IMG/VR virus record: IMGVR_UViG_3300005529_000067
Coordinates: 1-39,220 of that record
Strand: one strand, 5' to 3'
DNA: 39,220 nt
DNA from: a virus
The notes beneath the pieces are model-generated. The model was not told the DNA's origin. It searched no databases and worked only from the letters and a program-made list of their open reading frames with translations. The translations under genes and the position numbers were made by a program. Positions 1-39,220 of the stretch are shown here, piece after piece. How positions within the stretch are numbered: position 1 is the stretch's first letter; each line of letters opens with the position of its first letter.

Positions 1-1
1 G

Positions 2-238
2 GCGGCGGGGGCGGAGGCGGCGTGGGCGGCGGCGTGGGCGGCGGGGGTGGACCGTGACGATGCGCTCATGGAATGGCTCGACGCCTACCTGACCGCCTGG
101 CACAAAACCGCGTGCGACGAAGGCGAAGCGATCCCGTCGGAACAGGAAGACGAGTACGTCGCGTTCGTCGAACAACTCGACCTGCTACTCGACGAACGCG
201 CGACGGGAGGACCGATGCCGAAGGGGAACACAGCATGA
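2..238 (+). CDS. Small acidic protein, 5' end cut by window edge
   Basis: The reading frame is open to the left edge, so the gene may begin outside the window. A GTG at 47 and an ATG at 68 are possible internal starts. The first 15 codons encode an Ala/Gly/Trp-rich stretch from a GGC/GTG-rich low-complexity sequence. The rest is acidic (EQEDEY, DLLLDE) and probably helical. The stop overlaps the next ATG as ATGA, which supports translation as part of the operon. I do not recognise a family. Confidence 0.55.
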   Translation, partial: AAGAEAAWAAAWAAGVDRDDALMEWLDAYLTAWHKTACDEGEAIPSEQEDEYVAFVEQLDLLLDERATGGPMPKGNTA

Positions 239-642
239 CGCAAATGACCTACAGCGGTCGGCTGACCGTGATGGTGTGCTGGTGCGGGATGCGCCACGCC
301 GTCCCCGAAGAGCTCGCCGAGTGCCAGCAGCGCCAGCACGACAACGGCGAGCGCGTCGTCGACATCTACTGCCCGCTCGGGCACTCGTACGTCCCGGCAG
401 GCAAGGGCGAGGCGGAGCGACTCCGCGAACGACTCCGGCGTGAAGAGCGGCGCAGCGCGTCGCTGCTCGCCGAGCTCGACCAGGAGCAGGCCAGCCACCG
501 CGCGACCAAGGGCCAGCTGACCAAGACGAAGAAGCGCATCGCGAACGGGATATGCCCGTGCTGTCACCGCTCCTTTGTGAACGTGGCTCGCCACATGAAG
601 TCGCAGCACCCCGACTTCGAAGGCGGGGAGACGTTCTCGTGA
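235..642 (+). CDS. Zinc-finger phage protein (CxxC plus C2H2)
   Basis: 135 residues. Seen: an N-terminal Cys cluster (C15, C17, C30, C46, followed by GH), a charged helical middle (residues 57-103, Arg/Glu-rich, probable coiled coil), and a C-terminal C2H2-type finger with C107, C110, H120 and H125. This arrangement is common in small actinophage proteins of unknown function; nucleic-acid binding is an inference. The ATG at 235 forms an ATGA overlap with the gene before, and the stop overlaps the next GTG, so it sits in a tightly coupled operon. Confidence 0.8.
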   Translation: MTQMTYSGRLTVMVCWCGMRHAVPEELAECQQRQHDNGERVVDIYCPLGHSYVPAGKGEAERLRERLRREERRSASLLAELDQEQASHRATKGQLTKTKKRIANGICPCCHRSFVNVARHMKSQHPDFEGGETFS

Positions 643-1004
643 AGCCGCTCGTCTACGTCGCCGGCCCGTACACCCATCCCGACCCCGTCATCAACGTGCA
701 CCGCGCCTGCCTCGTCGCCGACCGCCTCGACGCGCACGGCTGCGCCGTGTTCGTCCCGCACCTGTCGATCACCTGGCATCTCGTGTCACCGCAACCGGAC
801 GTGAACGTGTGGTACCGCCGCGACCTCGACGTCCTCGAACACTGCGATGCCGTCGTGCGCATCGCCGGCGAATCCGTCGGTGCCGACGCCGAGACGGACC
901 GGGCCTATGTGCTCGGCCTGCCGGTGTTCCGGTTGCGGTCCGACAACACGTTCCCACCGCAGTTGGAGGCATGGTTGGCGCAACGAACGGCGGTCGCGTC
1001 GTGA
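639..1004 (+). CDS. Nucleoside 2-deoxyribosyltransferase-like (DUF4406-type) protein
   Basis: 121 residues from GTG 639, which overlaps the previous stop as GTGA. It starts with the hallmark strand-loop LVYVAGPYT (residues 4-12), followed by helix ADRL and, near residue 65, WYRRDLDVLEHCDAVV, the layout of the deoxyribosyltransferase/DUF4406 fold. A late acidic segment (GADAETDRAYVLGLPVF) matches the family's Glu-bearing region. Known members exchange bases between deoxynucleosides or act on nucleotide-derived metabolites. In phages they are found near replication genes, as here. Substrate and activity cannot be read from the sequence. Confidence 0.75.
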   Translation: MKPLVYVAGPYTHPDPVINVHRACLVADRLDAHGCAVFVPHLSITWHLVSPQPDVNVWYRRDLDVLEHCDAVVRIAGESVGADAETDRAYVLGLPVFRLRSDNTFPPQLEAWLAQRTAVAS

Positions 1005-1444
1005 TCGAGCTGCTGGGGCCACCGTGGCGCGCGCAGGGCGCGTGCCGTGACCAGCCGGCCGAGCTGTTCTATCCGGGCCGGGGCGGAAGCCACGCCGCGG
1101 CGATCGCGATCTGCGCGCAGTGTCCGGTGCTGTTGGAGTGCCGCCAGTGGGGGATCCTGCACGAGAAGCACGGCGTGTGGGGCGGCACCAGCGAACACGA
1201 ACGTCGCCGGCTGCGCCGCCAGCTGGGTGTGCGATGCACCGCACCGGAAGAAGCGTTCGACGACTCGTGGCGCGCCGACCGTGCGCTGGTGTTGTGGCGG
1301 CAGGGCTGGCGGATCGACGAGATCGCCGCCGAGCTCGGCGCCAACACCAAGAAGGTTCAACGCTGGCTCGACGCCGGCGCCGACACCAGGGCGGTACCCC
1401 CCCCGGGGGGTCGACGACGCGGCCAGCGCATGAGAACCGCGTGA
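1001..1444 (+). CDS. WhiB-family Fe-S regulator with C-terminal HTH
   Basis: 147 residues from GTG 1001. The four cluster ligands are C15, C38, C41 and C47 (CxxCx5C), followed by the family turn GVWGG at 58-62. WhiB proteins bind a [4Fe-4S] cluster and usually regulate transcription by contacting the sigma factor. Unusually, residues 85-125 add a helix-turn-helix-like segment (WRQGWRIDEIAAELG, then KKVQRWLDAG), giving a possible DNA-binding arm of its own. An in-frame ATG at 971 is an alternative start, but its GGAGG is too close; the GTGA overlap favours 1001. Near the 3' end lies a C8G6 tract (1397-1410), so the last 15 codons could be affected by an indel. Confidence 0.85.
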   Translation: MIELLGPPWRAQGACRDQPAELFYPGRGGSHAAAIAICAQCPVLLECRQWGILHEKHGVWGGTSEHERRRLRRQLGVRCTAPEEAFDDSWRADRALVLWRQGWRIDEIAAELGANTKKVQRWLDAGADTRAVPPPGGRRRGQRMRTA

Positions 1445-1457
1445 ACAGGAGACCCGC

Positions 1458-2438
1458 ATGACGATCACCGACGACCGGCCCGACCTCGACGTCGACGGAC
1501 GCGACCTGCGCACCGAAGCCTGGCTGGCGGGACTGCACGTCACGTTCCAGTTCCATCCGGACATGCGGCTCGACGCCATCGACCAGAAAGCATCGCTGGA
1601 GAATCAGGCGCGTCTCGAGGCGCTCGACGCGGACGTGGTGGAGCGGTACGCGGCGGACATGGAGCGCGGCGACCGGTTCCCGCCGCTGTTGGCGTTGGCG
1701 AGGCCGCGTCGCAAGCCGATGCTGTTGGGCGGCAACCACCGGTACACGGCAGCAGTGAAAGCGGCACGCTCGACGTTGCCGGTGTACGTGGTGGACGCGG
1801 AGCCGGAGACGGCGACCCGCCTGATGTACGAGGACAACCGGCGCCACGGTCTCCCACCGTCGGACGACGAGCGGGTGGCGCAGGCGATCCATCTGATCGA
1901 CACCGGCTGGACGCAGGCGGCCGCCTGCGAATGCGTCGGGATCACGGTCGGGAAGGTGCAGACGATGCAGTTCGCGGTGCGCGCCGAACGGCGGGCACGG
2001 ACCATGGGCATCGGCGGGTTCGCGGCGTTGCCGAAGTACGCGAAAGCGCGGCTCGCGGGGATCCGTTCCGACCCGGCGTTCGGTGAGGCGTCGAAGCTGG
2101 TGATCGCCACCGGCATGGCAAGCACCGAGCTGCAGGAGTTCGTGTCGAAGGTGAACGCCTGCCGGTCCGACCAGGACGCTCTCCGCCTCGTCGCCACCGA
2201 AACGGACCGGCTGCGCGAAAGCATCCAACGCAAAGCCGGGGGTGACACCACCAGGCGGCCGCCGACCGCACGGGCCCGCATGCTCACCGCCATCGGCCTT
2301 TTGGGCGGCTGCGACCCGATCGACGTGACCGCCGGGTGCGCGTCGAAAGACCAGGCCGCCTCGTTGGGACGGCAGCTGGTGGATGTGCGCAAACGGATCG
2401 ACGCCACGCTGGCCGAACTGCAGCGCCAGTGGAAGTAG
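1458..2438 (+). CDS. ParB-like nuclease-domain protein
   Basis: 326 residues; AGGAG (1447-1451) precedes the ATG by 6 bases. Residues 40-130 look like a ParB/Sulfiredoxin domain: a basic loop and the signature GGNHRYTAA at 91-99 (G-x-x-R-x-x-A class), then strand LPVYVV. Residues 130-200 contain HTH-like helices (TGWTQAAACECVGITVGKV), consistent with a ParB central DNA-binding domain. The C-terminal third is helical. Chromosomal ParB partitions DNA; phage versions can act as transcriptional regulators or nucleases. No ParA partner is visible, so partition is not shown. It lies upstream of the replicase, consistent with a role in DNA metabolism. Confidence 0.8.
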   Translation: MTITDDRPDLDVDGRDLRTEAWLAGLHVTFQFHPDMRLDAIDQKASLENQARLEALDADVVERYAADMERGDRFPPLLALARPRRKPMLLGGNHRYTAAVKAARSTLPVYVVDAEPETATRLMYEDNRRHGLPPSDDERVAQAIHLIDTGWTQAAACECVGITVGKVQTMQFAVRAERRARTMGIGGFAALPKYAKARLAGIRSDPAFGEASKLVIATGMASTELQEFVSKVNACRSDQDALRLVATETDRLRESIQRKAGGDTTRRPPTARARMLTAIGLLGGCDPIDVTAGCASKDQAASLGRQLVDVRKRIDATLAELQRQWK

Positions 2439-2443
2439 CGGCC

Positions 2444-2782
2444 GTGCCGCGTCTCGCGCCACGCTCCCCGGTCACCAAGACCATCCTCGAGCTGCTCGCC
2501 GACGGCGACTGGCATCCACGCGTCGACGTGATCGAGACGGCGGCTCGTGTGGTGCCGCCCGGTGTCGCGTACCGGAACGGTGAACGCCACCGTGCCTGGA
2601 TCGCCGCACGCAGGGGGTACCGGCACGACGGCCGCAAGCATGGCGACGATGCGACAGCGATCGCCGCCGGCGCCGGCATCCGCGCCCGGGATCTGCTGCG
2701 CCAGTTGATTCGCGGCGGTCATGTGGAGCGTGCCCTGGTCGACGGTGTCGACTCGCTCCGCCTCATCCGGTCGGGCAGGTAG
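2444..2782 (+). CDS. Small basic protein, possible winged-helix
   Basis: 112 residues from GTG 2444 (an earlier in-frame GTG at 2429 would overlap the previous gene by 10 bases). The N-terminal half reads TKTILELLADGDWHPRVDVIE, the pattern of a winged-helix first helix plus turn; the second half has the helix pair ARDLLRQLIRGGHVER followed by a short hairpin (DSLRLIR) like a wing. DNA binding is therefore an inference. It lies between the ParB-like gene and a zinc-ribbon gene, all on one strand with gaps of 3-5 bases. Confidence 0.65.
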   Translation: MPRLAPRSPVTKTILELLADGDWHPRVDVIETAARVVPPGVAYRNGERHRAWIAARRGYRHDGRKHGDDATAIAAGAGIRARDLLRQLIRGGHVERALVDGVDSLRLIRSGR

Positions 2783-2785
2783 CCG

Positions 2786-3280
2786 GTGGGTGATGTCATC
2801 CGGTTCCCGCTACAGGCCGCCCCCGCAGCGAATCACACCCGTGTCGTTTGGCGGGGCTGCTGGGCGTGCGGCCAGCTGCTCTTCGACGACGAGCCGGACC
2901 TGTGCCCCGACTGCCACCACCAGCTGCACCACCCGCCCGTCGAGACGACCGGCAAACGGGCGCACCTGCTCGCCTGGTACCTGCGGCATCTGCGTGGTGA
3001 CGACATCGTCGGCATGGCGTCGGCGATCGTCGACGCCGGCGTCGAACACGCGGAGGCGGCAGCGGCAGCGTGGGCGGCCGACCACGGTCTCGACGGTCGT
3101 GCCCGCGTCCGGTACGTCGGCTCCGTGCGCGCTGCGTGCGAAGCGAACCTGACGGAACGCTGCTTCGACGACGCGCAACAGCTCGGCCGGCGGCTGCAGG
3201 ACGCCCGCCGCCGCGTGCAATACCATCATGTCGACGCCGTCGAGGCGCTCGGCCGGCTCATGGGACGAGCACACCGGTGA
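2786..3280 (+). CDS. Zinc-ribbon protein of the replication module
   Basis: 164 residues from GTG 2786. A zinc ribbon is visible at C25-x2-C28 and C40-x2-C43, followed by HHQLHH. The remainder is helical (residues 60-160) and Ala/Arg-rich. The stop overlaps the GTG of the primase-polymerase (GTGA at 3277), implying coupled translation. A primase accessory or loader role would fit the position but is only an inference; no family is recognised beyond the ribbon. Confidence 0.7.
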   Translation: MGDVIRFPLQAAPAANHTRVVWRGCWACGQLLFDDEPDLCPDCHHQLHHPPVETTGKRAHLLAWYLRHLRGDDIVGMASAIVDAGVEHAEAAAAAWAADHGLDGRARVRYVGSVRAACEANLTERCFDDAQQLGRRLQDARRRVQYHHVDAVEALGRLMGRAHR

Positions 3281-5745
3281 CGCTCGTCGTGCCGTCCACG
3301 CTCACCGAGGCTGCCGTCGCGTACGCCGCCGCGGGATGGGAGATCTTCCCCGGCAACCCCCGCACGAAAGCCCCGCTCGTCGAACACGGCGCCCTCGACG
3401 CTACCGCCGACCCCGCCACCGTCACCGCCTGGTGGACACGCTGGCCCGACGCGCTCATCTGCCACCGTCTCCCCACCGGTGTCGTGCTCGTCGACGTCGA
3501 CGTCCGCCACGGCGGCGACCACACCTGGCGTGCCATCAAACACGAGCTCGGCATCCCGTCGACCCGCGCCCACCACTCCGGCCGCGGCGACGGCGGCGGG
3601 CACGTCTGGTTCACCACCACCCTCGAACGCCCATCGGTTCGAGGTCTCGACGAATGGGCCCGCCAACGCGGCCACGGCCACGCGACACCGACCGGCGGCT
3701 GGTCCGCCGGCATCGACCTGTTGCACCGCAACCACCGGTACACGATCCTCCCGCCGTCACCGCACCCCGACACCGGGCTGCCGTACACGTGGAAGACCGG
3801 CCCGGACGCTCCGGTCGCGGCGATGCCCGCCGAGCTCGAGACGCTGCTCCGCCCACCAGCCCCGGTGTCATCGGCGCCGGCGGGGCGGCCGGCGGGTGAT
3901 CCGGATTCGATCGCCGACTGGTACACCGCCACCCACACCGTCGACGAGCTCCTCGAACGCCACGGATGGAGCCGGGTCGGGCACGCCAACGGCGACGGGC
4001 AACGATGGCGGCACCCGCAGGCCACCAACGCCCACTCCGCCACCGTCCGCCACGGCTGCCTGTTCGTCTACACCCCCACACCCGGCCTCCCCGTCACCGA
4101 ACCCGGCGACCCCCACGGCCTCACCCCCTTCCGGCTCTACGCCCTCCTCGACCACCACGGCGACCAGACCGCCGCAGCACGCGCCGCACGGCAACTCAAG
4201 GACGGTCCGCCGCGTGGCGCACCGGACGTGTCGTGGGCCGACCAGCCCGCCACAGAAGCGTGGGCGGACCCTCAACCGTTGGTCGACGTTCACACCCCGC
4301 CGTTCCCGCTCGAAATGCTCCCCGCCTGGATCGGCGACCACTGCGACGCCGTCGCCGACCGCCTCCAAGTCCCACCCGACCTGTGCGCACAACTCGCCCT
4401 CGGCGTGCTCGCCACCGTCGCCATGGGCCACGCCCGCATCCACGTCACCAACACGTGGACCGAACCCGCCAACCTCTACCTCGCCACCGTCATGCCCTCC
4501 GGCGCCGGCAAAAGCCCAGCCGACAGGTACATGGTCGCCCCCCTCCGCCGCCTCGAAAACGAGCTGCTCGAACAATCCGACCAGGACCGCCGCAAAGCCG
4601 AACACCAACGCGCCATCGCCGAACGCAAAGCACGCAAGCTCACCGAGAAGGCCGCCAACAGCGACGACCAGCACGCCGTCACCGAAGCATGGGCGGCGCT
4701 GCAGCAGGCCGAGTCGATCGAACCGCAACCCGAACCACGGCTCCTCGCCTCCGACGTCACCCCCGAAATGCTCGCCGTGCTCCTCGCACGCCACAACGGC
4801 CGCATCGCCATCGTCTCCACCGAAGCCGACCTCTACGACGTCGTCCTCGGCTCCTACTCGAAACGACCCAACGTCAGCGTCCTGCTGAAAGGCTGGTCCG
4901 GTGACGAAGTGATCGTCGACCGCAAAGGCGGCTCCGGCAGCCCCGCAACCGCCGTACGGGTACCCGAAGCGCTCCTCACCGTCAGCATCACCGTCCAACC
5001 GATCGCCATCGCCACACTCCGACGCAACCCCGAGCTCGAAGCCAAAGGATTCGTCCCCCGCTTCATGCACGCCTGGCCGAAAGACCTCGTCGGCCAACGC
5101 GACCACCGCCGCGCCCTCGACACCCGCCCCCTCACCACCATGGCCCCCTACGAACAACACGTCCTCGAGCTCGGCCACCGCCTCCACTCCTGGCAGGTCC
5201 CCGCCGACCTCCACTACCACCACCAGGCCGCCGACCGGTTCATCGACTGGCGCCAACAGCTCGAACCCAAGTTGGCCGGCGACGGCACCCACGCCCACCT
5301 CGCCTCCTGGGCACCCAAGATCGCCGGGTCCGTCGCCCGCCTCGCCGGGCTCCTCCACCTCGCCAACCAACACCGCCCCAGCGAACCCATCGAACCCGCG
5401 ACGATCGACGCCGCGCTCACCATCGGCGACTACTGGCTCGCCCACGCCGAAGCCGTCCTCGCCAACGGTGGCGCCGACCTCGCTGGCGCCGAACGCATCC
5501 TCCGCTGGATCCGCACCAAGAAACCCGACCGGTTCACCCGACGCGACGTCATGCAAGGCATCCGCGGCCGCAACAGCTACACGAAGATCGAAGACGTCGA
5601 ACCCGCTCTCGACCGCCTCGAGTCCACCGGTCACATCCGGCCCATCGACAAGGGCTGGAAGGGCAGCAGCCGCCCCAACCCCGTGTTCGAAGCCCACCCC
5701 CAGCTGCTCGAGGAGACCGGCAATGCCGCTGCACGGCTCGTCTGA
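3277..5745 (+). CDS. Primase-polymerase / DUF3987 replication protein
   Basis: 822 residues from GTG 3277. Residues 10-195 are a bifunctional primase-polymerase (Prim-Pol) domain: AGWEIFPGNPRTKAP near 19-33, metal-binding VDVD with D73 and D75, and the GGGHVWF strand with H109. Residues about 345-680 match the DUF3987 helicase-like domain, with a P-loop PSGAGKSP (407-414) and a long charged helix after it. The C-terminal 70 residues resemble a winged helix (RDVMQGIRGRNSYTKIEDVE). Together the protein could prime and unwind DNA; it is the only replication enzyme seen. An origin-like repeat array begins 2 bases after its stop. Third positions are strongly C-biased. Confidence 0.88.
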   Translation: MTLVVPSTLTEAAVAYAAAGWEIFPGNPRTKAPLVEHGALDATADPATVTAWWTRWPDALICHRLPTGVVLVDVDVRHGGDHTWRAIKHELGIPSTRAHHSGRGDGGGHVWFTTTLERPSVRGLDEWARQRGHGHATPTGGWSAGIDLLHRNHRYTILPPSPHPDTGLPYTWKTGPDAPVAAMPAELETLLRPPAPVSSAPAGRPAGDPDSIADWYTATHTVDELLERHGWSRVGHANGDGQRWRHPQATNAHSATVRHGCLFVYTPTPGLPVTEPGDPHGLTPFRLYALLDHHGDQTAAARAARQLKDGPPRGAPDVSWADQPATEAWADPQPLVDVHTPPFPLEMLPAWIGDHCDAVADRLQVPPDLCAQLALGVLATVAMGHARIHVTNTWTEPANLYLATVMPSGAGKSPADRYMVAPLRRLENELLEQSDQDRRKAEHQRAIAERKARKLTEKAANSDDQHAVTEAWAALQQAESIEPQPEPRLLASDVTPEMLAVLLARHNGRIAIVSTEADLYDVVLGSYSKRPNVSVLLKGWSGDEVIVDRKGGSGSPATAVRVPEALLTVSITVQPIAIATLRRNPELEAKGFVPRFMHAWPKDLVGQRDHRRALDTRPLTTMAPYEQHVLELGHRLHSWQVPADLHYHHQAADRFIDWRQQLEPKLAGDGTHAHLASWAPKIAGSVARLAGLLHLANQHRPSEPIEPATIDAALTIGDYWLAHAEAVLANGGADLAGAERILRWIRTKKPDRFTRRDVMQGIRGRNSYTKIEDVEPALDRLESTGHIRPIDKGWKGSSRPNPVFEAHPQLLEETGNAAARLV

Positions 5746-6145
5746 GAAGGTGCGCGACACGCCGTCACACACCTGTCGCGCGTGTCACACACCTTCCCCC
5801 GTTATCCACAAGGTGTGCGACGTGTGCGACACGTGCGCGACATCGCGTCACACACCTTCCAACCCCGCTGACCAGCAGAAACGCCGCCACACCCCCAAGG
5901 TGTGTGACGTGTGTGACACATCAGGGGAGGGTCGGAAAAAACTCTCTCTCCTCTTCCCCAAAAACTCACCCCCCACCAGAACCGTCACACACGTCACACA
6001 CCTTCACCCACCAGCACCCCAAACCAGCCACCCGACCACCCGGACAACTTCACGACGTCGTGAACCGGTCGAAGCCACCATGAGGTCGGCTGCCAACCAC
6101 CCTCGACCCCATGGTCACCGGCCGCCCACAAGGACCTCACCGTGA
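5723..6145 (+). CDS. Doubtful 140-residue frame over the repeat array
   Basis: An ATG at 5723 has AGGAG 7 bases upstream, inside the replicase gene, and the frame stays open to a TGA overlapping the next GTG at 6142. This is the same junction style as real genes here. Against it: the product is low-complexity (Pro, Thr, His and Arg rich), its CDVCDT and VTHVTH repeats simply translate the DNA repeats, and the region contains extensive inverted repeats. I think it is mostly non-coding, but dual use is possible. Confidence 0.27.
   Translation: MPLHGSSEKVRDTPSHTCRACHTPSPVIHKVCDVCDTCATSRHTPSNPADQQKRRHTPKVCDVCDTSGEGRKKLSLLFPKNSPPTRTVTHVTHLHPPAPQTSHPTTRTTSRRREPVEATMRSAANHPRPHGHRPPTRTSP
5747..6004 (+). 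repeat. Iteron-like GTGTGAC repeat array, candidate replication origin
   Basis: Seven copies of a 12-base unit AAGGTGTGTGAC occur in both directions. Forward copies start at 5747 (degenerate), 5810 and 5897; reverse copies (GTCACACACCT) lie at 5764, 5784, 5847 and 5993. Two of the forward copies and the last reverse copy carry a second GTGYGAC in tandem, 9 bases away. The arms 5897-5917 and 5984-6004 are exact 21-base inverted repeats. They enclose a stretch with A and CT runs (about 5936-5966), the least G+C-rich part nearby. Adjacency to the primase gene and a DnaA box supports an origin; function is inferred. Confidence 0.7.
5802..5810 (+). promoter_or_regulatory. Perfect DnaA box
   Basis: TTATCCACA matches the consensus DnaA box at every position. 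Its last base is the first base of a forward repeat unit, so the box is integrated in the array. This suggests host DnaA may take part in initiation, though a single 9-mer can also occur by chance. Confidence 0.6.
6049..6064. promoter_or_regulatory. Perfect 16-base palindrome, probable operator
   Basis: TTCACGACGTCGTGAA is identical to its own reverse complement. It lies 78 bases upstream of the first packaging gene. A perfect dyad of this length between the replication and late modules suggests a dimeric regulator site. No clear -35/-10 pair is visible around it. Confidence 0.5.
6077..6115. promoter_or_regulatory. Imperfect inverted repeat before the late operon
   Basis: ACCATGAGGTCG (6077-6088) pairs with CGACCCCATGGT (6104-6115) except for one A-C mismatch, leaving a 15-base loop. 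It lies 27 bases upstream of the packaging operon start. It could be a second operator or an RNA hairpin in the leader; it lacks a T-tract, so a simple terminator is less likely. Confidence 0.4.
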
Positions 6146-6903
6146 GCCCGGCCGGTGACGTCACCGTGCGGCTCTGCAGCCGCTGCGGCGTGGTCCACGA
6201 CCCCCAGTTCTGCCAGGCGCACGCGAAGAGCTCGGGGCGGCAATGCGGTCGGCGCCCGGTGATCGGGGCGACCGTGTGCATCATGCATGGTGGGTCTGCC
6301 CCGCAGGTGAAGGCGGCGGCGGCACGGACGATCGCGTTCGACCGGGCGATCCGCGAGTTGCAGTTGGGCGGCGAGCTCGACGTCGACCCCGCCGAAGCCA
6401 TGCTCCAACAGGTCCGCGAAGCCGCCGCCAACGTCGCCATCCTCCGCCACCTCGTCGCCACGCTCAACCCCGGCTATGTCGACCAGGGCGACACCCAACA
6501 GCTCGAGGGTGTCGACGGCGAGCCTCCACACCCGGATGACATCGACCGGTCGGAGCTCGGCGGGGCGTTGGCGGGACGTGTGGACCCGGCGAACTGGAAG
6601 GCGGCGCCGCACGTGTGGGTGGTCATGTACAACGAGGAACGCGACCGGCTCGTGCGGTTCTGCAAGCTGTGCCGCGACGCCGGCGTCGAAGAACACCGCG
6701 TCCAGCTCGCCGACCGGATGGCCACCCAGCTCGTCGAAGTCCAACACGCCGTCGTCGCGGCGGTGCTCGACTCGGTGCGGCGCATGCTGCACACGAGCGG
6801 CGTCACCGAAGCCGGCCTCGCCCAGCTCGAGCAGGTAGAGGTGCCCGGCCTGGTCCGCCAGGTGGTCGAAGCACGCGTGCTGTCGGAACGAGGCGCAGCA
6901 TGA
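6142..6903 (+). CDS. HGG-motif zinc protein, probable small terminase
   Basis: 253 residues from GTG 6142. The N-terminus has Cys pairs (C12/C15, C24/H27) and the signature C35...C46-x2-HGGSAPQVK (49-57). This is found in many actinophage proteins encoded just ahead of the large terminase and often annotated as small terminase or DNA-binding. The rest is helical, with an AEAMLQQVREAAANVAILRHLV helix and a C-terminal coiled region. It opens the packaging module directly after the regulatory region. The role in recognising packaging sites is inferred from position and family habit. Confidence 0.7.
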   Translation: MSPAGDVTVRLCSRCGVVHDPQFCQAHAKSSGRQCGRRPVIGATVCIMHGGSAPQVKAAAARTIAFDRAIRELQLGGELDVDPAEAMLQQVREAAANVAILRHLVATLNPGYVDQGDTQQLEGVDGEPPHPDDIDRSELGGALAGRVDPANWKAAPHVWVVMYNEERDRLVRFCKLCRDAGVEEHRVQLADRMATQLVEVQHAVVAAVLDSVRRMLHTSGVTEAGLAQLEQVEVPGLVRQVVEARVLSERGAA

Positions 6904-7364
6904 GCTGGGCACGGCGGGCAGCGTGCGCGGGTGCGGACACGAACCTGTGGTTCCCGACCCTCGACGACCCCGACAACCACGCCACCACCGCCAAAGCCAT
7001 CTGCGCCGGCTGCCCGGTGCGGCTCGAGTGTCTCGTTGATGCGTTGGGGCGGAACGAGGACGGCGGGATCTGGGGTGGCGCCGGCGAGGACATCCGCCGC
7101 TACCTCGGCCGCGCCCTCCCGCATGCCACGCACGACCCGGTCGTGTTGCCGGAGGTGTGCGGCTGCCGGTGGTGCCGTGCAGTGCGCAAGCATTTCGCGG
7201 CGTTGGACGGCACCGGGACCGGTGCGTTGGACCGGAACGGTCCCGGCGCGACTCACGGCCGTCGGGTCACCTATGCGCGTGGCTGCCGGTGTGGGGCGTG
7301 CACGTTCGCGGTGCAGATGTACGGGGCGGACCAGAAGTTCGAGCAGCGAAGGAGCAGCGCATGA
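6900..7364 (+). CDS. WhiB-family regulator with extra Cys-rich domain
   Basis: 154 residues, ATGA overlap with the previous stop. Cluster ligands are C9, C35, C38 and C44, followed by GIWGG at 56-60. After the WhiB core come two CxCxxC modules: CGCRWC (87-92) and, after HGRRVTYARG, CRCGAC (129-134). The second resembles a zinc module (HG-x8-GCRC-x2-C) often seen alone in actinophage proteins. The combination suggests an Fe-S sensor fused to a zinc domain. Sitting between small and large terminase, it could time late-gene expression; this is inferred. It differs from the first WhiB, which carries an HTH instead. Confidence 0.85.
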   Translation: MSWARRAACAGADTNLWFPTLDDPDNHATTAKAICAGCPVRLECLVDALGRNEDGGIWGGAGEDIRRYLGRALPHATHDPVVLPEVCGCRWCRAVRKHFAALDGTGTGALDRNGPGATHGRRVTYARGCRCGACTFAVQMYGADQKFEQRRSSA

Positions 7365-8041
7365 CCCTCACCGACAACCACACGCCCGCCGTCGACATGC
7401 GCGCGTCGCTCACCCCGGTCGGCGCGACGTTCAACGACACGATGACCATCGACGAATGGGCGTCGTTCGGGGAAGCGTTGGAACGCCAGGACCGCAATCT
7501 GCGGTGGATCATCGGCGACTGGATGCTGTACGGCTCCGACCACTACGGCGCACGCGCCGCCGTGATCGCCGACGCGTTGAACCTTGCGTCCGGCACCGTC
7601 GCCAACGCTGCGTCCGTGTGCCGCCGCGTCCCGTTGGAACGGCGGCGACAGGATCTGTCGTTCGGGCATCACGAGAACGTCGCTCACCTCGACCCCGACG
7701 ACCAGATGCGCCTGCTCGAGGTGGCGGCACGCGAGGGACTGTCGGTGTCGGTGTTGCGGCAGGTGATCCGCGACGAGGAACGCACCCGCCGCGAACTCCA
7801 CGACGGTGACCCGGCGCAGCGAACGCGGCCCACTGCGGGTGCGCCGAGCGGTGAGCGCGCCGCAGACCCACCGTTAGCCGCGCCGCATCCGCCGGCGTCG
7901 ACCAGCGAGACCGTCACGTTGGTGATCAGTGGTGACGAGATCGACCCGGACGTGCTCGCCGACGGTGTCGCCCGTGTGCGTGACGCATTGGAGCAGTGGT
8001 TGGCGGGGCATGGGTCCCGGGTGACGATCGAGGTCGCATGA
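7361..8041 (+). CDS. LmbU-like DNA-binding regulator
   Basis: 226 residues; GAAGGAG (7348-7354) and an ATGA overlap define the start. Residues 27-135 follow the LmbU-type pattern: EWASFGEAL, WIIGDWMLYGSDHYG, the HTH ASGTVANAASVCRRVPLERR, then LSFGHHENVAHLDPDDQ and EGLSVSVLRQVIRDEE. Known LmbU-type proteins are actinobacterial transcriptional activators, and phages carry homologues. The C-terminal part has a Pro/Ala-rich linker and a small alpha-beta segment. Lying beside a WhiB gene, it may control late transcription, with the upstream dyads as candidate sites. Confidence 0.7.
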   Translation: MTLTDNHTPAVDMRASLTPVGATFNDTMTIDEWASFGEALERQDRNLRWIIGDWMLYGSDHYGARAAVIADALNLASGTVANAASVCRRVPLERRRQDLSFGHHENVAHLDPDDQMRLLEVAAREGLSVSVLRQVIRDEERTRRELHDGDPAQRTRPTAGAPSGERAADPPLAAPHPPASTSETVTLVISGDEIDPDVLADGVARVRDALEQWLAGHGSRVTIEVA

Positions 8042-8295
8042 TGCTCGGGCTTCCCGATTCGCCCGCCGCTGTGCAACGTCTCGCATTGCTGCAGTTGCGC
8101 GACGCGTTCGAGGAGCAGCTCGTGCCAGCCGTGGAGTGGCTCAACGCTGCAATGGCCAGGTTGCGTGACCTGTTCACCCGTGATCGTTCATCGATCCCCT
8201 CATGCGGACGATGCGGTCGTCCGATGCAACGCATCCCGACGCCGACCCGAGTGGACGAAGCGTCGTGGGTGTGGGGCTGCGACTGTCCACCATGA
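8038..8295 (+). CDS. Small protein with zinc ribbon
   Basis: 85 residues from ATG 8038 (a second ATG follows at once). The first 50 residues form helices (RLALLQLRDAFEEQLVPAVEWL); the end has CGRC and CDC, a probable zinc ribbon. It overlaps both neighbours by 4 bases. Family unknown. Confidence 0.7.
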   Translation: MMLGLPDSPAAVQRLALLQLRDAFEEQLVPAVEWLNAAMARLRDLFTRDRSSIPSCGRCGRPMQRIPTPTRVDEASWVWGCDCPP

Positions 8296-8465
8296 ACGCT
8301 GCGTGCGCCAACCTGATCGTCTGCGCCGCACCCGACTGCTGCCAACCCGGCACCACCCTCATCCTCCTCGCCATCACCGACGACTACGGCCCCATCCAAC
8401 TCGAGTTCTGCGAACGCCACGCCGCGCAACGCCGCGGCTGGGCCACACCCATCAACGCCGCATGA
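8292..8465 (+). CDS. Small Cys-rich protein before large terminase
   Basis: 57 residues from ATG 8292. Cysteines at 5, 11, 16, 17 and 40, the last followed by ERH, could bind one zinc ion. It lies between ATGA overlaps on both sides, which makes translation likely despite its size. Function unknown. Confidence 0.65.
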   Translation: MNAACANLIVCAAPDCCQPGTTLILLAITDDYGPIQLEFCERHAAQRRGWATPINAA

Positions 8466-9910
8466 GCACCCTCGACGAGCTCGCCTGGCGCAACTTCCTC
8501 GACCGGGTCGATCCCGCACCCAACCCCTACACCCACGACCCCGCCGGCTGGGTCGAAGACCGCCTTCACGAAAGCGTCTGGTCCAAGCAACGCCAGATCC
8601 TCCAATCCGTCGTCGATCACCGCCGCACCATCGTCCACTCGTGCAACGCTGCCGGGAAAAGCTTCATCGCCGCACGCGCCGGCTGCTGGTGGATCGACAC
8701 CCGACCCATCGGCCGCGCCTGGCTCGTCTCCACCAGCGCCACCTGGGACCAGGTCCGATCCGTCCTGTGGCAAGAGATCGGCAAAGCCCACCGCCAAGGC
8801 CAACTTCCCGGCCGCGTCAACCAAACCGAATGGTGGGACGGCGACACCATGCTCGGCTACGGCCGCAAACCCCCCGACAAGGACGCCACCGGCTTCTTCG
8901 GGGCCCACCGCCCCGACGGTGTCCTCGTCATCGTCGACGAAGCGTCTGGCATCAGCGAAGAACTGTGGGAAGCGATCGGCCGCGCCACCACCGGTGAACA
9001 CGACCGTGTCCTCGCCATCGGCAACCCCGACTACGAAGGCAGCCCGTTCCACCGGCGCTGCAACAGCGACGGCTGGCACGCCATCCACATCGACGGGTAC
9101 GACACCCCCAAGTTCACCGGCGAACCGGTCCCACCCGACTCCGACCTGCTTTCTCAAGCGTCCGTCGACGAGGCGATCGCCGACTACGGCGAAGACTCAC
9201 CCCAGTTCCTGTCCAAGGTGCGCGGGCTGTTCCCACCCGACCGCACCGACGGTGTCCTCCCATGGTCGCTGCTGCACGCGTCACGCGGCCCCGGGGCGAC
9301 GGAGAAAGTGGGTGTGTTGCGTGTGCCGGTCGAGCTCGGCGTCGACGTCGGCGGCGGCCAGGACCTCACGGTCATCTACCCGCGGTTCGGGCCTCGCGCC
9401 GGCACACCGACCCGTGTCAACACCACCGACGGCGAACGCATCGTCGACACGATCATCGGTGTGGTCCGCGAGGTGGAGGCGTCGAGCATCAAGATCGACT
9501 TCGGCGGCATCGGGTTCGGTGTGTCCGCGTCGCTGCGCGCACGGCTGCGGCGCGAGGTGCGCTGGCCGGTCGACGTGCACGACGTGACGTTCGGTGCGGC
9601 CGCCGGTGACCCGGCACGGTTCGTGAACGTGCGCGCCGAGCTGTGGTGGAACGGACGCGACCTGGCGCGCAACAGTGGATGGGATTTGTCGGAGTGCGAC
9701 GAACGGACGCTGGCTGATCTGGCGGCGCCGCGGTGGTTCGAGACGAAGAACAACCGGATCCAGATCGAGGAGAAGGATCAGGTGCGGCGCCGTCTCGGGC
9801 GTTCACCGGATGACGGTGACGCCATTTTGCTCGCTTACTACACGCCGCCGTCGGGTGGTGTGTTGGCGCGCGTGCCGTACCGGGACGGCCGGCTGCACGG
9901 TCGACGCTGA
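8462..9910 (+). CDS. terL: Terminase large subunit
   Basis: 482 residues from ATG 8462. The ATPase half has Walker A SCNAAGKS (60-67) and Walker B VLVIVDEA (154-161, D159/E160), followed by the coupling-type segment VLAIGNPDY. The nuclease half has acidic residues in the RNase H-like order: GVDVGGG (D295), KIDFGG (D346) and SPDDGD (D450/D451/D453). This is the motor that cuts concatemers and pumps DNA into the procapsid. Length is typical. Third positions change from C-rich in the N-terminal half to G/T-richer after about 9280, hinting at a mosaic junction. Confidence 0.95.
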   Translation: MSTLDELAWRNFLDRVDPAPNPYTHDPAGWVEDRLHESVWSKQRQILQSVVDHRRTIVHSCNAAGKSFIAARAGCWWIDTRPIGRAWLVSTSATWDQVRSVLWQEIGKAHRQGQLPGRVNQTEWWDGDTMLGYGRKPPDKDATGFFGAHRPDGVLVIVDEASGISEELWEAIGRATTGEHDRVLAIGNPDYEGSPFHRRCNSDGWHAIHIDGYDTPKFTGEPVPPDSDLLSQASVDEAIADYGEDSPQFLSKVRGLFPPDRTDGVLPWSLLHASRGPGATEKVGVLRVPVELGVDVGGGQDLTVIYPRFGPRAGTPTRVNTTDGERIVDTIIGVVREVEASSIKIDFGGIGFGVSASLRARLRREVRWPVDVHDVTFGAAAGDPARFVNVRAELWWNGRDLARNSGWDLSECDERTLADLAAPRWFETKNNRIQIEEKDQVRRRLGRSPDDGDAILLAYYTPPSGGVLARVPYRDGRLHGRR

Positions 9911-9933
9911 CCGCCCACATAGACCATAGAAAC

Positions 9934-9942
9934 TGGTACGAT
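9934..9942 (+). promoter_or_regulatory. Extended -10 promoter, possibly leaderless
   Basis: TGG followed by TACGAT (9937-9942) is an extended -10 element in the 39-base gap before the HNH gene; no good -35 is visible. The expected start point, about 7 bases downstream, falls on or next to the GTG at 9950, so the transcript could be leaderless, as is common in actinobacteria. Confidence 0.4.
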
Positions 9943-9949
9943 CGTCGGT

Positions 9950-10477
9950 GTGGAGTGCGCCGTCGACGGGTGCCCGAAGCCCGCTCGAACTCGGGGATGG
10001 TGTTCGGCGCACTACGAGAGATGGCGACGCAACGGCGACCCCGGGCCGGCCGGTGATGCTCGTCGCCGCAAGCCGCGACCATGCTCAATCGAAGGCTGCA
10101 CCGCGCGTGCCGTCGCACGCGGATGGTGCGGCAAGCACTACGCACGATGGACCGCACACGGCGACCCAGTAGCAACTCGGCGACCGTCGTATGGGTCAGG
10201 GCGTATCACGAAGGGACGGCACGGCTACGTGCGCGTCTGGCGCCCTGGGCACCCGCTTGCCGACTCGACCGGCTACGTGTACGAACACCGCCTGGTGCTC
10301 TACGAAGCCGGACTCGACGTCGGCGACAAGTCCGTCCACCACATCAACGGCGACAAGGCCGACAACCGGCTCGAGAACCTCGAGCTCATGACCGCATCGG
10401 ATCATCACAAGTTGCATGCGGGGGAGACGGTAACGAACCAGTACGGAACGTGGCCGGTCAACAAGCGTTCCAGTTAG
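9950..10477 (+). CDS. HNH endonuclease with two N-terminal zinc modules
   Basis: 175 residues from GTG 9950. Two similar modules, CAVDGCPKPARTRGWCSAHY and CSIEGCTARAVARGWCGKHY, each give a C-x4-C-x9-C-x2-H zinc site followed by RW and GDP. After a basic linker comes an HNH core: YEHRLVLYEAG, VHHINGDKADNRLENLEL and ASDHHKLH. Such nucleases are frequently free-standing homing-like genes in phages, or assist packaging. Its own promoter and position between terminase and a reverse-strand gene suggest an inserted element. The 3' end overlaps the convergent gene by 20 bases. Confidence 0.88.
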   Translation: MECAVDGCPKPARTRGWCSAHYERWRRNGDPGPAGDARRRKPRPCSIEGCTARAVARGWCGKHYARWTAHGDPVATRRPSYGSGRITKGRHGYVRVWRPGHPLADSTGYVYEHRLVLYEAGLDVGDKSVHHINGDKADNRLENLELMTASDHHKLHAGETVTNQYGTWPVNKRSS

Positions 10478-11075
10478 AGCACCCTCGCCCGCCGTTCCAC
10501 AGTCTTCGGTTGAACTCGTTCTGCACACTCGCCGGGGCGTACATGGCACGCGAGTAACCGGCGTAGCCACCCCACGTGGAATCCAGGTCCTGCCACAAAC
10601 CCGACGCCGTCGAGTGACGGTTCTGCGCCGTCGGATCACCACCCGACTCACGGGCCAACACCCAGCACGGCGGCAGATCCCCGCCGCACGGATAGCCGTT
10701 CACCTGCCCGGCGGGATTGCCGGTGTAGGTCGGTGTGCTGCCCGACCGGGCTGGTGCAAGGGAGGGAGACCGTGCCGGCCGAGCAGCAACCGTCGTCGAC
10801 GTCGTCGACGTCGACGTGGACGTCGTGATCGCCGGCGAACTCGTCCACACCGGCGGGAACCCACCCACCGACCCCGCACGCACCACCACCGGTGGCGACC
10901 CACGACCACCGCACCCGACAACCAGCAAGACCAACAGCAGCAGTGGAGTGAGGCGATGGTGGGACAGGACCGTGGCTCCCGTGTCGGCGGCAGCACGAGC
11001 GCTCGACCCGAAGGGAGCCGTGCTGTGGACCCAGCCACAGTCCGCATCCCCGACCCGCCGGTCCCGGATGCACAC
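10458..11075 (-). CDS. Transglycosylase-like (Rpf/lysozyme-fold) lipoprotein, reverse strand
   Basis: The reverse frame from GTG 11075 encodes 205 residues. A CTG start at 10967 with GGAG about 8 bases upstream is attractive: it would give a textbook lipoprotein signal (HHRLTP, then LLLLVLLVV, lipobox VVGC). A Ser/Thr linker follows. The C-terminal 80 residues match transglycosylase-like domains: CWVLARESGGDPTAQN (catalytic-type E in RESGG), TASGLWQDLDSTW, GYSRAMYAPASVQ. It probably cleaves or binds peptidoglycan at the cell surface. Being reverse-oriented and lipid-anchored, it is unlikely to be a virion lysin; an exclusion or host-conversion role is inferred. Confidence 0.75.
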   Translation of the reverse strand: MCIRDRRVGDADCGWVHSTAPFGSSARAAADTGATVLSHHRLTPLLLLVLLVVGCGGRGSPPVVVRAGSVGGFPPVWTSSPAITTSTSTSTTSTTVAARPARSPSLAPARSGSTPTYTGNPAGQVNGYPCGGDLPPCWVLARESGGDPTAQNRHSTASGLWQDLDSTWGGYAGYSRAMYAPASVQNEFNRRLWNGGRGCSNWNAC

Positions 11076-11083
11076 GGTGTCGC

Positions 11084-13060
11084 GTGCTCAACGACCGGCC
11101 CATCATCGACGCCTGGTCACCCCTGTCACACAAGCGGTACGTCGACGACGGCCGCAGCACAGTCCCACCCACGCTCGCCCCCATCTGGGTGCCCGCCAAC
11201 CACCGCCGCCGCCTCGACGCCTACACGATCCTCGCCGCGTACCGGCACAACATCGCCCGCCTGTTCCTCCCCGCCGTGCTCGCAGGCGACCAGACGACCG
11301 GGCTGATCGACAACCTGCAATCCGACCATCGCGAATACGGCGACGCCGACCTGATCGTCGACCGTGTGATGGCCGGCGTGCTCGGCGACAACGTCGAGAT
11401 CGTCGTCGACGGCGCAGACGACGACCTCCCCGACGCACCCCAGATCCCCGACGAACCCGTCGAACCCGACAACCCCAGCCCACTCGACCAGCGCATCTAC
11501 ACGATCCGCCACACGATGTGGCAGGACACCGCCAACCAGATCGTCGACGAATGGGTCCAGGCCGTCACCGACCAACCCGCCTTGCGGGACCGGCAACAGT
11601 GGCTGCGCCAGTGGGCCGACCTCGAGCAGCTCGACGCGAAGCTCGTCGAAGCCGAAGGCGACACGATCAGCCTCGGCGACGGCGTCTACGTCCTGTCGTG
11701 GTCAACGTCGAAACGCCGCGCCGTGCTCGACATCTACGACCCCGGCTTCTACTTCCCCGTCCTCACCGACGACACGCGCGACTACCCCACCAAAGTGCAT
11801 CTCGCATGGGAGTACGTCGACCACGACGGGCAACGCTGGGTCCGCCGGCTCACGTGGGAACTCGCCCCGATCGGCATGACCCCCGACGGCACACCCGGCA
11901 ACACGATCCCGGTCGTCGACGTGCCCGATGAATCAACCTGGCCGGACGGCACGTCGACGCGTCGCGACCCGCAGGGCCGACTGGTGCGCGCCTACCCGTG
12001 GAACGTCGACGACGGCGGAACGATCATCGACTCGACCGTCACCTGCTACTTCACCGACGCCACCTGGCCGTACGGCGAACTCGACGGCCGCCACGTCAAC
12101 GACTTCGACGAACACCACCCCGACATCCGGTTCGCCGAAACCGAAGACGGCACCGTCGCGCAACGCCTCGATCTCCGCATCGACTTCCTGCCGGTCGTGC
12201 ACGTACCGAACACGCCGGCGCACCGCGAGCACTTCGGGCGTTCCGCGCTGTCGATGATCGCCCAGATCCTCGACGACATCGCCTCCACCGACACCGACAT
12301 CCAGGCCGCCAGCGCGCTCGCCGCCGCCCCTGTCATCGGCCTCTCTGGATCGGCGACGCTGCCCAACAACGGGTCGACGCTCGTCGCGGGCGACGGCACC
12401 AGCATCACCGCGCCACCCACGCTCGAGGTGCGTCCCGGGGTCGCGTTCCAGCTCGGCGAGAACGGCCAGATGAACGTCGTCGACCTGTCTGCCGGGCTCA
12501 CCGCGCTGTTGGAGCTCGGCAAGGAACAGCTCGGCCGCCTGTCGGTCAACTCTCGTGTCCCACCCGAGATCCTCGGCCGCGTCCCCGCTGCGTCGGCTGC
12601 GTCGGGTGTGGCGTTGGCGTTGGCGTTCGGTCCGTTCAACCAGCTGGTCGGCATGCTGCGCCTCACGCGCGTCCAGAAGTACGCGCTGTTGTTGAAGATG
12701 GTGCAACGCCTCGCCATCGCCGGCGGCACCCTCGAAGCGCCAGTCGTGCCGGCACGGTTGGCGTTCGGTTCCTACCTTCCGTCGGACCGCAGCCAGCTGG
12801 TCAGCGAAGTCACCCAGCTGCTCGCCGCGCATGCCATCTCGCACCAAACCGGTGTCGCGCTGCTCGTCGCCGGTGGCCTGTCGATCGACGACGCCAACCA
12901 CGAAGTCGACCGGATCCGTTCCGACGACCCGGTGGCCGCGAAGAACCTTGCTGACGCGACCGGTTCGGAGCAGCTGGCCGCTGACTGGCTCGGTGTCACG
13001 CTCCCGCAGCAGCCGACTGCGCCACCGGTGACGCTCCCACCGACGCCGCCCGGGGAGTGA
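11084..13060 (+). CDS. Portal protein
   Basis: 658 residues from GTG 11084; no other start codon exists upstream in frame, and no good Shine-Dalgarno is visible. It starts with DRPIIDAWSPLSHKRY and has VPANHRRRLDAYTILAAYR, as in actinophage portals. The middle is a beta-rich region, followed by HREHFGRSALSMIAQILDDIASTDTD, the conserved stem/wing helix pattern. The end is helical with a Pro-rich tail. Its length and place between terminase and scaffold fit a dodecameric portal ring. The start lies 8 bases from the divergent frame, leaving little room for a promoter. Confidence 0.85.
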   Translation: MLNDRPIIDAWSPLSHKRYVDDGRSTVPPTLAPIWVPANHRRRLDAYTILAAYRHNIARLFLPAVLAGDQTTGLIDNLQSDHREYGDADLIVDRVMAGVLGDNVEIVVDGADDDLPDAPQIPDEPVEPDNPSPLDQRIYTIRHTMWQDTANQIVDEWVQAVTDQPALRDRQQWLRQWADLEQLDAKLVEAEGDTISLGDGVYVLSWSTSKRRAVLDIYDPGFYFPVLTDDTRDYPTKVHLAWEYVDHDGQRWVRRLTWELAPIGMTPDGTPGNTIPVVDVPDESTWPDGTSTRRDPQGRLVRAYPWNVDDGGTIIDSTVTCYFTDATWPYGELDGRHVNDFDEHHPDIRFAETEDGTVAQRLDLRIDFLPVVHVPNTPAHREHFGRSALSMIAQILDDIASTDTDIQAASALAAAPVIGLSGSATLPNNGSTLVAGDGTSITAPPTLEVRPGVAFQLGENGQMNVVDLSAGLTALLELGKEQLGRLSVNSRVPPEILGRVPAASAASGVALALAFGPFNQLVGMLRLTRVQKYALLLKMVQRLAIAGGTLEAPVVPARLAFGSYLPSDRSQLVSEVTQLLAAHAISHQTGVALLVAGGLSIDDANHEVDRIRSDDPVAAKNLADATGSEQLAADWLGVTLPQQPTAPPVTLPPTPPGE

Positions 13061-13063
13061 CCG

Positions 13064-13312
13064 TTGCCGTGGCGTGAAGGTGCCGACGAGCGGATCGCCG
13101 CGGTGATCGCCGCCGAGCTCGAGCAGAACGTCATCGTCGCCAAGTACGTGCTGATCGCCGACTACACCGACGAGGACGGCGAGCGCGGCATCGCGCTCAA
13201 CTGCGCGCCCGACCAGCGCGGCTCCGAAACCCTCGGGCTGCTCGGCTACGGCGACACCGTCGAACGTGCACGCATCGCAGCCGAATGGGCCGACGACGAG
13301 CCCGACGCGTGA
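13064..13312 (+). CDS. Small acidic protein after portal
   Basis: 82 residues from TTG 13064, with GGGGAG (13052-13057) 6 bases upstream, which makes the rare start credible. The sequence alternates strands and helices (VIVAKYVLIADYTDEDGE, then TLGLLGYGDTVERARIAAEW). It resembles small phage proteins of unknown role encoded next to the portal. No catalytic motif is seen. Confidence 0.65.
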   Translation: MPWREGADERIAAVIAAELEQNVIVAKYVLIADYTDEDGERGIALNCAPDQRGSETLGLLGYGDTVERARIAAEWADDEPDA

Positions 13313-13431
13313 CCTGCATCCCCACACGTGAACAGGTGGCCGCTGACCATCGGACCGTGACCCGATCCAGTCGTGGTGTCGGGGCGGCGACCCGTAGCCG
13401 TCAAGCGGGGTGCAGCACGCGAGGAGCGTCC
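13313..13431 (+). promoter_or_regulatory. 119-base leader with CTGCATCCC motif
   Basis: This is the longest gap within the head operon. CTGCATCCC (13314-13322) directly follows the stop, and a short hairpin ATCGG...CCGAT lies near 13349-13365. The same nonamer follows two other stop codons at 22391 and 33829. A GTG at 13357 would extend the scaffold gene by 25 codons, but the GAGGAG-preceded ATG at 13432 is better. Confidence 0.35.
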
Positions 13432-14241
13432 ATGCCTGACCACGCCGACAACCTGATCGAGCGCATCGAGATCGCCGGCCGCCCGTACTGGGTCGACCGC
13501 AGCGACGGTCGCATCGTTCCGCTCGTGCGTGGCGCTGCTGTCGACGACGGCGGCGAAGACGGCGGTGACGGTGCCACGGGCGCGAGCACGGGCGACACCG
13601 GTTCGTCGGCGGGTGGTTCCGGTGAGACCGGCACGAACACGGCGGTGACGTTGACGCAGGAGCAGGTCAACCGGATCGTCGCCCGCGAGAAGGCCGCCGC
13701 CGAACGCAACGCCAAGAAGCAGTTCGACGAATGGCTCGCCGCGCAGAAGTCCGAGCAGGACAAGGCGGCGATGGACGACGCGGCACGCGCCAAGACCGAA
13801 GCCGAAGAGGCACGCGCCGAAGCGGCACGCATCAAGGAAGACGCGGCACGCGAGCGGCTCACCGCCAAGATCGAACGCAAGCTCGCCGCCGCCGGTGTCG
13901 GCGCCGGGCTCGAACCCGAAGCCGCCGAGAAGGCGATCGCACGCGCCGTCCGGCTCGTCAACGTCGACCTCGACGCCGACGACGACACCATCACCGCCGA
14001 GATCGACACGTTGAAGGCCGACGTTCCCGGCCTGTTCACCCCGACCGGCCACACCGGCGCGGGTGCAGCGGGTGGGCCGCCGGCACCGTCGAGTGTCACC
14101 GGCGGCGGCAAGCCCGGCAACGGCACGACACCCCAACGCGGCATCGAAGCCGGCCGCGAGCTCGCCCGCAAGGAACGCGAACAGCAGCAGGAACGCGACC
14201 CGCTGAAGGTCATGAACGTCGTCGGCGCGCGCAGCGCCTGA
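13432..14241 (+). CDS. Scaffolding protein
   Basis: 269 residues; GAGGAG lies 5 bases before ATG 13432. An N-terminal strand region (ERIEIAGRPYWVDRSDGRIVPL) is followed by a Gly/Ser/Thr-rich linker, then a long Ala/Glu/Lys coiled coil (residues 65-150, QEQVNRIVAREKAAAE... EEARAEAARIKEDAARERL), and a basic C-terminus ELARKEREQQQERD. This is the standard make-up of siphovirus scaffolds, which direct procapsid assembly and leave before packaging. Position between portal and capsid genes agrees. No protease motif is seen. Confidence 0.85.
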   Translation: MPDHADNLIERIEIAGRPYWVDRSDGRIVPLVRGAAVDDGGEDGGDGATGASTGDTGSSAGGSGETGTNTAVTLTQEQVNRIVAREKAAAERNAKKQFDEWLAAQKSEQDKAAMDDAARAKTEAEEARAEAARIKEDAARERLTAKIERKLAAAGVGAGLEPEAAEKAIARAVRLVNVDLDADDDTITAEIDTLKADVPGLFTPTGHTGAGAAGGPPAPSSVTGGGKPGNGTTPQRGIEAGRELARKEREQQQERDPLKVMNVVGARSA

Positions 14242-14258
14242 CAGGAGGGAAACCACCC

Positions 14259-14663
14259 GTGAGCGACATCTCCATCCGCACCCGCTACACGTACGGCGGC
14301 GACGACGCCGGCTGGCTCGCCGACGGCGGCGAAGACCTCGAAGTCGCCGAGTCGATCACGCTCAAGCGTTCCCTGTGGGATCTCGTCACCAACTTCCCCA
14401 ACGGGTTCATCCCGTCCGGCGTCACGCTCGGCAAGGTGACCGCCAGCGGCCTGTACGGCCCCTACGACGACACCGCGGTCGACGGCCGCCAGACCGCCGT
14501 CGGGTTCCTCGCCTGGCCCGTCCCGTACGACCGCAACTCCACCGGCGACATCGGCGCGGCGCTCCTGTGGCGCGGCGCGGTCGTCGTCGCGAAGTTGCCC
14601 GCCCACCACGGTCTCGACGCAGCGGGCCAGACGGACCTCGCCGCGAAGTTCCGGTTCATCTGA
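14259..14663 (+). CDS. Head decoration protein (gpD-like)
   Basis: 134 residues from GTG 14259, preceded by AGGAGG. It contains LGKVTASGLYGPYDD and AVDGRQTAVGFLAWPVP, the conserved core of lambda gpD-like decoration (HDPD) proteins, then LLWRGAVVVAKLP. These trimers clamp the expanded capsid shell. It precedes the capsid gene as in lambda. Confidence 0.85.
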   Translation: MSDISIRTRYTYGGDDAGWLADGGEDLEVAESITLKRSLWDLVTNFPNGFIPSGVTLGKVTASGLYGPYDDTAVDGRQTAVGFLAWPVPYDRNSTGDIGAALLWRGAVVVAKLPAHHGLDAAGQTDLAAKFRFI

Positions 14664-14688
14664 CCCACCCCCGAAGGAGAACAGCTAG

Positions 14689-15786
14689 ATGGCCTCCGAG
14701 TTCCTCACCAGCGTTCTCGACATCCCGCGCCTCATCGGCTACGTGCGGGAGCAACGGTTCGAAGGTCTCACCCTCGACACCGTCCTCCCGAACGTCGAGG
14801 TCATGGACATCGAGTTCGAGCTGACGAACGTCCCGGCGTCGGCCATCCAGGTCGCCCGCTACCGCGCATGGGAAACCGCTCCGCCGTTCGCGAAGCGTCC
14901 CGGCTACGCAGTGATCGCCGGCCAGATCCCCCCGCTCGGCCTCACCCAGCGGCTCGGCGAACGCGACCAGATGACGCTGCAGACCGTCCTCGCGAACCTG
15001 CGCCGCAACGGCCCCACCAACGAGCCCGGCGTCCCGTTCTTCCCCTACACCCGCCTCCCCGGCGGCGGCCGGCCACCGGTCAGCCAGCTCGAGGACCTCA
15101 TCTACAACGACGCGTTGCAGATGGTCCGCGGTGTGCAGGCCCGCATCGAGATCGCCCGCGGCCAACTGCTGTCCACCGGGTCGGTGACGCTCGCCGAGAA
15201 CGGCATGAACCTGACCGCCAACTTCGGTGTCCCCGGCGGCCAGATCGTGTCCGCCGCGACCGCCTGGTCGAACACCGCGTCGTCCACGCCGGTCATCGAC
15301 CTGCGCGCCTGGCTCGCCACCTACCGCGCCGCGAACGGCGGCCGGAACCCGGCGTTCTTCATCACCTCGTCGCAGGTGCTCGCCGACCTGACGTTGAACG
15401 CCCAGATCCGCAGCATGGCGCCGATCATGGGCGTCGTCCCCGGCGTCGTGTCCGAGCAGACGATCGCCTCGGTGTTCGCCTCGCAGGGGTTCCCGCCGAT
15501 CGTCACCTACGACACGATGCTCCCTGACGCATCCGGCACGATGCAGCCCGTCCTCCCCGTCCGGTCGTTCATCGCCGTCGGCCAGGGGATCGGCTCCACG
15601 TTCTACGGCGTCACGCCCGAGGCGATGCGTCTCGCCGGCGAGGGTGTCATCTCGATGGAGGACGCCCCCGGCGTCGTCGCCTACGTCGAGCAGGAGACCC
15701 GCCCCGCGGCGACGTTCACGACCGGCGCCGCGATCGCGCTGCCGGTGCTGCGTGACCCGTTCGCCATCCTGATCGCCACCGTCTGA
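14689..15786 (+). CDS. Major capsid protein (gpE-like)
   Basis: 365 residues; GAAGGAG (14673-14679) lies 9 bases before ATG 14689. The sequence has the lambda gpE family layout: an N-terminal arm, FEGLTLDTVLPNVEV, VPASAIQVARYRAWETAPP, a Leu/Arg-rich spine helix with LEDLIYNDALQMVRGVQARIEIARG, the NFGVPGG strand, and the C-terminal domain ending with DPFAILIATV. It has the normal family length with no delta domain needed because of the separate scaffold. The strong ribosome binding site suits a high-copy protein. Confidence 0.93.
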   Translation: MASEFLTSVLDIPRLIGYVREQRFEGLTLDTVLPNVEVMDIEFELTNVPASAIQVARYRAWETAPPFAKRPGYAVIAGQIPPLGLTQRLGERDQMTLQTVLANLRRNGPTNEPGVPFFPYTRLPGGGRPPVSQLEDLIYNDALQMVRGVQARIEIARGQLLSTGSVTLAENGMNLTANFGVPGGQIVSAATAWSNTASSTPVIDLRAWLATYRAANGGRNPAFFITSSQVLADLTLNAQIRSMAPIMGVVPGVVSEQTIASVFASQGFPPIVTYDTMLPDASGTMQPVLPVRSFIAVGQGIGSTFYGVTPEAMRLAGEGVISMEDAPGVVAYVEQETRPAATFTTGAAIALPVLRDPFAILIATV

Positions 15787-15800
15787 AGGAGCACGGCCTC

Positions 15801-16136
15801 ATGGCAGACACCAAGGAACTCGCCCGCAACGTGCACGTCGACGGCGTCTGGTACGGGCCCGACCATCCCGGCAACCAGGTCACCGCCGAGGTGCTCGACA
15901 AGATCGACAACCCCGCCGCGTTCGAACCCGTCTCGTCCACGACGTTCGACCTGCAGGACCGTTCGACCGACGAGGAGCTCGCCGGTCTCGACGGCGGCCA
16001 GGTCGACGACGGGCTCGGGAAGCACACGAAGCCCGAGCTCGTGCAGCTCGCCGCCGACCACGGTGTGAACGTCCCGTCCGACGCGACGAAGGCGGACATC
16101 GTCGACGCGTTGCGGGCCGCCGGCGTCGAGGGCTGA
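15801..16136 (+). CDS. Capsid-adjacent protein with HeH/SAP-like domain
   Basis: 111 residues; AAGGAG precedes ATG 15801. The N-terminal half is a small beta region (VDGVWYGPDHPGNQV); the C-terminal 35 residues form a HeH/LEM/SAP-like helix-extended-loop-helix (KPELVQLAADHGVNVPS then KADIVDALRAAG). A clearly similar domain ends the protein at 24623. Such tails may bind DNA. Proteins of this type follow capsid genes in many siphoviruses and may be connector subunits; role inferred. Confidence 0.75.
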   Translation: MADTKELARNVHVDGVWYGPDHPGNQVTAEVLDKIDNPAAFEPVSSTTFDLQDRSTDEELAGLDGGQVDDGLGKHTKPELVQLAADHGVNVPSDATKADIVDALRAAGVEG

Positions 16137-16139
16137 CCG

Positions 16140-16484
16140 GTGACGCTCGATGCGAGCGTCACCCACGCCATCCGCGAATGGGTCGGCTCGCAACCAACAG
16201 CCGACCTGATCGAAGAAGCGTTCACGCGCACCGGCACCGTCGAAGCCGCTGCACTGTCGATCTTGCGCGCCCGCCGCGCCGACCTCGTCAACGCTGAGCT
16301 GAACCCGGAGACGTTCAACGTGCAGGGCGACTACAGCCAGTCGACACGCGTCAACATCGCCGCCCTCGACGCCGACATCGCTCGCCTCGAAAAGCTCACC
16401 GGCACCGGGCCCGACACGATCCGCGTCGGCCAGCTGGTCCGGCCGACGAACAGCCGGCGCCTCCTCGTCCGGCGGTGGTGGTGA
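16140..16484 (+). CDS. Conserved small head-region protein
   Basis: 114 residues from GTG 16140. The core AALSILRARRADLVNAE, then FNVQGDYSQSTRVNIAALDADIARLEKLTG is characteristic of small proteins that follow the capsid gene in actinobacterial siphoviruses. The first half is helical and the SQST segment precedes a final coiled helix. A connector or adaptor role is suggested by position only. Confidence 0.7.
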   Translation: MTLDASVTHAIREWVGSQPTADLIEEAFTRTGTVEAAALSILRARRADLVNAELNPETFNVQGDYSQSTRVNIAALDADIARLEKLTGTGPDTIRVGQLVRPTNSRRLLVRRWW

Positions 16485-16487
16485 CGC

Positions 16488-16847
16488 ATGTCGAACATCG
16501 ACACCACCCCCGACCTGACCGCCTACAGCGACGGCACCACCATCCTCGCCGTCCCTCACGGCGGCGACCTCGAGTTCACCGTCGAATGGGACGTCGACAC
16601 CGAAGTCACCATCACCGACGCCACCGCCACCGTCGAACGCCTCGACACCGGCGAACAGGTCCTTGACCTCACCCCGTTCATCTCGATCGACCAGGGCATC
16701 GTCAACGTGATCGTCCCCGCCGCGACGACCAGTGTGCTGCGCGACTGGGGTGCCGGATGGTGGCGGTTCATCGCGACCAGCGACACCGGATCCACGAAGG
16801 TCCTGATGGAAGGCCCAGCGCATCTTCGTGTCGGGACCGTGCGATGA
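16488..16847 (+). CDS. Beta-sandwich protein, LtfC-like
   Basis: 119 residues from ATG 16488. It is almost wholly beta-stranded: DLEFTVEWDVDTEVTITDATATVERLD, IVNVIVPAATTSVL, and WRFIATSDTGSTKVLMEGPAHLRVG. The fold pattern resembles LtfC/p132-type beta sandwiches encoded beside fibre genes in actinophages. It directly precedes the collagen-like fibre gene with a 4-base overlap, so it may connect or support a fibre. Assignment is tentative. Confidence 0.6.
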   Translation: MSNIDTTPDLTAYSDGTTILAVPHGGDLEFTVEWDVDTEVTITDATATVERLDTGEQVLDLTPFISIDQGIVNVIVPAATTSVLRDWGAGWWRFIATSDTGSTKVLMEGPAHLRVGTVR

Positions 16848-17179
16848 CCACCGTCGTCGTCCGCACCAACAGCAACCGGGCGACGGTTACCGACGGCGTC
16901 CGCGGACCGAAGGGCGACAAGGGCGACCCGGGCCCGCAAGGGCCACCTGGCACGCCCGGATCGGCGCCGCAGGCGTACCGGCACGTCCAGTCGACACCGG
17001 CGTCGCTGTGGACCGTCAACCACAACCTGGGCTACCGGCCCGGCGGGATCTTCGTTGTCGACTCGACCGGCGCGGAACAGCACGGCCGCGTCACACACAT
17101 CGACGTCAACACCTTGACCATCGAGTTCTTCGCCAATGGCGCCCCGGTTGCCATGGGCGGCGAAGCCGACATCTCCTGA
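16844..17179 (+). CDS. Collagen-like short fibre protein
   Basis: 111 residues from ATG 16844, overlapping the previous gene. Residues 20-41 contain seven Gly-X-Y triplets (GPKGDKGDPGPQGPPGTPGS), typical of trimeric phage fibres. The C-terminal domain WTVNHNLGYRPGGIFVVDS...LTIEFFANGAPVAMGGEADIS matches a common fibre-tip module. It probably forms a short trimeric appendage. The first of two fibre genes in this block. Confidence 0.8.
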   Translation: MTTVVVRTNSNRATVTDGVRGPKGDKGDPGPQGPPGTPGSAPQAYRHVQSTPASLWTVNHNLGYRPGGIFVVDSTGAEQHGRVTHIDVNTLTIEFFANGAPVAMGGEADIS

Positions 17180-17189
17180 AGGAGCGCAC

Positions 17190-18290
17190 GTGAAACTGCT
17201 CGACTACATCGACCTGCTGCAGAACGAGCTGCGCAACGCGCGCGTCCAGAACCTGTCGTCCGCGCCGTCGACGCCGGTGGCAGGGCAGATCTACTGGGAC
17301 ACCACCCTCGGCCAGTTCGGCATCTACTCCGGCTCCGGCTGGGTGTACGTCGGCGGCGGCGGCTACACCGACGAACAAGCCCAGGACGCCATCGGTGCTG
17401 CGCTCACCGACACAACGACGATCGACTTCACCTACAACGACGCCGCGAACACGATCATCGCCGACGTCAAGAAGGCGCTCGACCACACGTGGGTCACCGA
17501 CTTCGACACCCAGGTTCGCACCTCGCGGCTCGACCAGATGGCAGCACCGACCGCGGACGTGTCGCTCAACAGCCACAAGCTCACCAACGTCACCGACCCG
17601 ACCGGCGCGCAGGACGCGGCGACGAAGAACTACGTCGACGCCGCCATCAACGGCCTCGACTGGAAGGCCAACGTCCGCGCCGCCACCACCGGGGCCGGCA
17701 CGCTCGCCTCGAGCTTCCAGAACGGCAGCGTGATCGACGGCGTCACGCTCGCGACGGGTGACCGGATCCTCATCAAGAACCAAGCGTCCGGGCCAGAGAA
17801 CGGCCTGTACACCGTCAACGCCTCCGGCGCGCCGACCCGCGCCACCGACGCCGACGCCAACGCCGAAGTCACCACTGGACTCACCGTCGCGGTGAGCGAA
17901 GGCACAGTGAACGGCGACACGATCTGGATGCTCACGTCACCGGACGCGTCGATCGTGCTCGGCACGTCGAGCCTCGTGTTCACCGAGCTCCCGGCGCCGA
18001 ACATGCTCACCGTCGTCGCGCCGTTGGTGCGCACCGGGAACCAGCTGTCCCTCGACACGACCTCCACCACGCATGTGGCACGCATCTGGTCTGGCGCGCT
18101 CACCGGTGGCGCCACGTCCGAGGTCGTCACCCACAGCCTGGGGACGCGGGACGTGATCGTGCAGGTGATCAACAACGCGTCGCCTTGGGACGCGGTGATG
18201 GTGACGTGGGAGGCGACGTCGACGAACACGGTCACGATCCGATCCGGGGCGAACCTGCCTGCCGGCTACCGGGTCGTGGTGACGGGCTGA
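17190..18290 (+). CDS. Tail fibre / receptor-binding protein
   Basis: 366 residues from GTG 17190 with GAAGGAG upstream. The N-terminus (IDLLQNELRNARVQNL) is a likely trimer-forming or docking helix. It is followed by GQIYWDTTLGQFGIYSG, YTDEQAQDAIGAAL, and the fibre signature LNSHKLTNVTDPTGAQDAATKNYVDAAI. The C-terminus is a beta domain (EVVTHSLGTRDVIVQVIN...) like phage tip domains. The ordered mix of short motifs is typical of tail fibres or baseplate appendages. Location between capsid and MuF-like genes is unusual. Confidence 0.8.
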   Translation: MKLLDYIDLLQNELRNARVQNLSSAPSTPVAGQIYWDTTLGQFGIYSGSGWVYVGGGGYTDEQAQDAIGAALTDTTTIDFTYNDAANTIIADVKKALDHTWVTDFDTQVRTSRLDQMAAPTADVSLNSHKLTNVTDPTGAQDAATKNYVDAAINGLDWKANVRAATTGAGTLASSFQNGSVIDGVTLATGDRILIKNQASGPENGLYTVNASGAPTRATDADANAEVTTGLTVAVSEGTVNGDTIWMLTSPDASIVLGTSSLVFTELPAPNMLTVVAPLVRTGNQLSLDTTSTTHVARIWSGALTGGATSEVVTHSLGTRDVIVQVINNASPWDAVMVTWEATSTNTVTIRSGANLPAGYRVVVTG

Positions 18291-18291
18291 C

Positions 18292-18471
18292 ATGCGGCTC
18301 CTCGACGCCGAGCTCATCCTGGAACAAGCCCCACCGTCGACGCCTGCCTCCGGCGCCGTCTCGCTGTTCGCCACGACGACGCACCGACTCGCGCAAAAGG
18401 ACTCGGCCGGCAACGTGATCGAGCTCACACCCTCGTACGTGTCGACCTCGAAGTGGGTGACAGGTGGCTGA
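18292..18471 (+). CDS. Small fibre-region protein (59 residues)
   Basis: ATG 18292 lies 1 base after the previous stop; 59 residues. The sequence includes ILEQAPPSTPASGAVSLFAT then HRLAQKDSAGNVIEL, a pattern seen at the start of many phage fibre proteins (a short beta hairpin with KDSAGNV). It may be an accessory fibre subunit. It overlaps the next gene by 8 bases. Confidence 0.65.
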   Translation: MRLLDAELILEQAPPSTPASGAVSLFATTTHRLAQKDSAGNVIELTPSYVSTSKWVTGG

Positions 18472-18781
18472 CACCGCGGTACGCGTCGGCCCGACCGCGC
18501 TGACCGGCACCGCCGCCGACTTCTACACGGTCCCCGGCGCCACGAGCGCCGTCGTGAAGCAGCTGCTCGCCGCGAACCCCACCGGCGCCGACCGCAAGCT
18601 GTACGTGTCCGTCGGCAACGACGCGCAGGGGACCCGCATCTGCGGCGGCGTCCCCGTCCCAGCGGGCGACACGCTCGTGCTCGACATCTGGGTGCCGCTC
18701 GCTACCGGCGAGAAGCTCCAGGCGTACAGCGACGCCTCCGGCGGCCTCAACCTCGTCGCCGGCGTCGTCCAAACCGCATGA
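18464..18781 (+). CDS. Beta-rich fibre-region protein
   Basis: 105 residues from GTG 18464. Strands dominate: DFYTVPGATSAVVKQLLAAN, RKLYVSVGNDAQGT, DTLVLDIWVPLATGEKLQAYS. This resembles small jelly-roll-like phage proteins encoded with fibres. The stop overlaps the ATG of the SGNH protein. No enzymatic motif is visible. Confidence 0.65.
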   Translation: MADTAVRVGPTALTGTAADFYTVPGATSAVVKQLLAANPTGADRKLYVSVGNDAQGTRICGGVPVPAGDTLVLDIWVPLATGEKLQAYSDASGGLNLVAGVVQTA

Positions 18782-21486
18782 GCACCGGCCTCGCCTCCCA
18801 GCGCGTCACCAACGCCCACCCGCGCCAGCGCGGCGAACCGTTCGTCGAGGGCCTCCAAGATCTGCGCCGCATCCGCGGCGCCGCGCTTCGCCGCTGGCGC
18901 GCCTCCCTCGCGTCACGCCGGTTCGGAGGTGTCGCCAACATCCTCCTCGTCGGCGACTCGATGTCGGAGCACTACGGCGCCACCTCTGAATACAACCGGT
19001 GGCCGTTCCTGTTCCGAGCCGCCATCCAGCGCATGTTCCGGCTGGGCGGCGTCGGATGGATCCCCGCCAAGCACACCTCCGGGTGGCTCTACACGACGAA
19101 CCCGGACGGCAAGAACGCGTGGACCCTCACCGGGCTCGGCGACAACAACGACTACGGCTTCGGGCTCGGCCGCCACAACGCCTACCTCGCCCAAGCCGGC
19201 ACCGCCACGATCACCGTCGACACCGACCGGTTCTTCCTGTTCTTCACCACCGGCGGCGGGTCCGGCACCGTCACCACGATCGACGTCGACCCCGGCACAG
19301 CGTTCGCGAAGACAACGACGGTCAACACCAACCAGGCGTGGGGTCAGTCCGGGTTCCTGTTCGATTCGAACACCGCGTTCGGGCCGCTGCCGCTCGGCAC
19401 ACACGTCGTCAAGGTCACCGCCACGACGGGAGCAACGTTCTTCGACGGCGGGTTCTTCTGCTACACGGACGGCATCGCCGGCGTGCACCTGTGGGAGTGC
19501 GACCACGCCGGGTTCACGTCAATGGAGTTCGACGGTGCCAGCGACACGCACTCGTACTGGGCCGACTTCATGTGGCAGCCACCGACCTCGGACGTCAGCG
19601 AGTTCGCGGACGGCGTCGGCAACGGCACCACTACATTCACGTCAGCCACGGCGAACTTCGTCGCCACCGACGTTGGCGCCTACCTCGTGTTCCCCTCGAG
19701 CATGGCTGCCGGCACCAAGCCGCTGAACGGTGTCGCCAAGATCGTGTCACGCAACAGCTCGACGAGCGTCGTATTGGACCGCGTCGTCCCGTCCGGCGGC
19801 ACACTGCGCTTTCGGATCGCGCGCTCGTTCCTTCTCGGCACCGCCAGCATCACCAGCGGGTCGCCCACGCTGACAGCAGCGGGCGCGAACTTCACGCAGG
19901 CCGATGTCGGGTGCTTCGTGACCGGGCCTACCGGGATCCCGGCGAACACGCGCATCCAGTCTGTCGAGTCGACGACCTCGTGCACCATGTCGCACCTCGC
20001 CACGGCGACACAGTCGTCGCAGACGGTGCGCATCTTGAACCGTCAAGCGCTCGACCTCATCCCCGACCTGCTCATCGTCGAGTTCGGTATCAACGAACGC
20101 GTCAACGCGTTCACGCCCGCCATGTTCAAGGGCTACCTGAAGGCGCTCGTCTCGTACGCGCAGGAGCGTGGCGCGAGCGACCGGCCAGCGGCGTCGGTGG
20201 TGCTCATGCCGCTGTGGGCGATCGGCACGACAGCGACACAGGCCGGGTATGCCGACGCGCAAATCACGTCGGGACAGCCGACGCTCATCTCGGACACCGC
20301 CGACTTCGGCCCAGAGGACGTCGGGAAGAGCATCAGCGGCACCGGCATCGCCGGCGGCGCCACGATCTCGTCGGTCCAGTCGAACCGGCAGATCACCATG
20401 TCCGCCAACGCCACCTCGACCACCACGACAACCGTGGTCATAGCGAACCGCGCGTGGCAGGACCGCCACTGGCAGCTGCAACGCCAGACGATGTGGGAGG
20501 TCGCCGACGAGATGGGCTGGGAGGTCTTCGACCTCTACAGCCTCGGCGGCTGGATCGGACCCGACGACCCCAACGGTCTCACCTACGACGAGATCCACCC
20601 GTCGAACCGTGGCGGCCAGTGGGTCGCCGACGAGCTCAACCAGGTCCTCGTCGGCCTCCCCGAGCAGGCCACCATCCCGCAGGGGATCATGGACGCCGCC
20701 GGCGACCTGATCGTGGGCGCAGGCGCCGACCTTGCAGCCAAGATCCCCGCCGGCGTCGACGGGCAAATGCCCGTGTGGCGCGCCGCCGCCAAAGCGAACG
20801 GCATCGGACTCACCGTCGGGTTGGCCACAGAGGATGCGAGCTCGTCGTCGTCGCTCGCGCAGGTCATCCCGCAACCCGGCGTCGCGGGCATCACCACGTT
20901 CGGGCTCGCCGCGGCACCGACGCAGACCACCACACCGACCAGCGCGGACGACGGCGAAAGCCCCTGGCAGCAGTACGCGACGAGCGCCGTGCTGCTCAAC
21001 GCCACCGGGATCATCTCCGCGTTCACTGTGTGCCGCATGGGCTGGCTGCCCGAGTTCTTCGCGCGCGTCAAGACCGACCCGACCGCCATCACGTCGCTGC
21101 AGTACGTCATCGGCCTCGTCTCCGCCTCACCCGACGCCAACCCTCCCGGAACCGGCATCCAAGGCGCTTACTTCCGCTACAACACGACCAGCGACGGCAC
21201 CGCTGCGTGGCGCACTTGCACATGCGACGGGTCGTTCGTGCGGCTGGCGACGACCGCGCAACCCATCGCGGCGAACACGAGCTACCGGCTGCGCATCGTC
21301 CCCGTCGGCGTCGTCGGGTCCACGCCGACGTCGGTCCGCTTCTACATCAACGACGTGCTCGTCTCCGAGCACACCCTCAACATCCCGGCAGCGACACAGC
21401 AGCTCGGATACGCCGCCCGCGTGATGACACTGACCGCGGGCGCGAAGAACTTGAAGCTCGGCCGTCTCGCGCTGTCGGGGCCGTGA
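18778..21486 (+). CDS. SGNH/GDSL-hydrolase tail protein with inserted repeats
   Basis: 902 residues from ATG 18778. The SGNH blocks are present in order: ILLVGDSMSE (nucleophile S61), FGINE (437-440) and DEIHPS (D604, H607). They are separated by far more than in a normal 200-residue SGNH enzyme. Three related beta repeats fill the space: about 278-347 and 354-420 before block III, and 492-555 between III and V. The shared pattern is T-L-x8-F-x3-DVG followed by G-T-I/A and V-x-S. Residues 715-902 form a lectin-like beta domain (YFRYNTTSDGTAAW, SYRLRIVPVG, SVRFYINDVLVSEH). It probably deacetylates or de-esterifies a surface glycan during attachment. Confidence 0.85.
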   Translation: MSTGLASQRVTNAHPRQRGEPFVEGLQDLRRIRGAALRRWRASLASRRFGGVANILLVGDSMSEHYGATSEYNRWPFLFRAAIQRMFRLGGVGWIPAKHTSGWLYTTNPDGKNAWTLTGLGDNNDYGFGLGRHNAYLAQAGTATITVDTDRFFLFFTTGGGSGTVTTIDVDPGTAFAKTTTVNTNQAWGQSGFLFDSNTAFGPLPLGTHVVKVTATTGATFFDGGFFCYTDGIAGVHLWECDHAGFTSMEFDGASDTHSYWADFMWQPPTSDVSEFADGVGNGTTTFTSATANFVATDVGAYLVFPSSMAAGTKPLNGVAKIVSRNSSTSVVLDRVVPSGGTLRFRIARSFLLGTASITSGSPTLTAAGANFTQADVGCFVTGPTGIPANTRIQSVESTTSCTMSHLATATQSSQTVRILNRQALDLIPDLLIVEFGINERVNAFTPAMFKGYLKALVSYAQERGASDRPAASVVLMPLWAIGTTATQAGYADAQITSGQPTLISDTADFGPEDVGKSISGTGIAGGATISSVQSNRQITMSANATSTTTTTVVIANRAWQDRHWQLQRQTMWEVADEMGWEVFDLYSLGGWIGPDDPNGLTYDEIHPSNRGGQWVADELNQVLVGLPEQATIPQGIMDAAGDLIVGAGADLAAKIPAGVDGQMPVWRAAAKANGIGLTVGLATEDASSSSSLAQVIPQPGVAGITTFGLAAAPTQTTTPTSADDGESPWQQYATSAVLLNATGIISAFTVCRMGWLPEFFARVKTDPTAITSLQYVIGLVSASPDANPPGTGIQGAYFRYNTTSDGTAAWRTCTCDGSFVRLATTAQPIAANTSYRLRIVPVGVVGSTPTSVRFYINDVLVSEHTLNIPAATQQLGYAARVMTLTAGAKNLKLGRLALSGP

Positions 21487-21502
21487 ACGTCGAGGTCGTG
21501 TG

Positions 21503-22390
21503 ATGTCACAGCCGCCGGCCGTACGAACCATCGCCGACGAGCTCACCAACATGTTCGAGCTCGCCCAACAACACGTCGACGCCCAACTGGCCGCCCTCAC
21601 CAGCCGACCACGCGCGGCGCAACTGCGCCAGCTGCAAGCAACCATCGAAGCGCTCCTCGACCAGCTCGATGAAGCCACCCGCAACTGGATCGCAGGACAA
21701 CTCCCCCTCGCCTACCAACTCGGAGCCGCCCGCGCCGCCGCCATCCTCGGCGACAGCTTCACCTGGACCCAACCCCACCTCGCCGCCATCCAACAGCTCG
21801 CTACCACCGTGTGGACCGACATGCTCGCCGCCAGCCAGTTCGTACGCCGCGACACCCGCGCCTGGATCCAATCTGAGGCACGTCAACAAGCCACGCTTTC
21901 GCTGATTGAAGGACGCACTGCAGTACAAGCCGGCGCAGCATTCGCCGCCCGCGCCGCGCAAGCAGGAATCTTCACCGTCATCTACCGCAACGGCGCCCGC
22001 CACTCGATCACCGAGTACGCCTACATGAACGTTCGCACCACCACCGCCCGCGCGTTCAACCAGGGCACCATCGAACAGTCGCGGCTCTTCGGTGTCGAAG
22101 CGATGGAATGCGCCGACGGTGCCAACTGCGGGCTCGAATACCACGACGACCCGAACCAACCGAATGGGCGCGTCTTCCCGCTCGCCACCGCCGAGATGTT
22201 CCCCATCGCGCACCCCAACTGTCGCCGCTCATGGTTGCCTCGCGTCGACGTGAAAGCAGTCGACGCGGAAGAAGCCCCGTCGATCCGGTCGGTCATGTCG
22301 ATCGCCGACCAGGCCGCCAGCGAACTCGTCGCCACCGGCCGTACACCACGTCAGCCACGCACGCCGCGTGAACCACGCCGCGCCGCCTGA
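21503..22390 (+). CDS. MuF-like minor head protein
   Basis: 295 residues from ATG 21503. The N-terminal 120 residues are helical. Residues 155-250 match phage minor-capsid/MuF proteins: YRNGARHSITEYAYMNVRTTTARAFNQGT, ADGANCGLEYHDDPN, and the terminal PIAHPNCRRSWLPR with a Cys-His set that likely binds zinc. Such proteins attach to the portal and may be injected with DNA. It normally lies beside the portal gene; here it is about 8.4 kb downstream, after the fibre block. The C-terminus is basic and Pro-rich. Confidence 0.82.
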   Translation: MSQPPAVRTIADELTNMFELAQQHVDAQLAALTSRPRAAQLRQLQATIEALLDQLDEATRNWIAGQLPLAYQLGAARAAAILGDSFTWTQPHLAAIQQLATTVWTDMLAASQFVRRDTRAWIQSEARQQATLSLIEGRTAVQAGAAFAARAAQAGIFTVIYRNGARHSITEYAYMNVRTTTARAFNQGTIEQSRLFGVEAMECADGANCGLEYHDDPNQPNGRVFPLATAEMFPIAHPNCRRSWLPRVDVKAVDAEEAPSIRSVMSIADQAASELVATGRTPRQPRTPREPRRAA

Positions 22391-22433
22391 CTGCATCCCA
22401 CCCGCCAAGCAGCCGAGTCGAACCATTCGACCG
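22391..22433 (+). promoter_or_regulatory. Gap with CTGCATCCC motif before connector genes
   Basis: CTGCATCCC (22391-22399) starts immediately after the MuF stop. CCAT...ATGG (7-base loop) forms a small hairpin over the ATG at 22434, and there is no Shine-Dalgarno. The same nonamer occurs after stops at 13314 and 33829. It may mark a promoter, processing site or regulator site; nothing more can be said. Confidence 0.3.
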
Positions 22434-22781
22434 ATGGAACCGGTGCCGTTCCGCATCCAGTCCGATCCGATCGGCGGGCGGATCGAGATCAACGGCCACG
22501 ACATCACCAACAACATCGAAGGCGTCGAGCTGTACGTTGGTCACGACCGAGCGAGCATCCTCCGTGTCTACGCCGTCCCCGGTACCGGCGTCATCGAAGG
22601 CGCCGCGCTCGTCGAACAAGTCGCCGACACGAGCGAGGTCATCTCCGCCTTCCTCGAGGCGATCGACCCAGACGAGCTCGACCGCGACGCTCTCGCCAAT
22701 GCCGATGCATCGACAAACCTCACCGCCACGATGCTCACCATCTTGAAGCACTACGCCACCGGACGAGCATGCCAAACCTGA
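22434..22781 (+). CDS. Conserved phage protein ahead of connector genes
   Basis: 115 residues from ATG 22434, which lacks a Shine-Dalgarno. The beta-rich start (IEINGHDITNNIEGVELYVGHD) and acidic second half (EAIDPDELDRDALAN) are like small proteins commonly seen in actinophage structural operons. Function is unknown. The 3' end overlaps the next gene by 13 bases. Confidence 0.7.
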   Translation: MEPVPFRIQSDPIGGRIEINGHDITNNIEGVELYVGHDRASILRVYAVPGTGVIEGAALVEQVADTSEVISAFLEAIDPDELDRDALANADASTNLTATMLTILKHYATGRACQT

Positions 22782-23206
22782 CCGGCCCTCGCATCACCGT
22801 CGAATCACGATTTGACACCACCTGCCGAATCGACCGCGACCTAGAAGGCCACCTCGATGACATCCTCGACGAAACCACTCTGCTGCTTACACCACCGACC
22901 GCTGACGCCGAGCTCGTGTACCAGGGGCGCTCGATGATCCGCCCCGCCGCCACCGGATCGACCCGCCCAGGCAGCAGTTCGAGTAGTGAGCAAGGCAGCC
23001 AGATTCAGTACCTCAACATTTACCGGGCACGAATCCCCGCCGACGCACCTGCCGTCCAGATCGGCGACCGGTACACCGTCCTCAACTGCGACTCCGACCC
23101 CACCATGAACGGCAGCGAACTGACGGTAATCGGTATCACCGGAGGCACCTACAGCGTCTCCCGGATCCTCACCCTGCAAGGCCGCCAGCGAGGCCCACGC
23201 TTGTGA
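22769..23206 (+). CDS. Head-tail connector / head closure protein
   Basis: 145 residues from ATG 22769. The first part, VESRFDTTCRIDRD, matches the start of head-closure (DUF6093-like) proteins, followed by a Ser-rich loop (about 70-80) and a barrel end IQYLNIYRARIPADAPAVQIGDRYTVL. It is followed in order by a gp10-like and a tail-terminator gene, the standard neck set. The overlap with the next GTG is 4 bases. Confidence 0.75.
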   Translation: MPNLTGPRITVESRFDTTCRIDRDLEGHLDDILDETTLLLTPPTADAELVYQGRSMIRPAATGSTRPGSSSSSEQGSQIQYLNIYRARIPADAPAVQIGDRYTVLNCDSDPTMNGSELTVIGITGGTYSVSRILTLQGRQRGPRL

Positions 23207-23613
23207 GCGCCGACCGGCTACTCATCATCGCCAACGGCGACGACGTCATCCAATGGCTCGCCAACGCAAGCGAACAAACCCATAGCCAAGCCGTCCAACT
23301 GGTCCGGCATTACGGGCTCCTCATGCAAGCCTCCGTGAAGGCACACGCCGCCGGCCGGCCGGGACCTCGCATGATTTCCGGCGACTACAACCGCTCCATC
23401 TCACTCGACGTCGACACCACTGACGCCCCGGCCGCATCAGTTGGCACCAACCGTCCCCAAGCACGCCGCCTCGAGTTCGGATTCATGGGCATGCGCGACC
23501 GGCTCGGCCGGCTCTACCACCAGCCGCCCTTCCCGCACTTCGGCCCGGCGTTCGACGAGGTCGCACCCAGATTCGAAGAGGCCGCCGCCAGCCTCATCGA
23601 CACCATCACGTGA
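23203..23613 (+). CDS. HK97 gp10-like tail completion protein
   Basis: 136 residues from GTG 23203. It contains the conserved HK97-gp10 signature: SVGTNRPQARRLEFGF, then DRLGRLYHQPPFPHFGPAFDE, and a final helix FEEAAASLID. These neck proteins join the head connector to the tail. It overlaps both neighbours by 4 bases. Confidence 0.83.
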   Translation: MSADRLLIIANGDDVIQWLANASEQTHSQAVQLVRHYGLLMQASVKAHAAGRPGPRMISGDYNRSISLDVDTTDAPAASVGTNRPQARRLEFGFMGMRDRLGRLYHQPPFPHFGPAFDEVAPRFEEAAASLIDTIT

Positions 23614-24077
23614 GCACCTCCACCCCGCCCGACACCGCCCCAGTCTGTGCCGCCGTCGCACGCATGCTCACCAACGTCACCGGACGAAAATTCGCCGACA
23701 GCGACGCCCCCCTCGGCGTCACCGACGGCGAACCCTACGGCGTGGTCATGGAGATCCCCGGCGGGTACGTCGAAGGCGACGCCGCTGTCACCGAAGGAAC
23801 CACCTACCTTGTCGTGCAGATCAGCTGCGTCGGCTACGAGCCGCTCCAGACCCGAATGCTGCGCGACCGTGCCGACCAAGCGATCCGGGCACGTACCGGA
23901 CGAGACTTCACCAACCCGATCGACGACTACGAACTCAACGGCACCACCCGGTCGCTCACCAACCAAGGCGCCAAGGTGACCGACCGCGAGTTCGACTCCA
24001 CAAGCGGCGTCGACCACGAAGGCCCCGTATACAACACAGCGATCCGCTACCGCCTGTGGATCTGCCCCACCGCATAA
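23610..24077 (+). CDS. Tail terminator protein
   Basis: 155 residues from GTG 23610. An N-terminal helix (VCAAVARMLTNVTG) is followed by strands and helix in the alpha/beta order of tail terminators: PYGVVMEIPGG, TTYLVVQISCVGYEP, QTRMLRDRADQAIRAR and the end YNTAIRYRLWIC. It caps the polymerised tail tube and binds the neck. Position after gp10-like protein supports this. Confidence 0.75.
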   Translation: MSTSTPPDTAPVCAAVARMLTNVTGRKFADSDAPLGVTDGEPYGVVMEIPGGYVEGDAAVTEGTTYLVVQISCVGYEPLQTRMLRDRADQAIRARTGRDFTNPIDDYELNGTTRSLTNQGAKVTDREFDSTSGVDHEGPVYNTAIRYRLWICPTA

Positions 24078-24087
24078 CCTGCCGCCC

Positions 24088-24267
24088 GTGGCAGCCCTCG
24101 CAGCGCTCGTCTCCGTCGCCCTGGTCGCGATCATCGTCGTCGGCGGCCTGATCCTGCTGCGCGGCGCCTTCGAAGGCTTCAACCGGTGCCCGTATTGCCG
24201 GTCACGCATCCCACGGCGCGCCATCGTGTGCGCCCGTTGCGGCCGGAACCTGCATCCGCATCGGTAG
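24088..24267 (+). CDS. 59-residue membrane zinc-ribbon protein
   Basis: GTG 24088 begins a complete frame with strong G/C third positions. Residues 2-24 form one hydrophobic membrane segment (ALVSVALVAIIVVGGLILL). The rest is a zinc ribbon with C34-x2-C37 and C48-x2-C51 and a His-rich end. It lies in the 216 bases between the tail terminator and the next structural gene. A membrane protein in the tail operon is unexpected; a role in adsorption or exclusion is only a guess. Confidence 0.7.
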   Translation: MAALAALVSVALVAIIVVGGLILLRGAFEGFNRCPYCRSRIPRRAIVCARCGRNLHPHR

Positions 24268-24293
24268 CTCAGCCCAGCCTGACGCTGGGAGCC

Positions 24294-24623
24294 GTGGCGA
24301 CACTCGCGACCCAGGTCATCAACCAGGCCGGACTGCAGCCCTCGTACGCCGCCGTCGGCGGAGCGGGCGACAAGTTCTCGCCCGGCGACAACGTGTTCCT
24401 CCACGTCAAGAACACCAATGCCGCGACCCGCACCGTCACCATCGACTCCAAGGTGCCATCCAACTTCGGCACCGACGTGGACCTTGCCGTCGTCATCCCG
24501 GCCAACACCGGCGATGTGATGATCGGCCCGCTCCAAGCGCAACGGTTCACCGGACCCGACGGGTTCGGCGACATCTCCTACTCGGCGACAGCCGGGCTCA
24601 CGATCGCGGTGGTGCGCATCTGA
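24294..24623 (+). CDS. Small structural protein, possible head fibre
   Basis: 109 residues from GTG 24294 (GGGAG just upstream, short spacing). An open frame reaches back to 24186, but it overlaps the zinc-ribbon gene. The pattern NVFLHVKNTNAATRTVTIDSKVPSN, then DLAVVIPANTGDVMIGPLQAQRFTG and FGDISYSATAGLTIAVVRI is a beta-sandwich type often found in phage structural operons. It may decorate head or tail. The start is uncertain. Confidence 0.65.
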   Translation: MATLATQVINQAGLQPSYAAVGGAGDKFSPGDNVFLHVKNTNAATRTVTIDSKVPSNFGTDVDLAVVIPANTGDVMIGPLQAQRFTGPDGFGDISYSATAGLTIAVVRI

Positions 24624-24982
24624 TGATCATCCTCCGACACCCCGACACCGGCGGGCTCATGGTTGCCGTCGACATCAACGGCGACGGCGGCGAAGCACAA
24701 GCCAGCCACTACGAGTCCCGCGGCTGGGAACGAGTGTCCGCCGCACTCGTCGCGGCCAGCGAATACACGGGCCGCGAAATCGGCGAACTCGACGACCTCA
24801 CCCGCCCTGAGCTCGCCGGATTCGCCGCACACCTCGACCTACCCGTCGAACCGAAGGCGAGGAAAGCCGACGTGCTCGCCGCCATCGACGAGCACTTCGC
24901 TCAACCGGACATCGAAGCCGACATCGCCACGGACCTGCTCGTGAGCGAACCCCACCCCACCGATTCGACCGAGGAGTCCTGA
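24623..24982 (+). CDS. Structural-operon protein with SAP/HeH-like end
   Basis: 119 residues from ATG 24623, sharing one base with the previous stop (TGATG). The first 60 residues form strands and a helix (HPDTGGLMVAVDINGD). Residues 58-92 resemble the SAP/HeH domain at the end of the 15801 protein: RPELAGFAAHLDLPVEP then KADVLAAIDEHF. The tail is acidic. It precedes the tail-tube gene by 1 base. Confidence 0.7.
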   Translation: MIILRHPDTGGLMVAVDINGDGGEAQASHYESRGWERVSAALVAASEYTGREIGELDDLTRPELAGFAAHLDLPVEPKARKADVLAAIDEHFAQPDIEADIATDLLVSEPHPTDSTEES

Positions 24983-24983
24983 C

Positions 24984-25469
24984 GTGGCCCGATACAAGCC
25001 GTCCAACAAGGCCAAGGTCGTGTTCGCACCGGCCGTCGCGTCGCTTGCCGCACCCACCCAGGCCGAGATCAACGCCGGCACAGTCCTCTGCACCCCCGGA
25101 ACCTTCGTTGCCGCCGGTCTCCGCGAGCTGCAGAACTTCGAATCGTCGGCCACCTTCATCGACACCCCCGACGCCGCAACCGACTTCGACTCGAAGATCC
25201 CCGGCCGCAAGCAAGCCGGGAACCCCGCGATGGTCTTCTACGACGACGACGCGTCGAGCACCATCCGCACCGCCCTCGCCGAAGGCACCGCAGGGTACGT
25301 GATCATCATGCGGTACGGGCAGCTCGCCGGGAAGCGCGCCGAGGTGTACCCCGTCACGATTGCGGCGCTCAACGACTCGCAGGTCGACTCGAACAACAAC
25401 GCCTCGATGTTCACCGTCGACTGCGCGATCACATCGACCCCGAACAAGAACGCCGTGCAGGCGGCGTGA
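24984..25469 (+). CDS. Major tail (tube) protein
   Basis: 161 residues from GTG 24984. The order of strands (KAKVVFAPAVASL, FESSATFIDTPDAATDFDS, MVFYDDDASSTIRTAL, TAGYVIIMRYGQ, EVYPVTIAALN, FTVDCAITSTPNKNA) fits siphovirus tube proteins, in particular the late FTVDCAIT strand. It lies just before the frameshifted chaperone pair, as in lambda. Many copies stack as hexamers along the tape measure. Confidence 0.87.
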   Translation: MARYKPSNKAKVVFAPAVASLAAPTQAEINAGTVLCTPGTFVAAGLRELQNFESSATFIDTPDAATDFDSKIPGRKQAGNPAMVFYDDDASSTIRTALAEGTAGYVIIMRYGQLAGKRAEVYPVTIAALNDSQVDSNNNASMFTVDCAITSTPNKNAVQAA

Positions 25470-25993
25470 CCGTCACCGAACAACGCCCTGACGCTCAGCA
25501 GGAAGCCGAACCCGCCGCGGACACGGTCGAGGTGCTGTCCATCGAGGAGATCCTCGAGCAGAAGCAGCCCGACACCGAAACCGTCACGGTCGATCTCGGC
25601 GACGACCGCACCGCAACGTTCCGGTTCCGTGGGATCGGCCGGCTCGCGTGGCGACGCCTGCTCGACGAGCACCCAGCTACCGACGAGCAGCAACAGCAAC
25701 ACCGCGCGGCGCAGCTCGAGCGCGGCGTGATGCCCTCACAGGTCACGAAGCTCGGCTGGAATGCTGACACGTTCCCACCCGCCGCGATCGCCGCAACATG
25801 CGTCGAACCGAAGATCACCGAGGCACAGGCCCGAAAACTGTGGGACTCGCCCGCGTGGAATGACGGTGAGCTCGACAAGCTGTTCTCCGCCGTCCTGCTG
25901 GTCAACCAGTCGGATCGGCGTGTGAGCTTGGGAAAAGGCTACGAGGCGATTCTCGCCTCCATGCTCAACTCGGTGCCGCCCACCACTACCTGA
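25466..25993 (+). CDS. Tail assembly chaperone, G part
   Basis: 175 residues from GTG 25466, overlapping the tube gene. The start is acidic and disordered; the centre contains TFRFRGIGRLAWRRLLDEHP, and the end a helical LWDSPAWNDGELDKLFSAVLLVNQ typical of gpG-like chaperones. Slippery GGGAAAA at codons 155-157 directs part of the ribosomes into the T frame. The chaperones hold the tape measure during tail assembly and are not in the virion. Confidence 0.88.
   Translation: MTVTEQRPDAQQEAEPAADTVEVLSIEEILEQKQPDTETVTVDLGDDRTATFRFRGIGRLAWRRLLDEHPATDEQQQQHRAAQLERGVMPSQVTKLGWNADTFPPAAIAATCVEPKITEAQARKLWDSPAWNDGELDKLFSAVLLVNQSDRRVSLGKGYEAILASMLNSVPPTTT
25930..25936 (+). other. -1 programmed frameshift site GGGAAAA
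   Basis: The zero-frame reading is TTG GGA AAA GGC, so the heptamer is G GGA AAA, the canonical X XXY YYZ form. After slipping, codon AGG (25936-25938) continues in the -1 frame without a stop to 26346. This is the same arrangement as lambda gpG/gpGT. Confidence 0.88.
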
Positions 25994-26346
25994 TCCCGCT
26001 GTCGATCTTCCTCGGGCGGCCGTGGCCGCAACCGGGGGAACCGTTGTGGCTCGACGACGACCAGGACGCCGCGCTTGCCTACCTCGACCTGCTTGCTGAG
26101 GACCGCGCGCAACGCTGCCCGTCCTGCGGCACCCTCCCAGGCGACTGGATCGACCCTGCGACCGGACACGATTATCGCGACCCGCCGTACCTCGCGCGCG
26201 TCATCGAGTGCGAAGGCTGCCGTGCCATTGCGGACGCACGTGAAGAGCTCACCGACGAGACGGGCAAGTCGATCGTCCTGGTGCCGAACACCGGCGACGA
26301 CGAGGATGCATCCAATGAGATGACGGCCGGCTCGGTGGAGTTGTAG
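25936..26346 (+). CDS. Tail assembly chaperone, T extension (frameshift product)
   Basis: This frame has no independent start with a ribosome site; it is read by -1 frameshifting and gives a 293-residue GT fusion with the upstream gene (157 plus 136 residues). Just past the G-stop it shows AAHHYLIPLSIFLGR, the conserved T-part opening, then LDDDQDAALAYLDLL, and a zinc ribbon CPSC (about residue 60 of this part) with CEGC. The T part is thought to contact the tube protein. A TTG at 26044 could be mistaken for a start. Confidence 0.85.
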   Translation, partial: RLRGDSRLHAQLGAAHHYLIPLSIFLGRPWPQPGEPLWLDDDQDAALAYLDLLAEDRAQRCPSCGTLPGDWIDPATGHDYRDPPYLARVIECEGCRAIADAREELTDETGKSIVLVPNTGDDEDASNEMTAGSVEL

Positions 26347-26349
26347 GTC

Positions 26350-29300
26350 GTGGCGCCGCAGAAGTCGCTCGAGATTCTGCTCCGCCTCGACGCCGCGCAA
26401 CTCCGCGCCGGTCTCGGCCAGGCAGCGTCCGACATCCGCGGGTTCGACGCCGAAGTCAACCGGATCAGCACGTCCGGGCAGCGTGGCTTCGGGCTCGTCA
26501 GCGACGCCGTAGCGGGCCTCGGCAACGTCGCGCGCACCGTTTTCTCCGACGTCGTACACGTCGGTGCGACAGCGTTCGAAGGGCTCAGCGTCGCTGGCAC
26601 CGGGTTCATCGCCACCTCGACCCTGGTCGCTGCTCGTGTGCAGGAGATGAACGGCGTCCTCGAGAACCTGGCGCGCGTCACCGGCGTCAGCTACGACGCG
26701 ATGCAACAGCAGGTTGCCGGTGTTCGTGCACAAGGCATCGAAGCCGGTGTCGCGCAGGAGCTCGTCGCCTCGCTGGCACGACAGAATCTCAACCTTGCTC
26801 AAGCCACCCAGCTGGCCCGCGTCGCGCAGGACGCCGCCGTGTTCTCCGGCCGGAACAGCACCGACGTTCTCGCCGACATTCTCCACGGCATCCAGACGCA
26901 GAACAGCCTCGTGCTGCGCAACGCCGGACTCACTACCGAGGCCGGTCAGGCGATGGATGCCTATGCCAAGAGCATCGGCAAGTCGTCGACCGAGTTGACT
27001 GCAGCGGAACGCCAGCAGGCTGTCCTCAACGCCGTTCTGCAGGAAGGCACCACGATCGCCGGGTCGTACGCCGCGGCGATGGAGCAGCCCGGCAAGCAGC
27101 TCCGCTCCATCCCCAGGCTGATCAACGACATCCAGGTCAACGTGGGCCAGGCGTTCCTCCCCGCGTTCGGTCAGATCATCCACACCGGCTATGAGACAGC
27201 GAAGTCCCTTGGGGCGATCACGGTCGAAGGGCAACCGCTGGCGGTCGCCTTGGGTCGGGTTGGGCAGAGCGTGTCGAACCTGCTCACCCCCATGACCCGC
27301 TTCGTCGGTGAGATCCCCACTCGGCTGCCGGCGCTGATCGGTCCGCTCACGTCGCTGCAACATCAGCTTGCCGGGCTCGAACCGGTCATCGCTGGGGTCG
27401 GCGCAGCGATGTCCACCATGGCCCTGCGGAACATTCCGCTGCTCGGGCAGTTCGTCCCCGCCTTCTCGCCGATCACGGGCGCTCTCGCCGGTCTGTTGCT
27501 GTCGACGAAGGAGGGACGCGACGCCGTCGGGCATCTCGGCAGCAGTCTCCTCGACGTAGCTCACGTTGCGGGCCCGCCGATCGTGGCGGCCCTGTCCGAG
27601 CTCGTCCGGTTGTTGTCGCAGGCGCTCGCGGGGGTTCTCGACCGGCTCGGCCCGGCGCTCGTCGACGTCGCCCGCACCCTCGGTCCTGTTCTCGGTGACG
27701 CCATCCGCCAACTGGCGCCGCTCGTCTCTGACGTCGTCACGCAGTTCGGCCGCCTGGCCGCCGAAATCCTCCCGCGTGTCGCTCAGGTTGCCGCCGACGT
27801 CGCGCCGATCGTCGTCTACCTCGTCGGGTCGGGGCTGCAGCTGCTCGCCAACGTGCTGTCCGTCATCGCCGACCACGCCAACATCGCTGTCCCTGCGCTC
27901 GCCGCGCTCGGAGCCGCTCTCGCGACGTCGCGGATCGCGTCGTGGGTCGACGACGTCACCGCGGCGGGCACGGCACTGGGGAAGCTCCTCGACGTCGTGA
28001 AGCTCATCGGAGGCGCGTTCGCGACCGGCGGCATCTCCGGAGGCATCGCAGCCATTCGCGAGCAGCTCGCTGCGTTGCCGCAAGGGATCACTTCGATCGG
28101 GATCGCCGTCGCCGGTGCTGCAGCCGCGTTCGCCGAATGGTCGAACATGATGCGCGAAGCCAAGCAGCAGGGCGACGATTTTGTGTCGAAGATCCGCAGC
28201 CAGATCGACATCGCGGGCGGCAGCTACACCTATCTCACCGACAAACTGGGCAAGGTGCGCGCCGGCATGAACGACCTGCGCACGTCCGCCGACAACTCCA
28301 TCGCACCCTGGGACACCGACTACCGCGCCGCCTTGCGATCCGGTGCCGACGGCCTCGACACGCTCGGTAACAGCATCCAAGACCTTCTCGCGCGGGCCGA
28401 TGCCCTCGCTGCCAAGACCGGCATCAACAAGGACGCTGCACTCGACCTCGTCCGCGCGCAGGACCAGCTGAAGGGCAAGTTCGACGCCACGTCGTCGGCA
28501 GCTGATCTGCTCGGCCAGGCGCTCGACAAGCTCGCCGGCAAGAACCTCAATGCCGATCAGGCCGCCATTCGCTACAACGACTCGCTCGCGCAGCTGCAAT
28601 CGACCTTCACGGACGTGCGTGACGGGCAGCTCGGCGTCAACGACGCGCTCGACGCCTCCACCGAGATCGGTCGCACCCATCTGCAACAGGTCATCGACAG
28701 TACGCAGGCAGCGAAGGACTACGCGTTGGCGCTGGTGAAGCAAAGCGGCGATGTCGGTGGCGCCCGCATGGTCTTGCAGAACTACGCGGACACGTTGCGC
28801 GCCCAGCTCGACCCACTGGGGAAGAACACCGCCGCCGTCGACCAGCTGTTGAGCCGCTACGGGCTCATGCCCGACCAGATCGAAACCACCATCAAACAGG
28901 TCGGCGGCGAAGCCGTCGCCGCTCAGGTCACGGCCCTGCAGGGGCAACTCGACCAGCTCGGCGGAGCCAAGGCGCACCCCGAAATCCAAGCGCTCATCGA
29001 CAACAAGTCCTTCACCGACGCGCAAGCGGCGATCGACAAGCTCAACGGCAAGAAGATCACACCCGACGTCGACGGGTCGCGCGTGCTCGCCGAGCTCGAC
29101 TACATCACCAAGAAGCTGTTCCCGCAGTATCAGGCTGAACATCCGACGGCTTCGCTGTACGTGGACGGCAACCCAGCGAAGTCGGTGCTCGACTGGTTGA
29201 TGGGCAAGTATTTCAAGGAGTATGCGGCTTCGAACCCGACCACGCCGGCGTACCTCGATGCGAATCCGGCATCGGGGTTCATCGACTGGCTGCTGCACAC

Positions 29301-29934
29301 CAAGTTCGCCGAGTACTCCGCGTCGAACCCAACAACGACGGCCAACGTCAACACCGATCCGGCGGCCGCTTCCATCAACGCGTTCATCCAGGCGAACCAG
29401 GGACGGTCGTTCACCTTCTACGCCAATCTCAAGGTCAACGGCGTCCCCTACTACCTGGCCAGCAACCAGTCGGTCGGTCTACCCGGTCCCCGCTGGGGTG
29501 GTGTCGTCACACCGATGGCCTGGGGCGGCACCACCACACCCGCGCACATCGCACGTACACAGCTCTTCCGGTACGGAGAGCCGGAGACCGGTGGTGAGGC
29601 GTTCATCCCGCGGCTGGGTGACCGCAACCGCAGTCTCGAAATCTTGAAGACGGCCGCGGGATGGTTGGGCGCCGATGTCGTCGACACCCGCCAACGACGG
29701 TTCGCGACGGCGGCTGTCCCACCGCAACCTCGCTTGCCGAATCGTGCTGTTCGCGACGGTGCGCAGGGTGGCAGCGGTGTCGTGTTGAACGTGAACTCGC
29801 CCTTGGCGCACGTCGACGTTCGCGCCGATGCAAGCGTCGACAGCGGCAAGTTCGAGATCGCGGTGCGGCGTGCCGTTGAGCCGGCCATCGAGAAGGCCAT
29901 CGACGGTCTGACGCGAGAACTCGCGGTGCACTGA
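26350..29934 (+). CDS. Tail tape measure protein
   Basis: 1194 residues from GTG 26350. The N-terminus shows the tape measure pattern DAAQLRAGLGQAASDIRGFDAEVNR; residues 100-300 form the conserved TMP region (QNLNLAQATQLARVAQDAAVFSG, TELTAAERQQAVLNAVL). Ala/Leu-rich hydrophobic helices lie at about 390-540. Three exact-length 31-residue tandem repeats occupy 908-1000, each running from D(A/G)-x-P/R to a Y-x-A/V-L/V strand. The end has RYGEPETGGEAFIPRLG, a frequent TMP motif. With about 1.5 angstrom per residue, the tail would be near 180 nm; this is an estimate. Confidence 0.92.
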   Translation: MAPQKSLEILLRLDAAQLRAGLGQAASDIRGFDAEVNRISTSGQRGFGLVSDAVAGLGNVARTVFSDVVHVGATAFEGLSVAGTGFIATSTLVAARVQEMNGVLENLARVTGVSYDAMQQQVAGVRAQGIEAGVAQELVASLARQNLNLAQATQLARVAQDAAVFSGRNSTDVLADILHGIQTQNSLVLRNAGLTTEAGQAMDAYAKSIGKSSTELTAAERQQAVLNAVLQEGTTIAGSYAAAMEQPGKQLRSIPRLINDIQVNVGQAFLPAFGQIIHTGYETAKSLGAITVEGQPLAVALGRVGQSVSNLLTPMTRFVGEIPTRLPALIGPLTSLQHQLAGLEPVIAGVGAAMSTMALRNIPLLGQFVPAFSPITGALAGLLLSTKEGRDAVGHLGSSLLDVAHVAGPPIVAALSELVRLLSQALAGVLDRLGPALVDVARTLGPVLGDAIRQLAPLVSDVVTQFGRLAAEILPRVAQVAADVAPIVVYLVGSGLQLLANVLSVIADHANIAVPALAALGAALATSRIASWVDDVTAAGTALGKLLDVVKLIGGAFATGGISGGIAAIREQLAALPQGITSIGIAVAGAAAAFAEWSNMMREAKQQGDDFVSKIRSQIDIAGGSYTYLTDKLGKVRAGMNDLRTSADNSIAPWDTDYRAALRSGADGLDTLGNSIQDLLARADALAAKTGINKDAALDLVRAQDQLKGKFDATSSAADLLGQALDKLAGKNLNADQAAIRYNDSLAQLQSTFTDVRDGQLGVNDALDASTEIGRTHLQQVIDSTQAAKDYALALVKQSGDVGGARMVLQNYADTLRAQLDPLGKNTAAVDQLLSRYGLMPDQIETTIKQVGGEAVAAQVTALQGQLDQLGGAKAHPEIQALIDNKSFTDAQAAIDKLNGKKITPDVDGSRVLAELDYITKKLFPQYQAEHPTASLYVDGNPAKSVLDWLMGKYFKEYAASNPTTPAYLDANPASGFIDWLLHTKFAEYSASNPTTTANVNTDPAAASINAFIQANQGRSFTFYANLKVNGVPYYLASNQSVGLPGPRWGGVVTPMAWGGTTTPAHIARTQLFRYGEPETGGEAFIPRLGDRNRSLEILKTAAGWLGADVVDTRQRRFATAAVPPQPRLPNRAVRDGAQGGSGVVLNVNSPLAHVDVRADASVDSGKFEIAVRRAVEPAIEKAIDGLTRELAVH

Positions 29935-32006
29935 TGGGCAACGTCAACCTTCACCCGACGGGGTACTGGTTCCCGGGCGAACCGGGATACACGACCACCG
30001 GTGCAGCGACGATGTGGCAGGCGATGGCCGCCGGTGACAGTGACTACTCGACACCGCCCACGAATCAGCTGATCCCGGTCGAGTTCACGTTCGCCACGCC
30101 GACGATCCCAGCGGGAGCGAAGATCTCGAGGGTGCGGGTCAACCTGCGCTCCGCTCGCGGCAACGCCAACGAGCAGTTCTACGTCTACGCGATCACTCAT
30201 CGGCGTCCGTCCGGCGTGCCAAGCCTGATCGCCGTGTCGCCGGCGCCTGGGAAGCCGAACCAGGCGTCCGACGGTGTGCTCCGCAACTGGACGAGCGCGT
30301 GGTTCACGGGCTTCTCGAACGGCAACAACTGGAATCAGGAGACGCCCGACGGCAGTGCCGTCACTGTGACACTCACGGTTGAACAGAAAGCTGCCGCGCC
30401 GTATCCCGGCGTAGCGAAGGCGAGCGAGCTGTCGATCGACGTCACGTACAACGAGCGGCCCGCGGTGTCGGCCATCACACCGTCAGGGAACCAGGGCACA
30501 TCACGCCCGACTGTCGGATGGACCTACTCCGACCCTGAAGGTGACGCACAGCAGAAGTATCAGGTCAAGATCTTCGACTCGACCACCTACGGCGCCGGTT
30601 CGTTCAACCCCGACACGTCGACACCGGCGTGGGACTCCGGCGTTGTCGCTTCATCCGTCGCGAGCGCCATCGTCGGTGCCGACCTCGTCAACGGCACCAC
30701 GTACAAGGCGTACGTGAAGGTGTGGCAACCCCAGGTCAACGGCGAGGACCACTACTCGTTGTGGACTGCGGGCCCGACGTTCACGATCGTCCTTGACCCG
30801 CCTGCCCCCCCCGTCGTCACCACCGTCGTCGCCGACACCGCAAACGCCCGGCTGCAAGTGAACGTCCAAGGCCGAGACAACGAGCTCACCGCCAACCAGG
30901 CCGACATCGAGACAGACACGAGCGGCTGGGCAGCTGGCGCGAACACGACGATCTCGCGGATCACCACCCAGTTCGCGCACGGCGTCGCATCGCTGCAGCT
31001 CGCATCCACGGCGGGAGGCGGCACGTCCGCCACAACCCCGACCGGGACGAATGGGATCCCGGTGTTGCCGAACCAGCAGTACACGGCCATGGCCGTCGCA
31101 CGCCGCATCTCTGCCACCACCGGTCGCAGTGTCCGCATCGACATCGTCTGGTACACGGTCGCCGGCGCCGTGATCTCGACCAGCTCGAGTGCTACCGCCA
31201 CACCGACGAACACCGGATGGACCACGCAAGTGTCAGTCACCGCCAACGCACCAGCGAATGCAGCGTTTGCGGCTGTGGTGCTGAACGTTCCTGGGGTGTC
31301 CGCCGCGGGTGAGCAGTACGCGTTCGACCAGATCGGCCTCGTTCCCGGCTCGTCGACAACGTGGACGGCTGGCGGCTACGACAACGCTACGAACGCGTTG
31401 ATCGTCGAACGCAGCCTCGACGGCGGCGTCACTTGGACCGCAGTCCGAGGCAGCCCTGTCACCGGTCAGAAAGCCACCGGACAGCTCACAACGATCTACG
31501 ACTATGAAGTCCCCAACGGTCTCACCGTGCAGTACCGCGCTCGGGTGTCGAATGTCGTGGCCGGCAGCACCGTCGTCGGCGGCAACTCCGGTGTCGTATC
31601 TGGCATACAGAACGCGCAGGTGTGGTGGTTGAAGGACCCGATCGACCCGACACGCAACATGGTCATCAAAGTGAAGGCTGCTCCGCGCATCGGACGACCG
31701 AAACCGGAGTCCGTGAACTACCCGGTCGGTGACACCGTCGCGGCCGTTTCGCATGACGGTGTGAAGGGTGCGGTGATCGAATGCACGATCTTCGCGCTCA
31801 ATAGCGGTGACTACGCAGCGCTGGTGAAACTCCTCGAGTCAGGCCGGACGCTCCTGTTGCAGGACGTGCTCGGCCGCCAATGGTACGTGCAGCCCGGCGA
31901 CACCACGTTCTCGCTGCACGCAGCGACCAAGCTGGCGTCTGAAACGACTCCGATTCGCCACAGCCACGAGGTCGACTTCCAGTTCACCGAAGTCCGGGTG
32001 CCGTAG
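29934..32006 (+). CDS. Minor tail protein with FnIII-like and CBM-like domains
   Basis: 690 residues from ATG 29934 (TGATG). The N-terminal 180 residues form a beta domain; 180-290 resemble a fibronectin III repeat (RPTVGWTYSDPEGDAQQKYQVKIF, then NGTTYKAYVKVWQ). Residues 325-475 resemble a carbohydrate-binding jelly roll (ETDTSGWAAGANTTISRI, QYTAMAVARRISATTGRSVRIDIVWY, AFDQIGLVPGS). The last 130 residues look like a Dit-like distal tail domain (GDYAALVKLLESGRTLLLQDVLGRQWYV). It follows the tape measure, so a distal-tail role with glycan binding is likely. Confidence 0.8.
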   Translation: MGNVNLHPTGYWFPGEPGYTTTGAATMWQAMAAGDSDYSTPPTNQLIPVEFTFATPTIPAGAKISRVRVNLRSARGNANEQFYVYAITHRRPSGVPSLIAVSPAPGKPNQASDGVLRNWTSAWFTGFSNGNNWNQETPDGSAVTVTLTVEQKAAAPYPGVAKASELSIDVTYNERPAVSAITPSGNQGTSRPTVGWTYSDPEGDAQQKYQVKIFDSTTYGAGSFNPDTSTPAWDSGVVASSVASAIVGADLVNGTTYKAYVKVWQPQVNGEDHYSLWTAGPTFTIVLDPPAPPVVTTVVADTANARLQVNVQGRDNELTANQADIETDTSGWAAGANTTISRITTQFAHGVASLQLASTAGGGTSATTPTGTNGIPVLPNQQYTAMAVARRISATTGRSVRIDIVWYTVAGAVISTSSSATATPTNTGWTTQVSVTANAPANAAFAAVVLNVPGVSAAGEQYAFDQIGLVPGSSTTWTAGGYDNATNALIVERSLDGGVTWTAVRGSPVTGQKATGQLTTIYDYEVPNGLTVQYRARVSNVVAGSTVVGGNSGVVSGIQNAQVWWLKDPIDPTRNMVIKVKAAPRIGRPKPESVNYPVGDTVAAVSHDGVKGAVIECTIFALNSGDYAALVKLLESGRTLLLQDVLGRQWYVQPGDTTFSLHAATKLASETTPIRHSHEVDFQFTEVRVP

Positions 32007-33170
32007 ATGGCGCGCCCGTTCCCCGGCGCCACCGTCGCGGCAGCCGGCGCCAACCAGGTCGTCAGCCGGGTCGATGTCGTCCAGGCCGGCCAGCTGCTCT
32101 TCACCACCGACAAGACCGTCGCGATTCCCGGCACACAAGTCAGCATCGTCGACGGCAGCGCCACCTTCGACGAGACGCGGAGCATCCGCGGTACCGCCAC
32201 TGTCGTCCTCTCCCTCGACGCGACCACCGCCGCACTAGTGCCAACCACGCCAACGTCACCGTTTTCGCCAGTCGCACCGACCGAAGTCATTCCCTATGTC
32301 GGTTTCATCGACCCTGCCACCGGCGCACAACTATTGACACAGCTGGGTGTGTTCGAGATCAGCGACGTGGACGTCGTCGAAGACGGCGGAGCGCTCACCA
32401 TGACGTTGACATGCGCTGACCGCACCGCGAAGTTCGATCGGGCACGGTTCATCAACCCGTACACCGTGTCGTCGTTCTCCAACTTCACCGACGCCATCAC
32501 CGCGCTCGTCTCCGCCGTCGATCCCAATGCTGACCTGCAGGTCACCCCGACGACCTACGCGACGCCGCTGCTGACATTCGACATGGAGTCGACGTATCTC
32601 GACGCGATCCGGCAGATGTGCGACGCGATCGGCTACGTGTTTCGCGTCGACTGGCAGGGCCGCTACGTGGTCGTGCCGTTCGATCAAACCGGCGACCCGG
32701 TGTGGACGCTCACCGAAACGTCGGACACCCGCATGACACAGATCAAGCGGAACCTGTCGAAGAGCAAGGTGTACAACGGCGTCGTCGTCCGCGGCGAGTC
32801 CGCCGGCACGACCAGCCCGCCGGTCGAAGGGCAGGCGTGGGACACCGACCCGAGCTCGCCCACCTACTATGACCCCGCCAACCCGCTGGCGTCGACGTAC
32901 GGGCCGGTCCCGTTCTTCTACACATCGCAGCTCATCACCACCCAGGCGCAGGCGAATGACGCGGCTGCCGCCCGGCTGCCGAAGGTGACGGGACTGGTCG
33001 AACGGTTGTCGGCGACAACCCGGTTGAACCCTGCGATGGAGCCCGGTGATCTGTGCTCGGTGACGCGCGCCCGGGTTGGAGCGTCCGGGGTGTACGTGCT
33101 CGAGTCGGTCGGTCCGATCGGGTTGCGCGCCGGGGCGATGCAAATCACGATGCGGGAGCGCCGGCTGTGA
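32007..33170 (+). CDS. Baseplate hub / tail-associated protein
   Basis: 387 residues starting at ATG 32007, directly after the previous stop. It has gp27-like/DUF5047-type features: VDVVQAGQLLFTTDK, strands in pairs, GVFEISDVDVVEDGG, LTCADRTAKFDRARF and a late LSATTRLNPAMEPGDLCSVT, matching hub proteins that form the ring at the tail tip. Order tape measure, distal tail, hub is standard for siphoviruses. Confidence 0.82.
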   Translation: MARPFPGATVAAAGANQVVSRVDVVQAGQLLFTTDKTVAIPGTQVSIVDGSATFDETRSIRGTATVVLSLDATTAALVPTTPTSPFSPVAPTEVIPYVGFIDPATGAQLLTQLGVFEISDVDVVEDGGALTMTLTCADRTAKFDRARFINPYTVSSFSNFTDAITALVSAVDPNADLQVTPTTYATPLLTFDMESTYLDAIRQMCDAIGYVFRVDWQGRYVVVPFDQTGDPVWTLTETSDTRMTQIKRNLSKSKVYNGVVVRGESAGTTSPPVEGQAWDTDPSSPTYYDPANPLASTYGPVPFFYTSQLITTQAQANDAAAARLPKVTGLVERLSATTRLNPAMEPGDLCSVTRARVGASGVYVLESVGPIGLRAGAMQITMRERRL

Positions 33171-33820
33171 GGCAGTCGTCGCGAGCAGCGTTCGTGCAGT
33201 CCGTGGCGGAAGCAACTAAGGCCGGGCAACTGGTTCGACTCGGAAGCGTCACTGCCATCAACGCCGGCGACAACCCGCCGACCATCAGCGTCGACGGCCG
33301 CCCGATGCGCTGCATCGCTCACCCCTATCGGTACGTGGTCGGGGAGACAGTGGTGTGGCTCGACTCCGGGCCGACACCGGTCGTGCTGGGCGGCATGTAC
33401 CCCGACGAGAACGCTCGCATCGGCGGGAAATGGCGGCGCGCCACCACGCTCGGGATCGCTTCCGCATCGTTGACGACGGTGCAGTTCACGATCGAGGACC
33501 AGGACAACGGTAGCTTCACCACCGTGCCCACCTTGGCGTTGACGGTTCCCGCCAACCTCGGTGGGCTCTACGCCGTGTACGGCAGCGTGAACATGGCGGC
33601 GTCGATCGGCGCTGGCCGGGCGTTCGTCGAGATCACCTCCTCGACGTCACCGAGCCAGTTCGCCCGGAACCCATTCGGCCCGGGCGAGGACTCGGCAAGC
33701 ACCGAGGGCCTGTTCGACCTCGCTGCAGGTGACACGTTCGGGATGAACGTCTTCCAGTCCTCAGGCGGCACCATCAACCTCACCTCAGCCCGGTTGCACG
33801 CCTTCCGCCTCGGCGCCTGA
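33167..33820 (+). CDS. Baseplate protein with OB-fold-like start
   Basis: 217 residues from GTG 33167. Residues 20-75 (VRLGSVTAINAGDNPPTISVDGRPMRCIAHPYRYVVGETVVWLDSG) follow the OB-fold pattern of tail-tip or gp5-like baseplate proteins. The second half is a jelly-roll-like domain (FTIEDQDNGSFTTVPTLALTVPANLGGLYAVYGSVNM). It likely caps the hub or contacts the host. Confidence 0.72.
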   Translation: MRQSSRAAFVQSVAEATKAGQLVRLGSVTAINAGDNPPTISVDGRPMRCIAHPYRYVVGETVVWLDSGPTPVVLGGMYPDENARIGGKWRRATTLGIASASLTTVQFTIEDQDNGSFTTVPTLALTVPANLGGLYAVYGSVNMAASIGAGRAFVEITSSTSPSQFARNPFGPGEDSASTEGLFDLAAGDTFGMNVFQSSGGTINLTSARLHAFRLGA

Positions 33821-33871
33821 CGCGCAGGCTGCATCCCGCCCCGTAGCCCACCGATTCCGCACCGTGACGGT
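33821..33871 (+). promoter_or_regulatory. Gap before lysis genes with CTGCATCCC motif
   Basis: CTGCATCCC (33829-33837) lies 8 bases after the baseplate stop. A small hairpin CACCG-TGA-CGGTG (33860-33872) ends on the GTG of the amidase, which could limit ribosome access. Same nonamer as at 13314 and 22391. No clear promoter. Confidence 0.35.
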
Positions 33872-34663
33872 GTGCAGGAACTGACCCGGGAGCAGTGGGG
33901 AGCCACCTACGACGTCTCCCGAAGGCCCCTCATGACGGGCCTCCCGGTTAGCACCGTCTACATCCACCACACCGTCACGATGCCGTCGCCGGATCCAGCG
34001 GTCGACATGCGCAACATCGAGGCCATCGACATCGCCCGCTTCGGTGTCCCCTCCTACTCGTGGGTCATCCACCCGTCCGGTGTCGTCCTCGACGGCATGA
34101 CCGTCCACCGCGGCGCGCACACCATCAACAACGCCAACCAGTCGCAGAACGACATCTCGTTCGGCGTCTCGTTCATCGGCAACTTCGAGAACGACCAACC
34201 CACCGACGCGGCGCTGCACGCGTGCGGCGATCTACTGCGCTCACTCGAGCAGCGACAGCTCGTGCGCGATGGGTGGGTTCTCAAGGGCCATCGAGATGTG
34301 TACGCCACGGCCTGCCCCGGAGCGCACCTCTACCCACGACTCGGCGACATCCGCGCGCTCGTCGACCAGCCACCCGTCCCCGAGGAGGACATCGTGAAGG
34401 CCACCTACGTGAAGTCGAAGACCGGGTCGGCCGTGTCGCTGCTGCTCGGCGACGGCAGCCACGTCACCGTCGACCCGTCGAAGGGAATGGGGTTCCTCAA
34501 CATCGAGGAGATCTACGCCAAGACCCTCGGCGTCGAGATCGTCGCGTACCCCAACACCGTGAAGATCTGGGACGGCACGAACAACTCGGACGGCACGAAA
34601 GTCGAACGGCCGGTGTGGATCCTCACCGACGACCAGGTCGCGTCGCTCGGGCTGCCACATTGA
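33872..34663 (+). CDS. N-acetylmuramoyl-L-alanine amidase (endolysin)
   Basis: 263 residues from GTG 33872. The amidase-2/PGRP fold occupies residues 5-155: YIHHTVT with zinc ligand H32, SWVIHPSGVVLDG, ISFGVSFIGNFE, and GHRDVYATACPG with ligands H140 and C148. It cleaves the bond between muramic acid and L-alanine. Residues 165-263 form a separate beta domain (VKSKTGSAVSLLLGDGSHVTVD) that may bind cell wall; I do not recognise it. No signal peptide, so export needs a holin. Confidence 0.92.
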   Translation: MQELTREQWGATYDVSRRPLMTGLPVSTVYIHHTVTMPSPDPAVDMRNIEAIDIARFGVPSYSWVIHPSGVVLDGMTVHRGAHTINNANQSQNDISFGVSFIGNFENDQPTDAALHACGDLLRSLEQRQLVRDGWVLKGHRDVYATACPGAHLYPRLGDIRALVDQPPVPEEDIVKATYVKSKTGSAVSLLLGDGSHVTVDPSKGMGFLNIEEIYAKTLGVEIVAYPNTVKIWDGTNNSDGTKVERPVWILTDDQVASLGLPH

Positions 34664-34688
34664 ACGACACGGCCGTGCAGCGGCACCG

Positions 34689-35078
34689 ATGAACGTGGCG
34701 CGCACCAGGGCGACAATCCTCGTGATCGGCGTGCTACTCGCCGTCGCCGCCATCGCGTACTACCAAGGCCGCAACGTCGAGGTGTACCTCCCGTGGCTCT
34801 GGCCCGCATGGCTCGCCGTTGCCGCCGTCGCCTGCTTCGTGTTCGCCTGGCGCCTCGACTCGCCCCGCTGGTGGCAAGCCAGCCGCATCCTCACCGTCAT
34901 CGGTGTTCTCTCCCGCGTCGCCTCGATCGCGTTCCGTGCCGTGAAGGGCGAGCTCGCCTCGAGCTGGTCCGGCGTCGGCTCCTCGGCGATCTACATGCTC
35001 GCCGCCGTGGTCCTCTACCGCGTGTGGGACGGCGACTTCCGGTACTGGTCCCGACGCGCCGCCGGAAGCCGGCAGTGA
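34689..35078 (+). CDS. Multi-pass membrane protein, lysis region
   Basis: 129 residues from ATG 34689. Three hydrophobic segments are clear (about 8-24, 36-54 and 66-75, with another near 98-108), joined by charged loops (RRAAGSRQ at the end). It directly follows the endolysin, so holin or anti-holin function is plausible. It is larger than most class II holins. Confidence 0.65.
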   Translation: MNVARTRATILVIGVLLAVAAIAYYQGRNVEVYLPWLWPAWLAVAAVACFVFAWRLDSPRWWQASRILTVIGVLSRVASIAFRAVKGELASSWSGVGSSAIYMLAAVVLYRVWDGDFRYWSRRAAGSRQ

Positions 35079-35082
35079 CCCC

Positions 35083-35394
35083 GTGCACCTGTTCGCCGCT
35101 CTCGACCCGAACACCATCGGACTCGGCGCCGTCACCACCGCGCTCGTCACCGTCACCGGCTACATGCTCGCCAACAGCCGCGACTCCACCGCCCGCGTCG
35201 ACAAGGTCAACGACGCCCGCGTCCGTGACGCCCAAGATGAACGCGACCGCGCACGCGCATCCGAACAGCGCGCCTGGGACGAGGTTGCGCGCTACCAGCG
35301 TGAGCGCGACGAAGTCATCGAGCGGCTCAACATCGTTCGCTACCAGCTGCAGGTCGCCGAGAACGAGCTTGCTCGCATGAGGGGCCAGTCGTGA
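35083..35394 (+). CDS. Membrane-anchored coiled-coil protein
   Basis: 103 residues from GTG 35083. One membrane segment (LGAVTTALVTVTGYML, 13-29) is followed by a 65-residue charged coiled coil (ERDRARASEQRAWDEVARYQRERDEVIERL). This topology matches lysis accessory proteins between holin and endolysin genes. Role inferred. Confidence 0.65.
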   Translation: MHLFAALDPNTIGLGAVTTALVTVTGYMLANSRDSTARVDKVNDARVRDAQDERDRARASEQRAWDEVARYQRERDEVIERLNIVRYQLQVAENELARMRGQS

Positions 35395-35801
35395 CCGACC
35401 GCGCCCGGAACTGGCTGATCGTCGTCGTGGTCGCGGTAGCGCTCGGCTGCGTCGTGTTCCTCTCGAACGGTGCACGCCAATCCGCCGACCGCGCATCACG
35501 CGCAACCGAGAACGTCACGGCCTCGCTCCGCCGGCGATCACCGATCACCGACTACACGACCGCGTGGTTCGAGCACACCGACTGCCGCAAGAACCACGAG
35601 GACCGGTTCCTCGCCGACGTCGCCGCTGCGCTCGCCGCCAACCGCAACGACACCGCCGCCATCGCACAGCTGCAGGCCCGCATCGCGCAGGACCAATCCG
35701 ATCTCGCGTCGATCGAACAGATCTGCCCCACACCGACGCCGCCCGAGTTCGACGCGCAAGGCAACCAGATCACGCCCACCACCACCCGACCCGGAGGGTG
35801 A
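35391..35801 (+). CDS. Signal-anchored protein, lysis region
   Basis: 136 residues from GTG 35391. A membrane anchor (WLIVVVVAVALGCVVFL, 8-24) precedes a soluble part with two cysteines and the coiled stretch NDTAAIAQLQARIAQDQSDLASIEQICP. A Pro/Thr tail follows. Such proteins are seen in actinophage lysis cassettes; an outer accessory role is inferred. Confidence 0.65.
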   Translation: MTDRARNWLIVVVVAVALGCVVFLSNGARQSADRASRATENVTASLRRRSPITDYTTAWFEHTDCRKNHEDRFLADVAAALAANRNDTAAIAQLQARIAQDQSDLASIEQICPTPTPPEFDAQGNQITPTTTRPGG

Positions 35802-35803
35802 CC

Positions 35804-36559
35804 GTGCTCATCCAACGAATCCCCGAACAACCCATCCCCGGCCAACGCCTCGGACGGCACATCCACCACGACCCCCGCTCCCGCCGCTACCGCGCCCCCG
35901 TCGACCAGGTCACCCCGACGTCGAAGGTGTGGACCCGCCATTGCGGCCCGTGGGACCAGGGCGATCTCGGCTCGTGCACCGGCAACGCAGTCGCCGGGCT
36001 CGCGATGACCGACCCCGTGTGGCGGAAAGGCGAGAAGCTCACCGAAGCCTCAGCACGCCGCGTGTACAAGCTCGCGACGACGCTCGACGACGACGCCGTC
36101 CCTGGGCACTGGCCGCCGGACGACACCGGGTCCACCGGTCTCGCCGCCTGCAAAGCCGCCGTTCGTCTCGGGTTCGCCACCCAGTACCTGTGGGGCTTCG
36201 GGATCGACGACCTCGTCCGGATCCTCTCCGCGGTCGGGCCGTGCGCCGCCGGCACCAACTGGCTGACCGGCATGGACACCCCCGACGACCGCGGGGTCGT
36301 CCACTACCAGGGGTCAGTGCGCGGCGGCCACGAGTACGAGCTCGTCGGCGTCCACTTGGACACGTCGCTCGGCGCGCCGATCGGCGAGTGCGTCGAAGCG
36401 CAGAACAGCTGGGGCCGCGGCTGGGGCGTGAAAGGCACCGACGCCGGGTTGCGCTGGTGGGCCGGCGGCCGGTTCTTCATCCCGCTCGCCGACATGGCAC
36501 GCGCCCTGTCCGACGGCGGCGACGTCGTCACCCTCGCCACCAACCACCTCGGAGGCTGA
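35804..36559 (+). CDS. Papain-like (C1A) cysteine protease
   Basis: 251 residues from GTG 35804, preceded by GGAGGG; GTG 35798 is an alternative. The C1A catalytic set is complete: QGDLGSC (oxyanion Q52, nucleophile C58), GGHEYELVG (H176) and AQNSWGRGWG (N201). No signal peptide or prodomain is visible. C1A enzymes are rare in phages. Placed in the lysis region it may cleave peptide cross-links or a host protein; activity against peptidoglycan is an inference. Confidence 0.9.
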   Translation: MLIQRIPEQPIPGQRLGRHIHHDPRSRRYRAPVDQVTPTSKVWTRHCGPWDQGDLGSCTGNAVAGLAMTDPVWRKGEKLTEASARRVYKLATTLDDDAVPGHWPPDDTGSTGLAACKAAVRLGFATQYLWGFGIDDLVRILSAVGPCAAGTNWLTGMDTPDDRGVVHYQGSVRGGHEYELVGVHLDTSLGAPIGECVEAQNSWGRGWGVKGTDAGLRWWAGGRFFIPLADMARALSDGGDVVTLATNHLGG

Positions 36560-36562
36560 ACC

Positions 36563-36892
36563 ATGCCCACACCGTCATCCGACCCCAACGGCCTCGCCGC
36601 CGCGATCGTCGCCCTCGCCGGCGCCATCCTCACTGCCGTCGATCCCTCCGGTGTCATCGGCGCCCGTTGGATGCCGGCGATCACTGCTGCCGTCGCGGTC
36701 GCCGTGATTCTTCTCGCCCGGCGTCGCACGTGGTCACCGCAGGCGCATTCGGACGCTGTCGTGCAGGCCGCTGGCCATGCTCGGGTCGCGGCGCGGCAGG
36801 CGACGATCGACGAGCTCGAGCAGCTCGCCGCGCAGCCGCAGCGGCGGAAGAAGCCGGCGGCGGTGAAGAAGGCCGTGGCGAAGCGGCGATGA
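36563..36892 (+). CDS. Putative two-TM holin
   Basis: 109 residues from ATG 36563. Two membrane segments (AAAIVALAGAILTAV and ITAAVAVAVILLA) are separated by a short turn with the second ending in RRR. The C-terminal 45 residues are strongly basic (RRKKPAAVKKAVAKRR), typical of class II holins. It is the best holin candidate in the window. It overlaps the next ATG by 4 bases. Confidence 0.72.
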   Translation: MPTPSSDPNGLAAAIVALAGAILTAVDPSGVIGARWMPAITAAVAVAVILLARRRTWSPQAHSDAVVQAAGHARVAARQATIDELEQLAAQPQRRKKPAAVKKAVAKRR

Positions 36893-36999
36893 GCGAGCTG
36901 TGGCGACTGTTCCGGCTGTTCATCGCATGGCTGTTCCGTCGAGGTGGCGACGACGACCCAGAGACCTCCTGGCTCGACCGACTCGTCCTCGACGCCTGA
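36889..36999 (+). CDS. 36-residue amphipathic peptide
   Basis: ATG 36889 overlaps the holin stop (ATGA). The product starts with an aromatic/basic amphipathic helix (LWRLFRLFIAWLFRR), then an acidic tail. It could insert at a membrane surface and modulate the holin. Small size limits certainty. Confidence 0.5.
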   Translation: MSELWRLFRLFIAWLFRRGGDDDPETSWLDRLVLDA

Positions 37000-37001
37000 C
37001 C

Positions 37002-37265
37002 GTGACGCATGTCGAAGCGTTGGCCGGCGAGCTCGACATCGCGGTCGTCGACGAGCTCATCGCCCGCGTCGACCAGCTGCACCAGGACGGTGTGCGCGAC
37101 GTCACGTTCGACATGGCCGGCGTGACGTTCTGCAACGGCCGCGGGTTCGCGGTGCTCGTCCATGCTTACCGGCTCGGCATGCACGTCACCGTGCGGCGCA
37201 TGCGGCCGCACATTCGCCGGCACCTGACGGTGATGGGTCTCGAGTCGTTCGCGACCGTCGACTGA
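37002..37265 (+). CDS. STAS-domain protein lacking the phospho-serine
   Basis: 87 residues from GTG 37002, one base after the previous stop region. The STAS layout is clear: GELDIAVVDELIARVDQL, VRDVTFDMAGVTF, a nucleotide-loop and helix FAVLVHAYRLGM, VTVRRMRPHIRRHLTVMGL. In anti-sigma antagonists the loop reads D-S-S/T-G; here positions 45-48 are N-G-R-G, so it cannot be phosphorylated in the usual way. It might stay constitutively active and titrate a host anti-sigma factor. That is inference. Confidence 0.8.
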   Translation: MTHVEALAGELDIAVVDELIARVDQLHQDGVRDVTFDMAGVTFCNGRGFAVLVHAYRLGMHVTVRRMRPHIRRHLTVMGLESFATVD

Positions 37266-37286
37266 GCAGGACCTCCCGGCGGGGTT

Positions 37287-37362
37287 GGCGAACACGATCG
37301 GCGGCGTCCTCGGCTCCGACCGTATCCCCACAGATCGGCCCGGGCCGAGGACGCCTCGCGTC
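37287..37362. repeat. Hairpin element, copy A
   Basis: Arms GGCGTCCTCGGC (37303-37314) and GCCGAGGACGCC (37344-37355) form a perfect 12-base stem around a 29-base loop. The loop core CGACCGTATCCCCACAGA is nearly identical to copy B at 38311-38385. Homology extends outward to GGCGAAC on the left and CGCGTC on the right. It lies between convergent genes and has no T-tract. Confidence 0.75.
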
Positions 37363-37480
37363 AGTGGGTGCGGTACCAGAGGGCGAGCAGGAACAGCCCG
37401 CCGATCGCGGCCACGCTCACCGCGAACAGCCACAAGCCGAAGAACACGCCTACCGCCACGTCGTACGCCCGCTCACTCAT
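37361..37480 (-). CDS. 39-residue single-TM protein, reverse strand
   Basis: On the reverse strand ATG (37480) to TGA (37361) encodes 39 residues: a short charged start MSERAYDVAV followed by one long hydrophobic segment (FFGLWLFAVSVAAIGGLFLL) and LWYRTH. GGAG sits 12 bases upstream. It is 22 bases downstream of the lipoprotein gene, so the two form a reverse operon. The end overlaps the right edge of hairpin copy A. Confidence 0.6.
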   Translation of the reverse strand: MSERAYDVAVGVFFGLWLFAVSVAAIGGLFLLALWYRTH

Positions 37481-37502
37481 GCGGGCGTTCTACTCCTGCA
37501 AG

Positions 37503-38222
37503 CTATTCGCAGGCGACGCCGTCGCCGTCACGGTCGAGCGCCGGCCGGTAGCCCGGCTGACCCCGGTACAACGGCGCCGCACCGGCAGCGCGGGCCGCTG
37601 CGCAGTTCGCGTAGTACACGTCACCACCCGACGGCGCTGTCGTTGGCGGCGGAGGCGGTGCCGTCGTCGGTGCAGCCGTCGTCGGCGCCGTCGTCGTCGT
37701 CGTGCTGACGAGCGACGCGATGTTCACGGTGTCCCAATGGACGATGGCGTGCTGGGCGTCGGCGAGCGTCGTCTCACCGCTGCACACCATGTCGTGCAAC
37801 TGGTTCTCGATCGCATCCTTGTCCACCGCACCGTTCCCGGCAGGGTCGTGCAATGGCTCGGGCCACAGGTTCTTGATGTCGTTCGACCCGCCCAACTCGA
37901 GCGAGATCAGATGGTCGACCTCGTAGTCCTCGCGGTTCACGTTCGTCAGCCCGTACTCCGCGAACACCTGGTCGCGCGTCGACTCCGACACTGACCGCAC
38001 CGACGCGCTGTACCCGCGCACACACACCTGCTCCGCGGTCACCGGGAACACGTCCCCGGGTGTCAGCGTCGGGCTCGGATGGAGCCGGTCCGGCTGCCCG
38101 GCCGCCAACGACGACGAGCTCGACGACGTCGTCGACGCAGCCGCCGGCGTCTTCGACTTCGAACACCCCACCGCCACCACCACCACCGCCAACAGCACCA
38201 TCACCGTTCGACGTTGCCTCAT
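37503..38222 (-). CDS. HNH-like / Excalibur lipoprotein, reverse strand
   Basis: 239 residues from ATG 38222. The signal MRQRR, VLLAVVVVAV and lipobox VAVGC (C20) mark a lipoprotein; a Ser/Thr linker follows. Residues 95-140 contain YEVDHLISLELGGSNDIKNL and WPEP, an HNH-type nuclease core (DH...N). After a Thr/Pro linker the C-terminus is an Excalibur domain: YYANCAAARAAGAAPLYRG and DRDGDGVACE (calcium-binding DxDxDG). A surface nuclease that could degrade incoming DNA fits superinfection exclusion, but this is inferred. Confidence 0.85.
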   Translation of the reverse strand: MRQRRTVMVLLAVVVVAVGCSKSKTPAAASTTSSSSSSLAAGQPDRLHPSPTLTPGDVFPVTAEQVCVRGYSASVRSVSESTRDQVFAEYGLTNVNREDYEVDHLISLELGGSNDIKNLWPEPLHDPAGNGAVDKDAIENQLHDMVCSGETTLADAQHAIVHWDTVNIASLVSTTTTTAPTTAAPTTAPPPPPTTAPSGGDVYYANCAAARAAGAAPLYRGQPGYRPALDRDGDGVACE

Positions 38223-38310
38223 CCCATCACCCCGCAGCTGCGCCCCCCGCGGCGCGCAACGTACCCGTAGACGGTACCCCTGTGCTTCGGGAGGAGCGGT
38301 GGTGGGTGGT

Positions 38311-38385
38311 GGCGAACCTGGTGGTCGGCGCCTCCGGTACGACCGCATCCCCACAGAGCGGCCCGGCCGGAGGCGTCCCCGCGTC
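38311..38385. repeat. Hairpin element, copy B
   Basis: Arms CGCCTCCGG (38329-38337) and CCGGAGGCG (38367-38375) pair around a 29-base loop containing CGACCGCATCCCCACAGA. Compared with copy A, three stem positions changed on both sides so that pairing is kept (T-A to C-G, C-G to T-A, T-A to C-G), while 25 of 27 central bases are the same. Both copies have the same orientation and enclose the reverse-strand pair. Confidence 0.75.
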
Positions 38386-38406
38386 CCACAAGCGGCCGCC
38401 GGTGTC

Positions 38407-38427
38407 TGTGGATCCCGCTGTGGACAA
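38407..38427 (-). promoter_or_regulatory. Two DnaA-box-like sequences
   Basis: TGTGGATCC (38407) and TGTGGACAA (38419) read on the reverse strand as GGATCCACA and TTGTCCACA; the second matches the form preferred in high-G+C actinobacteria. They are 12 bases apart in the same direction. Two GGATCC palindromes follow at 38436 and 38445. The rest of the 38223-38499 gap holds the hairpin and no clear gene. Confidence 0.45.
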
Positions 38428-38499
38428 CCTGTGCAGGATCCACCGGATCCTATGGCCCAAGCGTCAAGATTCGGCCTACGCTGACCGATCGGAGGACCG

Positions 38500-38811
38500 A
38501 TGCAGGAAGCGACGCCCACCATCACCGTGGAAGCAATCCAGGCCGTGCTCAACGTGCTCGAACACGAGCCCGAAGCGCGCACGGAATTCAATGAGGGGCT
38601 CGCCAAGCACATCTCTCGACTGTCGATCGACCCCGGGCCCGATGCTCGCAACGCGTTCCTGCGGTTCGTGCTGCGATGGGTGGCGCTCGCCATGCTCGAA
38701 AGCGATCCGACCTGGCAGTCCCAGGTCGAGGCCGCTGACGCTGCGATTGCCGCCGGCACCCTCGGCGAAGCGGTCGATACAGCGCACCTGCGAGCGCTCC
38801 TCACGCACTGA
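38500..38811 (+). CDS. Antitoxin-like protein upstream of toxin gene
   Basis: 103 residues from ATG 38500 with GGAGG 4 bases upstream. It is helical throughout (VEAIQAVLNVLEHEPEARTEF, FLRFVLRWVALAML, AADAAIAAGTLGEAV). A TACGCT at 38477 may be a -10 element. No recognised DNA-binding domain. The role as antitoxin is inferred only from the next gene. Confidence 0.5.
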   Translation: MQEATPTITVEAIQAVLNVLEHEPEARTEFNEGLAKHISRLSIDPGPDARNAFLRFVLRWVALAMLESDPTWQSQVEAADAAIAAGTLGEAVDTAHLRALLTH

Positions 38812-38838
38812 CGCCCGGACAGCCCTGCGGCATTCGGC

Positions 38839-39150
38839 ATGTGGCAGTGGCTGAACTTCCATCTGCTCGTCGACGCGGTGAACGCGTTGGACGACGACAT
38901 GAGAGACCTCGTGATCGCCGCGCTCGAACAGATCGCCGATGACCCGTTCGATCCGAACAACGTCGCCGTCAATGAGCTGCCCGCCACCTCGAAGCGGCAA
39001 GGCATCCGCGTCGCCTGGCTGCCGGGGGGACTGATCCTGATGTTCCGGATCCACGACAACGGTCCACCCCCGTACGCCGGCCCTCATCTCGTCGTCGTGG
39101 GTGTGCGCTCTATCGACGACATCGGAAGGCTGATTGACAACGACGAGTGA
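38839..39150 (+). CDS. RelE/ParE-like toxin candidate
   Basis: 103 residues from ATG 38839, 27 bases after the previous gene. The pattern helix LVDAVNALDDDMRDLVIAALEQIADDPFDPN, then VNELPATSKRQGIRVAWLPGGLILMFRI, and HLVVVGVRSIDDIGRLI corresponds to the helix-helix-strand order of RelE/ParE toxins. The basic residues R58 and R62 lie in the sheet start. RelE members cleave mRNA on ribosomes and ParE members poison gyrase; which type this is cannot be told. Confidence 0.55.
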   Translation: MWQWLNFHLLVDAVNALDDDMRDLVIAALEQIADDPFDPNNVAVNELPATSKRQGIRVAWLPGGLILMFRIHDNGPPPYAGPHLVVVGVRSIDDIGRLIDNDE

Positions 39151-39170
39151 CCGCCGGCGCCGGCGATCGT

Positions 39171-39201
39171 TGTCGATCGACACCCCTATATAGAGGTGTC
39201 G
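39171..39201. promoter_or_regulatory. AT-centred dyad, probable operator/promoter
   Basis: A perfect palindrome TGTCGATCGACA (39171-39182) overlaps a 24-base near-perfect dyad (39178-39201). Its arms are CGACACC and GGTGTCG, with the centre CTATATAG and one mismatch pair. An 8-base A+T centre is exceptional for this DNA. Three TGTCG half-sites result. It likely binds a dimeric regulator for a gene starting beyond the window. A TATATA may serve as -10, but no -35 at the right distance is visible. Confidence 0.55.
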
Positions 39202-39220
39202 CGGAACACACGTTGGGGTT

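Follow-up and report, generated by a model that had tools for sequence, protein, structure and literature searches.

Why would a phage whose genes nearly all run rightward carry two similar hairpins, one on each side of a pair of reverse-strand genes? The window (the whole stretch of DNA analyzed here, a linear IMG/VR virus record of 39,220 bp) corresponds to a GC-rich tailed phage of soil type, with genes for a ParB-like protein, a helicase-primase, terminase, portal, scaffold, capsid, decoration, tape-measure and tail proteins, and an endolysin. Its terminase reaches at best 48% identity among IMG/VR relatives and about 35 to 41% among deposited phages, and its capsid protein has no relative in IMG/VR, the comparison collections being ones that may leave out records very near the window. 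With so distant a terminase and a capsid without relatives, the phage is therefore an orphan for comparison.

Two other features of this genome are worth recording. An HNH homing-type endonuclease (HNH_3) is encoded at 9950-10477, between the terminase and portal genes. Immediately past the helicase-primase gene, CGTCACACACCTT / AAGGTGTGTGACG recurs in a cluster at 5746-6005, in direct as well as inverted orientation, with a DnaA-box-like TTATCCACA between the two arms of the cluster, which to judge from its sequence looks like an iteron-type replication origin.

Two direct elements around a reverse operon

The initial annotation described two direct elements of about 75 bases flanking a reverse gene pair, and our check of the sequence agrees. 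Both elements run in the same direction on the + strand and are of a 77-base type, copy 1 at 37286-37362 and copy 2 at 38310-38385, with a register offset of 1023 nt from the first to the second. Apart from the genes that they flank, at 37361-38222, this area indeed has no convincing reverse genes. The copies have a common layout, which consists of an 8-nt box (TGGCGAAC), a diverged 9-nt spacer, a GC stem of 11-12 bp, a 29-nt loop and the hexamer CGCGTC. The features of the locus are, from left to right:

36900..37265, + strand: neighboring gene for a STAS-domain protein (STAS_2, 4.4e-14), with which the rightward run ends ahead of copy 1
37286..37293, + strand: 5' box of copy 1, TGGCGAAC, from an 8-mer scan of the window
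37303..37355, + strand: hairpin of copy 1, 12-bp stem GGCGTCCTCGGC/GCCGAGGACGCC plus a U-G pair
37315-37343, + strand: loop region of copy 1, 29 nt, with inner CCG/CGG
37357..37362, + strand: 3' box of copy 1, CGCGTC, common to copy 2 in the loop register
37361..37480, - strand: cassette gene 2, an open reading frame for a 39-aa single-span membrane protein
37503..38222, - strand: cassette gene 1, for a 239-aa lipoprotein-type product with a C-terminal Excalibur domain (1.4e-17)
38310..38317, + strand: 5' box of copy 2, TGGCGAAC, from the same 8-mer scan
38327..38377, + strand: hairpin of copy 2, 11-bp stem GGCGCCTCCGG/CCGGAGGCGTC plus a U-G pair
38338-38366, + strand: loop region of copy 2, 29 nt
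38380..38385, + strand: 3' box of copy 2, CGCGTC, common to copy 1 in the loop register
38500..38811, + strand: neighboring gene for a 103-aa protein, the first rightward gene after copy 2

The repeat of the two elements is real. On the + strand of the whole window, TGGCGAAC occurs at 37286 and 38310 only, and its end is separated from the start of the stem by exactly 9 nt in both copies; the chance of such an 8-base run is about 4e-5 at a fixed register and about 8e-4 over 18 places. Without gaps the copies match at 45/60 positions, the second-best place of the window reaching 37/60 and the best partners of random window 60-mers averaging 34. The whole loop matches at 26/29 positions, a level attained by random 29-nt stretches of the window in 0/600 trials, and a recount of its core gave the annotated 25/27. 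CGCGTC alone is a weak signal because this hexamer is common in the genome. A covariance model built on both copies found no third copy in the window.

Little space separates the two reverse genes; it holds an AGGAG site, about 12 nt upstream of the membrane protein ATG. The 39-aa membrane protein has no match in Pfam, NCBIfam or PADLOC. The 239-aa lipoprotein has an HNH-like core (VDH...GG...NLWPE) that scores below the Pfam cut-off (15.3 of 21.4 bits) and no match in PADLOC, and its relatives were found in 28/396 actinobacterial genomes (best identity 57%). These bacterial relatives, together with the Excalibur and HNH-like parts, suggest that the gene is accessory cargo in the moron sense, and our guess would be a surface nuclease hindering other phages. 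A proposed match of the small membrane gene to Finkle gene 28 proved wrong; the 118-bp match is to the Excalibur domain. In one prophage-like contig, the gene for a related terminase is directly preceded by a gene (L139:9515-9907) whose HNH core shares 39% identity with that of the cassette nuclease. Among the rightward genes after copy 2, the product of the first has no match above the cut-off in Pfam and none in PHROGs, NCBIfam or PADLOC, and that of the second (38839-39150) gives the impression of a RelE/ParE-like C-terminal half, with no library match.

Pairing, loop conservation and strand

How strongly the two copies speak for a conserved fold depends on how they are aligned. Three paired stem differences had been annotated, and this count stands in the gapped alignment, the more economical of the two parses, as two pairs that are flipped (G-C/C-G and C-G/G-C) and the deletion of one T-A pair, on both arms, next to one change of G-C to G-U. 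In the ungapped register there are instead five double changes, all still paired. Five double changes made at random would all pair with a chance of about 0.02; five were reached in 16/500 shuffles, and slid registers give 0-1. Pairing is thus kept in both alignments, within one comparison of two sequences. The divergence of loop and stem differs significantly in the ungapped register (p = 0.008) and not significantly in the gapped alignment, which has 3/29 substitutions in the loop and 5/22 in the stem (p = 0.16). The annotated claim that selection keeps the loop is plausible, but it concerns two copies, and the compensatory signal is weaker than had been claimed.

The spacer adds another comparison, since 5/9 of its positions are unlike between the copies, versus 4/44 changed in the loop together with the boxes (post hoc p = 0.004). 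Judged from the sequence, the box, the pairing and the loop seem to be constrained, which we state with moderate confidence. This comparison bears on one alternative, namely that a plain U-less terminator was duplicated when the reverse genes were inserted and has since drifted, so that the similarity is residual and functionless. The overall identity of the copies would fit a diverged duplicate, as would the gapped substitution counts of loop and stem, which are not significantly different. Drift alone, however, would have had to be uneven to spare the boxes and loop relative to the spacer, and the flanks of the copies do not align past the element. We regard such a duplicate as rather unlikely.

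On the + strand, the folding z-scores are -2.85 for copy 1 and -2.17 for copy 2, and the fold of copy 1 reaches -45.1 kcal/mol. With these z-scores a single hairpin goes only moderately beyond its composition, and the strength lies in the pair. The z-scores do not discriminate between strands, copy 1 folding better on the - strand and copy 2 on the + strand. The wobble pairs 37315/37343, 38338/38366 and 38328/38376 are U-G or G-U in a + strand RNA and A-C mismatches when read on the - strand, a small and independent hint in favor of + strand RNA. The proposal that the element is a repeated RNA or operator, one half of the initial interpretation, is supported in that the fold, the loop and the upstream box at fixed spacing are kept and that the + strand has these G-U pairs.

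Two candidate features of the elements were rejected. One was a pseudoknot between CCCAC of the loop and a GTGGG that lies downstream of copy 1 but has no counterpart at copy 2. A coding role, considered for the frame DRIPT[DE]RPG present in both copies, is ruled out by an indel between box and loop that leaves them in different frames; the frame of copy 1 also continues antisense to the reverse genes.

Hairpins at the borders of opposite transcription units

The sequence, pairing, spacing, location and copy number of the elements are directly seen. Copy 1 occupies the gap between a rightward-gene stop and a leftward-gene stop, which fits a terminator; its hairpin starts 37 nt past the STAS stop and leaves 5 nt up to the stop of the reverse membrane gene. 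No T-run follows either stem, and a consensus terminator scan, which requires a U-run and a short loop, returned none at the elements. A GC stem with no U-run, at the borders of opposite units, fits U-less terminators. Nearly 90% of the terminator structures of Mycobacterium tuberculosis either lack a U trail or have one of mixed U and A, and U-less terminators are also reported in Streptomyces (PMC8355165). The same source cites Ingham, Hunter and Smith 1995 for U-less Rho-independent terminators in phiC31.

We therefore tentatively favor, as the best single explanation, U-less terminator-type + strand RNA hairpins that border a moron-like reverse operon and whose box and loop are probably recognized by a factor. 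We infer that the elements are transcribed, that they terminate transcription and that a factor binds at the loop. Both would be paralogous cis-acting RNA hairpins of rightward transcripts. Copy 1 would end the long rightward run, preventing antisense transcription into the reverse operon, and on the other strand it could also end that operon. Copy 2 would halt what rightward transcription is left, upstream of the following rightward genes. The conserved loop and the box at its fixed spacing could be recognized by a factor, of the phage or of its host, that tunes the effect; by analogy with phiC31, this may be a regulator.

Several observations argue against the terminator reading, among them the empty consensus scan and the lack of a comparable loop-sharing pair in the other phages compared below. 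Copy 2 has a GC-rich stem as well, but it lies between the start of the HNH/Excalibur gene (38222) and the rightward gene at 38500, and no rightward gene ends upstream of it, an odd place for a terminator and the weak point of the explanation. Furthermore, a generic terminator needs neither a conserved upstream box nor a conserved loop. Copy 2 would be sensible as a second barrier for the next rightward genes, or as their leader element. Because of this weak point, we keep in view a nut-like element and a new RNA element.

A nut/put-like or otherwise trans-regulated structured RNA would be the target of a phage protein modifying the message or RNA polymerase, and its purpose would not be termination. 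The invariant box, the diverged spacer of constant length and the hairpin with a conserved loop have the layout of boxA, spacer and boxB, and copy 2 precedes the next rightward genes. Yet copy 1 stands at the end and not at the start of a gene run, there are only two copies, no Rfam family matches and no candidate RNA-binding protein was recognized, N-like proteins being short, variable and hard to find. We know of no boxA or boxB that the box and loop would fit, and consider this reading unlikely. Somewhat less doubtful, although still not probable, is that the elements represent a new class of structured RNA acting in cis in phages, at which a phage factor would control transcription across the borders of an accessory (moron) operon. 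Such an RNA would consist of the 8-nt box, the fixed 9-nt spacer and the long-loop hairpin with the conserved core AUCCCCACAGA.

If the terminator-type explanation is true, the locus would be a compact example of how a phage insulates accessory genes on the reverse strand against the main transcript, and the box and loop would be a candidate recognition site. Two copies in one orphan genome are a lead, and not a new system on present evidence.

Searches for homologs and comparison with known systems

The wider search of actinophages and actinobacteria proposed with the initial annotation, by covariance model and loop core, revealed no homolog. Exact-core scans of IMG/VR gave 8 matches for CGACCGNATCCCCACAGA, none with the stem and most of them one repeated coding stretch with LDRIPTE in frame, and 2 matches for CCGNATCCCCACAGANCGG, at chance only; a scan with CCGNATCCCCACAGA hit 106 stretches, with a matching stem in none. 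A search of IMG/VR for CC-core-GG at the stem spacing returned 14 matches, none homologous. Among GTDB contigs, the long core had 0 matches and the shorter one 24, none with the stem. The covariance model R1 found nothing convincing in 56 loci and 43 whole virus records, nor in 396 actinobacterial genomes searched with strict filters and no positive control; its weak matches are ordinary U-less hairpins of other actinophages. Single elements used as blastn queries against INPHARED and PLSDB gave chance-level matches only. No match of the window to Rfam exceeded the gathering score, and the implausible miRNA and sRNA matches were far below the cut-off.

Actinophages with a related terminase commonly have GC-rich hairpins that lack a U-run. 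The most similar loop belongs to a hairpin of Skermania phage SPI1, 30 nt past the terminase stop and with a chance-level score, and we take this look-alike as convergent because it occurs once in that phage. Related contigs and five other actinophage genomes contained no hairpin pair with comparable loop sharing, the phiC31 set being nearest. A preference for C-runs in actinophage terminator loops was not convincing (C-run/G-run 47:22 in loops versus 6783:3933 in the background). As a separate observation, several actinophage contigs with related terminases have strong hairpins with unlike stems and a common loop, CATTMACACC (or CATTGAAACC). These were seen at L146:12032, L152:12713, L157:17189, L168:10096, L187:8731 and L197:16968, mostly just upstream of a gene whose product starts with M..ALGR.F.

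The other half of the initial interpretation was a recombination site moving the cassette. Hairpins that border a cassette on one and the same strand, with stems that vary, do recall integron attC sites and IS200/IS605 ends; here such direct hairpins, each with a 5' box, enclose an operon that resembles cargo, and its nuclease gene has relatives in the chromosomes of bacteria. Unlike attC, however, the elements have, as annotated, no GTTRRRY core (the reverse-strand GTTCGCC breaks R at positions 4 and 6), no complementary copy at the base and no integrase seen, and unlike IS200/IS605 or REP ends they come with no TnpA/RAYT-type transposase among the proteins scanned and no recognized cleavage or guide motif. 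No other recombinase was seen among the same proteins, no short target-site duplication flanks the cassette, and its trinucleotide composition is ordinary (rank 150 of 192 windows). Neither an empty site nor another cassette was found in relatives, in collections that hold no close one, and there are no extra copies in the window or in any collection searched. A recombination or single-strand transposition site mobilizing the reverse cassette is thus very improbable; this is an absence of support and not a disproof, because close relatives are lacking.

With lambda nut the elements have in common an 8-nt box, a spacer of about 9 nt and a hairpin with a conserved loop. They differ in that their sequence is unrelated and no cognate N-like protein was seen. 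The boxB of lambda has a 5-bp stem and a 5-nt loop.

Stoperators of the L5 type are, like our elements, asymmetric repeated intergenic sites in one orientation, that of transcription, but they are 13-bp sites without a hairpin, number more than twenty per genome and have a cognate repressor (PMC9283540). They lend something to the possibility of a double-stranded operator inside a terminator, where a regulator would bind the loop as DNA and block or end transcription. The phiC31 hairpins described below, with a repeated core in the loops of different stems, point the same way. Against it, there are two copies rather than more than twenty, the loop falls short of a clean palindrome, neither a repressor nor an integrase was recognized among the proteins scanned, and DNA binding alone would not keep the stems paired. 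Such an operator seems quite improbable.

The terminator-type explanation finds its closest parallels among the U-less terminators of phiC31, Streptomyces and mycobacteria, which likewise are GC-rich stem-loops past a gene end, with no U-tract and with variable paired stems. Their loops, in the hairpins seen here, typically have about 3-10 nt and are not shared, whereas that of our elements has 29 nt, is near-identical between copies and is accompanied by an upstream box. In phiC31 (L248), the hairpins at 6087, 27530 and 32531 are intergenic and combine different paired stems with one repeated core; the first two lie within 20 nt of a stop codon and the third before gene 16. Their core (ACTCACGTGAGT, with close variants) forms a nearly perfect palindrome, unlike the asymmetric loop of our elements, which occurs only twice. 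We take this repeated palindromic core to be the phiC31 repressor site, copies of which were reportedly described by Ingham et al. in 1994. The three hairpins deserve a systematic look as operator-in-terminator elements. For the elements studied here, phiC31 is the nearest precedent, with terminators that lack a poly-U and several hairpins that carry a repeated palindromic core in the loop.
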